From assembly GCA_902530685.1 (NCBI GenBank), contig CACAAZ010000007.1, positions 1 through 53,236 of the forward strand: 53,236 nt of DNA, written 5' to 3'. A program made the position numbers and the translations under genes. The stretch's first letter is position 1, and every line of letters begins with the position of its first letter. The stretch comes from an uncultured Alphaproteobacteria bacterium. GTDB lineage: Bacteria; Pseudomonadota; Alphaproteobacteria; HIMB59; GCA-002718135. Positions 1 through 53,236 of this stretch are shown piece by piece. The notes under the pieces are model-generated. The model did no database searches, had not been told where the DNA came from, and was given only the letters and a program-made list of their open reading frames with translations.

Positions 1-1
1 T

Positions 2-2599
2 ATTAGTAAGTCAGTATACAACTATTTTGACCTTAATATTGTTGCTGATAAGTTCAAAATTAACCTCTCTAAAGTACCAATAACAATAAAGATTATACTT
101 GAAAATCTATTGCGAAATGAGGATGGTGAAACTGTAACTGAGGACATGATTGCAAAAATTTTTCATTCACTCGCTCAAGAAAATAAAAGTGACAACCTAG
201 AAATAGTTTTTTCCCCAACAAGAGTATTAATGCAAGATTTTACAGGTGTACCAGCTGTGGCAGATTTAGCGGCTATGAGGAATGCATTAAAAAAAAGAGG
301 ATTAGAGCCAAAAATAATTAACCCTCTTTCAAGAGTTGATCTAATTATTGATCACTCAGTAATGGTAGATAGTTATAAAAACAATGATTCACTTGATATA
401 AATGTAAACAAAGAGTTTGAAAGAAACAAAGAGAGGTATCAATTTTTGAAATGGGGTCAAAATTCTTTTGATAATTTCTTCTTAGTTCCTCCAGGTGCTG
501 GCATTTGTCATCAAGTCAATCTAGAGAATATAGCTAAAACAGTTTGGGTAAAAAAATTTAATGAAAAAGAATATATTTTTCCTGACTCAGTTGTAGGCAC
601 TGATAGCCATACTACAATGGTTAATTCACTTTCGGTATTAGGTTGGGGTGTGGGTGGTATAGAAGCAGAAGCGGCTATGTTGGGACAGCCTATATCAATG
701 AATGTTCCTGAAGTAGTAGGCTTTGAATTAAATGGATTATTAAACGAAGGGATTACAGCTACAGACTTAGTATTAACAATTACTAAAATGCTTAGAGAAA
801 GCGGAGTTGTAGGTAAATTTGTTGAATTTTTTGGTAATGGCCTGTCAAATTTATCACTAGCCGATAGAGCTACTATTTCTAACATGGCTCCAGAGTATGG
901 AGCTACATGCGGTTTTTTTCCAACTGATCAAGAAACAATTAATTATTTAAGACTAACTGGCAAAGATGAACAGCATTTAGATATCATAACCGAATATTCA
1001 AAAAAACAATTAATGTGGGCTGATTCCAGCTATAATCCAATTTTTTCTAAAAAAATAAAGTTAGACCTTGCGACCATTGAGCCATCATTAGCTGGTCCTA
1101 AGAGACCTCAAGATAAAATCTTACTTAAAAATATACCAGATGAGTTCAACAAAATTGACAGAAGTCTGTCAGACAACAAAAATAAATTAAACACAGGAGA
1201 TATAGTAATAGCTGCTATTACTAGTTGCACTAACACTTCAAACCCCAGTGTAATGATTGCAGCAGGTTTGTTGGCTAAAAAAGCAGTAGAATTTGGACTC
1301 AATGTTAAACCATGGGTTAAGACAAGCCTTGCCCCTGGCAGTAAAGTAGTAACTGATTATTTGGATAAAGCTGAATTAACAACATACTTGAACAAACTAG
1401 GTTTTAATACTGTAGGTTATGGTTGTACAACTTGTATTGGTAACTCTGGACCACTTGATGCGTGGATATCTGAACGAATTAATTCAAATAACTTGACAGT
1501 TTGCTCTGTTCTTTCTGGAAATAGAAATTTTGAAGGAAGAGTTCATCAAGAAGTTAAGGCAAATTTCCTAGCTTCACCTCCGCTTGTTGTTGCTTACGCT
1601 TTAGCTGGAAACATTAAAATCAATTTAACAACAGACCCTATATCAAAAAATATGGATGGAAAAGAAATATACCTTAGAGACTTATGGCCTACTAATGAAG
1701 AAATTAATAATTTATTAAATTCAAGCCTTTCACCAGATTTGTTTAAAAAAAGATATCAAGAGATTTATGAAGGTGATAAGAATTGGCAATTAATTCAAAG
1801 TGATAAAAACACAACATTTAGTTGGAACGATTCAAGCACTTATATAAAACATCCACCTTTTTTTGAGGAAAATAAAAAAATTACTCTCAAAGACATAGAG
1901 AATGCTCATATACTTGCTATGCTTGGTGACAGTGTTACAACTGATCATATATCGCCAGCAGGAAGTATAAAAGAAGACAGTCCTGCTGGAAAATACTTAA
2001 AAGATCGTCAAGTAAATGTAAAAAACTTTAATTCTTATGGTTCAAGAAGAGGTAATCATGAAATAATGATGAGAGGAACCTTTGCCAATATAAGAATTAA
2101 AAATGAAATATTGCCAGGCACTGAAGGAGGAATAACAAAATCCTTCTTTTCTAACAAATCTATGCCAATTTACGATGCATCTCAAGAATATATTGAAAAC
2201 GAAATTGATACTGTGATTATTGCTGGAAAAGAATACGGCACTGGTTCTTCAAGAGACTGGGCGGCTAAAGGTACAAAGCTGCTTGGGGTCAAAGCTGTTA
2301 TTGCAGAGAGTTTTGAAAGAATACATAGGTCAAACTTAATTGGTATGGGTGTTTTACCTTTAGAGTTTATGGATAATAACAATAGAAACAATCTGAAACT
2401 TAGTGGTAGTGAAAAAATATTTATTAGTGGAATATCGGATTTATATCCTAACAAAATACTTAAATGTAAACTAAAAGGTGAAAACATTAATGAAATAAAT
2501 TTAAAATGCAGAATAGATACAAATAAAGAACTTGATTATTATAAAGCAGGTGGAATTTTAAATTTTGTATTAAACGAAATTATTTCTAATGCTGCATAA
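2..2599 (+). CDS. acnA: aconitate hydratase A, 5'-truncated by window edge
   Basis: Frame open from base 2 to stop at 2599; aconitase motifs VVGTDSHTTMVNSLSVLGWGVGGIEAEAAMLGQP, ITSCTNTSNPSVM, GYGCTTCIGNSG, GDSVTTDHISPAG, GKEYGTGSSRDWAAKG. Confidence 0.97.
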   Translation: MSKSVYNYFDLNIVADKFKINLSKVPITIKIILENLLRNEDGETVTEDMIAKIFHSLAQENKSDNLEIVFSPTRVLMQDFTGVPAVADLAAMRNALKKRGLEPKIINPLSRVDLIIDHSVMVDSYKNNDSLDINVNKEFERNKERYQFLKWGQNSFDNFFLVPPGAGICHQVNLENIAKTVWVKKFNEKEYIFPDSVVGTDSHTTMVNSLSVLGWGVGGIEAEAAMLGQPISMNVPEVVGFELNGLLNEGITATDLVLTITKMLRESGVVGKFVEFFGNGLSNLSLADRATISNMAPEYGATCGFFPTDQETINYLRLTGKDEQHLDIITEYSKKQLMWADSSYNPIFSKKIKLDLATIEPSLAGPKRPQDKILLKNIPDEFNKIDRSLSDNKNKLNTGDIVIAAITSCTNTSNPSVMIAAGLLAKKAVEFGLNVKPWVKTSLAPGSKVVTDYLDKAELTTYLNKLGFNTVGYGCTTCIGNSGPLDAWISERINSNNLTVCSVLSGNRNFEGRVHQEVKANFLASPPLVVAYALAGNIKINLTTDPISKNMDGKEIYLRDLWPTNEEINNLLNSSLSPDLFKKRYQEIYEGDKNWQLIQSDKNTTFSWNDSSTYIKHPPFFEENKKITLKDIENAHILAMLGDSVTTDHISPAGSIKEDSPAGKYLKDRQVNVKNFNSYGSRRGNHEIMMRGTFANIRIKNEILPGTEGGITKSFFSNKSMPIYDASQEYIENEIDTVIIAGKEYGTGSSRDWAAKGTKLLGVKAVIAESFERIHRSNLIGMGVLPLEFMDNNNRNNLKLSGSEKIFISGISDLYPNKILKCKLKGENINEINLKCRIDTNKELDYYKAGGILNFVLNEIISNAA

Positions 2600-2604
2600 T
2601 TTAA

Positions 2605-3501
2605 ATGGATCAAAATAACGGGAATTTACTCGCTATACTTGGACCAACTAATACTGGTAAAACTCATTCAGCTTTTGAAAGATTATTCTCATACTCATCT
2701 GGAATATTTGGTTTTCCTCTAAGATTATTAGCTAGAGAAAATTATGATAAAGCAGTACACCAATATGGATTAAATTATATCGCCCTCATTACAGGTGAGG
2801 AAAAAATTGTTCCAAGAGAGGCAAAATATTTTTTTTGTACTGTTGAGTCAATGCCAACAGATAAACATGTAGACTGTGTAGTAATTGATGAAGTGCAACT
2901 TGCCGCTGATTATGAAAGAGGTCATGTTTTTACCGATAGAATTCTAAACTTAAGAGGTACATATGAAACAATTTTTTTAGGTTCATTGACAATTAAAACA
3001 ATATTAAAAAAATTATTTCCACAGATAAAAATTCAATATAAGGAACGTTTCTCAAACCTTTCATTTCTACCAAAACAGAATTTTTCTAAGTTAAAACCAA
3101 GATCGGCTATAATCGCATTTAATATTAATAAAGTTTACGAGATTGCTGAAAATATTAGAACTCATAAGGGTGGGGCAGCTGTTGTTTTAGGTTCATTAAG
3201 TCCAAGAACTAGAAATTCTCAAGTGCAAATTTATGAAAATAATAAAGTTGATTATTTAGTTGCAACTGATGCAATAGGCATGGGCTTAAACTTGAGCATA
3301 AATCATGTTTGTTTTACATCTTTAGAAAAGTTTGATGGAAGATACAGAAGAAATCTTACGTCTAGTGAAATAGGTCAAATAGCTGGTAGAGCAGGACGTT
3401 ATAAAGATAATGGCACATTTAGTTATACAAGAGATGCAGGAAATATGAATTTATTACATGATTTCTGCGAAAAATCAGAAATAAAATTAAAATTCATTTA
3501 A
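2605..3501 (+). CDS. Suv3-like RNA/DNA helicase core, unusually short (298 aa)
   Basis: GPTNTGKT Walker A, DEVQLAADYERGHVFTDRIL motif II, ATDAIGMGLNLSI and QIAGRAGRY motifs V/VI; stops just after motif VI. Confidence 0.85.
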   Translation: MDQNNGNLLAILGPTNTGKTHSAFERLFSYSSGIFGFPLRLLARENYDKAVHQYGLNYIALITGEEKIVPREAKYFFCTVESMPTDKHVDCVVIDEVQLAADYERGHVFTDRILNLRGTYETIFLGSLTIKTILKKLFPQIKIQYKERFSNLSFLPKQNFSKLKPRSAIIAFNINKVYEIAENIRTHKGGAAVVLGSLSPRTRNSQVQIYENNKVDYLVATDAIGMGLNLSINHVCFTSLEKFDGRYRRNLTSSEIGQIAGRAGRYKDNGTFSYTRDAGNMNLLHDFCEKSEIKLKFI

Positions 3502-3618
3502 AAAATAAAATTATTTTAAAATAAATAAAATGATAATTTTTTTAAGTTTATTTAATCAATGGTATATTGTTGACTTTAACCGTAAGTTTTGGGAATAAAA
3601 GTGCAGCCTTTTATTAAT

Positions 3619-3680
3619 ATCACTGTTTAGTGATTTTGGAGGGAGGTTCCTCCGGGGTAACAAAATACAAGGAGTATTTT
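3619..3680 (+). promoter_or_regulatory. structured 5' leader of Lys-rich protein (three candidate hairpins)
   Basis: ATCACT-gttt-AGTGAT (3619-3634); GGAGG (3638-3642) / CCTCC (3649-3653); AAAATAC-aagga-GTATTTT (3662-3680) with the ribosome-binding site in its loop. Confidence 0.5.
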
Positions 3681-3854
3681 ATGGCTAAGAAGAAAAAGAA
3701 AGCTGCTCCAAAGAAAAAGAAAAAAGCAGCTACTAAGAAAAAGAAAAAAGCAGCTCCAAAGAAAAAAAAGAAAAAAGCTGCTCCTAAGAAAAAGAAAAAA
3801 GCAGCACCTAAGAAAAAGAAAAAAGCTGCTAAGAAAAAGAAAAAGAAAAGATAG
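3681..3854 (+). CDS. Lys/Ala-rich repeat protein (histone H1-like / AlgP-like basic protein), 57 aa
   Basis: MAKKKKKAAPKKKKKAATKKKKKAAPKKKKKK...; imperfect AAPKKKKK repeats; AAGGAG RBS 7 nt upstream of ATG at 3681. Confidence 0.75.
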   Translation: MAKKKKKAAPKKKKKAATKKKKKAAPKKKKKKAAPKKKKKAAPKKKKKAAKKKKKKR

Positions 3855-3873
3855 TACAACTACATCTTTTCAC

Positions 3874-3900
3874 GAAAACTTTTTTATGAAGTTTTCTTTT
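3874..3900 (+). terminator. Rho-independent terminator candidate 1
   Basis: GAAAACTT-ttttatg-AAGTTTTC followed by TTTT. Confidence 0.5.
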
Positions 3901-3923
3901 TCTTATCTTTTTCCAAAAGATAA

Positions 3924-3947
3924 AACGGGGTACTGCCCCGTTTTTTT
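3924..3947 (+). terminator. Rho-independent terminator candidate 2
   Basis: ACGGGGtactgCCCCGT followed by T-run. Confidence 0.75.
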
Positions 3948-3983
3948 ATTGTTTTAATACCAAAAGTGACTAGATCATAAATA

Positions 3984-4589
3984 ATGATACTTGTTAAAGA
4001 TTTGTCAATTGAGAGATCCAATAAAAAAATATTTGAAAATGTTAATCTATCTCTTGGGACCGGAAAAATTATAATCTTAAAAGGGGAGAATGGCTCAGGC
4101 AAAACAACCTTATTAAAATCTATTCTTAATTTGATAGAGCCAACATCTGGGTCAATATATTGGAAAGGTAAATTACTAAATAAAAATTTAAATGATTTTT
4201 ATAATCATGTTACATACATAGCTGATAAAACAACGAGTCTAAGAAAATTAACCGTTCAAGATAATATAAATATTTGGAAAAAAATCTTTTTATCAAAAAT
4301 TGGTAAATCTAATATTGAAAATATTTTAAAAATTTTAAAGCTAGATTTTTATTTAGGTCAAAAAGTAAATTCATTGTCTTTTGGTGAAATAAAGAAGTTA
4401 GAACTTTTAAGATTAATAATAGAAAACAAAAAAATTTGGATTTTAGATGAACCTTTATCTAATTTAGATAAAGAAACAATCAATGTCGTAGAACAAACTT
4501 TTGAAGATCATTGCGCAAAAGAAGGTTCAATAATTTTTAGCTCCCATCAAGATACTGTAATAAATGTGACTGAAGAAGTTATATTATAA
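3984..4589 (+). CDS. ccmA: heme exporter ATP-binding protein CcmA
   Basis: ABC ATPase: GENGSGKTTLLK, LSFGE, WILDEPLSNLD; first gene of ccm cluster. Confidence 0.93.
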   Translation: MILVKDLSIERSNKKIFENVNLSLGTGKIIILKGENGSGKTTLLKSILNLIEPTSGSIYWKGKLLNKNLNDFYNHVTYIADKTTSLRKLTVQDNINIWKKIFLSKIGKSNIENILKILKLDFYLGQKVNSLSFGEIKKLELLRLIIENKKIWILDEPLSNLDKETINVVEQTFEDHCAKEGSIIFSSHQDTVINVTEEVIL

Positions 4590-5264
4590 ATGATTAGTTT
4601 TTTAAGTAAGATTGGATCGTTTTATTACAGAGAATACAAATTAAACCTAAGTGGTTTTCAAGATATTTTGACAAACATTATTTTTTTCTTTGTATCAATA
4701 TTTATATTTATTTTTTCTATTGGGCCAGAAAAAGAAACGATTTCGTTAATAGGAGTAGGAATCGTATGGACATTATTATTATTAAGCTCAACTCTTTCTC
4801 TAAGGAAATTTTATCAAGATGATTTTGAAAATGGAAACTTATTACTTATGCGTTTAAATGGATTTAGTTATGGTTTTATATCTATTTTAAAAACATTTTC
4901 ACATTTTTTATTTGTTCAAGTACCTTTTCTACTGTCAATACCAATTGCATGTATTTTATTAAATATTGCAAATGATAAAGTAGTTTACCTATTTGCAAGC
5001 TTTGCAATTGGTTCTTTAATTTTATCTTGCTTGGGTTCAATTTCATCATCAATGAACCTTATGAACCAAAGAAATTTTTTACTTGGAAGTCTGATAGTTA
5101 TGATATTTAGTGTGCCAATTATTATTTTTTCTGTAGGCATTATCAATATGGAAAAAAACTTTTATTCTCTTATGAGTGTGTTAGTTGGAATATTATTAAT
5201 AGTTTTTTCGATTAATCCCTGGGCAAGTGGTTTGTGTCTTAAGCTTTCATTAGAAAATAATTAA
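4590..5264 (+). CDS. ccmB: heme exporter permease CcmB
   Basis: Membrane protein with CcmB-like N-terminus (YYREYKLNL..), position between ccmA and ccmC. Confidence 0.92.
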   Translation: MISFLSKIGSFYYREYKLNLSGFQDILTNIIFFFVSIFIFIFSIGPEKETISLIGVGIVWTLLLLSSTLSLRKFYQDDFENGNLLLMRLNGFSYGFISILKTFSHFLFVQVPFLLSIPIACILLNIANDKVVYLFASFAIGSLILSCLGSISSSMNLMNQRNFLLGSLIVMIFSVPIIIFSVGIINMEKNFYSLMSVLVGILLIVFSINPWASGLCLKLSLENN

Positions 5265-5265
5265 A

Positions 5266-5964
5266 ATGATGTTTTTATTTAATCCTTACAAATTTAATAA
5301 GACTGCTGATTACTTATTTAAACCTATTTTGTTTCTTTCAATTATATTATTTTCTTTTGGATTATTGTATTCTTTGTTTTTGTCACCAGATGATTACCAG
5401 CAAGGAACAACAGTGCGAATTATGTATGTGCATGTTCCAAGTGCTTGGTTATCTCTCATGACTTATGCAATAATGACTCTGTATAGTGTTGCAGCCCTTG
5501 CCTTTAGAATACCTTTTGGATTTATAGTTAATTCTGCAATAGCTCCAATAGGGGCAGTATATACTTTAATTTGTATAATTAGCGGATCTTTATGGGGAAA
5601 ACCAATGTGGGGAACCTGGTGGGTATGGGATGCACGCTTAACATCAGTTGCATTACTTTTTATAATTTACCTTATAATTATTTTTATGAATTTATCTTTT
5701 GAAAACAGGATTGTAAAAGAGAAAGTAATTGCAATATTTATTCTTGTTGGATCTATAAACCTGCCAATAGTTAAATTTTCTGTAGATTGGTGGAATACCT
5801 TACATCAACCAGCAACAATAAGTAAGTTATCTAAGCCTAGTATTGACCCTTCAATGATGACACCATTAATCATTATGACATTTGCATTTATAATGATTGG
5901 AATATCGATTGCTATTTTGAGGATAAAGACAGAAATAATATCAAGAAAATCAAATTTAAGGTAA
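5266..5964 (+). CDS. ccmC: heme exporter permease CcmC
   Basis: WGKPMWGTWWVWDARLTS tryptophan-rich WWD motif; MYVHVPSAWLS. Confidence 0.96.
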   Translation: MMFLFNPYKFNKTADYLFKPILFLSIILFSFGLLYSLFLSPDDYQQGTTVRIMYVHVPSAWLSLMTYAIMTLYSVAALAFRIPFGFIVNSAIAPIGAVYTLICIISGSLWGKPMWGTWWVWDARLTSVALLFIIYLIIIFMNLSFENRIVKEKVIAIFILVGSINLPIVKFSVDWWNTLHQPATISKLSKPSIDPSMMTPLIIMTFAFIMIGISIAILRIKTEIISRKSNLR

Positions 5965-6025
5965 TTTGTGACCTTTGGTCCTTTTGATTAAGTATCTTTC
6001 TTAAATATTTTTGATATTAGAAAAT

Positions 6026-6130
6026 ATGTATTTTTGGTTTATTTTTGGAAGTTATATCACAGCTTTTTTTTTAATTTTTTTATTATTTTTTTTTAGTTAT
6101 TTAAAATATAGAAAAATAAAAGACAAATGA
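6026..6130 (+). CDS. ccmD: heme exporter small protein CcmD (34 aa; not in ORF track)
   Basis: ATG at 6026: MYFWFIFGSYITAFFLIFLLFFFSYLKYRKIKDK*, one TM helix with basic tail, ATGA overlap with ccmE start. Confidence 0.8.
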   Translation: MYFWFIFGSYITAFFLIFLLFFFSYLKYRKIKDK

Positions 6131-6567
6131 GTTTACGATTTCAAAGATTGCTCTTAATTTTACTTACTTTAATAATAATTTTTAGTGCTGTTTTACTAAT
6201 TTTGTATAATACTAGAGAAAACGTGTCATACTTCTATACGCCATCTGAAATTGATGAATCTGATATGTTAACAAAAAAAATTATAAGAATAGGTGGTTTT
6301 GTTGAAAAAAATAGTTTCAATAAAATTTCTTCAAGTTCATTTAAATTTAGAATTACAGATGAGAAGGCATCTATACTTGTAGCTTATGATGGGATACTGC
6401 CAGATTTATTTAGAGAAGGACAAGGTGCAGTTATAGAAGGTAGTTTTAGTGATAATAATATTTTTAACGCTACGAATGTTTTTGCAAAACATGATGAAAA
6501 TTATATGCCTAAATCAATAAAAGAAAGCTTAAAAGATACGGGTTATTGGAATAAAAACTACAAATGA
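6127..6567 (+). CDS. ccmE: cytochrome c maturation protein CcmE
   Basis: N-terminal TM, OB-fold; KHDENYMPK heme-binding motif (HDENY). Confidence 0.95.
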   Translation: MSLRFQRLLLILLTLIIIFSAVLLILYNTRENVSYFYTPSEIDESDMLTKKIIRIGGFVEKNSFNKISSSSFKFRITDEKASILVAYDGILPDLFREGQGAVIEGSFSDNNIFNATNVFAKHDENYMPKSIKESLKDTGYWNKNYK

Positions 6568-8426
6568 GTTCATTATTTGGATTTTTAAGTTTAATTTTTG
6601 CAACAGGTATCAATTTTTACTTATTTTTTTCTAGATATATACTTAGATTTCAAAGTCAGAGATTTAACTTTTTTATTCGTTTGTCATCATTATTGACTTT
6701 ACTATCTTTTTTTTCATTGATGTATGCTTACATAATATCAGATTTTTCAAACTATAATGTTTTTCAAAACTCTCATTCAAATAAACCGTTAATTTATAAA
6801 ATTTCAGGTACTTGGGGGAATCATGAGGGTTCAATGCTTTTGTGGCTCAGTACGTTGTCTATTTTTAGTTTCTTTTTTTCTTTTACGAAGAATATAGAAG
6901 ATGATTTCAAAAAATTAACTTTAATTATTCAATCTTTTCTTCATATTTTATTTAGTCTTTTCATAATTTTTACATCTAATCCATTTCTCGTTAACTCAAT
7001 ATTAGTAAATGAGGGTTTAGGCTTAAATCCTATTTTACAAGATCCAGGATTAGCTGTTCATCCTCCAGTTTTGTATGCAGGTTATATTGGTTATTCTATA
7101 GTTTTCAGTATAGCAATTGCAGGTTTGTTTCAAAATAAAGATGATGAATGGCTTTATGTTGCAAAAAAATGGTCATTAATTAGCTGGACTTTTTTAACTG
7201 GTGGAATAGCTCTTGGTTCGTATTGGGCATATTATGAACTAGGCTGGGGTGGTTGGTGGTTTTGGGATCCTGTAGAAAATATTTCACTAATGCCTTGGAT
7301 TGCTGGACTTGCATTAGTTCATTCTCTTATGATGGTAAGAGGTGAACAAGCTATTAAAAAGTGGATAGTCTTTTTATCTATTTTATGCTTCTCGTTAAGT
7401 GTATTTGGAACATTTTTGGTAAGATCTGGAATCCTAACAAGTGTACATTCTTTTGCTGCAGATGCCTCTAGAGGTATATTTATATTACTAATTTTTTTTA
7501 TAGTAACAGGATTTGGTTTTTTGGTTTTCTTGTTAAAAGAACCAAAAAAATCAAACTCTTTAAACTTATTATTCATCAATAAGGTTTCTGCCCTAGTTAT
7601 AAATAATATTTTAATGATTATAGCAACCTTAACTATACTTTTAGGCACTATATATCCAATCATAATTGAAGTTTTGTATAATAAAAGAATATCAGTAGGA
7701 GGTCCTTATTTTAATTCAACAGTTATACCTATAATGATACCTGGTTTCTTACTAATGAGCATTGCACCAATTTTATCTTGGCAAACAAATAAAATAATAA
7801 ATTCAAAAAAATATGCTCTAGGTTTTATTATATTGAGTATTTTAGTTTTAATTCAATCATTTTTTTTAGAATTTAATACATGGGGACTTGTTGGACTTCT
7901 TTTAGGTTTTTGGATAATATTAGCGTCAATAATTGCAATATGTTCTTCTTATAAAGTTAAATTTACTATTAAGTTTTTTCAAATAATTAATCCTCACATA
8001 GCTCATATCGGGGTAGGGATTGCTATAATTGGTATAACCTGCTCAAGTATTTTTCAAACTGAGCTAGATTTTAATCTTAATGAGGGAGACAAGTTTAACG
8101 TAAATGGTAAAATGGTTTTGTTTGAAGAAATAGCAACCACTAATCAAATTAATTTTCAGTCTTTGAGGGGAAAATTTTTGTTTGATATTGAAAAAGATGA
8201 ATCAAGAAAAATAGAAGCTGGAAAAAATTATTATCCTGTGTCTAAGATGATTACATCTGAAGCTGGTATTTTACACCAATGGAATAAAGACATATACTTT
8301 ATCCTTGGTGATCAAAAAAATAATGAGTGGTTTGTAAAAGTTTTAATTAATCCATTTGTTAGTTTTATATGGCTTGGAGTAATAATAATGATGTATTCAG
8401 GATTAATAGCAGTTACAAGAAGATGA
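6564..8426 (+). CDS. ccmF: heme lyase subunit CcmF
   Basis: ISGTWGNHEGSMLLW, GWGGWWFWDPVENISLMPW. Confidence 0.96.
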   Translation: MSSLFGFLSLIFATGINFYLFFSRYILRFQSQRFNFFIRLSSLLTLLSFFSLMYAYIISDFSNYNVFQNSHSNKPLIYKISGTWGNHEGSMLLWLSTLSIFSFFFSFTKNIEDDFKKLTLIIQSFLHILFSLFIIFTSNPFLVNSILVNEGLGLNPILQDPGLAVHPPVLYAGYIGYSIVFSIAIAGLFQNKDDEWLYVAKKWSLISWTFLTGGIALGSYWAYYELGWGGWWFWDPVENISLMPWIAGLALVHSLMMVRGEQAIKKWIVFLSILCFSLSVFGTFLVRSGILTSVHSFAADASRGIFILLIFFIVTGFGFLVFLLKEPKKSNSLNLLFINKVSALVINNILMIIATLTILLGTIYPIIIEVLYNKRISVGGPYFNSTVIPIMIPGFLLMSIAPILSWQTNKIINSKKYALGFIILSILVLIQSFFLEFNTWGLVGLLLGFWIILASIIAICSSYKVKFTIKFFQIINPHIAHIGVGIAIIGITCSSIFQTELDFNLNEGDKFNVNGKMVLFEEIATTNQINFQSLRGKFLFDIEKDESRKIEAGKNYYPVSKMITSEAGILHQWNKDIYFILGDQKNNEWFVKVLINPFVSFIWLGVIIMMYSGLIAVTRR

Positions 8427-8947
8427 ATAAAATAGTAATTTTAACACCTTTAATTATACTTTTAGTAATATGTATTTTTTCACTAACTTATTTATTAAGT
8501 GGTAAAGATCCCAATAAACCACCAAGTGCACTCTTAAATAAAGATGTTCCTATTTTTGAAAGTAGTTCTTTATACAATTCTAAGGAAATAATTAGAACAA
8601 TAGACATAAAAAATAAAAAAACTTTGATTAATTTTTTTGCTTCCTGGTGTAGTCCTTGTAAAATAGAGCATCCACTTTTTTTTGAGATAAGTGAAAAATA
8701 CCCTGAATTATATTTGTTGGGGTTTAATCATAAAGATCCAACTTCACAGGCTAAAAAATATTTGGAGGACGATGGAAATCCATATGATTTTGTTGGTGTA
8801 GATGCTGATGGATTAATTGCTTTAGAATTTGGTGTATTTGGACTTCCAGAAACATATTTAATTAATGAGAATGGTAAGATAGTCTTTAAATTCATGGGTC
8901 CAATAACAACTGATGTTTTAAAAAATGAAATCGAGCCACTTCTTTAG
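8423..8947 (+). CDS. ccmG: thiol:disulfide interchange protein CcmG/DsbE
   Basis: NFFASWCSPCKIEHP thioredoxin-type CxxC; ATGA overlap with ccmF; GVFGLPETYLI. Confidence 0.92.
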   Translation: MNKIVILTPLIILLVICIFSLTYLLSGKDPNKPPSALLNKDVPIFESSSLYNSKEIIRTIDIKNKKTLINFFASWCSPCKIEHPLFFEISEKYPELYLLGFNHKDPTSQAKKYLEDDGNPYDFVGVDADGLIALEFGVFGLPETYLINENGKIVFKFMGPITTDVLKNEIEPLL

Positions 8948-8957
8948 AATTTTACAT

Positions 8958-9311
8958 ATGACAATTTTAAGTTTTATGTTTGTTTCTTTCAAAATATATG
9001 CACTTGAGAATACTGATGAAAGAGTTAAAAACTTAACTCTAGAGTTACGATGTATGACTTGTCAGAACCAAAGTATTTATGACTCGGATGCTGAATTCTC
9101 AAATGATATCAAAAAAATAGTTAAACAAAAATTACTTGAAGGTAAAAGTGAGAGAGATATAAAGATATTTTTAGTTGACAGATATGGTGAATACATTCTT
9201 TTTAGACCACTAATGAATTATAATAATATTTTTCTTTGGAGTTTTCCTTTTATATTACTAATATTTGGCTTATTTTTTGTATTAATTAAGATCAAAACAA
9301 AAAAGGTTTGA
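8958..9311 (+). CDS. ccmH: cytochrome c-type biogenesis protein CcmH
   Basis: LRCMTCQNQSIYDSDA matches the CcmH LRCxxCQNQ motif; C-terminal TM helix. Confidence 0.93.
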   Translation: MTILSFMFVSFKIYALENTDERVKNLTLELRCMTCQNQSIYDSDAEFSNDIKKIVKQKLLEGKSERDIKIFLVDRYGEYILFRPLMNYNNIFLWSFPFILLIFGLFFVLIKIKTKKV

Positions 9312-9387
9312 ACAATTTATTTTGTTTTTTTTTATTTAGCTTATATGGTTTCTTAATAATTTAGAAATACTTCTTCAAGGAGGAAAC

Positions 9388-10221
9388 GTGAAAAAATTTA
9401 TAATATATTTATTATCAGTTGGTGTTTTTGGAGCTGCTTCAATAGCAAATTCGCAGACAATAAGAATTGGTACAGAAGGTGCTTATCCGCCATGGAATAA
9501 TTTAAACTCTGCTGGTGAACTAGAAGGGGCAGAAATAGACTTTGGTAATGAAGCTTGTGAACGAATGGGTGTTACATGTGAATGGGTAACTCAAGATTGG
9601 GATGGTATAATTCCTGCCCTTCTTCAAGGAAAATATGACATTATAATTGCTGGGATGTCTATTACCGAAGAGAGAAAAGAAAAAGTTAATTTTACTACTG
9701 GATATATGACTGATGGTGCAAGATTTGCTGTTTTAAAAAATAGTGGTTTAGCAAATTTAAATATTGCTGGTATGGCTAAAGTTAATCTTAATAATGCAGG
9801 TGGAAAGGAACAGGCTGCAATAGGTCAGTTAATTGCTGCAATGGATGGTAAAACTGTCTGTGTTCAATCTTCAACAATTCACCAAAATTTCTTAGAGAAA
9901 CACATGTCCGGTGCAGTCGATGTTAAACTGTATCAAGCAGTTGACGATCATAATTTAGATTTAGCTGCTGGAAGATGTGATGCGGTTCTAGCTGATGTAG
10001 GATCAATTATTGATTTTATGGAATCCGATGGTGGTGTTGATGTTGCATTTACCGGTCCAACTTTTTCTGGTGGAGTCTTCGGTGATGGTGTTGGTGGAGC
10101 AGTTAGAAAAGAAGATACAGATATATTAGAGATGTGGAATGCCGCTATTGCAGAAATGTCTAAAGATGGAACTACTGCTGAAATAACTAAAGAGTGGTTT
10201 GGTAGAGATATCTCAATGTAA
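9388..10221 (+). CDS. ABC transporter periplasmic amino-acid-binding protein (basic amino acid / HisJ-ArgT type)
   Basis: Signal peptide; IRIGTEGAYPPWNNLNSAGELEGAEIDFGNEACERMGV; MSITEERKEKVNFT; RBS AAGGAGG, GTG start. Confidence 0.9.
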   Translation: MKKFIIYLLSVGVFGAASIANSQTIRIGTEGAYPPWNNLNSAGELEGAEIDFGNEACERMGVTCEWVTQDWDGIIPALLQGKYDIIIAGMSITEERKEKVNFTTGYMTDGARFAVLKNSGLANLNIAGMAKVNLNNAGGKEQAAIGQLIAAMDGKTVCVQSSTIHQNFLEKHMSGAVDVKLYQAVDDHNLDLAAGRCDAVLADVGSIIDFMESDGGVDVAFTGPTFSGGVFGDGVGGAVRKEDTDILEMWNAAIAEMSKDGTTAEITKEWFGRDISM

Positions 10222-10243
10222 ATCAAATTTAATTTTAATAAAA

Positions 10244-10269
10244 GCGGTCTTAAAGACCGCTTTTTTTTT
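10244..10269 (+). terminator. Rho-independent terminator
   Basis: GCGGTCT-taa-AGACCGC followed by nine Ts. Confidence 0.88.
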
Positions 10270-10318
10270 GATTAAATTACAGCCATAATGCATAATAGAT
10301 ATTAAATAAAAAATTATA

Positions 10319-10600
10319 ATGAATTCACTTTTGTATTTAATTATTCAAATTATAAACTTATTTCAGTTTGTTCTTATAATTTATATAATTCTAACATGGC
10401 TAGTAAATTTTAATATAATTAATACTAGTAATCGATTTGTTTATAGTATCCTTGATGCGTTATACAGATTATGTGAACCAAGTTTAAATTTTGTAAGAAG
10501 GTATTTACCTACTTTTGGTGCAATAGATTTATCTCCAATAGTTGTTTATCTTGGTTTGTGGTTTATAAAAAGTTTATTAATAGAATACTGGCCAAGATAA
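10319..10600 (+). CDS. YggT family membrane protein
   Basis: Two hydrophobic segments, LTWLVNFNIIN, LYRLCEPSLNFVRRYLPTFGAIDLSPIV. Confidence 0.85.
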   Translation: MNSLLYLIIQIINLFQFVLIIYIILTWLVNFNIINTSNRFVYSILDALYRLCEPSLNFVRRYLPTFGAIDLSPIVVYLGLWFIKSLLIEYWPR

Positions 10601-10602
10601 TT

Positions 10603-11478
10603 ATGCCGCATATATTAGATGGAAAAAAAATAGCACAAAATTTAAAAGATCAGTTAAAAATTGAAATTAAAAGTATAAAAATAAAATCTAATCGTGTACC
10701 TGGACTTGCAGTTATTCAAGTGGGAGACGTTGCTGCAAGTAGTGTGTATGTAAAAGCTAAAACAAAAGCAGCAAAAGAAGTAGGGATTGATGTAATTGAT
10801 CATCACTTAGAGGAATCCACAAATCAAAACGATTTGATCAATTTAATTAGTAAATTAAACAAAAATGATAATGTAAATGGTATTCTTGTCCAACTGCCTT
10901 TACCTAAAACTATAAATGAAGAAGTGGTCTTAAATAGTATAGCACATGAAAAAGATGCTGATGGGTTTCATCCATTAAATGTTGGGAAACTATCAATAAG
11001 CCCAAAAAATGATGAAAATCTAATGATACCATGCACTCCTTATGGTTGCCTGTTACTTCTAAGAGATCTTAATACTAATTTAGCTGGTAAAAATGCGGTT
11101 GTAATAGGAAGATCAAACATAGTTGGAAAGCCTATGGCACAATTATTATTAAAAGAGTCTTGTACTGTTACAACAGTTCATTCAAAAACTATAAATATTG
11201 AAAGTATTTGCAAAAAAGCTGATATTTTAATAGCAGCGATTGGTAAGCCTGAGTTTGTAAATAAGGATTGGGTTAAGGAAGGTGCTATTATTATCGATGT
11301 GGGTATAAATCGAATTAAAATAAATGAAGAAAAATCAAAATTAGTAGGTGATGTTTTATTTAGTGACGTAGAACATAAAGTAAGTGCAATTTCTCCTGTA
11401 CCCGGAGGAGTTGGTCCAATGACAATTGCGTGTCTACTAAGAAATACTCTTATAGCCTTTAAAAATAGTTTAAGTTAA
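10603..11478 (+). CDS. folD: methylenetetrahydrofolate dehydrogenase/cyclohydrolase FolD
   Basis: ATG 10603; VQLPLPKTI, EKDADGFHPLNVGKL, VIGRSNIVGKPMAQLL, SPVPGGVGPMT. Confidence 0.97.
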   Translation: MPHILDGKKIAQNLKDQLKIEIKSIKIKSNRVPGLAVIQVGDVAASSVYVKAKTKAAKEVGIDVIDHHLEESTNQNDLINLISKLNKNDNVNGILVQLPLPKTINEEVVLNSIAHEKDADGFHPLNVGKLSISPKNDENLMIPCTPYGCLLLLRDLNTNLAGKNAVVIGRSNIVGKPMAQLLLKESCTVTTVHSKTINIESICKKADILIAAIGKPEFVNKDWVKEGAIIIDVGINRIKINEEKSKLVGDVLFSDVEHKVSAISPVPGGVGPMTIACLLRNTLIAFKNSLS

Positions 11479-11507
11479 TATTATCTAATTGAAATTTTAT
11501 AGAATAA

Positions 11508-12704
11508 TCAATTATCAAATTTTTTGTTTTTCTTTAAACGAATAGAATTAATTTTTATAAACCCTTCGGCATCTTTTTGATTATAGTCTCCTTTTTCATC
11601 AAATGAGACTAACGTTGCATCATAAAGACTATTATTTGATCTTCTTCCAACAACAATTGTATTACCTTTAAAAATTTTAATCCTAACCTCTCCATTTACT
11701 TTAGTCTGAGTAGAATCAATTAATTTTTGTATTGCAATTCGCTCTGATGAAAACCATAAACCATTATAAATAATCTCTGAGTATTTTGGCATTAACTCAT
11801 CTTTTATATGCGATTCTCCTCTATCTAGGGTTATACTTTCAATAGCTCTATGTGCATGTAAGAGAATAGTGCCTCCTGGAGTTTCATAAATTCCTCTTGA
11901 TTTAATTCCAACAAATCTATTTTCGACTATGTCTATTCTACCAACACCATGTTTTCCAGCTATCTGATTTAACTGAGATAGTATTTCGTATCCTTTAAGT
12001 TTTTTTCCATTAATTTTAATTGGATCACCATTTTGATATTCAATATTAATAATTTCTGGCTGATCAGGGGAGTCTTTAATATCTTGAGTTCTAGTATACA
12101 CATAATCTGGGGCTTCAATCCATGGGTCTTCTAAAACCTTACCTTCTGATGAAGTATGCAATAAATTTGCATCAGTACTAAACGGTGGTTCACCGATACT
12201 ATCTTTTGATATTGGTATTTGATTCTTTTCTGCAAATTGAATTAAATCATTTCTAGATACAAAATCCCAATCTCTCCAAGGTGCAATTACTTTAATATTT
12301 GGGTCGTTTGCATAATAACCTAACTCAAATCTAACCTGATCATTGCCTTTACCAGTAGCACCATGAGCAACTGCATCTGCACCCACTTCCTTAGCTATTT
12401 CAATTTGTCTTTTTGCAATAAGTGGTCTTGCTATTGCTGTACCTAATAAATATGTACCTTCATAAAGAGTGTTGGCTCTAAACATAGGAAAAACATAATT
12501 CTTAACAAAATCTTCCTGAAGATCTTCAATAAAAATTTCATTAACTCCTAAATTTTTTGCTTTTGTCTCAACAGTTTTTAATTCGGCTCCTTGGCCAATA
12601 TCAGCTGTAAAAGTAACAACTGGACAATTATATTCATTTTGTAACCATTTTAAAATAACACTTGTATCTAGGCCACCTGAATAAGCTAAAACAATTTTTT
12701 TCAT
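11508..12704 (-). CDS. argG: argininosuccinate synthase
   Basis: [36 protein letters not shown]. Confidence 0.97.
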
Positions 12705-13174
12705 TAACAATCTGAAGTAAGTTTATTATATGCGGCTGTAAAACCATTTAAAGTATAGTTATCATTGGTAATAGTACCTCTAGAAGACTCCCCAGTTATT
12801 GTTAGCTCAAGTCCTTTTTTCATTGCAAAAATCACCCTGTTGTCATCATCAGTCCAACTTGCTGTAGGCATATTTTCATTAGTATAAAAATCATATTTTC
12901 CATTATCTATTTTTACAATAACATCAGAACCTATTTTGTAATTGTATCCTGCTTCTATTTGAATAACTGTTTCTGGGTTACCTATATTTTTATAAACCAA
13001 TATGTAGTATTCGCCTCTACTCTTATTTGAAGGCAAGTCACTTTTAGTAGCTAAACTGCCAATATAACAATACTCATCTGTTTTTACAAAACTCCATTTA
13101 CCTTTTTCTAGTGATTTTAATTGCGTAGAAAAAAATAGAAATAGTGAGAAAAAAAGTCCTAAAAATATTTTCAT
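12704..13174 (-). CDS. invasion-associated locus B (IalB)-like secreted protein
   Basis: Signal peptide; [20 protein letters not shown]..., [33 protein letters not shown] pattern typical of alphaproteobacterial IalB-family proteins. Confidence 0.65.
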
Positions 13175-13247
13175 CTATTTTACCTTTTAGTATATCTTAT
13201 ACAATTAGTTAAGAGTCATTAAGTGAAGTATGCTAAATTAAATTAAA

Positions 13248-13781
13248 ATGAACAAATCAGAATTAACAAATATTATGATTAAAATTACAGAAGACCGCGA
13301 CGAAATGGCTTTCTCAGACTTATTTGATTTTATTGCACCTAAGATAAATACTTATTTTCTTCAGAATGGCCTAACATCAGATAATGCAGAAGAATTAACA
13401 CAAGAGGTGATGAGCGTAATATGGACGAAATCAGACAAATATGATGAGTCAAAGTCAGCAGTTTCAACATGGATCTATACAATTGCAAGAAATAAAAAGA
13501 TAGATTTTTACAGGAAAAACATGAAAATTAAAATAAATGAGGACGATATAAGAGAATTTATTTACGATGAAATACAGCAAAACACTTTAACACAAAATGA
13601 TATTAAAGATCAGGTTGATAAAATAAATGAGGAATTAGACATCAATCAAAAAAAAATAATCAAAATGAACTTTTTTGAGAGTAAAAGTCATAAAAAAATC
13701 GCTCAAGAGCTTGAAATTCCTTTAGGCACAGTTAAATCAAGAATAAGGCATATTTTAACAAAATTGCAGAGAATATTATGA
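13248..13781 (+). CDS. ECF-family RNA polymerase sigma factor
   Basis: Sigma-70 r2 (NAEELTQEVMSVIWTKSDKYDESKSAVSTWIYTIARNKKIDFYRK) and r4 (IPLGTVKSRIRHILTKL). Confidence 0.92.
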   Translation: MNKSELTNIMIKITEDRDEMAFSDLFDFIAPKINTYFLQNGLTSDNAEELTQEVMSVIWTKSDKYDESKSAVSTWIYTIARNKKIDFYRKNMKIKINEDDIREFIYDEIQQNTLTQNDIKDQVDKINEELDINQKKIIKMNFFESKSHKKIAQELEIPLGTVKSRIRHILTKLQRIL

Positions 13782-14407
13782 ACGGAACCTTGGTAAAAAA
13801 TGAATTAATACTCGAATTTGCATCTGGGAAATTGAATGCATCCAAATCAATTTTTGCTGCGACTTATCTCTTCTTAAACTCAAAAGCGGCAAATATAAGT
13901 TCTGCATTTGAAAACCTCCACGGGGATTCACTATTGGAAAATAAGGACACACCTACCTCAAATCTAAAGTTTTCGGATTGTTTATCAAGTAAGGTGGTAT
14001 CAAGAAAAATAGATAAAAGTCAATTTGGTCCTCTGTCTAGAGTTGTAGGTTCATTAGATAATATCGAATGGAAGCAAATTTATAAGGGTTTCAAAGAATT
14101 TTCAACCAAAATTGGTGATAAAGACGAACTTAAACTAATCAAAATGGATCCTGGAACTTCTGTACCTTTACATTCACATGGAGGTAGAGAATACATTTTA
14201 GTATTGGATGGCAGTTTCTGCGATGAACATGGCAAGTATACCAAAGGAGATATTCAAATTAATGATCAAAAAATAAAACATACACCCATCGCTAGTGAGA
14301 AAGAAGGTTGTCTCTGTTTAACAATAACTGAAAAAGAAGTAATTTTCTTTGGTAGTTTCGGTTCATTCCTCAATTTATTTACTTTTATTCGCTCTTTTTT
14401 TAAGTAA
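13778..14407 (+). CDS. ChrR-like cupin anti-sigma factor
   Basis: Overlaps ECF sigma stop; N-terminal anti-sigma-like helices, C-terminal cupin (VPLHSHGGREYILVLDGSF...KHTP). Confidence 0.8.
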   Translation: MNGTLVKNELILEFASGKLNASKSIFAATYLFLNSKAANISSAFENLHGDSLLENKDTPTSNLKFSDCLSSKVVSRKIDKSQFGPLSRVVGSLDNIEWKQIYKGFKEFSTKIGDKDELKLIKMDPGTSVPLHSHGGREYILVLDGSFCDEHGKYTKGDIQINDQKIKHTPIASEKEGCLCLTITEKEVIFFGSFGSFLNLFTFIRSFFK

Positions 14408-14436
14408 TTATTAAATACTTATTCTATATTGGGTGA

Positions 14437-15429
14437 GTGCATAAAGTAAAAGCTACATTCTACAGATCAAAGATAGCAGAAAGCAGTCATCTTGTTAAAA
14501 TCTTAATAACAAAATCCAACGGTAGAGTTTTATTTAGTACTGGCAATAATAAGGATCTAATTTACCCAAGGTCTTCAGTTAAAGTTTTTCAAGCAATTCC
14601 ATTTGTTGAATCAGGTGCAATAAATGACTACAAGCTAAACTCGAAAATAATTAGTTTGGCATGTTCATCACATAGAGGCGAAAAGATTCATATAAATGAA
14701 TTAAAAAAATGGATTAAGAAAATTAACATTAAAAATAGTGATTTAAAATGTGGTTTCCATTATCCACTTAATGAGAAAGCAAAACAAATGATGTTGCGCT
14801 CCAATACAAAAATTAATCAAATTTACAATAACTGTGCTGGTAAGCATTTAGCGATGATTTCAAGCTGTTTAGTAAAAAACTATAGTACTAATAATTATTT
14901 AGATTTTAATCATCCTCATCAACAAAAAATTAGAAATGTATTTGAAAATTTTTCAAATACAAAAATTTTGAAAAAAAATTATGGCATTGACGGATGTAGT
15001 GCCCCCCAATATGCATTTAAAATAAGTGCGCTTTCAAATATGCTTAATAATTTATTAAATAAGTATAATAATAATATTCAGTATTCAAAGGAGATAAAAA
15101 AATTAGTTGATTCAATATTAGCATATCCCAAATATATTGGAGGTACTGATAGTTTAGACTCTAACATAATGTCCGTAGCAAATAAAAAAATATTTTGTAA
15201 AGGTGGTGCAGAGGGAGTCTTTCTTTTTGCAAGTCTCTCTAAAAATATTACAGGAGTAATTAAGGTTGCAGATGGTAATGAAAGGGCAATACCGATAATA
15301 ATGTACAATCTAATAAAGAAATTTAGTTTATTATCAAATAGAGAACTAAATAAATTAGAAAAATTTTGTAACTTTAAAATAATTAATCATGCAAAAATTA
15401 AAGTGGGTAGTGTTTCAGCTAAATTATAG
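14437..15429 (+). CDS. L-asparaginase II family protein
   Basis: GTG start; YPRSSVKVFQAIPFVESGA, SLACSSHRGE, NNCAGKHLAMI, DGCSAPQYA, KGGAEGV. Confidence 0.9.
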   Translation: MHKVKATFYRSKIAESSHLVKILITKSNGRVLFSTGNNKDLIYPRSSVKVFQAIPFVESGAINDYKLNSKIISLACSSHRGEKIHINELKKWIKKINIKNSDLKCGFHYPLNEKAKQMMLRSNTKINQIYNNCAGKHLAMISSCLVKNYSTNNYLDFNHPHQQKIRNVFENFSNTKILKKNYGIDGCSAPQYAFKISALSNMLNNLLNKYNNNIQYSKEIKKLVDSILAYPKYIGGTDSLDSNIMSVANKKIFCKGGAEGVFLFASLSKNITGVIKVADGNERAIPIIMYNLIKKFSLLSNRELNKLEKFCNFKIINHAKIKVGSVSAKL

Positions 15430-15853
15430 CTATTTGCAACAAAGTAAAAACTATAAAAATAGTTAGTGGCAATCTTACATAATAAAATGCAGTTTTAACT
15501 TTTAACTTAGAATATATGAAATAATAATCTAATATTAATTGTAAAAATAAAAATAAAGATAAAAAAATTATTAAATATTTAGAGTTAATATTAGCTAGAT
15601 TTAAAAGTACAATTACCACAGAAAACATACTCGGTAAAAAACCATAAATTACAATTTTTATATCAATGTTACTATTCAAATTCCAATTAGTCGAACCGAT
15701 AAACACAATTATTATAATTGTATAATAAATTGTAAAATTGACTGAAAAGTGATCATCAATTATAAAAAAATAATATTTATTAGTTAAGATTATAATAAAA
15801 GGAATTAATCCAAGATAAGAAAAAATATATTGAAAATTAGTTTTTTGAAACAT
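15419..15853 (-). CDS. DUF3429-like integral membrane protein
   Basis: 144 aa with about 5 hydrophobic segments; YLGLIPFIII, NLNSN pattern. Confidence 0.5.
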   Translation of the reverse strand: MFQKTNFQYIFSYLGLIPFIIILTNKYYFFIIDDHFSVNFTIYYTIIIIVFIGSTNWNLNSNIDIKIVIYGFLPSMFSVVIVLLNLANINSKYLIIFLSLFLFLQLILDYYFIYSKLKVKTAFYYVRLPLTIFIVFTLLQIAII

Positions 15854-15859
15854 CTATAA

Positions 15860-16735
15860 ATGGTTAATAACAAGAGTATTAGGGATATTGAAGAATTAAT
15901 AGGTAAGAAAATTTTGCAAAAGAAGTTATTATCAGATTCATTTAATATAAATTGTATTAAATTTTCAACAAATGACAACAAAATTTATATTGCAAAATTT
16001 TATAATAGAAAAATTAATGGATTTAATGCTATCAAATCGGAAATAGCAAATTTAAAATTTCTAAAAAAATTGAAATTAAATTATTTTCCAAAAGTAAACT
16101 CAAATAGTAATGATCATTATTTAATAATGTCGTATATTGATAATGAGCCTTTACAAGCAGATGGTATTTCACAATCCTTTTTAAATGCACTAACAAATAT
16201 TCATAAAAATAAAAATAATTTTTATGGGTTTGCTTTTGATACACAGCACGGTGGATTAAAACAACAAAACAAAAAAAGTGATAACTGGATTAATTTTTAT
16301 GCTAATTATAGGCTCAGATATATTTATGAAATTATTAATAAATTTAACAAGATGGATGACTCAATTAATAAAAGAATTGAGTTACTATTAAAAAATTTAA
16401 ATAACTATATACCCAGAAATCCAAGCTCAAACTTATTACATGGAGATTTATGGGAGGGAAATATATTGTTTAAAAATAATCACTTAGTTGGCCTTATTGA
16501 TCCGGGATCTTTCTATGGTCATAATGAGCTAGAGCTTGCATATTTAAGATGGTTTAACCCTAGTTTCTTAGGAAATAATTTTCTAGAGAGATACAATGAA
16601 ATAATAGAGATTGATAAAAAATATCTTGATTATGAACCTGTCTATCAGCTTTATTATTCTTTGCTAAACGTTTATTTGTGGGATAGGAGTTATATTCATA
16701 ACGTCGAGAAATTATTAAAGAAAATCAAGGTCTAG
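15860..16735 (+). CDS. fructosamine kinase family protein
   Basis: LLHGDLWEGNILF and GLIDPGSFYGHNELELAYL motifs of the FN3K family. Confidence 0.8.
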   Translation: MVNNKSIRDIEELIGKKILQKKLLSDSFNINCIKFSTNDNKIYIAKFYNRKINGFNAIKSEIANLKFLKKLKLNYFPKVNSNSNDHYLIMSYIDNEPLQADGISQSFLNALTNIHKNKNNFYGFAFDTQHGGLKQQNKKSDNWINFYANYRLRYIYEIINKFNKMDDSINKRIELLLKNLNNYIPRNPSSNLLHGDLWEGNILFKNNHLVGLIDPGSFYGHNELELAYLRWFNPSFLGNNFLERYNEIIEIDKKYLDYEPVYQLYYSLLNVYLWDRSYIHNVEKLLKKIKV

Positions 16736-16741
16736 TATCTT

Positions 16742-17797
16742 TTAAACACAAGGGTTAGGATCAGACAAGTGAATGTCCTCAATTTCCCTTAGGACATCAT
16801 CAGTTAATTTAATGTCTATACTATCAATATTTTCTTTGAGTTGAGGCATCGAAGTTGCACCAATTATGTTACTGGTTACAAAAGGTCTATCATTGACAAA
16901 GGCGTTCGCAAAAGTTGATGGAGGAATTCCATATTTTTTAGATAATTTAAAATAAGACTCTATTGCTAGCTCACCTCTTTTTGTATGATGACGACTAAAT
17001 CTTCTTGGCCATATAGTATATCGAGCATTTTGAGGTTTTTTATCACCTATATATTTACCACTCAATCTTCCACCTGCTAAAGGCGAGTAAGCTAGTAAAC
17101 CACATTGTTCTCTGATCGAAACCTCTGAATTAGCAATATCAAAAACTCTATTTACTAAACTATAAACGTTTTGAATAGAAACCATTCTAGGTAAATTTTT
17201 ATCTTTCGCAATTTGAAGAAACTTCATAACACCCCACGGCGTTTCGTTTGATAAACCAACATATCTAATTTTACCTGCCTTTACTAATGTGTTGAGGTTT
17301 TCTAAGACCTCTTCGATTGCTGTCCATTCATTATCAGAAGGATCAAATTCAAAATCAAGGATACCAAACTTTGGAACTTTTCTCTCTGGCCAATGTAATT
17401 GATAAAGATCAATGTAATCTGTTTGTAATCTTTTAAGACTATTATCAATTGCGATATCCATATTTTTTTTATCAAAACCTAAACTTGTTGATCCTTGTCT
17501 AATCCACTCAAGATCATTTTCAGCTTTTGAAGCAATTTTAGATGCTAAAATTATCTTTTCTCTATTATTCCTTACTTTAAGCCAGTTACCAACTATTTCC
17601 TCAGTTTTTCCATATGTTTCTTTTCTTGGCATAACGGCATAAAGTTCAGCGGTATCAAAGAAATTTACTCCTCTTTCTAAGGAATAGTCCATTTGCTGAA
17701 AAGCCTCCTCTTGACTATTTTGTTCACCATAAGTCATCGTACCAAGACAAATTACACTTACTTCAATATCTGTATTTCCTAATTTTCTATATCTCAT
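16742..17797 (-). CDS. aldo/keto reductase
   Basis: MRYRKLGNTDIEVSVICLGTMTYG, FFDTAELYA, DLYQLHWPERKVP. Confidence 0.93.
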   Translation of the reverse strand: MRYRKLGNTDIEVSVICLGTMTYGEQNSQEEAFQQMDYSLERGVNFFDTAELYAVMPRKETYGKTEEIVGNWLKVRNNREKIILASKIASKAENDLEWIRQGSTSLGFDKKNMDIAIDNSLKRLQTDYIDLYQLHWPERKVPKFGILDFEFDPSDNEWTAIEEVLENLNTLVKAGKIRYVGLSNETPWGVMKFLQIAKDKNLPRMVSIQNVYSLVNRVFDIANSEVSIREQCGLLAYSPLAGGRLSGKYIGDKKPQNARYTIWPRRFSRHHTKRGELAIESYFKLSKKYGIPPSTFANAFVNDRPFVTSNIIGATSMPQLKENIDSIDIKLTDDVLREIEDIHLSDPNPCV

Positions 17798-17867
17798 CTT
17801 AATTTATTAAAAGATCTTGAATTTGACAGATTTATAGCGATATTAGTATTAATTAAAAGGAGAAATT

Positions 17868-18620
17868 ATGGCTTTAGACTTTAATCAAAGATCTTTTTCA
17901 AAAACAGTAGATCAAGCAGCTATTGATGAAGGCTTGAGAGCTTACATGCTTAGGGTTTACAACTATATGACCACTGGATTGGTACTTACTGGTTTTATTG
18001 CCTATTTTTTTGGCAAGGCTTCAATTGTAACATCAGAAACAGGTCAAGTTTTAGGTTTCACTCAACTTGGCGCTGCATTATTTGGATCACCTCTTTCATG
18101 GGTGATAATGCTTGCACCGTTGGGTTTTGTTTTTTATTTAAGCGCAAGAATAAATAAAATGTCCGCTTCAGCGGCACAAACAACTTTTTGGCTATTTGCA
18201 TCTATTATGGGATTGTCTATGGCTTCAATTTTTATTCAGTTTACTGGAACTTCTATTGCAAGAGTGTTTTTTATTACAGCTGGAACATTTGGAGCAATGA
18301 GTATTTACGGATATACTACAAAAAGAGACCTCACAAAACTTGGTGGTTTTTTATTTATGGGTTTGATAGGCATTATAATTGCAAGTATAGCAAATTTCTT
18401 CTTCCAAAGTGGCCCATTATCATTTGCAATATCTGTAATAGGAGTATTGGTTTTTGTTGGTCTAACAGCATACGATACACAGAATATTAAAAATATGTAC
18501 TATGGTGGAGATAGTGAGGAAATAGGTGCTAAAAAAGCTTTGATGGGAGCATTAAAACTCTATTTGGACTTTATAAATTTATTTATTTTGCTGCTCCAAT
18601 TATTTGGACAAAGAAGATAA
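17868..18620 (+). CDS. Bax inhibitor-1/YccA family membrane protein
   Basis: Seven-TM pattern; LTAYDTQNIKNMYYGG, ALKLYLDFINLFILLLQLFG. Confidence 0.93.
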   Translation: MALDFNQRSFSKTVDQAAIDEGLRAYMLRVYNYMTTGLVLTGFIAYFFGKASIVTSETGQVLGFTQLGAALFGSPLSWVIMLAPLGFVFYLSARINKMSASAAQTTFWLFASIMGLSMASIFIQFTGTSIARVFFITAGTFGAMSIYGYTTKRDLTKLGGFLFMGLIGIIIASIANFFFQSGPLSFAISVIGVLVFVGLTAYDTQNIKNMYYGGDSEEIGAKKALMGALKLYLDFINLFILLLQLFGQRR

Positions 18621-18637
18621 CTAACACACAATTTTTT

Positions 18638-18665
18638 AGCCAGTTGTTATAACGACTGGCTTTTA
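18638..18665 (+). terminator. terminator hairpin between convergent genes
   Basis: AGCCAGT-tgttataacg-ACTGGCT then TTTAGTT. Confidence 0.6.
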
Positions 18666-19955
18666 GTTCGATATCATTTTTGAGGTATTAAGAACTAGTG
18701 AATTAAAATATCCAGAGTTTGACAGGCTACTCCATTCATATTGAGTTTGCTTAGTGATCTTACAAATCCAATAACCTTCTAATAATGAGTTTTCTGACCT
18801 CATAATCCAAGCATCACTTTTTTGTTTATCATTATTTTCACCCAATTCAATATCAGCCATGAATAAACAAACCTCTCTACTTGGATTGGGACCTATCAGA
18901 CCTGTGATTATTTCTCTGGCCGTTTTCCAATCACTATTTTTAATTGCAAAAAATATTAATAATTTTTTAGATTCATTATTTTCTTTATTATTTTTTATTA
19001 TCTGATTTATAAAATTCAAGTTATCTAATTTATTATTTAAAATAATTTTTATTAACATAGATCTAAATATAAAATTTGGATTTAAAGACCAATATTTTTT
19101 AATCATTTTTTTTAATAAACTTAAATTATTTGATTTAGATACTAGTTCTAAATATAGATTTAAATAGGGTGGAAAATTATTTTTTAAATTAAGTGCTTTA
19201 GATATAGATTTCAATGCTTCTTTAACATCTGAACTTGATTGAATTTTTGCAATTTCATATAGAGCTATTGATTTATTTTCTTGTGCTATATTTTTATCTA
19301 TAATCTTTTTTGAATATGCTTGATCAGTAATCTTTGCTAATTGATTCCAGTTTTTTGTTTTTGCGATAACATATGTTAATGTTTCATAAAGTTTTTCAAT
19401 TGATGGATTAATATTGAATAGTTTTTCACCATATATAAAAGCATGATGGAAATCCTGATTATTAAGATTTTGTTCCATTAAACCTCTGTAACCCAATGCT
19501 TCAGTTTTCTTAGATTGAATCATCATTTCATACACATTAGAAAGTTCAGAATAATTTTTGTCGATCTTATATACTTCAGATTTTAATAGTAATGAAAGTG
19601 AGGGATCGTCTTTTAAATATAAATTCATTTTTTTATGAGATTTTATTGCATTTTTATAATCTTTATTAGCAACTGCGATCATTGCATCAACAAAATAAAG
19701 ATACCCTTTCTCTAATTTTTTATATCTATGTCTAAGAAAATAGTTTCCTAATGAAAATTTAGATTTAAAATAAAGATAAATCAAAATAAATATAATTAAA
19801 AAAATTAATATAAGTGTCCCAATAAAAATATTTGATGAAAAAGTATATTTTAAATTACTGATATCAAAGGATATTAAAAATGGATTGGAAAGTATCAAAC
19901 TAATAATTGTTAATAATAAAATTAATTGAACACTAAATAAAATTAATCTTTTCAT
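18663..19955 (-). CDS. hemY: HemY-like TPR membrane protein
   Basis: Two N-terminal TM segments, TPR-like helices, RYKKLEKGYLYFVDAMIAVANKDYKNAIK, SDWKTAREIITGLIGPNPSREVCLFMADIE, WIC near C-term. Confidence 0.8.
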   Translation of the reverse strand: MKRLILFSVQLILLLTIISLILSNPFLISFDISNLKYTFSSNIFIGTLILIFLIIFILIYLYFKSKFSLGNYFLRHRYKKLEKGYLYFVDAMIAVANKDYKNAIKSHKKMNLYLKDDPSLSLLLKSEVYKIDKNYSELSNVYEMMIQSKKTEALGYRGLMEQNLNNQDFHHAFIYGEKLFNINPSIEKLYETLTYVIAKTKNWNQLAKITDQAYSKKIIDKNIAQENKSIALYEIAKIQSSSDVKEALKSISKALNLKNNFPPYLNLYLELVSKSNNLSLLKKMIKKYWSLNPNFIFRSMLIKIILNNKLDNLNFINQIIKNNKENNESKKLLIFFAIKNSDWKTAREIITGLIGPNPSREVCLFMADIELGENNDKQKSDAWIMRSENSLLEGYWICKITKQTQYEWSSLSNSGYFNSLVLNTSKMISN

Positions 19956-20857
19956 TGTTTTACCAAATATAATTCATTTACAAATTTTAGATATTTATTA
20001 ATCTCTTCTAATGATTGGGTGAATTTTATTTTATAATTATTAATAGCTTTAAAGTTATCTAGTGCTTTTCTAATATTTTTATTATCTAAATTTTTACTAA
20101 TTTTGCTTAAAGCTAAAATTTCATTATTTGTAATAGTATTTTCTGATGAGGGAGATATATTTAAATAAGGTAATAAAAATTTACTTATTAATGAGTCTTC
20201 TTTTTTTATAATATTTTCTTTTAAAAATAAATTTGTTTCACTATTAAATATATTTTTTAGATTTTTGAATCCTTTGAAAGGGTCTTGTTTAAGCAACAAA
20301 ATTTTTTCAAAAATGGGTAATTTCTTTTCATTAGAAATAGTTTTTAAATACTGAAGCTCTTGATCAAAATTGATATTATTTTCATATTTAATTAAAATTA
20401 AATTTATAACTTCATTTCTTCCTTCGTATATTATACTTGGCTGATCGTTATTATTTTTATTTGTTAAATTATTATTGTTTCTAAAGTTTTCAATCTCTTT
20501 AGATAGAAGGTTAAAATTATTGTTTAAAATATTAATATTTTCACTAATTTTTAAAATATCATTTTTTATTTTTTTATCATCAGAAAATTTTAAAAGATTT
20601 TGAATTTTTGCAATTGTTGATCTCGTAAGCTTAAGTTCCTCAGACAAATTTTTTATTAAATTAAGATTTTTATTAACATCATTTTGTAAATTGTTTTGTA
20701 TTAAGGAATTATTTTGAGAAAGCTTAGTTTCATTCTGATAATTAATTAGAAAAACATATAAAAGTCCAATTAGACAAATTAGCAGAATAAAACTAACTGA
20801 AAATTTAGAAAATAGGTAGAGTTTTTCATAAATTTTTTTCATAGGTTTTTTTAACAC
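19952..20857 (-). CDS. Mic60/mitofilin-like (HemX-like) single-TM coiled-coil protein
   Basis: N-terminal TM (FSVSFILLICLIGLLYVFL), long Asn/Lys-rich coiled coil, overlaps hemY start; gene position as in alphaproteobacterial mic60-hemY. GTG 20857 or ATG 20842 start. Confidence 0.6.
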   Translation of the reverse strand: MLKKPMKKIYEKLYLFSKFSVSFILLICLIGLLYVFLINYQNETKLSQNNSLIQNNLQNDVNKNLNLIKNLSEELKLTRSTIAKIQNLLKFSDDKKIKNDILKISENINILNNNFNLLSKEIENFRNNNNLTNKNNNDQPSIIYEGRNEVINLILIKYENNINFDQELQYLKTISNEKKLPIFEKILLLKQDPFKGFKNLKNIFNSETNLFLKENIIKKEDSLISKFLLPYLNISPSSENTITNNEILALSKISKNLDNKNIRKALDNFKAINNYKIKFTQSLEEINKYLKFVNELYLVKQ

Positions 20858-20902
20858 GATTAGATTGTTGTTTCACAGTAGAAAATATTGTACGGATCAA
20901 CT

Positions 20903-21913
20903 ATGCTAGTATTTGCAGCAGAAACTTCGTGCGACGAAACCTCAGTTTGTTTGATGAAAAATAAAAATATTGTGGATCATATTACATTTTCACAAGAAAT
21001 TCACAAAATACATGGTGGTGTGGTGCCCGAACTTGCATCACGGTCGCACTTAGAAAAAATTCAAGAAATTACTCAAAAGATTTTTAAAAAAAATAAAATT
21101 GAGCCCAAAAAAATTGATATTTTTACAGCTACATGTGGTCCTGGATTAATAGGCGCCCTTCTAGTTGGTTCCACATATGTGAAATCATTAGCATTAAATG
21201 TTAAAAGACCGTTTGTTCCAATGAATCATTTAGAAGGCCATATACTTTCAACAAGTTTTAATAATGAAATTAAATATCCACATTTAGTATTGCTTTTAAC
21301 AGGTGGGCATACACAGTTTTATTTAATGCAAAATAGTAAAGAAGTTGAATTACTTGGAGAAAGTGTTGACGATGCAATTGGGGAGGCTTTTGATAAAACA
21401 GCAAAACTCTTAGGCCTTGGCTACCCTGGTGGTTTTGAAATAGAAAATAGAGCTAACAAAGGAGATGAAAAATTTTTTTCTTTGCCAAAACCATTGATAA
21501 ATGACAAAAATTTAAATTTCTCTTTTTCAGGATTAAAAACTTATATTAATCTTTTGATTAAAAAAAGTGAAATTAATGATTTTTTTATAAATAATTTATG
21601 TGCATCATTTCAAAAGACTATTTCGGATATAATCGTTTCAAAAATTGAAGCTGGTATTAAAATTTTAAATGAAAGAAATATAAATATTAAAGCTCTCTCT
21701 GTTGTGGGAGGTGTGTCAAACAATAATTATATTAAGAAAAATATTAAAATTTTAATTGATAGAAAAAATATTGAACTTTATTATCCAATTAAAGAAATGA
21801 TGAGTGATAATTCTGCAATGATTGCATGGGCTTGCCTGAAAAACTATAATAATAGTAAAAACAATATTTTTTTTAAATGTGAACCAAGACTAAGAATTAA
21901 TAGAAATTTATGA
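20903..21913 (+). CDS. tsaD: tRNA N6-adenosine threonylcarbamoyltransferase TsaD
   Basis: MLVFAAETSCDETSVCLMK, HGGVVPELASRSHLE, NHLEGHILS, LTGGHTQFY. Confidence 0.97.
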   Translation: MLVFAAETSCDETSVCLMKNKNIVDHITFSQEIHKIHGGVVPELASRSHLEKIQEITQKIFKKNKIEPKKIDIFTATCGPGLIGALLVGSTYVKSLALNVKRPFVPMNHLEGHILSTSFNNEIKYPHLVLLLTGGHTQFYLMQNSKEVELLGESVDDAIGEAFDKTAKLLGLGYPGGFEIENRANKGDEKFFSLPKPLINDKNLNFSFSGLKTYINLLIKKSEINDFFINNLCASFQKTISDIIVSKIEAGIKILNERNINIKALSVVGGVSNNNYIKKNIKILIDRKNIELYYPIKEMMSDNSAMIAWACLKNYNNSKNNIFFKCEPRLRINRNL

Positions 21914-21930
21914 AGGTAGAAATATAATTA

Positions 21931-22335
21931 ATGAAGTATTGGTTACTTAAATCAGAGCCAGGAACATGGTCTTGGGATGATCAAGTAAAAGAAGGTGCAT
22001 CTATGTGGGATGGCGTTAGAAATTATCAGGCAAGAAATAACTTAAAGAAAATGAAAAAACATGATTTATGTTTTTTTTATCATAGTGTTTTAGAAAAATC
22101 TGTAATTGGAATCGTAAAAGTAGTTAAAGAATTCTATATTGACCCAACTGATAAAACAGGACGGTTTGTAGTAGTGGATGTCATAGCTGTTAAAAAATTG
22201 AAAAATGCAGTTTCTTTAAACCAAATAAAACAGAACAAAAATTTACAAGATATAGCCTTGATCAAACAAAGTAGATTGTCAGTAATGCCTCTTAAAAAGA
22301 CAGAATGGGACTTAATTATTAAAATGTCAAAATAA
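21931..22335 (+). CDS. EVE-domain protein
   Basis: MKYWLLKSEPGTWSWDDQVKEGASMWDGVRNYQARNNLK. Confidence 0.93.
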   Translation: MKYWLLKSEPGTWSWDDQVKEGASMWDGVRNYQARNNLKKMKKHDLCFFYHSVLEKSVIGIVKVVKEFYIDPTDKTGRFVVVDVIAVKKLKNAVSLNQIKQNKNLQDIALIKQSRLSVMPLKKTEWDLIIKMSK

Positions 22336-23241
22336 ATGGAAAAACAAATTTTTTGGATCACTTCGTATCCTAAAAGTGGAAATACTCTTTTAAGGTATAT
22401 GTTAATCGCACTTTTTTTTACTAATGATGGAAAATTTAAATTTGATATATCCAAATATATCTCACAGTTTGATCAAGCAATTATTGTAAAAAAAAATAAA
22501 AAAGTTTTTGGTGAAGATTATAACAAAATTGGAAATATAAATACTTTTTATAAATATATAGTTAAACTACAATCAAAGGAGATTTTAGGTTTTAAAAATG
22601 ATTTTATTTTCCTAAAAACTCATGCGGGATTATTTAAAATAGATGATAATCCATTTACTACAATTCATAATACTAGAGGATTTATCTATATTGTTAGAGA
22701 CCCAAGAGACGTTTGTATATCTAATGCAAAACATAATGGAATGTCATATGATGAAAGTATTAAAATGATGTTAAATGACAGTGCTTATATTGAGTGGATT
22801 CAAAAAAAAGAAGATATTGAATTTCTTAGTAATAAATTAGTACCTAAATCTCTAATGAGTAGTTGGGAAAAACATTTTTTATCTTGGACATTGGTAGATT
22901 GGAAAATCCCATTTCTAGTTTTAAGATATGAAGATTTAGTTTATGAAAAAAAAGAAACACTTAAAAAAATTATATTATTTTTTGAAAAAAATTATAATTT
23001 TAGTTTTAAAAATGCAGAGCAAAAAATATCCAACATTATAAAAACAACAGAATTTAATGTTTTTAAGAAATATGAAGAAAATAAGGGTTTTGCTGAGGCA
23101 TCTGTAAATAGTAAGTTTTTTTCTGTTGGTCAAAAGGATCAATGGAGGAAAAAGTTGAGTATTAATCAAATTAAAACAATTGAAAATAAGTTTAAGAAAA
23201 CAATGAAATCATTAAAATATAAGTTATCAGTTGAAGTTTAA
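22336..23241 (+). CDS. sulfotransferase
   Basis: FWITSYPKSGNTLLRYML (5'-PSB), YIVRDPRDVCISNAKHNG (3'-PB). Confidence 0.9.
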   Translation: MEKQIFWITSYPKSGNTLLRYMLIALFFTNDGKFKFDISKYISQFDQAIIVKKNKKVFGEDYNKIGNINTFYKYIVKLQSKEILGFKNDFIFLKTHAGLFKIDDNPFTTIHNTRGFIYIVRDPRDVCISNAKHNGMSYDESIKMMLNDSAYIEWIQKKEDIEFLSNKLVPKSLMSSWEKHFLSWTLVDWKIPFLVLRYEDLVYEKKETLKKIILFFEKNYNFSFKNAEQKISNIIKTTEFNVFKKYEENKGFAEASVNSKFFSVGQKDQWRKKLSINQIKTIENKFKKTMKSLKYKLSVEV

Positions 23242-23260
23242 ATGATTTCGAATTAATCTA

Positions 23261-25189
23261 ATGATGATGAAGATTAAAAATAAGTGGATTGAAGATGCAA
23301 AAATAAATAGGGAAACGTATATTTCGATGTATGAAGAATCAATTTTTGATAATGAAAATTTTTGGAAAAAACAAGCAGATAGAATTGATTGGATAAAAAA
23401 ATTTACTAAAATTAAGGAAGTCAAATATTCAAAAAAAAATGTAGATATTAAGTGGTACCAAGACGGAAACTTAAATGTATCATATAATTGTATAGACAGA
23501 CATGCCAAAAAAAATCCAGATAAGATAGCAATTATTTGGGAGGGTGACAGTCCTGATGACACTATAAAAATTACATATAAAGAATTATTAAATAATGTAT
23601 GTAAAACTGCAAATGTTTTAAAAAAAATAGGTGTCAAAAAAGGGGATAGAGTAACAATTTACTTAACAATGATACCTGAGCTTGCTTATGTTATGCTTGC
23701 TTGTGCAAGAATTGGTGCAGTTCACTCCATTATATTTGGTGGCTTTTCTGCTGAATCAATATCTGGAAGAATACAAGACTGCAATTCTGAATTTGTTGTT
23801 ACTGCTGATGAAGGGATCAGAGGTGGAAAAATAATACCACTTAAACAAACGACTGATATTGCTCTTGAAAAATGTCCTAGCGTAAAGAAATGTTTGGTAA
23901 TTAAAAGAACTAAAAATAAAGTTAGTATCAAGGAAGGCAGAGATATTTACTTAGATGAATTATTAGATGAAGTTAATGATTATTGTCAACCAGAAGTAAT
24001 GAATGCCGAAGACCCACTTTTTATATTGTACACATCTGGCTCAACTGGAAAGCCGAAAGGGGTGATGCATACAACTGGGGGTTATATTGTTTATGCATCT
24101 ATTACTCATGAATATATATTTAATTATAAAGACGGAGATATTTATTGGTGCACTGCCGATATAGGCTGGATAACTGGTCATAGTTATATAATTTATGGTC
24201 CGCTATCAAACAATGCAACGACACTTATGTTTGAAGGAGTTCCAAATTATCCAGATTTTTCAAGATTTTGGGAAATTATTGATAAGCATGATGTAAACAT
24301 TTTTTATACTGCGCCTACTGCTATAAGAGCACTAATGAGGGAGGGTGACGATTATGTAAAAAAAACAAATAGATCTAGCTTAAAACTTTTAGGTACTGTT
24401 GGAGAACCAATAAATCCCGAAGCTTGGAAATGGTATTTTGAAGTGCCAGGTAACTCTAATTGTCCTATTGTCGATACATGGTGGCAAACAGAAACTGGAG
24501 GAATATTAATTTCTCCTCAAACAGGTGCAATAGAACTTAAACCCGGTTCAGCCTCAAAACCTTTTTTTGGAATTGAGCCATGTATCGTAAATAAAGAAGG
24601 AGATGAACTAAGTGGAGAATGTGAAGGAATGCTCTGCTTGAAAAGATCTTGGCCTGGTCAAATGAGAACTGTTTATGGTGATCATAATAGATTTATTGAA
24701 ACATATTTTTCTCAATTTGATGGAAAATATTTTACAGGTGATGGGTGCAGAAGAGATAAAGATGGATATTATTGGATAACTGGTAGAGTAGATGATGTAA
24801 TAATTGTATCTGGACATAATTTAGGAACTGCTGAAATTGAGAGTGCTTTCGTATCACATCCAAAAGTAGCTGAGGCAGCAGTTGTAGGGTATCCTCACGA
24901 AATTAAAGGTAATGGTCTATATTGTTATATTACTTTAAATTCTAACACAAAGGTATCGGATGATTTAATTGTTGATTTAAAAAATACCATTCGTCAAAAA
25001 ATTGGACCAATAGCAAGTCCAGATTTTATTCACATAACCTCGGGACTCCCAAAGACAAGATCAGGTAAAATAATGAGAAGGATATTAAGAAAAATTGCAT
25101 GTAATGAGTATAAGGATTTAGGTGATACATCCACACTTGCTGATCCAAGTGTTGTTAATGATTTGATTGAAAATAGAAAAAATCGTTAA
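23261..25189 (+). CDS. acs: acetyl-CoA synthetase
   Basis: [65 protein letters not shown]. Confidence 0.97.
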
Positions 25190-25741
25190 TTATCTTGGCT
25201 CCCAATGTTTCAAACATCTGGGTTCGTAGATATTTGAAGCACCTACTTTTGTTCTTTCTCCACCCTCAGTTTTTCTAAATGTTTTAGTTGCTTCAATGCC
25301 ACAAACATTACAGAATCCATATATTTTCAAAATTTTATCAGAGAGACCTAATAGCATCGAAGATGTTTCCCAAGGCTTCCCTCTAGAGTCCTGATCTAAA
25401 CCTGCACATACAACATCAATACCTTGATTTAAGATATTCTCAACATTGGTAATTGTATCTTTTGTGTCCATAAATTGAATTTCATCTAAAAAAACAACAT
25501 CAACTTTATTTTTCTTAAATTCAAATTCTTCCAAAGCAGTTTTCCAATTAATCATAGGATAGCAATCATGACTAAGGTCATTATGAGTAATAATTTTTTG
25601 GTTAGAATATCTATTATCTATATTTGGCTTCATTACTATTATTTTTTTGTCTTGGTGTTTAGCCCATAATATTCTTTTTAATAATTCACTAGTTTTGCCA
25701 GCAAACATAGCGCCAACTATTGTTTCTAATTTTCCTCTCAT
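25190..25741 (-). CDS. tdk: thymidine kinase
   Basis: GAMFAGKTSELLKRI, DEIQFMD, CAGLDQDSRGKPW, CNVCG zinc site. Confidence 0.95.
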   Translation of the reverse strand: MRGKLETIVGAMFAGKTSELLKRILWAKHQDKKIIVMKPNIDNRYSNQKIITHNDLSHDCYPMINWKTALEEFEFKKNKVDVVFLDEIQFMDTKDTITNVENILNQGIDVVCAGLDQDSRGKPWETSSMLLGLSDKILKIYGFCNVCGIEATKTFRKTEGGERTKVGASNIYEPRCLKHWEPR

Positions 25742-25812
25742 AAATTAAAGTATTTCTTATTGTGTATATTATATTTAAAATTAAAAGTAAGTAATTAGAT
25801 TTATTATTTTTT

Positions 25813-27084
25813 ATGAATACAGGCTATAAACTTAGATTAATCGTACATAATATATTATATGATATCCAAAATCTCAAGATTACATTTGATACGGCTTTAA
25901 ATAAATATTTACATAAAAAGACAAGTAAACGCGATATTGCGTTTATCAATACTGTTTCACTTAATACAATGAGATACTTTTTTCATTCAAAAAAAATTTT
26001 GAAAAAATATGCCAGAAAAAAAACAAAGATACATGAAGAAATTTTACTATACTCAGCTATTACTCAAATTGTTTTTTTAAAATTTAAGGAATATGCTGTA
26101 ATAAATGAAACTGTAGAAATATCTAAAAAACTAAAGTTGTATCCTGGTTATATAAATGCTTGTTTAAGGAAAATATCTAAAGAAAAAGAAATATTAAAAA
26201 AGATACATATAGATTATTCTGAACTGCCATCATGGTTTAAAAAAAAGACAGAAAATTTGGATAAATTTCAAATTAAGTTATTTATAGATAATTTTTACAA
26301 AGAACCAGATATACACTTGGTTTTTAAAAGTAAAAAATATCTATCATCGTTTGAAAAAGATTTATTTATCACTTCTGAAAAATCAGGTTTTTTAGTAAAA
26401 AAACAAAGGATAGAGGAAATTGCATCTTTTAAAAGAGGCAATTGGTGGGTTCAAGATTTTTCATCTTCTTTCCCTTTAAATAATATAAATAATAAAATTA
26501 TAGCAAAAAAATGCCTTGATATGTGTGCTGCACCGGGTGGTAAATCATTTCAAATACTTTCAAGAAAAAAAAATGTAGTTCTAAATGATAAAAGTAAAAC
26601 AAGAATAATGACTCTTAAAGAGAATTTAACCAGATTAGCTTTTTATCCAACTATAACTAATTTTGATTTTAAGAAAATAAGTAAAAAAAATTTATATGAC
26701 TTTATAATAGTTGATGCTCCATGTTCAGCAGTTGGTACAATAAGAAAAAATCCAGAAATTTTTTATAGGAAAAAAGAACCAGATTTTAATGGATTAGTTA
26801 ATGTTCAAAGAGAAATGTTGGATGCAGCCTCTGAATTATTAAAAGATAATGGTATAATTTTATATATGGTTTGCTCTTTTTTAAAAATTGAAACCGTTGA
26901 CCAAATCAACATTTTTTTATCTAAACATAAACAGTTTAAATTAAGTAATTTTAGTCTTGAAATTAGTGATTATAATAATTTTCAGTTTATAGAAAATGAT
27001 CAAATGTTAATTTTACCTTCTCAATTAAATAAATATAATATTGATGGTTACTTTGCTGCTTATTTAAAAAAAGGAGTTAAATGA
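25813..27084 (+). CDS. rsmB: 16S rRNA m5C967 methyltransferase RsmB-like
   Basis: NusB-like N-terminus (KRDIAFINTV), CLDMCAAPGGKSFQI, VDAPCSAVGTIRKNPEI. Confidence 0.88.
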   Translation: MNTGYKLRLIVHNILYDIQNLKITFDTALNKYLHKKTSKRDIAFINTVSLNTMRYFFHSKKILKKYARKKTKIHEEILLYSAITQIVFLKFKEYAVINETVEISKKLKLYPGYINACLRKISKEKEILKKIHIDYSELPSWFKKKTENLDKFQIKLFIDNFYKEPDIHLVFKSKKYLSSFEKDLFITSEKSGFLVKKQRIEEIASFKRGNWWVQDFSSSFPLNNINNKIIAKKCLDMCAAPGGKSFQILSRKKNVVLNDKSKTRIMTLKENLTRLAFYPTITNFDFKKISKKNLYDFIIVDAPCSAVGTIRKNPEIFYRKKEPDFNGLVNVQREMLDAASELLKDNGIILYMVCSFLKIETVDQINIFLSKHKQFKLSNFSLEISDYNNFQFIENDQMLILPSQLNKYNIDGYFAAYLKKGVK

Positions 27085-28613
27085 ACTTAATTCAAAATAT
27101 ATTATTTGTTTATATTTCATCAAAATTTATTAGAATAAAGAATGAAGTTAATTTTAGTGATTTAAATTTTAGAAGGTTAGATTTTACAAATTATAAGCAA
27201 ATAAAGTCTTTTATCTTTAAAAAAAATTTTTATAAGATTAACAATAAGAATGTGACAACATTCGAGTTTTTAAACTATTCAAAAAATTTAGGTGGTAAAA
27301 TCGGGATAGGTTTATCAAGAAAGAATATTATTAATTGGTATTTTTATAATAAAAATAAATTATTTTATCCCTGGATAGATGATTTATCTTCAAGAAGATT
27401 AATAAATATTATTTATAACTATGACTTTATAACTTCCTCATCTAATAAAAATGAAATTAAAAATTTAAAAAAAATTACATTAATTCACATTCACAGAGTT
27501 CTAAAAGAGTTTGGATATAAAAGAATGAGTGAAATTTCATCTTATGATTTAATTGCTACCACTTTATCAAATCTAATTTTAAAAAAAAATATTGCTAATC
27601 ACGTGCCCTATATGGAGTCAATAATTACCAAACACATAGATAAACTTGGTATGCATAAATCGTACAATGTACTAGAACACGCAAAATACTTAAACAATCT
27701 ATGCGAACTAAAAAATATATTCCTGTACTTTAATTTTAAAATATCAAAAAAAATTGAGAATACTATAATTAGAATGAGCTCAATTTTAAATGAATATTTC
27801 CATTTAGATGGATCAATACCTCTGTTTAACGGTGCAAATAATAATTATACAAAAATTATATATAAGTCTCTAAATAAAGATGATTACCTTATTTCTAGAA
27901 CTTTTTCTTCAATAAATAATGGAATAGCTTTTTGTTCAGATAAAGATAAAAAATTATTTTTTGATGTGGTTCAGCCTAATAAAGAAAAAATTTCCAAAAA
28001 CTTAAGTGCTGGCACATTGTCTTTTGAGTTCAGTAGCATGGGTGAAAAAATTATAACTAACTGCGGAGCATCAGAGGGGCATGGTAAAAATCCTGAATAT
28101 CTAAGATATAGTGCTGCTCACTCTACTATTATTCTTCAAAATACTAATATTAGTGAGATAAAAGAAGAAAATCCTCATATAAAGTTTCCTCAATCAGTAA
28201 CCTTCCAATCAGATTCTTATTTAGGTTATAAAATTTATGAAGGGTCACACAATGGTTATCAAAGGAGGTTTAATCGTATAATAAAAAGAAAGCTTAAAAT
28301 TAGTGATAAGGACAATAAAATTTATGGTGAAGACTCTATAATATCTATTAAAAGTAATGAGTCTAAAATCATATACCATATTAGGTTTCATCTCACAGAT
28401 GGATTTGTTTTTAGTTTTACAAATAACAAAAAAAATATAATTCTAAGGTCAAGTTCTAAAAATATGTGGATTTTTAAAAGTGATGTAGAGCTTGAAGTTG
28501 AGGACAGCATCATAGTTGATAAGAATACGACAATACCTACAAAACAAATAGTTATAAAAGGTATAACTAATAAAAAGAAAGATACTAGAACATGGTCATT
28601 AGAAAAAATATGA
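27081..28613 (+). CDS. heparinase II/III family protein
   Basis: LDGSIPLFNGAN, NCGASEGHGKNPEYLRYSAAHSTIILQNTN, DGYRRRFNR-like core; located between rsmB and purH. Confidence 0.85.
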   Translation: MNLIQNILFVYISSKFIRIKNEVNFSDLNFRRLDFTNYKQIKSFIFKKNFYKINNKNVTTFEFLNYSKNLGGKIGIGLSRKNIINWYFYNKNKLFYPWIDDLSSRRLINIIYNYDFITSSSNKNEIKNLKKITLIHIHRVLKEFGYKRMSEISSYDLIATTLSNLILKKNIANHVPYMESIITKHIDKLGMHKSYNVLEHAKYLNNLCELKNIFLYFNFKISKKIENTIIRMSSILNEYFHLDGSIPLFNGANNNYTKIIYKSLNKDDYLISRTFSSINNGIAFCSDKDKKLFFDVVQPNKEKISKNLSAGTLSFEFSSMGEKIITNCGASEGHGKNPEYLRYSAAHSTIILQNTNISEIKEENPHIKFPQSVTFQSDSYLGYKIYEGSHNGYQRRFNRIIKRKLKISDKDNKIYGEDSIISIKSNESKIIYHIRFHLTDGFVFSFTNNKKNIILRSSSKNMWIFKSDVELEVEDSIIVDKNTTIPTKQIVIKGITNKKKDTRTWSLEKI

Positions 28614-30100
28614 ATATAAAATATGCCTTGATATCAGTTTATGATAAGTCTAATTTAGAAAATCTTTGTAAAAATTTAAAAAAAAACAATTATAAATTTA
28701 TTTCAACTGGTTCTACTTGTAAAAAAATTAAAAGTTTAGGTTTTGATTGTTTAGAAATTTCAAAATTAACAAAATTTAAAGAAATTTTAGATGGAAGAGT
28801 TAAAACACTTAATCACAAATTGTTTGGTTCAATACTTTTCAAAAGAGATGATAAAAAAAATTTAAGAGAATTCAAAAATTTAAAAATGCCGATGATTGAT
28901 ATCGTCATCGTAAATCTATATCCATTTAGTAAATTTATTAAACATAATGATAAAAGTAAAATATTGGAGATGATTGATATTGGCGGTCCAAGTTTAATAA
29001 GAGCATCAAGTAAAAATTTTAAATATATAACTACAATTTGTCATAAAAAATATTATAAAAGTCTGATAACTAATTTAAATAAAAATAATGGTGTAACTGA
29101 TTTGCTATTTAGAAAAAAAATGGCAGAAAAAACATTTGAACTAACATCTAAATATGACAGGATAATTTACAAATGGCTTTCAAATAGAGAAGATTCTAAA
29201 AAAACAAAACTTAGGTATGGTGAAAATCCTAGTCAAAAATCATATATTGAAAAAAATGGGTTACAATCAATTTTTGATTTACAAATTAACGGCAAACAAA
29301 TCAGCTATAATAATATTATAGATGTAGATAATGGTCTTAAATGTATAAGCGAGTTTGATGAACCAACTTGTATAATTGTAAAACATAATAATCCTTGTGG
29401 TGCAGGATGTTCAGTAAATTTAGAAACTGCATTTAAAAAAGCTTTTATGGCAGATAGTAAAAGTGCATTTGGAGGAATTGTTTTTTTTAATAGGAGGGTT
29501 TCTGCAAAACTTGCAGAATATCTATCAAAAATATTTTTAGAAGTTATTGTTGCGCCTAGTTTTGAAAATGAAGCTATCAAATTATTAAGTAAAAAAAAGA
29601 ATTTGATTTTGCTGGAAACTAATAAATTCAAAATTCCTAAAATAGAATTTAAGTCAACTTTATTTGGAACAATTTATCAAAGTATTGATAACATAAAAAT
29701 AAATAGAAAATTTTTTAAATTAGTTTCCCACAAAAAAGTTTCAAAAAAAATTCTAGATGATTTGATATTTTCTGCAAAAATAGCAAAACATTTAAAATCT
29801 AATGCAATAGTTCTATCAAAAAATAAACAAACTATAGGTTTAGGAGCTGGTCAAACAAACAGGTTTGATTCTTTGAATATAGCATTAAAAAGAAAAAAAG
29901 ATAATTTTGGTACTAAGGATTTTGTATGCGTTTCTGATGGATTTTTTCCATTCATAGATAGTTTAAAAATATTAAATAAAAACAAATGCAGGATTGTAGC
30001 GCAACCTTTTGGTTCAATTAATGATGATAAAAATATTGAATATGCAAATAGTAATAATATTTCATTATATTTTATGAAGAATAGGCTATTTAAACATTGA
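28610..30100 (+). CDS. purH: bifunctional AICAR formyltransferase/IMP cyclohydrolase PurH
   Basis: ALISVYDKSNLENL, STGSTCKKIK, LDGRVKTLNHK, LRYGENPSQKS, KHNNPCGAG. Confidence 0.96.
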   Translation: MNIKYALISVYDKSNLENLCKNLKKNNYKFISTGSTCKKIKSLGFDCLEISKLTKFKEILDGRVKTLNHKLFGSILFKRDDKKNLREFKNLKMPMIDIVIVNLYPFSKFIKHNDKSKILEMIDIGGPSLIRASSKNFKYITTICHKKYYKSLITNLNKNNGVTDLLFRKKMAEKTFELTSKYDRIIYKWLSNREDSKKTKLRYGENPSQKSYIEKNGLQSIFDLQINGKQISYNNIIDVDNGLKCISEFDEPTCIIVKHNNPCGAGCSVNLETAFKKAFMADSKSAFGGIVFFNRRVSAKLAEYLSKIFLEVIVAPSFENEAIKLLSKKKNLILLETNKFKIPKIEFKSTLFGTIYQSIDNIKINRKFFKLVSHKKVSKKILDDLIFSAKIAKHLKSNAIVLSKNKQTIGLGAGQTNRFDSLNIALKRKKDNFGTKDFVCVSDGFFPFIDSLKILNKNKCRIVAQPFGSINDDKNIEYANSNNISLYFMKNRLFKH

Positions 30101-30114
30101 AAAAAAATACAAAA

Positions 30115-30249
30115 ATGCCTGACTATCTTATGGATTTAATAAAAAAAAATCCAAAAATTGTTAGTGGAAGAAAAAACTTTGATGAATACCAAAATAAAAT
30201 TGTAGAAACTATAAATTTGATAAAAAAATATTTTAATAAAAAAAATTAA
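30115..30249 (+). CDS. small ORF downstream of purH (44 aa, unknown)
   Basis: ATG 30115: MPDYLMDLIKKNPKIVSGRKNFDEYQNKIVETINLIKKYFNKKN*; not in ORF track; overlaps end of the convergent gene by 4 nt. Confidence 0.3.
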   Translation: MPDYLMDLIKKNPKIVSGRKNFDEYQNKIVETINLIKKYFNKKN

Positions 30250-31958
30250 TATTTAAATTTTTTTATCCATTTATATAATGCTTTTTCCATTTCTTTAGCA
30301 TAAGGATATTTTTTCCATCTATCTATTGAACTATTGTATAGTGGATCAATGACTTGACTGTAACTTGGTGTAGATATTTTTTGTCTATTTCTTGCAGTAA
30401 CAAAGAAGTTTTTCATATTATCATCGTAGTCTAATTCAAGAAATTCAGTTAGTTGTTTAGTTTTTTTACTAAAATTTTTAATTATGTCCTCATATTTGAC
30501 AGTTAAAAATTGTAAATTTAATTCCTTTTCATAAAGTTCAAATAATCCAAAAACTTTATCATAAAAATATATAGCATCTCTCCAGTTAAGAAAATTAATC
30601 ATTGCATCATTTATTTTAAATGAACTAAAATAGCAACTAGTTACTACATCACAGGGATGACGCATAGCTAAAATAATTTTGGAATTTGGAAATATACATT
30701 TTACAAATCCTAGTTCAATCATTGTCAAAGGAAATTTATCGACAATAATTTTTTTATGATTTATTTTTTTTGAAATATGTTTGAAATAATTATTTCTAAT
30801 TTTGTCTTTTATATTTTGTGTAATATTTAATAGAGAGTTTAGGTTATTGTTATTTTGCTTAAAAAATTCGTGTCTCAAATTTAATAAGTAAGGCTTTTCT
30901 TCTAGTACATTAATTTTAGAATGTGATCTGAGTATACTATCTAATAAAGTTGTCCCTGATCTTGGAAACCCAATTAAAAAAACTAAGTTTTTATCATTTT
31001 GATAAGTTAATTTAGAATTAATATTCCCAATATTTTTTTTATTAAAAAAAATTTTATATTTATCTATTGAGTGATATATTTTTTTTCTATCAAATATTTT
31101 GTTTTCTTCTAGATTGGCTATAATGCTATTTCTTTCCCCAATTTTTTTAAAAGCTAATGAATAATTTTTCAATTTTTCATTATTTTTTGCTTCTAAATCT
31201 AATATTTTAATAAGAAGTGATGTGTTATTTTTTAAACTATTATTTAAATCATTTTGTAAAATAATTTTTTGTGAACTCAAAAAATTTTTTTCTCTATTAA
31301 GATATAAAGCTTGATAAAATAATAATGTCTTAATATGTTTAGTGTTAGCAAAGTTTTTAAAGCTCTCATTTAATAATTTATTATATTTTTTGAAATCATT
31401 AGTTGACTCGTATAAATTAAATAACATTACATAACTATCAAAATAATATTTGTTACTACTTATTGATTTAGAAAATGCTTCTTTTGCTTCTTTATATTTT
31501 TTTTCTATTTCATAGTGTAAGCCTTGAATGAAATATAGATAATTTTTGTTATCAAAGTTTTTTTTTGAATCTAAGTTTATCAAGTTAAAAATTTTTAATA
31601 AATCTTTATGGTAATTATAGTGATGTAAAATTTTAATTGCATGACATGTGATTGTTTGATGAAAATCATTTTTAATTATGTATCCTATTAATAACTTGAC
31701 ACATTGATCAATTTTTTTTTGAATGATATAAATATTAGATAAATTTATGAAACCAATATGATTTGAATTGTCAAGTTCTATGGCTTTTAAAAAATCTGTC
31801 TCTGCTTCGGCATAGTTTGAATTATTTGCTTTTTTTATTCCTTCTTCAATATGGGATTGATAGAGTTTAATATTTTTTTTCTTAGATGTTAACATTTTCT
31901 GTTTACTTGAATAATTTAAAATATATTTTATTTCTAAATATATAGAAACCATGAGCAA
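30246..31958 (-). CDS. TPR-repeat sulfotransferase
   Basis: N-terminal TPRs (NNSNYAEAETDFLKAIELDNSNHIGFINLSNIY), C-terminal FLIGFPRSGTTLLDSILRSH, AMRHPCDVVTSCYFSSF; probable true start at internal ATG about 31895. Confidence 0.88.
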   Translation of the reverse strand: MLMVSIYLEIKYILNYSSKQKMLTSKKKNIKLYQSHIEEGIKKANNSNYAEAETDFLKAIELDNSNHIGFINLSNIYIIQKKIDQCVKLLIGYIIKNDFHQTITCHAIKILHHYNYHKDLLKIFNLINLDSKKNFDNKNYLYFIQGLHYEIEKKYKEAKEAFSKSISSNKYYFDSYVMLFNLYESTNDFKKYNKLLNESFKNFANTKHIKTLLFYQALYLNREKNFLSSQKIILQNDLNNSLKNNTSLLIKILDLEAKNNEKLKNYSLAFKKIGERNSIIANLEENKIFDRKKIYHSIDKYKIFFNKKNIGNINSKLTYQNDKNLVFLIGFPRSGTTLLDSILRSHSKINVLEEKPYLLNLRHEFFKQNNNNLNSLLNITQNIKDKIRNNYFKHISKKINHKKIIVDKFPLTMIELGFVKCIFPNSKIILAMRHPCDVVTSCYFSSFKINDAMINFLNWRDAIYFYDKVFGLFELYEKELNLQFLTVKYEDIIKNFSKKTKQLTEFLELDYDDNMKNFFVTARNRQKISTPSYSQVIDPLYNSSIDRWKKYPYAKEMEKALYKWIKKFKY

Positions 31959-32547
31959 TCCAAATCTTTTTTTCCCAACCCCAGTTTGGGTCTCTAAATT
32001 AGAAAATTATAAGGAAATGAATGAAGAGATATTTTCTTATATAAAAAAATTACAATCTGAAGATACCACAGGGCTTATAAAAAGTAATATTAAAGGCTGG
32101 CATTCAAAAGATTTTAATTTGAAGGAAAACAAAGTTGTAAGATTTATAAATCATATTTCACCAAATATTAATGAAGTACTAAAAGATATGGATTGGGATA
32201 TTAAAAATCAAATAGTTAGAATATCTAGTATGTGGGCAATTGTTAATATTGGTGGTGCATCAAATGCAAGACATCATCACGGTAATAGTGCAATAAGTGC
32301 AGCTTATTATGTTAGAGCTCCAAAAAACTGTGGTGAAATAGTTTTTTATGATCCACGTCCTGCACCTGTTTTTTCTCATCCTAGAGCTAATAAACCTAAC
32401 TCTTATAATGCTATGGTTAATTCAGTAACTCCTGTCGAAGGTGGTTTAGTACTTTTTCCAAGTTATTTGGATCACTCTGTAAACCCTAATTTATCTAATG
32501 ATGAACGCATAGTCATAAGTTTTAATATTAATTTGATCTCAAAATAA
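31951..32547 (+). CDS. 2OG-Fe(II) oxygenase family protein (TIGR02466-like)
   Basis: FFPTPVWVSKLEN, NARHHHGNSAISAAYYVRAP, DPRPAP, GGLVLFPSYLDHSVNPN. Confidence 0.85.
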   Translation: MSNPNLFFPTPVWVSKLENYKEMNEEIFSYIKKLQSEDTTGLIKSNIKGWHSKDFNLKENKVVRFINHISPNINEVLKDMDWDIKNQIVRISSMWAIVNIGGASNARHHHGNSAISAAYYVRAPKNCGEIVFYDPRPAPVFSHPRANKPNSYNAMVNSVTPVEGGLVLFPSYLDHSVNPNLSNDERIVISFNINLISK

Positions 32548-32727
32548 ATTTGCTTCTTCAATTGTAAAGTATTGTCTAGCTTCTTCTTGAAAACTTTATT
32601 ACGAAGTGTCAGAATAGTATCGGATATAAATAACGATTAAATTAATTATCAACGTAATTAACATTGTAATAAGAATATTTTTTTTAATTGAATAAAATTT
32701 TATAAAAAAAAAGTCTATTGTAATTAT

Positions 32728-32738
32728 TCACATTGTGA
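32728..32738. promoter_or_regulatory. short palindrome upstream of lexA-like gene
   Basis: TCACA-T-TGTGA inside CTATTGTAATTATTCACATTGTGATTG, about 35 nt before ATG. Confidence 0.3.
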
Positions 32739-32772
32739 TTGTTAGATTTATGAACAATTAAAGGAAAATTAA

Positions 32773-33237
32773 ATGACACAAAGACAAAGTAAAATATTAG
32801 AAATGATATATATTTTTTGGAAACAAAACGAATATGCACCCTCACTAGAGGAGATTAAAGACTACGTAAAAGCAAGTAATGTGTCTAGTGTATATAATTC
32901 AATTAGAACTTTAGAAAGCAGAGGTTATCTTACAAAACTTAGACATACTCAAAGAAGTATTGAACTTACTTCTAAAGGAGTTTCTCACTTCGAAGATTCT
33001 GAGCAAAAAAAAGAAATTAATAAAGTTGAAACTACAAAAGATTTTAAAGATATACTTAATGATTTTAACGAGATAAATCTAAGAGAAAAATCTTTAAATG
33101 ATTTTGTAGAAAATTTTATAATTGATTATAATACATATGTAGTAAATAATAATCATGATCGCAATCTTATGATTTTCAATTATTCAGAATTTTATAAAAT
33201 CAAAGAGCTTAAGGAAATAGTTACAGAAGATTTATAA
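32773..33237 (+). CDS. LexA-type winged-helix DNA-binding protein lacking the S24 peptidase domain
   Basis: MTQRQSKILEMIYIFWKQNEYAPSLEEIKDYVKASNVSSVYNSIRTLESRGYLTKLRHTQRSIELT matches the LexA N-terminal domain; no Ser/Lys peptidase motif in C-terminal half. Confidence 0.7.
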   Translation: MTQRQSKILEMIYIFWKQNEYAPSLEEIKDYVKASNVSSVYNSIRTLESRGYLTKLRHTQRSIELTSKGVSHFEDSEQKKEINKVETTKDFKDILNDFNEINLREKSLNDFVENFIIDYNTYVVNNNHDRNLMIFNYSEFYKIKELKEIVTEDL

Positions 33238-33293
33238 AACTTGATCCAAACAGACGGAAAGGTGTCGGAGGTTCGTGTTCGCTTGCTCTTTTT

Positions 33294-33368
33294 TGGAGCG
33301 GGCGAAGGGATTCGAACCCTCGACTTCAACCTTGGCAAGGTTGCGCTCTACCCCTGAGCTACGCCCGC
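33294..33368 (-). tRNA. tRNA-Gly(GCC), CCA encoded
   Basis: Reverse complement GCGGGCGTAGCTCAGGGGTAGAGCGCAACCTTGCCAAGGTTGAAGTCGAGGGTTCGAATCCCTTCGCCCGCTCCA folds as a cloverleaf; anticodon GCC. Confidence 0.97.
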
Positions 33369-33422
33369 TTATATTACACAATTACCACTTTGAAATCATA
33401 AGTCAATATTTGAGAAAACTAT

Positions 33423-34241
33423 TCATTTAAATCTCTTTCTGTACACAATATCAACAAGCAACATATGAGGAAGAGTTAGTGCTGCGAGTCCAATAAAAAT
33501 TACTTTTAATATCGACTCATATAATGATAAATTTTGAACTAAATAATAAACAATTCCTAAACCACAAACCCATGAAACTACTGTAAAAATTAATGTTGAG
33601 TAAATAACAAATTTTTTATTTTTTAAGTTTAAATAAATATTTTTAATCAAATGTTTAAGATGCTTATAAGTATGAAAAAAACAAAAATATATTGCAAAAC
33701 TAAGAAGCGGATCAAAAAAATTAAAAACGAATAAAAGAAATGAAATTTCAACCAAACCTTTTCTTAATTTCTTTTCAAAAATAGATATGTAGATAAAATA
33801 AATTATAGACATTAAAGTCAAAAAATATGGGATATAAAAATATTTTTGAAATAAATAAATTTTTTCATTAGTGAGGTATTCAAATATTAAAAAAGATTGA
33901 TTTTCATTAAAAAATATTATTCCAAAAATAATAGTCATTCCATAAGTAAAGCTTACTGGATATTTGTATTTCTTTATCCTAAAATTTGTCCAATCACATA
34001 ATCCAAAGTGAGCAATAGTCATCGTAATAAAAATAAATAAAGCTACTATTGGAAAATATAACCAAAAAACTATTACTATAAAAAATAAAGCAATGTAATA
34101 AATAAGAAATTGCAAAAATTGAATTCTATTACTAAAACCAACCAGTGAAGCAACTGCACCATCAAATGAACCATGAGGCAGTCCAATAAAAAAAATTAAT
34201 AAAAAGGAAATGATATTTAAAATTGTAAGATCTGCAATCAT
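33423..34241 (-). CDS. blh: Brp/Blh family beta-carotene 15,15'-dioxygenase
   Basis: FIGLPHGSFDGA, AHFGLCDW, YFCFFHTYKHLKH, GLAALTLPHMLLVD. Confidence 0.9.
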   Translation of the reverse strand: MIADLTILNIISFLLIFFIGLPHGSFDGAVASLVGFSNRIQFLQFLIYYIALFFIVIVFWLYFPIVALFIFITMTIAHFGLCDWTNFRIKKYKYPVSFTYGMTIIFGIIFFNENQSFLIFEYLTNEKIYLFQKYFYIPYFLTLMSIIYFIYISIFEKKLRKGLVEISFLLFVFNFFDPLLSFAIYFCFFHTYKHLKHLIKNIYLNLKNKKFVIYSTLIFTVVSWVCGLGIVYYLVQNLSLYESILKVIFIGLAALTLPHMLLVDIVYRKRFK

Positions 34242-34242
34242 C

Positions 34243-35325
34243 TTATTTCAATAATTCTTTTATAAATAGTAACTTGGGCATACTTTTAATAATCTTTAAC
34301 TTGGTAAGTAAATTAGACTCTCCCATCATAAAACTTTGGAATTCATTTCCATTTAAGTTAGAGGCGAGTTTAATAAAAGATTGTCCATTTTCATTATTAT
34401 TTTTCAGATAATTGATAAAAATTTTATCCATCTTTCTTTCTAAAAATTTATGAATGTCAACATAGTTGTTTTTTGAATTTTTTAATAATTGAATTTGCTT
34501 TATGAGAAATGAGAAGGCATATCCGGTTGAGGGTTTGCAAGCACCTCCTCTAATTCCAATATTAAAAATATTGGGACTGGATGATCTTTTTTCTTCGACG
34601 AAAAACATTGGTATAATTCCTTTTTCTGTGCTGATTTCTTCAAATTTACTTACGTTTTTTAGACTTAAATAATTAATTATTTTCTCTCTGTACCATGAGC
34701 TTTTAAAAATCTCTTTTGAAAATACTGTAGACTCAACAAGAGCCTTATTGTGACTAAATGGTAAAATATAAATAAAATGTAAAAGGTTTTTTTCTTCGGT
34801 AAAATGCATTAAAGTTAGTTTGTTTTCGTTAAATGTATTGTCTGCTACAGAGATATTAATTCCAAAGAAATGTTGAATCAACTCATCTTTTTTTTCTTTT
34901 GCAGATCTTGAATCATATATTTTTTCAGCATAATATTCATTGTTGTCAGCGGTAATTATTTTGAAATAATTTTGCTGAGAAAAATATTGAATAACTTTTT
35001 TATTTATTATTTCTAATTTATTTTTTGAATCTAAGCAGTAATTTTTCCACTTTTTAAAACTAATTACACAATAAGGTTTATCACTACTAGTATGTGTTAT
35101 ATTAATTTTTTTATCTCCAATGGTCCATTCGTGCCATTTTTTTTCAACAATATTTTCAAATGGTTTCATCCAATCAGTTAGCCAAAATCCAAAGAAATTA
35201 TCCCTATTATGTATATCTCCATTATCGAATGCAATAATTTCACTAGAACTATCTCCGTAAAGAATTTTATTAACTGCCAGACCGCTTGGTCCCAAACCAA
35301 TTATTGCAGCTTTATAAATTTTCAT
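34243..35325 (-). CDS. crtY: lycopene beta-cyclase
   Basis: FAD-binding AAIIGLGPSGLAVN; NIGIRGGACKPSTGYAFSFL; neighbours crtB/blh. Confidence 0.87.
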   Translation of the reverse strand: MKIYKAAIIGLGPSGLAVNKILYGDSSSEIIAFDNGDIHNRDNFFGFWLTDWMKPFENIVEKKWHEWTIGDKKINITHTSSDKPYCVISFKKWKNYCLDSKNKLEIINKKVIQYFSQQNYFKIITADNNEYYAEKIYDSRSAKEKKDELIQHFFGINISVADNTFNENKLTLMHFTEEKNLLHFIYILPFSHNKALVESTVFSKEIFKSSWYREKIINYLSLKNVSKFEEISTEKGIIPMFFVEEKRSSSPNIFNIGIRGGACKPSTGYAFSFLIKQIQLLKNSKNNYVDIHKFLERKMDKIFINYLKNNNENGQSFIKLASNLNGNEFQSFMMGESNLLTKLKIIKSMPKLLFIKELLK

Positions 35326-36193
35326 TTGGAAGATTGTGCCTTATTTTTTGATATTTATAATTTCTCAATGGAATAAAAATAAAAAGTAAAACTGATTTCA
35401 TTGTAATTAAAATTTTTTCTAATGAATTTAAATAGACTCTTTCTCTTAAATATTTTTTTTTATTAGATTTAATCTTAGTGCCGATACCTTTATAAACATT
35501 AGCTGCGATGTATATTCCTAGTCTGGTAGATAAAGGAATATATTTCAATCCAGCAAAACCATTTTCATAAAACTTCTCAGATAGACTTATTAACTTGAGA
35601 ATTGCATTTGATATTCTTTCATCTTTTTCTAAACTAATATCATTAAAACCATTTAAATTTTTTAGTGATATATTGGGGATCCAATTAGCAGGTATATATA
35701 TTCTTTTCATTTTTGAATCTTCATAAACATCGCGCGCTATATTGGTTAGCTGCATTGCTATACCTAAATCTATTGCAGATTGTGCTGCTTTCTCATGTTT
35801 TACTCCAATGATTTTAGACATCATCAAACCAACAGTACCAGCTACATGGTATGAGTATTTTATAAGCTCTTCTTTATTTTGAATTTTAATTTGTTTCTGA
35901 TCCAAGATTAACCCCTCAATTAAATCAATAAGAATTAAGTTGTTAATTTTATTTTTTTGTAGAAAAAGATTTACTTTGTTGTTTTGATTATTTCTAATTT
36001 CATTAATTAATGTTTTAAGATAAGTAGTTTTATCTTCACTATTTTTATCAGCAATATCATCAAAATATCTACAAATTGAGTAGAGAATACCTGCATTTTT
36101 TTTTGACGTTTTTGGTAAAAAAAAACTAGCCCAATAAAAACTTTTACCTTCTTTTCGTAGAACTGTAGTTGGATTAAGCTCTAGATCAATCAT
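35312..36193 (-). CDS. crtB: phytoene synthase
   Basis: YSICRYFDDIAD, LGIAMQLTNIARDVYEDS. Confidence 0.94.
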   Translation of the reverse strand: MIDLELNPTTVLRKEGKSFYWASFFLPKTSKKNAGILYSICRYFDDIADKNSEDKTTYLKTLINEIRNNQNNKVNLFLQKNKINNLILIDLIEGLILDQKQIKIQNKEELIKYSYHVAGTVGLMMSKIIGVKHEKAAQSAIDLGIAMQLTNIARDVYEDSKMKRIYIPANWIPNISLKNLNGFNDISLEKDERISNAILKLISLSEKFYENGFAGLKYIPLSTRLGIYIAANVYKGIGTKIKSNKKKYLRERVYLNSLEKILITMKSVLLFIFIPLRNYKYQKIRHNLPNENL

Positions 36194-36195
36194 TA

Positions 36196-37671
36196 TTATT
36201 TTAATTCAGCTTTAATAATATTTTCAACGACTTTAGCTGAGGAAAGTACTCCTGGTATACCTGCTCCTGGGTGAGAACCTGCAGCAGAAAAATAGAGGTT
36301 TTTGATTTTTCTATCTTTATTGTGGTATCTAAACCAAGCTGATTGGGTGAAGATTGGTGCTATAGAAAACCCGGCGCCATGCATTGAATTATAATCACTT
36401 TTAAAATCTTTGGGATTCATCCAAAATACATCGGTAATATTCTTCTCTAAATCTGGCATGATTGTTTTTGAAAGTTCTTTAACTATTTTATCTTTAAGAT
36501 TTTCTGATTCACTATCCCATTCCACGTTACCTTGTAAATTAGGAACTGGACATAAAACATAAAAACTATCGCAACCTTCTGGAGCGAAGGACTTATCTGT
36601 TGCAGTAGGTCTATGTATATATAAAGAAAAATCTTCAGATAAAATTTTATTTTTAAATATGTCATTTAATAGAGATTTAAATCTTTCTGTCATCCAGATG
36701 GTATGATGAGCAACATCATGATATTGTTTTTTTGTGCCAAAAAAAAGAACAAAGAGGCCCATAGAATACAACAAGTTTTTTTCTTTCAACACAGGCCTGC
36801 TTAAATTTTGTTTTTTTAAAAGTTTGGAATAAACCATAGGTGGATCAGCATTACAAACAACTAAGTCTAGGTCTGTAATTTCTTCATTGTTTGTTAATAT
36901 TTTTGTGATTTTATTATTTTCAACAATAAACTCTTTTGCTTCAGTACTAGTTTTAATCTTGATACCAGAGTTAATCATTAATTTCTTTAATTCAGATACA
37001 ATTTTTCCTGTTCCACCCATACAAAAAAACACCCCCCATTTTCTCTCTAAATAATGAATTAAAGCATAAATCGATGTAGTTGTATGTGGATCACCCCCAA
37101 CTAAAAGTGGGTGAATCGAAAATGCTTTTCTAAGATATGGGTTTTTTAGATAACTGTTAACAAGCTGAGATACAGTAAAGTAACTTTTTAGGATTATTAA
37201 GTTGGGAATAACACCTAACATTTTAAAAAAAGATATAAAGGGCTTGTCTGCTAGCTGTGTGAAACCTACGTCAAATATTTTCTTTGATTGATTTAAAAGC
37301 CTGTAGTATCCTCTGATATCATTCTTATCAAATTTACTTATTTCGATGTTCGTTTTTTCAACAGTTGAACAATAATCAAAAGTCTTACCGTCATGAAAAT
37401 AATATCTATACCATGGTTCAAGAGGAACAAAATTTAGATGATCTTCCCTTTTTTTTCCAAATAAGTTAAATAATTCATCAAAGAGAAATGGTGCGGTTAT
37501 GACTGTTGGACCAGCATCATGCTTAAACCCATTTACTTCAAAAACTCTTGCTCTTCCTCCAATATTATCTAATTTTTCAATAATTGTTGTATCATAGCCA
37601 AGTTTTTTTAATCTTAGACTGATAGCTATGCCCCCAAAACCACTTCCTATAACTACTGCTTTTTTTCTCAT
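36196..37671 (-). CDS. crtI: phytoene desaturase
   Basis: VVIGSGFGGIAISLRLKKLGYDTTIIEKLDNIGGRA; C-terminal LYFSAAGSHPGAGIPGVLSSAKVVENII. Confidence 0.95.
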   Translation of the reverse strand: MRKKAVVIGSGFGGIAISLRLKKLGYDTTIIEKLDNIGGRARVFEVNGFKHDAGPTVITAPFLFDELFNLFGKKREDHLNFVPLEPWYRYYFHDGKTFDYCSTVEKTNIEISKFDKNDIRGYYRLLNQSKKIFDVGFTQLADKPFISFFKMLGVIPNLIILKSYFTVSQLVNSYLKNPYLRKAFSIHPLLVGGDPHTTTSIYALIHYLERKWGVFFCMGGTGKIVSELKKLMINSGIKIKTSTEAKEFIVENNKITKILTNNEEITDLDLVVCNADPPMVYSKLLKKQNLSRPVLKEKNLLYSMGLFVLFFGTKKQYHDVAHHTIWMTERFKSLLNDIFKNKILSEDFSLYIHRPTATDKSFAPEGCDSFYVLCPVPNLQGNVEWDSESENLKDKIVKELSKTIMPDLEKNITDVFWMNPKDFKSDYNSMHGAGFSIAPIFTQSAWFRYHNKDRKIKNLYFSAAGSHPGAGIPGVLSSAKVVENIIKAELK

Positions 37672-37728
37672 TATTAATTTAGTAATTGTATTTAAATACC
37701 TTATTTCTTAATAAATATAATATTATTT

Positions 37729-38241
37729 ATGCTTACAAAGACAGATTTATTTGAATTACTTAGGGTAAAAAATATAGATTTTCAAATTCATGATCATGAA
37801 CCTTTGTTTACAGTTGAAGATTCTGAAAATTTAAGGGGTGAAATAAAAGGTGCTCATACAAAAAATTTATTTTTAAAGAATAAAAAAAATAATTTTTTTC
37901 TATTTAGTTGTGATGAAAATGCAAAGGTTGACTTAAAACTATTTTCTAAATCAATCGATGCCAAAAATTTATCTTTTGCTAATGCTGAATATTTGGAAGA
38001 GTTTTTAGACATCAAACCTGGATCAGTCTCTCCATTTGCGCTACTTAATGATGAGAAGAATGTTGTTAAATTTTATTTAGATGAAGAACTTTATAATAGT
38101 AAAATAATTAATTTCCACCCATTGATAAACACAACAACTATAACCGTTACAACTGCAGAGTTTATAAACTTCCTTCTTGAAAAAAATAAAAAAATTAATA
38201 TTTTTTCTTTAGATAGTTATAGTATAGTTAAATATTTATGA
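37729..38241 (+). CDS. YbaK/ProX-type aminoacyl-tRNA deacylase
   Basis: HDHEPLFTVEDSENLRGEIKGAHTKNLFLKNKK, GSVSPFALLND. Confidence 0.88.
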   Translation: MLTKTDLFELLRVKNIDFQIHDHEPLFTVEDSENLRGEIKGAHTKNLFLKNKKNNFFLFSCDENAKVDLKLFSKSIDAKNLSFANAEYLEEFLDIKPGSVSPFALLNDEKNVVKFYLDEELYNSKIINFHPLINTTTITVTTAEFINFLLEKNKKINIFSLDSYSIVKYL

Positions 38242-39101
38242 ATGAAAATACCAATATAATTGATATTAACGAAACTGATTTTAATGAAAAGGTCATTGAT
38301 GCTAGTGAAAATAAATTAATTGTTGTTGATTTTTGGGCTCCTTGGTGTGGACCATGTAAACAATTAACTCCTCTGTTAGAAAAAATAATTAGTGGATCTG
38401 ATAAAATAACTTTAGCTAAAATCAATATCGATGATAATCAACAAATTGCAGCACAACTACGAATACAATCTATCCCAACTATTTATGCTTTCAAAGATAA
38501 GCAAATAGCCAATGCTTTTCAAGGTCTACTACCTGAAAAACAGATTGTTGAATTTTTAGAAAAATGTTTGGGATCTAAAATTAATGAAGATCACAGTCAA
38601 TTTTATAAAGAAATAAAAAAAGATTTTGAGGAGAAAAATTTTGAAAAAATCAAAGATATCTTGCTAGACTTCATATCAAATCATCCTGAAGAAATTAAAG
38701 CTATTAATCTTTACTTAGATTGTCTTATAGAATTAAAGCTATTTGAAGAGGTTGAATTATTTGTCGAGTCATTAGACGATACTTCTAAGAACAAAGACGA
38801 AGTGAGACAGATAATAAAAAAAATGGAAATAATAAAAAGTAATCTATCTGGGCCTGATATTGATGAATTAATAGTTAAACTACATAAAAAACCAAATGAT
38901 ATTAATTTAATAATTGAAGTCGCTGATAAATATTTTTCTATTCAAGAATATGAAAAAAGTATGAATTTACTACTAGATAATTATTCCAAACATAAAGATA
39001 AAGTCAAAAGTAAAATGGTTCAATTTTTTGAAGTACTAGGGGATGGGAATGAGAATACAGTTAAGTACCGAAAAAAATTATCTCAAGTAATGTTTTCTTA
39101 A
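38238..39101 (+). CDS. thioredoxin with C-terminal TPR region (YbbN-like)
   Basis: VDFWAPWCGPCKQLTPLLEK; helical C-terminal extension. Confidence 0.92.
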   Translation: MNENTNIIDINETDFNEKVIDASENKLIVVDFWAPWCGPCKQLTPLLEKIISGSDKITLAKINIDDNQQIAAQLRIQSIPTIYAFKDKQIANAFQGLLPEKQIVEFLEKCLGSKINEDHSQFYKEIKKDFEEKNFEKIKDILLDFISNHPEEIKAINLYLDCLIELKLFEEVELFVESLDDTSKNKDEVRQIIKKMEIIKSNLSGPDIDELIVKLHKKPNDINLIIEVADKYFSIQEYEKSMNLLLDNYSKHKDKVKSKMVQFFEVLGDGNENTVKYRKKLSQVMFS

Positions 39102-39102
39102 T

Positions 39103-39696
39103 ATGGAACTACCAATTTTTCCACTTAATGGCGCTGTTTTATTTCCAGGGACAAGTCTTCCGCTTAATATATTCGAAACGAGGTATATAGAAATGATTGA
39201 TTATGCCTTAGCTCGAGATAGAAAAATAGGTATGATACAAACTGATGAAAAAAACGAACTCTTCAACGTAGGATGTGTTGGGAAAATTAACAGTTTTAAT
39301 GAAACTAATGATGGAAGATATTTAATTAGTCTACATGGAATAAAATGTTTTAAGATCATTAATGAAATTGAACAAGATTATAGTTTTAGATTAATTAATG
39401 CTAGTTTAGTTGAATTATATGAAAAAGAAGGTGAGATTTCTAAAGATCAAAAAGAGTCTCTTTTAAAACTGTATGGGAAATATATAAAAAATAAAAACAT
39501 TAATTTAAGTCTTGAAGAAATCGATAATATTGAGACTGATCAAATAATTAAGTTTATTGCAATGGTATCACCTTTTAAAAATATTGATAAACAAGCGTTA
39601 CTTGAAACAGAAAGTTTACTAGATTTTTATAGTAAATTAAAATCAATAATTGAATTAGAACTAATTGGAGACTTTCAAAATAAAACTATAAATTAA
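39103..39696 (+). CDS. LON substrate-binding domain protein
   Basis: LPIFPLNGAVLFPGTSLPLNIFETRYIEMIDYAL. Confidence 0.92.
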   Translation: MELPIFPLNGAVLFPGTSLPLNIFETRYIEMIDYALARDRKIGMIQTDEKNELFNVGCVGKINSFNETNDGRYLISLHGIKCFKIINEIEQDYSFRLINASLVELYEKEGEISKDQKESLLKLYGKYIKNKNINLSLEEIDNIETDQIIKFIAMVSPFKNIDKQALLETESLLDFYSKLKSIIELELIGDFQNKTIN

Positions 39697-40870
39697 CACC
39701 CATGGCAAAATCACTAATAAAATTATTAATTGTTTTGTTTTTTTGTATTATATTTAGACCAAAAGATCTTCCAAGAGAAATAATTGGGTTTTGTATTTTA
39801 AAAAGATTATCGAGTTTATCTGTAACTTGATAAAGTCTGTAAGAATTAAAGTAATTGTTATCATGGTATTCCTTACAAAATAATTGATCACCAATTTCAA
39901 TACCGAGTTCCCTATACTTAAAAATTAAATAATAGAGATTTTCTAAGTCTTTCATTCCTAAATTCCACCCCTGTCCAGCAATTGGATGAAAAGAGTGTGC
40001 AGAGTCACCAATAAAAATGGTTCTTTCTGAATAAAATTTTGTATTTAAATGGGCTGTTAAGTGGAATGATTGTTTTGTGAGAATTTTTTTAATTCTACCT
40101 ACGACATACTGTGATTCGTTATTTAAAATTGAAATAAGCTTTTCATTACTTAATTTCATTATTTCGTCTAAATAATTTTTTTCATTGGTCCAAACAATTG
40201 AACTAACAAAATTAGGGTTTTGAAATTTCATTGGAAGTATAGCAAGTGGACCATTTTTGTAAAAAAACTCGTAAGCCGCGCCGTAATGATTTTTTTCATG
40301 ACAAAATGTAATGACTAACGCTTTTTTATTATAATCTTTGGTAAACAAAGGTATTTTATAGTGTTTTCTTACAAAACTATTTTTTCCATCAGCTGCAATG
40401 TTAAGACTTGAGAAAACTGAGAAGTTTTCTGTATTAGTTATAATAAAATCATTTGTGTTTTCAAAATCTTTTATTTTGGAATTATTAAAAATCTTGATAT
40501 TCTTTTTTTGTCTCAATTTTTTGTAGACAATATTAAGAAGGTGTTTGTTTTTAACTATATATCCAAGATTTGATTCTCTTCTAGTGTTATCAAATTCAAG
40601 GGTATTCGATTGCAACCTATCTATAATTTTAATTTTTTTTATTGGTTGAGAGTATTTATTAATCTCATACCATAAACCAATTTTTTCAAGAAAAAGTTTC
40701 GTGCCTTCTGAGATAGCAACAGTTCTGTAATCTAAATTATTTTTGACACTATAAACATCTTTTTTTTCAATTAAAGAAATAGTAAAACCAGTTTTTGATA
40801 AAGAATAGGCAGTAAGAGCTCCAATTAAACCCCCTCCAATTATATTAATATTAGAATAAATTTCTTTCAT
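39686..40870 (-). CDS. FAD-dependent ubiquinone biosynthesis hydroxylase (UbiH/UbiF/COQ6 family)
   Basis: NIIGGGLIGALTAYSLSKTGF, DYRTVAIS, FIGDSAHSFHPIAGQGWNLGMKD. Confidence 0.92.
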   Translation of the reverse strand: MKEIYSNINIIGGGLIGALTAYSLSKTGFTISLIEKKDVYSVKNNLDYRTVAISEGTKLFLEKIGLWYEINKYSQPIKKIKIIDRLQSNTLEFDNTRRESNLGYIVKNKHLLNIVYKKLRQKKNIKIFNNSKIKDFENTNDFIITNTENFSVFSSLNIAADGKNSFVRKHYKIPLFTKDYNKKALVITFCHEKNHYGAAYEFFYKNGPLAILPMKFQNPNFVSSIVWTNEKNYLDEIMKLSNEKLISILNNESQYVVGRIKKILTKQSFHLTAHLNTKFYSERTIFIGDSAHSFHPIAGQGWNLGMKDLENLYYLIFKYRELGIEIGDQLFCKEYHDNNYFNSYRLYQVTDKLDNLFKIQNPIISLGRSFGLNIIQKNKTINNFISDFAMGVNL

Positions 40871-40917
40871 AATTTTCTTCGAATTACCACAATCTAAATG
40901 TATTACAATCTAACTAT

Positions 40918-43155
40918 ATGTTCAAGTATGGTTCATTGAAACAATTTATTATTAAGTTTATTTTAGGCTGTTTAGCAACAATTTTTTCAATAGTATATAT
41001 TGTTAGTCTATTTACCTTTAGTGAAGAAGATCCTGGTTTTAAAACTTTTTCAAATACTCAAGGTAATCAGGAAATTTATAACTACTTCGGTATTTTTGGA
41101 TCGTATCTCTCTAGTTACTCAATAGTAATTATAGGCAGTATGTCTTATCTTATTGGTTTATTTTTATTATTTGAGGGCCTTAAAACTCTACTTGGAATCG
41201 TTAACAAAAATATAATTATAAGGTTTTTGCTAAACTTATCTGGTGTTTTATTTATTGGCGTCCCTTTTTATTTTTTTGAAATACAAATTTTCAAAGTAGG
41301 ATTAATTTCATTGTTTTTATTTGATCAAATTAATTTTTATTTATTTGATAGAATTAATAATATTTTTTTAATATATTTAGTTAATATATTCATTACTATT
41401 ATTGCTTTTATCCTAATAGTTTTATCTTTTTCAGTAAAATATAAATTTATAAAAAAAATTCTAACTTATTTAAGATTTTTAAGTTTTATTAAATATCTAA
41501 ATTTTGTTTCTCCCTTATTGTTTTTATTAAAAAATAAATCGTCTAAAAGAATTGTGAAATCTAGAAATGAGCCTACAATTAAAAAAAATAATATATTTTC
41601 TAGAAAGAGAAATATTAACACTCAAAGCAAACAAAGTGAGCAAATTGAAATTGAACAATTTAAATATACTCTTCCAAGCAAGGATCTTTTAAAAAATTCA
41701 TTATTTAAAAATAATATAGATAGACAGTTAAATAAAATTAATAGTGATCTTTCAATTAAATTAGAAAAAACACTTTCTGAATATGGCGTAGAAGGTAAAG
41801 TAATTGGTTTCAAAACTGGTCCAATTGTAACATTATTTGAATTTGTGCCCAATGCAGGAATTAAATCTAGTAAAATTATTGGATTATCTGAAGATATTGC
41901 AAGAGCTATGTCGTCTTTGTCTGCTAGAATTTCATCACAGCCTGGTAAGACTAGTATGGGTATTGAAATACCTAATCAAAAGAGAGAAGGGGTTTTATTT
42001 GGAGATATAATAGATGATCAAAGATATAATGCGGATGACAGCTCATTAACTTTGGCACTTGGAAAAAATATTGCAGGGGAAATGGTTTTTGCTGATTTAG
42101 AAAAAATGCCTCACTTATTAATAGCCGGTACAACAGGATCTGGAAAATCAGTAGGTATAAACACCATGATACTAAGCATATTATACAAATTTAAACCAAA
42201 TGAATGTAAATTAATTTTAATAGACCCAAAGATGTTAGAATTAAGTATTTATGAAGATATACCACATTTATTAACACCAGTAGTTACAAATCCAAACAAA
42301 GCAGTATTTGCTTTAAAATGGGTAGTTCGTGAAATGGAAAATAGATACAAGCTTATGAGTTCTGTAAATGTTAAAAATATTTCTTCTTACAATAATAAGG
42401 TAGTTAGAACTATTTCATCAGGTAGAAAATTATTTAGAGAAGTTCAAACAGGTTTTGATCCAGATACAAAAATACCAATAATTGAAAAGATTGAGATAAA
42501 ATTAGAAAAAATGCCATTCATCGTTGTTGTGATAGATGAAATGGCTGACTTAATGATGGTTGCAGGAAAGGAAGTGGAATCACTTGTGCAAAGACTAGCA
42601 CAGATGGCAAGAGCCTCTGGAATTCATTTAATAACTGCCACACAAAGACCAAGTGTCGATGTAATTACTGGAACTATTAAGGCAAACTTTCCAAGTAGAA
42701 TAAGTTATAAGGTTGCGAGTAAGTTTGATAGTAGAACTATTTTAAATGAAATGGGAGCAGAACAATTGCTAGGTAGTGGGGATATGTTGTTTTTAGAAAA
42801 TGGAGCAAACATTAAAAGATTGCACGGAGGTTTTGTTTCTGAGGCGGAGGTTGAAAACGTTGTTAACTCTATAAAAAAACAAGTTACATTTGATTATAAA
42901 AATGAAATCACTCTAAATGAAACAGAGGTTAGTAAGGATAATTCTGGTGATTTGATTTCTAACAATAATGATGACTTATATAATAAAGCTGTAGAAATTA
43001 TTGTTAAGCAACAAAAAGTTTCTACGAGTTTTATACAAAGATACCTGCAAATTGGATACAACAGAGCAGCAAGAATAATTGAAAAAATGGAAGAAGATGG
43101 GATTATAACTGAAGCTAATAATGCAGGGAAAAGACATGTACTTAAGAAAAAATAA
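40918..43155 (+). CDS. ftsK: DNA translocase FtsK
   Basis: N-terminal TM segments; PHLLIAGTTGSGKSVGINTMI, VVIDEMADLMMVAGKEVE, ATQRPSVDVITGTIKANFPSRI; C-terminal gamma winged helix. Confidence 0.97.
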   Translation: MFKYGSLKQFIIKFILGCLATIFSIVYIVSLFTFSEEDPGFKTFSNTQGNQEIYNYFGIFGSYLSSYSIVIIGSMSYLIGLFLLFEGLKTLLGIVNKNIIIRFLLNLSGVLFIGVPFYFFEIQIFKVGLISLFLFDQINFYLFDRINNIFLIYLVNIFITIIAFILIVLSFSVKYKFIKKILTYLRFLSFIKYLNFVSPLLFLLKNKSSKRIVKSRNEPTIKKNNIFSRKRNINTQSKQSEQIEIEQFKYTLPSKDLLKNSLFKNNIDRQLNKINSDLSIKLEKTLSEYGVEGKVIGFKTGPIVTLFEFVPNAGIKSSKIIGLSEDIARAMSSLSARISSQPGKTSMGIEIPNQKREGVLFGDIIDDQRYNADDSSLTLALGKNIAGEMVFADLEKMPHLLIAGTTGSGKSVGINTMILSILYKFKPNECKLILIDPKMLELSIYEDIPHLLTPVVTNPNKAVFALKWVVREMENRYKLMSSVNVKNISSYNNKVVRTISSGRKLFREVQTGFDPDTKIPIIEKIEIKLEKMPFIVVVIDEMADLMMVAGKEVESLVQRLAQMARASGIHLITATQRPSVDVITGTIKANFPSRISYKVASKFDSRTILNEMGAEQLLGSGDMLFLENGANIKRLHGGFVSEAEVENVVNSIKKQVTFDYKNEITLNETEVSKDNSGDLISNNNDDLYNKAVEIIVKQQKVSTSFIQRYLQIGYNRAARIIEKMEEDGIITEANNAGKRHVLKKK

Positions 43156-43723
43156 TTTATATTTAATTTTTTTTTTTATATTTTTACTCCACAAAACATT
43201 GGCTTCTAAAGAAGCAAAAATTGAAACAATAAAAAATTACCTAGGTGATTTAAAATTATTTTCAGCCTCATTCATTCAAAGTGATAATGGTTCACTCAGC
43301 GAGGGGAAATTTTTTATTGGTAACGAGAGGGTGAGAGTAGAATATATTAATCCATCAAAAATCTTAATTATTCTGGATAAAGATAAGGCTATGTACTACA
43401 ATTATGATCTTGATGAAGATGAGTTTTTTAATCCAAAAGACACCAATGCCTGGTTTCTTTATGATATGTTCAATAGTCTAGAATTTTTTAATGATGCTGA
43501 ATTAATAAAAAAAGAAAATTATTTGATTTTAAAAAAAGTAGGCATTAATCAAAATATTAGATTTAAAATAGATGTTTTTTTTGAAAACGCTCCACTAGTA
43601 ATAAGAAAAATTGAGTTTTTTTTTAATGATCAATATTTAAGTTTATCAATATTTGATCACAAATACAATGAAACATTTAATAAGAAATTTTTTAAACTTA
43701 TTAACCCGAGTCTTTTGAATTAA
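43136..43723 (+). CDS. lolA: outer-membrane lipoprotein carrier protein LolA
   Basis: Signal peptide; IKNYLGDLKLFSASFIQSDNGSLSEGKFFIGNERVRVEYINPSKILIILD; after ftsK. Confidence 0.85.
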   Translation: MYLRKNNLYLIFFFIFLLHKTLASKEAKIETIKNYLGDLKLFSASFIQSDNGSLSEGKFFIGNERVRVEYINPSKILIILDKDKAMYYNYDLDEDEFFNPKDTNAWFLYDMFNSLEFFNDAELIKKENYLILKKVGINQNIRFKIDVFFENAPLVIRKIEFFFNDQYLSLSIFDHKYNETFNKKFFKLINPSLLN

Positions 43724-44312
43724 AAATTATTGATATCTGACTGTTTTTTGTTTTGATTTTTAGCTGGGTTTCAACTTTATAAAACTTTTTACGAATTCTT
43801 GTAAGGTGTGTGTCGACTGAATTAGTTTCAATGGATGATTTTATATTCAATATTTTTTCTTTAATTTGCTCTTTTGTACAAGTCTTATTATTAATTAGAA
43901 AAATTAATATTTTGTTTTCAATTTCGGTTAAAGAACATTTTTTATTATTTTTTATATTTTGCATTTTCTGATTAAAAATTGAAAGGTCCCCAACTTCTAA
44001 TAAATTATTATTTAAAAAAATTTCTATGTTGTTTTTAAGCTGATAAGGAAATAAGGGTGGCTTTATGACTTTAATATTTTTTTTTAATTTATATAATTTT
44101 TTGTTATTTGATATTAATAAGTAATTTTTTTGAAGAGAATTGAAATTAATTTTAAGAGCATTTAGGGTATCCAAAATTATTCCTCCATCATCATTACTTC
44201 TATATTCAGAAAGCTGACTTAATGGTTTAAATATTAAAGTATGTTCTGGTAAAATTTGTTTAAAAAAATTACAATTTTTAAGACTAGAATAAATTACTAA
44301 TTTTTTTTTCAA
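43701..44312 (-). CDS. OmpR/PhoB-type winged-helix protein with degenerate receiver-like N-terminus
   Basis: C-terminal SLTEIENKILIFLINNKTCTKEQIKEKIL...VDTHLTRIRKKFYKVE resembles the OmpR DNA-binding domain; N-terminus lacks a clear receiver signature. Confidence 0.6.
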   Translation of the reverse strand: MKKKLVIYSSLKNCNFFKQILPEHTLIFKPLSQLSEYRSNDDGGIILDTLNALKINFNSLQKNYLLISNNKKLYKLKKNIKVIKPPLFPYQLKNNIEIFLNNNLLEVGDLSIFNQKMQNIKNNKKCSLTEIENKILIFLINNKTCTKEQIKEKILNIKSSIETNSVDTHLTRIRKKFYKVETQLKIKTKNSQISIIFNSKDSG

Positions 44313-44947
44313 TTTCTTTTTCCAAAAAGTATAGTTCCTAGTCTTATATATGAAGGATTAAAAGGAACGGCTTCTAAATAATCTGAACTCATTCCAATAC
44401 TGATTTGTTTAAGATTATTTTTAAGAGCAAGATTTTTAAGTCTTTTAAAATGAATTTTTGCACTCTCATTAATTGGAGGAATACACATAAGTCCTATAAT
44501 ATTTAAAGACATATCATATCTACAAAACTTTAAAAACTCGGTTAAATATTTTGAATATACTCCACTTTTTGTTTTTTCTTCACCAGTATTGACTTGTACA
44601 AAAAATTTTTTATTTCGTATAACTTCAGAATATTTATAAAATTCTTTAGCTATTTTTTCACGATCAAGTGTGTGAAAGACATCAAATAAATTTGAGGCTA
44701 ATTTTACCTTATTTGATTGTAAAGGACCCGTTAAATGCAATTCTATTTCAGGGTGATTAATTTTTAAATTGCTGAACTTAGTTTTTGCTTCGATCACTCT
44801 ATTTTCCCCAAAAATCCTTACACCTCCCCTAATTGCTTCTGCAACGCTTTCTACTGGATGGTTCTTTGAAATTGCAATTATTTCGCAGTTTTTCGTCGTT
44901 TTATTTAATAATTCCTTTATTTCATTGAATTTTTTAATGTTGAACAT
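44309..44947 (-). CDS. YggS family pyridoxal phosphate homeostasis protein
   Basis: IIAISKNHPVESVAEAIRGGVRIFGENRV, LHLTGPLQSNKVK, LGTILFGKRN. Confidence 0.93.
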   Translation of the reverse strand: MFNIKKFNEIKELLNKTTKNCEIIAISKNHPVESVAEAIRGGVRIFGENRVIEAKTKFSNLKINHPEIELHLTGPLQSNKVKLASNLFDVFHTLDREKIAKEFYKYSEVIRNKKFFVQVNTGEEKTKSGVYSKYLTEFLKFCRYDMSLNIIGLMCIPPINESAKIHFKRLKNLALKNNLKQISIGMSSDYLEAVPFNPSYIRLGTILFGKRN

Positions 44948-45042
44948 GCTTATTTGTTGTAAAAAAACAACACTTCTTAAAATAATTTGTATATTTCTAT
45001 GCTTTTTTTGAAATTAATTCAATTTATTTATAAATACTTCTC

Positions 45043-45081
45043 AATGTAAGTTTGTTCTTACATTTAATGAATATTCATTAA
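45043..45081 (+). promoter_or_regulatory. porin leader: hairpin plus 18-nt perfect palindrome
   Basis: AATGTAAG-tttgtt-CTTACATT (45043-45064) abutting TTAATGAATATTCATTAA (45064-45081), just upstream of AAAAGGAG RBS. Confidence 0.6.
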
Positions 45082-45097
45082 CTCAAAAGGAGTAATT

Positions 45098-46147
45098 ATG
45101 AAAAAAGAACTATTAATGGGAACTGCTCTTGTTTCTACGCTAGGTGCTGCTTCAGTAGCTGAAGCTGTAACTGCAACAATGAGTGGTAACCACCAAACTG
45201 GTTTGAACTTTTCTTCACCTAACAGTGGATCAGATCAAACTTCACAAATAAATGACAACAACTTTACTGTATCATTATCAGAAACAACTGACGGTGGTAT
45301 GACTATTTCATCTAGTTTTATGCTTGTTAACGAAGCATCAAACGGTGGTGGTAATGGTGATGGTGACGCTGGATTTAGCTTAGCATTTACTGATGGATCT
45401 AAATTAGATTTAATAAATGCAGGTAACGCATCTGGTTCACACGATATTTCAATCCCTAGTTCTGCTGGTGCAGAGACTATTACTATTGCTGCTACTAACA
45501 ATGCACCAACTGGTTTAGACTTTACTACAGCTAGCACAGTATATGGTGTTGAATATCATACTGCAGCTGACTTTTTAGCAGAAGGTCTAAAAATGTCATT
45601 CTCAGCTTCAACTGATGATAATACAGCTTCAAACAGCACATATGGTATCGATAGCCATGTAGCTGTTGGTGGAACATATGTAACTTCATTAGGTGATTCA
45701 TCTGTAACAATTGGTTTTGGTTATTCAGCTTCTGATGGTGCTAAAAACGGTGCTCAGATGACAAATGACGAAGGTGGATATCATGTTGGTCTAAGTGCTG
45801 TAACTGGTGACTTAACTGTTGCTGTTGGTTTTGCTGATGGTGATAGTATTGAAAGCACTAACACAGCTCAAAACGACGGTGAATATACTGCTGCTGGTAT
45901 TAAGTATGTATCTGGAGATCTAACTTTCAATGTTGGGTTTGCAGCAGGTACATCAAAAGATAGTACAACTATTGGTACTGCTGGAACAACTGATGACTCA
46001 GAAGATACTGTTTCTGCAAGTGTTTCATATGCAGTTGCTTCTGGTGTAACAGCTATACTTGGTTATTCAGACAAAGACTCTGAAGACGAAGGTGTTGCAT
46101 CTTCTGATGGATCAGCTTGGTACATCGGTGCAAATATGTCATTTTAA
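45098..46147 (+). CDS. porin-like outer-membrane beta-barrel protein
   Basis: Signal peptide (MKKELLMGTALVSTLGAASVAEA), repeated amphipathic beta-strands, C-terminal aromatic (GANMSF). Confidence 0.88.
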   Translation: MKKELLMGTALVSTLGAASVAEAVTATMSGNHQTGLNFSSPNSGSDQTSQINDNNFTVSLSETTDGGMTISSSFMLVNEASNGGGNGDGDAGFSLAFTDGSKLDLINAGNASGSHDISIPSSAGAETITIAATNNAPTGLDFTTASTVYGVEYHTAADFLAEGLKMSFSASTDDNTASNSTYGIDSHVAVGGTYVTSLGDSSVTIGFGYSASDGAKNGAQMTNDEGGYHVGLSAVTGDLTVAVGFADGDSIESTNTAQNDGEYTAAGIKYVSGDLTFNVGFAAGTSKDSTTIGTAGTTDDSEDTVSASVSYAVASGVTAILGYSDKDSEDEGVASSDGSAWYIGANMSF

Positions 46148-46171
46148 TTAAATCATTTTTTATGATTAGAA

Positions 46172-46198
46172 GGCACTATTTTATAGTGCCTTTTTTTT
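46172..46198 (+). terminator. Rho-independent terminator
   Basis: GGCACTA-ttttA-TAGTGCC followed by T8. Confidence 0.88.
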
Positions 46199-46238
46199 AT
46201 GTTTTACAATTAGGTTTCCATAGAATAATTATGATCAA

Positions 46239-46850
46239 ATGTTTATAATCAGAACAATTTTTATTTTATTTACCTTTGCTATTTTAACATCTTGTAATAG
46301 CGGAAGGTCTGATGAGGAAATGGAAGAGCTTTGGTCAAAAGCTCAGACAACTGGTGAAATTATAAACAGGTCTGGTACACCAATGAATTCTGCACTTAAT
46401 AAAGAAGGGGCACTAAGAGATGCTAGGACGCGATTACAGACAGGCGGAGGTTTGTTTGGAAAACAAGGTATAAATGTTGCAGGTATTTTGGATCAAAGCC
46501 GAGGTCAAAATAATAATAATATAAGTGGTATCGGTATGACAATTAATATTTACCTATGGCAAGGATCATTAGAGACAATAAGCTTTATGCCGCTTAGCTC
46601 TGCAGACCCTATAGGTGGTACGATTATAACTGATTGGTATTCGTTAGAAAGTAAAGAAAATGAAAGGTGTAAATTAAATATATTTATTACAGGTTCAGAA
46701 TTAAAAACTCAGAACCTAAGAGTGGCATCATTCTGCCAATACTATGAAGATGGAAAGTGGATAAATTCAGATGTTGAATCCGAAAATAATACCAAGATAG
46801 AAAATGCTATTCTAAATAAAGCCAAAAAATTAAAGTTACAATCAAGTTAA
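46239..46850 (+). CDS. DUF3576-like lipoprotein
   Basis: Lipobox LTSCNS; NSALNKEGALRDARTRLQ, PIGGTIITDWYS; located upstream of leuS. Confidence 0.8.
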   Translation: MFIIRTIFILFTFAILTSCNSGRSDEEMEELWSKAQTTGEIINRSGTPMNSALNKEGALRDARTRLQTGGGLFGKQGINVAGILDQSRGQNNNNISGIGMTINIYLWQGSLETISFMPLSSADPIGGTIITDWYSLESKENERCKLNIFITGSELKTQNLRVASFCQYYEDGKWINSDVESENNTKIENAILNKAKKLKLQSS

Positions 46851-46853
46851 AAA

Positions 46854-49367
46854 GTGTCTTCTAGATACAATCATAAAATAATCGAAAAAAAATGGCAAAG
46901 GGTTTGGTATGAAAAAAAAATATTTTCTACAATAAAAGATATTAAGAAAAAGAAATATTATGTTTTAGAAATGTTTCCTTATCCATCTGGAAAAATTCAT
47001 ATGGGCCACGTTAGGAACTATACTTTAGGAGACGTAATAGCAAGATATAAAAGAATGAGAGGTTATAATGTATTACATCCTATGGGTTGGGATGCATTTG
47101 GACTGCCAGCAGAGAATGCAGCAATTACAGAAAAAAAACATCCTGAAGAATGGACTTATAAAAATATAAAAGTCATGAAAGACCAACTAATGCAAATGGG
47201 TTTGTCTTTAGATTGGGATAGAGAAATAGCTACATGTCACCCAGAATATTATAAACATGAACAAAAGTTTTTTATTGATATGTATAAAGCTGGATTAGCT
47301 TATAAAAAAGAATCAGAAGTTAATTGGGACCCTGTAGATAAAACAGTTCTTGCAAACGAACAGGTAATTGATGGAAAAGGCTGGAGATCTGGTGCGGTTG
47401 TTGAAAAAAAGAAATTATCTCAATGGTTTCTTAAAATAAGCAAATATTCTGAAGAGCTTCTTAGAGATCTAGAAAAATTAAGTGATTGGCCTAACAAGGT
47501 CAAAGTCATGCAGTCTAATTGGATAGGTAAGTCAGTAGGAGCAGAAATTGAATTTCTTTTAACTAATAAAACAGGAAAAATAAAAGTTTTTACAACAAGA
47601 CCAGACACAATTTATGGTGCAACTTTTTTGGCACTATCAATAGATCACCCACTATCAGTTCAAATATCTAAAAATAATCTAATGGCCAAAAAATTTATTG
47701 ATAAATGCAAAGATGTAAGTTCTGATAAAGCAAAACTTGGCTTTAAAACTGAATTATTTGTAAATCATCCATTTGTTAAGAATAGAGAAATCCCTGTTTT
47801 TATAGCAAATTTTGTACTTACTGAATATGGATTAGGATCAATATTTGGATGTCCGGCCCATGATCAAAGAGATTTAGATTTTGCAAAAAAATACGGAATT
47901 GAAGTAATACCAGTTGTTAAGCCTAATAATATTCAGGATGCTGACTTTAAAGTAGAAGATACAGCATATACAGATGAGGGAGAGGTAATTAATTCTGATT
48001 TTCTTAACGGTCTCTCAACTAAAGAGGCAAAGAACAAAATAATAGAGGTATTAGAAAAAGAAAATATTGGGTTAAAAAAAACTAATTATAAACTTAGGGA
48101 CTGGGGTATTTCAAGACAGCGTTTTTGGGGGTGTCCGATACCTATAATTTATCGGGAAGATGGGGTAGTTAAGGCTGTTGATGAAAAAGAGTTGCCAGTT
48201 AAACTACCTGAGATAAAAAAATTTGATGAATCATCAAGTGCTTTAAAAAATATTAATGGCTGGGTTGAGACAAAATGTACGGAAACTGGAATGAAGGCTT
48301 ACAGAGAAACTGATACATTTGATACTTTTTTTGAATCATCTTGGTATTATTTTCGATATTGTAATGCAAGATTAGACAGACCTTTTGATAATGATGATAT
48401 TAAATATTGGTTACCAGTTGATCAATATATTGGTGGAATTGAGCATGCAATTCTTCATTTATTATATTCAAGATTTTTTACAAAAGTATTAAGAGATCTT
48501 GATTATTTTGATCTTGATGAGCCATTTACTGGGCTGTTCACTCAGGGCATGGTTACACACCAAACTTTTAAAAATATTAAAAAAGAGTGGATTGAGCCAG
48601 CAGAAGTTAAACAGATAAAAGATAAGTATTATGATGGAAATAATGAAGAGGTAATTGTCGGCAAAACAGAAAAAATGAGTAAATCAAAGAAAAATGTTGT
48701 TGATCCAAACGATATAATTGACCTTTATGGTGCAGATACAGCAAGATGGTTTATGTTGTCTGATAGCCCGCCTGAAAGAGATCTACAATGGACTGAAAAT
48801 GGGATTGTCTCATCTTTTAAATTTGTAAATAGAATATGGAGTTTATTAGAAATATATGAAAATTACTCAGTAAATTCTATGCCTAATTCTGAAATAGTTA
48901 ATAAACTTAAAATAAAAATTAATGATGTTTCTAAATATATTGAAGATTTTCAATTTAATAAAAGTGTTGCCAAAATATATGAATATGTAAACTTACTAAG
49001 CGATGTAATAAAAAATAAAAAAATTAATAACAATGAGCTTAAATGGTCTTTAGAAAAACTTTCTATTATTTTACAACCATTCCTTCCCCACCTAAGTGAA
49101 GAGATGTGGTTAAATTTAAAAAAAGAAGATTTGTGCATAAATCAAGATTGGCCTGTGGAGAAAACTGAGAATATTGAAACAAAAGTAAATATTGCTGTTC
49201 AAATAAATGGTAAAACAAGAGGTGTTCTTGAAATTGAAAAAGATATAGAAAAAGAAAAGGTCATCATAATGGTTAAAAATAACATTAGATTAAATAAGTA
49301 TTTAAAAAATGAAAAAATATTAAAAGAAATATACGTGTCTAATAAAATAATTAACTTTGTCCTTTAA
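46854..49367 (+). CDS. leuS: leucyl-tRNA synthetase
   Basis: GTG start; [47 protein letters not shown]. Confidence 0.97.
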
Positions 49368-49852
49368 TGTATATTAAAATCATACCTTTGTTTTTACTTT
49401 TAATTTCATGTGGTAGAATAGAATATGTCTATAAAGACAAAATAAATTCAAAAAATGAATTGTATGGTAAAACAACAATATTGTTGTCTGGTGTAGATAT
49501 TCCGTTTTTTTTTAGTAAAACAATAAAATATTTTGGAGAAGATAATAAAAAAATATATTTGCTAAAAATAAATACCAGAGAAGAAAAAATTAAACGATCT
49601 GTGCAATCAAACCAAGCTGTTTCAAAGCTCGATTACAAATTATTTTTTGTATACGAGCTGTTTTCTGTTGAAAAAAAATGTTTAATTAATAGGAAAGAAA
49701 TTATGTCTAGGTTTACATTTGAACCACAGGCTGCGGGTTATAACTTTGGATCAGATGAATCTTTAAATATTTTGTATGAAACAGCTGCTAATGACAGCCT
49801 TCAACAGTTTGAACTTTATTTGTCAAATATTGATATAGATTCCTGTCAATGA
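49367..49852 (+). CDS. lptE: LPS-assembly lipoprotein LptE-like
   Basis: Lipobox LLISCGR; position between leuS and holA. Confidence 0.65.
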   Translation: MYIKIIPLFLLLISCGRIEYVYKDKINSKNELYGKTTILLSGVDIPFFFSKTIKYFGEDNKKIYLLKINTREEKIKRSVQSNQAVSKLDYKLFFVYELFSVEKKCLINRKEIMSRFTFEPQAAGYNFGSDESLNILYETAANDSLQQFELYLSNIDIDSCQ

Positions 49853-50787
49853 AAATTGACCCTATAAGTGTTTTATTAAATAGTGATTTTAAAAAAGATA
49901 CAAATGTTTTTCTTATATCTGGGAATGAGAAAACATTTATTGAAAAAATAAAAGACTTTTTAATTGAAACTTTTAGAACTGATAACTCAATAGAGGTGAT
50001 TAGAATCGAAAACGTTAAATCTGTCGATGAAAATGTAGAGCTTTTTTCTAACAAAAGATTGTTTGTTATTAATAGGATTGATGGTTTAAATGTTGAATAT
50101 TTAGAATTATTATTAGAAAAAGATGATTATTTTATATTTGTTGCAGAAAATTCAACAAAAAATAATTCTATCAAAAGGTTGTTTATAAACCAAAAAAATT
50201 GTTCACTAGTTGAATGTTATGAACTAGACAAAACTGCAAAGACTAAAATATTAAATAAATTTCTAAATGATAATAATATAAAATTAGACAAGAATTTGTT
50301 TTGGTATTTGGTAGAGGTATTAGATAATAAATACGGTTTGTTAGAAAAAGAGTTACATAAAATTAGAGAAATTGACGCCAAAGACATTAGCTACCAAAAT
50401 TTAAATAAGTTGATTTCAAAAAATGTGTCTCTAGATGATAAAATTTTCTTTAAGCTGTTAGAGAAAAATGAACTTATAATAAATAGCTATAATGAAAAAA
50501 TAACAAATCATACTGAGGTTAACAACATGTTTTTTTCAATTAAACAATTTATTAACCTAATAATTACATCTGATAATGAAGATGATTTTCAAAAAAATAT
50601 TCCAAGGTATTTGTTTCGTGAAAAGAAGATTTTTTTGAATATGTTCAAAAAAATTACATCAGAAAAGAAGAGGCTTTTAATTAATTTAATGTTTAAGACA
50701 GAAGGATTAATAAGAAAAAATAATAATTTTTCTACAGTTTTAGGCCTAAGGTTTTTACTAAATTTAAGAAAAATTTTTATTTCTTAA
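49849..50787 (+). CDS. holA: DNA polymerase III delta subunit
   Basis: FLISGNEKTFIEKIKDFLIE start, HolA-like helical C-terminus, downstream of leuS-lptE. Confidence 0.85.
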   Translation: MKIDPISVLLNSDFKKDTNVFLISGNEKTFIEKIKDFLIETFRTDNSIEVIRIENVKSVDENVELFSNKRLFVINRIDGLNVEYLELLLEKDDYFIFVAENSTKNNSIKRLFINQKNCSLVECYELDKTAKTKILNKFLNDNNIKLDKNLFWYLVEVLDNKYGLLEKELHKIREIDAKDISYQNLNKLISKNVSLDDKIFFKLLEKNELIINSYNEKITNHTEVNNMFFSIKQFINLIITSDNEDDFQKNIPRYLFREKKIFLNMFKKITSEKKRLLINLMFKTEGLIRKNNNFSTVLGLRFLLNLRKIFIS

Positions 50788-51604
50788 GTCGTTTCATAAT
50801 GTCGTCTAATTGGTTTAGATCACTATAATACAATGTTAAGGATCCGGATGAGCCATTTTCATTAAATTGAATTGATGTTTTTAAACCAATTTTATTAGAT
50901 AATTCTTTTTCTAAGTCTAAAATATTTGCGTCTTTTGTGTTGTTAATTTTTTTTGATTTTTTAAATTGTGATGTTATTTTTTCAACCTGTCTAACGCTGA
51001 GGTTTTTTTTAACTATCTCTTTTGCTTTCTGGTAGGCATCAGGCACACCTATTAACGCCCTTGCATGCCCCATAGTGATCTCACCATTTATTAACATATC
51101 CTGTATGCCTTCCTCCAACTCCAAAAGTCTTAACATATTTGAAACATGGCTTGCACTTTTGCCCACTATTTTAGCCAGATTTTCATTGGTTATGTTTTTG
51201 ATTTGAATTAAATTTTTATAAGCATTTGCTTCTTCAATAATATTTAAATCTTCTCTTTGAATGTTTTCAATTAGGGCTGCTTCTAAAACCTTTGTCTGAT
51301 CAAAGTCTCTTACAATACACTCAACTTCATGCAAGCCTGCTATTTGAGATGCTCGCCAACGTCTTTCTCCTGCTATAATTTCAAATTGTTTATCTTCAGT
51401 AACCCTAACAATTAATGGTTGAATTAAGCCTTGATTTTTTATGGATGACGCAAGTTCATTAAGTTCTGAATCATTAAATTTTTTTCTAGGCTGTAATGGA
51501 TTTGGAATAATTTGAGAAATGTTAATTTTTTTTACACCTAATTCAGAAGAGTTTGTTGATAAAAGAGCGCCCAGCCCCATTCCTAATTTTTTTTCTTTAT
51601 TCAT
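50777..51604 (-). CDS. parB: chromosome partitioning protein ParB
   Basis: GLGALLS, IIPNPLQPRKKFND, IAGERRWRASQIAGL, HVSNMLRLLEL. Confidence 0.96.
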   Translation of the reverse strand: MNKEKKLGMGLGALLSTNSSELGVKKINISQIIPNPLQPRKKFNDSELNELASSIKNQGLIQPLIVRVTEDKQFEIIAGERRWRASQIAGLHEVECIVRDFDQTKVLEAALIENIQREDLNIIEEANAYKNLIQIKNITNENLAKIVGKSASHVSNMLRLLELEEGIQDMLINGEITMGHARALIGVPDAYQKAKEIVKKNLSVRQVEKITSQFKKSKKINNTKDANILDLEKELSNKIGLKTSIQFNENGSSGSLTLYYSDLNQLDDIMKRLKK

Positions 51605-52370
51605 TATTTTTATTTTGGTTTAAAATTACTTCTTTTGCAAGCTCAATATATGCTAAAGATCCCGCCGATTGTGTATCGTATACAAGGGCTGGTTTGCCGT
51701 GACTAGGAGCCTCTGATATTTTAACATTTCTTGGTATAGTTGTTTTGTAAACTTGATCACCAAAATGTTGTCTTACATCGTTTTCAACTAATGAACTTAG
51801 TGAATTTCTTTTATCAATCATTGTAAGTAATATTCCTTCAATTTTAAGATTATTATTAAAATTTTGTTGAATAAGACTGATTGTTTCCATTAACGCAGAA
51901 AGTCCTTCTAATGCAAAGAATTCAGATTGAAGTGGAATAATTGTAGTGTTTGAAGCAACTAAAGAATTAATTGTTAACAAACCAAGAGCTGGTGGGCAGT
52001 CTATAAAAATAAAATCGAAATGATTAATTTCATCAAAAATTGATTTAAATACAAACTCCCTGTTTTCAAAATTTGTCAACTCTACCTCAGCCGCAGCTAG
52101 ATCTGTATTTGCTCCAATTATTTTTAGACCAGGTATTAATGTTTCTTTTATTCCTTCTGTAAGAAGCTTCTTTTCATGAATCATTTCATAAATCGACGGA
52201 TTTCTATCGTTGTGGGTTAGCCCAAGTCCCGTGCTAGCATTACCTTGGGGGTCAGCATCAACAATTAAAACGTTTTTTTTCACTGCAGCTAATGAAGTTG
52301 CTAAATTTATTGTGGTTGTGGTTTTACCAACACCACCCTTTTGATTTGAAATAGAAATGATTTTTTTCAC
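51597..52370 (-). CDS. parA: chromosome partitioning ATPase ParA
   Basis: ISNQKGGVGKTTTTINLAT, DADPQGNASTGLG. Confidence 0.97.
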   Translation of the reverse strand: MKKIISISNQKGGVGKTTTTINLATSLAAVKKNVLIVDADPQGNASTGLGLTHNDRNPSIYEMIHEKKLLTEGIKETLIPGLKIIGANTDLAAAEVELTNFENREFVFKSIFDEINHFDFIFIDCPPALGLLTINSLVASNTTIIPLQSEFFALEGLSALMETISLIQQNFNNNLKIEGILLTMIDKRNSLSSLVENDVRQHFGDQVYKTTIPRNVKISEAPSHGKPALVYDTQSAGSLAYIELAKEVILNQNKNNE

Positions 52371-52972
52371 AGTTTTTTGTATTTGTTTATTTTTAACACA
52401 TACCCACCCCCTTCACTTTGACTTGGATAAAGATCGTATTCAAAGTTAAAGGATTTTTTTGCATGATGTATTTCTTTCTTAACACTTCTTCCTTTTAGAA
52501 AAAGTAGTGATGTATTTTTTTTAGTAAAAAACCGTGAATAATCTAATAATTTTGCTAATGGAGCAAAGGCTCGACAGATAATAAAGTCAAATTTTTGATT
52601 TTTTATTTTTTCAACCCTTGTACAAATAGTTTTTATTTCTAAATTATGCTCATGTGCAAATTCTTTGATAAAGTTTATTTTTTTCATCTTTGAGTCAATC
52701 AGTAATATATTTGAATGCCCAAAAATATGTAAGATAACCCCTGGTAACCCAGCACCAGTACCAAGGTCTATTATTGATGCATTTTTTTTAAAAATAAATT
52801 CGGCCAATTGTAATGAATCATTAATATGTCTATCCCAAGCAATATCAATTGTGGAGGGCCCTACCAAATTATGTACTTGGTTGCTTTTTGTTAACTTTAG
52901 TATGTAGCAATCGATTAAATCAATTTGCTTTCTGTTAAGATTGTATTTTTTTATTACAGTGCCTTTATCCAA
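52367..52972 (-). CDS. rsmG: 16S rRNA G527 methyltransferase
   Basis: NLVGPSTIDIAWDRHINDSLQLAEF, IIDLGTGAGLPGVIL. Confidence 0.95.
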   Translation of the reverse strand: MDKGTVIKKYNLNRKQIDLIDCYILKLTKSNQVHNLVGPSTIDIAWDRHINDSLQLAEFIFKKNASIIDLGTGAGLPGVILHIFGHSNILLIDSKMKKINFIKEFAHEHNLEIKTICTRVEKIKNQKFDFIICRAFAPLAKLLDYSRFFTKKNTSLLFLKGRSVKKEIHHAKKSFNFEYDLYPSQSEGGGYVLKINKYKKL

Positions 52973-52973
52973 A

Positions 52974-53236
52974 TTATGCTGCTTTTTTATTTTTATTTTT
53001 TTTAATATATCTAAGAAGGGCGATGGTAGCTGCTGGTGTTACACCTGATATTCTTGAGGCTGCTCCAAGCGTAGGTGGTTTAATTTTTGATAGTTTTTCA
53101 ACTATCTCATTAGATAAACTTCCAACTAATTTATAGTTAGTTGATTTAGGAATTATTAAATTTTCTTCCTTTTCAAAATCTTGTATATCCATTCTCTGTC
53201 TATCAAGATAACCAGCGTATTTAGCCTCTATTTCAA
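52974..53236 (-). CDS. mnmG: tRNA modification GTPase-associated protein MnmG/GidA, C-terminal fragment cut by window edge
   Basis: Frame open to window end: EIEAKYAGYLDRQRMDIQDFEKEENLIIP...SRISGVTPAATIALLRYIKK. Confidence 0.95.
   Translation of the reverse strand, partial: EIEAKYAGYLDRQRMDIQDFEKEENLIIPKSTNYKLVGSLSNEIVEKLSKIKPPTLGAASRISGVTPAATIALLRYIKKNKNKKAA

Follow-up and report, generated by a model that had tools for sequence, protein, structure and literature searches.

An established precedent for a structured leader that stabilises its own mRNA is the ompA-type 5' UTR (PMC2777011), and in Chlamydia the hctA mRNA, which encodes a histone-H1-like protein, is under post-transcriptional control by the sRNA IhtA (PMC3469542). 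For 'Cand. Pelagibacter ubique', leader motifs have been described upstream of rpsB, rpsL and ffh and, with less support, of pntA and bablM (Meyer et al., 2009, PMC2704228), and in the sources cited here it is from Pelagibacter that the cis-regulatory elements of such marine alphaproteobacteria come. The leader described below, which precedes a gene for a lysine-rich protein, is likewise a GC-richer structured leader located 5' of one gene in an AT-rich marine alphaproteobacterium, and it resembles the pntA and bablM motifs in its serial stems and strongly conserved sequence. However, it differs from the Pelagibacter motifs in gene, sequence and lineage, and none of those described in PMC2704228 precedes a lysine-rich gene. 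With the ompA-type UTR it shares stem-loops 5' of an exposed Shine-Dalgarno (SD) sequence, but the two have no sequence relation, and both the 5' placement and the stabilisation are putative here. Compared with the hctA system, in which the sRNA acts in trans, no such sRNA was found here and the leader is unrelated.

The window, i.e., the whole stretch of 53,236 nucleotides that was analysed, belongs to an abundant, streamlined lineage of the open ocean. The original prediction read the region in front of the lysine-rich gene as a translational switch of three hairpins. Reading of the window revealed all of the motifs that it named (hairpins 1 and 3, the GGAGG run, CCTCC and the ATG), with all coordinates correct. 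The ribosome-binding site (RBS) AAGGAG was rightly placed at hairpin 3 but wrongly at one nucleotide from the ATG, because it is the hairpin that adjoins the ATG, the SD being six bases away. The most conserved part, an upstream block at 3563-3614, was absent from the prediction. The features, all on the plus strand, are as follows:

3563..3568, plus strand: TATATT, a -10-like TANNNT hexamer that marks the abrupt 5' limit of conservation
3570..3595, plus strand: invariant block A, TTGACTTTANNCGTAAGTTTTGGGAA, holding the -35-like TTGACW; near-invariant (n = 60 homologues)
3605..3614, plus strand: conserved block B, AGCCTTTTAT (alignments A1 and A2)
3619..3634, plus strand: hairpin 1, ATCACT-gttt-AGTGAT; the stem covaries and the loop length differs between homologues
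3637..3654, plus strand: hairpin 2, T-GGAGG-GAGGTT-CCTCC-G; core pairs kept in all rows
3638-3646, plus strand: GGAGGGAGG run, seen in the window
3649-3653, plus strand: CCTCC, seen in the window
3662..3680, plus strand: hairpin 3, AAAATAC-aagga-GTATTTT, around the SD; limited to a single branch within the window's genus
3669..3674, plus strand: SD AAGGAG, invariant in all homologues and complementary to CACCTCCTT of the 16S rRNA
3681, plus strand: start codon ATG of the lysine-rich ORF, seen in the window
3681..3854, plus strand: lysine-rich, histone-H1-like ORF MAKKKKKAAPKKKKK..., 57 aa, 67% K+R
3922..3944, plus strand: intrinsic terminator-like hairpin AAAACGGGG..CCCCGTTTT, 3' of the lysine-rich gene and 5' of ccmA

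Lysine-rich homologues of 44-81 aa with about 57-67% K+R occupy the same position in the loci read in the window's family. The protein has no match in Pfam or NCBIfam, and literature searches on AEGEAN-169 with lysine-rich proteins and on histone-like proteins of SAR11 returned nothing specific. The number of AAPKKKKK repeats varies, giving 44-81 aa in the window's family and 67-144 aa in the sister family, and this size variation recalls that of chlamydial Hc2. The terminator-like hairpin at 3922-3944 is strong, which suggests that the gene is transcribed alone.

Searching relatives at the DNA level turned up this leader in numerous genomes from the genus. Covariance model R1 matched 78 of the 162 genomes searched from the order (E-values down to 3e-23), and each of the six genera in the window's family (SAR11-clade-V type, MarineAlpha5 and related single-cell genomes) was represented, while the order-wide search with this model did not find it in the sister family f2. 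There is one match per genome, except for G127 with two, both close to contig ends, and the leader precedes the lysine-rich gene in every locus read. The sequences of hairpin 2 (GGAGGNRGGTTCCTCC) and block A are each restricted to a single locus per genome, with zero matches in the controls. In a class-wide scan of 385 alphaproteobacterial genomes, whose stricter filters could miss weak matches, no leader was found outside the genus. A pattern scan of named genomes obtained matches labelled MarineAlpha5, AG-series or Pelagibacteraceae and four isolated, unrelated records, which were taken as chance. A phage origin was rejected, as the viral contigs searched contained no match.

Conservation begins sharply at the TANNNT hexamer, the bases further upstream being variable. 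Among 14 divergent members, pairwise identity is 0.39 upstream of the leader, 0.82 from TATATT to AGCCTTTTAT, 0.73 from hairpin 1 to the ATG, 0.64 in the lysine-rich gene, 0.53 in the 3' gap and 0.64 in ccmA, so that the noncoding leader exceeds the adjoining ccmA coding DNA. Of 67 sequences, 93% carry the hexamer itself at this offset, mostly as TATATT, TAAATT, TATATC or TATAAT. Single-sequence folding gives three hairpins, but the folding energy is unexceptional (z = -1.4, with 19 of 200 shuffles equally stable); one sequence by itself is therefore not convincing, and it is the comparative data that lift the leader above chance. Judged by this comparison, the noncoding leader is genuine and strongly selected. 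A noncoding element that is better conserved than coding DNA and tied to one histone-like gene offers a handle on the control of nucleoid proteins.

It is scarcely conceivable that this conservation reflects protein coding, either as an in-frame N-terminal extension or as a leader peptide (GTG/ATG...EGGSSGVTKYKEYF-MAKKK). The frame is open in the window from GTG 3630 into the ORF, but it is interrupted by an in-frame TAA in L062, L064 and the L018-L023 group, by one-base deletions in L065-L067 and by a one-base insertion in L017, and L061 has no start. Furthermore, third codon positions are near-invariant inside the main group. With the frame broken across the family, a leader peptide was excluded.

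Structural evidence is clearest for hairpin 1. In the alignment fitted to the structure, three of its five stem pairs have changed on both sides, and 99% of cells are paired among 59 distinct rows; in the unfitted alignment, where two rows are misplaced at the stem, only one-sided changes are seen. When each 5' arm was matched with its own 3' region rather than randomly reassigned, 334 pairs were obtained versus 324 +/- 2.3 (1/2000, uncorrected for phylogeny). In all 73 distinct homologues, the hairpin-1 segment beats mononucleotide shuffles (mean z = -4.3). The alignments thus indicate that hairpin 1 is maintained by compensatory changes. In hairpin 2 (GGAGG-NRGGUU-CCUCC), the five core pairs occur in every row, the sole change being A-U to G-U, and the closing pair varies between U-G and U-A. 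Its 3' arm and loop, GGTTCCTCC, are invariant to a degree that exceeds what a mere stem requires. Having almost no variation, hairpin 2 is consistent with the alignment but weakly tested by covariation.

Hairpin 3 behaves differently. The window forms it with a predicted probability of 0.95 (37 C), against about 0 in L018, L019, L061, L062, L064, L066 and L068; within the window's genus it is confined to the main branch, and it is lost in L018-L023 and in the other genera. Since it is broken in divergent members, hairpin 3 was rejected as a conserved RBS hairpin. Across homologues, the predicted hairpins fared unequally: the first covaries, the second is nearly invariant and the third breaks. 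Two further pairings were also considered. One, between GGGAA (block A) and UUCCU (hairpin 2), was rejected (median probability 0.0001); the other, between GCC of block B and GGC of codon 2, was proposed by RNAalifold and is not claimed here, both sides being invariant and coding-constrained, without covariation.

In the original prediction, CCUCC pairs by turns with two partners, GGAGG in hairpin 2 and GGAG in the RBS, thereby opening or closing translation. The complementary motifs are present in the window, and CCUCC is identical to the anti-SD core of the 16S rRNA, whose 3' end in this genome is GGTTGGATCACCTCCTT. However, partition functions for 73 homologues place CCUCC inside the hairpin 2 stem (median 0.99 at 37 C), with negligible pairing to the RBS over 20-37 C (median 0.0005, maximum 0.05 at 20 C). 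A few homologues (L002, L022) favour alternative long-range folds in silico, none of which is the CCUCC-RBS pairing. Because hairpin 3 is also unconserved and the sister-family leader lacks switch-like pairing, we consider such a switch very unlikely. No two near-isoenergetic, mutually exclusive and conserved folds were found; the anti-SD resemblance of CCTCC is literal, and the folding models do not support its use as a switch.

The riboswitch and the thermosensor proposed in the prediction did not gain support either. The leader contains two simple hairpins, and in a pseudoknot search that was not exhaustive no aptamer-like junction or pseudoknot was seen, nor was an alternative fold at the RBS; a metabolite riboswitch is unlikely on these models. 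The hairpin around the RBS, being lineage-specific and absent outside one branch, is unlikely to have a conserved part in temperature sensing or in RBS occlusion, and no conserved SD-containing hairpin was found. In 8 genomes, 7 of them at least 90% complete, the CsrA family (PF02599) was not found although controls were detected, and a CsrA/RsmA-regulated leader was excluded on account of the absent gene. A search with Rfam 15 returned only a tRNA at or above the gathering threshold in the window, and a permissive search of 3450-3960 gave nothing near threshold. The L20_leader match (28.8 vs 58.7 bits), which is terminator-like, and other weak matches lie downstream and were dismissed as chance similarity. 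What did stand is the broader proposal: the region is probably a cis-regulatory leader of the lysine-rich gene, being conserved, structured, specific to that gene and covarying in hairpin 1. On this sequence evidence, it is a candidate structured cis-regulatory 5' leader, specific to the family and so far without an entry in Rfam 15.

In the sister family, the lysine-rich gene, with AAGGAGGCTATAATGGC, was found in 17 of 24 genomes and lies divergent beside suv3 where the helicase was also located (e.g., G037 and G038). The DNA upstream of it carries TTGACW-N16-TAANNT in 17/17, followed by a tandem pair of AT-rich hairpins and then by the SD, AAGGAGG, which is unpaired; in L184, a divergent f2 member, four stem pairs show double compensatory changes. 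This leader is thus similar to that of the window's family in its syntenic lysine-rich gene, upstream TTGACW, two tandem hairpins and open SD, and TTGAC lies 102-105 bases from the end of the ATG, versus about 110 in the window's family. However, its hairpins are AT-rich without GGAGG/CCUCC, and no hairpin or block sequence is common to both. An order-wide layout with unlike hairpin sequences argues for a structural leader, and the two families make 'structure, not sequence' directly testable. Retention of the layout without the sequence also argues against a conserved SD/anti-SD trick. A further reading takes hairpin 2 as an SD and an anti-SD (GGAGG/CCUCC) held captive in one stem, which the free 30S subunit would open or to which it would dock. 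The invariant GGUU...CCUCC of hairpin 2 does resemble the 16S 3' end of the genome, GGUUGGAUCACCUCC, and if this reading were true, a nucleoid protein would be tuned to ribosome availability; we give it a slim chance. The f2 leader (L180-L196, e.g., L180:1411-1515) is itself highly conserved and resembles a second uncatalogued leader family.

TTGACW is a candidate -35 element by analogy with the f2 leader and with the region upstream of the window's tRNA-Gly, where TTGACT is also found. In the window's family (f1), no TANNNT occurs 16-18 bases 3' of TTGACW, i.e., no canonical -10 at the usual distance. Three -10 alternatives were compared, namely TATATT (TAWAWT) at 3563, TAAGTT within block A and TATNNT close to 3613, and none of them is decisive. 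All except the last would place both hairpins in the mRNA; a start at TATNNT near 3613 would leave hairpin 1 partly untranscribed, which counts against a structured leader. The whole could also be mainly a promoter and operator acting at the DNA level, with the hairpins as operator palindromes or bystanders. This agrees with the presence of TTGACW, the -35 of f2, in block A, the most invariant part, and with the sharp upstream edge at the TANNNT hexamer. In hairpin 1, however, the loop length varies while the arms covary, whereas an operator would have its half-sites at a fixed distance, and conservation continues through hairpin 2 up to the SD, so that a DNA-level element appears unlikely. 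As block A was found at this locus only and before no other gene, a widespread operator was rejected.

The reading that we prefer, though tentatively, is a two-part, family-specific, single-copy cis element, in which a promoter/operator-like block is followed by a constitutive structured 5' leader. The invariant block 3563-3614 would drive transcription of the lysine-rich gene, and in the mRNA the stem-loops 3619-3634 and 3637-3654 would be permanently formed, followed by a short single strand with a strong SD. GGAGG and CCUCC are the two arms of hairpin 2 instead of alternating switch halves. As in ompA-type UTRs, stem-loops precede an exposed SD, and the hairpins may act constitutively by guarding the 5' portion of the transcript against decay and by keeping the SD and the start codon out of base pairs. 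The outcome would be steady expression of a small, probably abundant nucleoid protein. We infer the transcription start and any effect of the leader on stability or translation; the leader probably sets the amount of lysine-rich protein made.

A purely structural role fails to explain the lack of variation, over six genera, in GGUUCCUCC (the loop and arm of hairpin 2) and in blocks A and B; this invariance suggests sequence-specific recognition and makes factor binding the main rival to the constitutive leader. By analogy with ribosomal-protein leaders and IhtA, a factor acting in trans may bind the leader and either repress the mRNA or protect it; it could be the lysine-rich protein itself, a different RNA-binding protein or an sRNA. 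The invariant parts would need such a reader, the gene product is a basic protein of nucleic-acid-binding type, and translation of the H1-like HctA is repressed by IhtA (PMC3469542). On the other hand, for block A and hairpin 2 neither a second copy nor a long complementary stretch was found on either strand of the genomes searched, no factor candidate was found, and the f2 leader has no common sequence. We regard a trans-acting factor as somewhat unlikely; feedback by the basic lysine-rich protein is possible.

In relatives, the lysine-rich ORF sits between the divergent acnA-suv3 and ccmA-ccmB. In the window, acnA-suv3 is inverted with respect to its orientation in relatives, in which acnA runs divergently from the leader, and the Suv3-type helicase at 2605-3501 has only 298 aa versus about 850 aa in relatives, homology stopping at 3456; the remainder of the helicase gene was not found in this incomplete genome. 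Either the DNA is truly inverted here, or single-cell amplification has produced a chimeric junction. Additionally, a conserved stretch, GAATTTATTA..TTTCTGCGAAAAAT, is present at 3434-3470 of the window and upstream of L002, L077 and L078, about 100 bases 5' of the leader. Located on the acnA side in relatives, it is possibly the promoter or operator of acnA.
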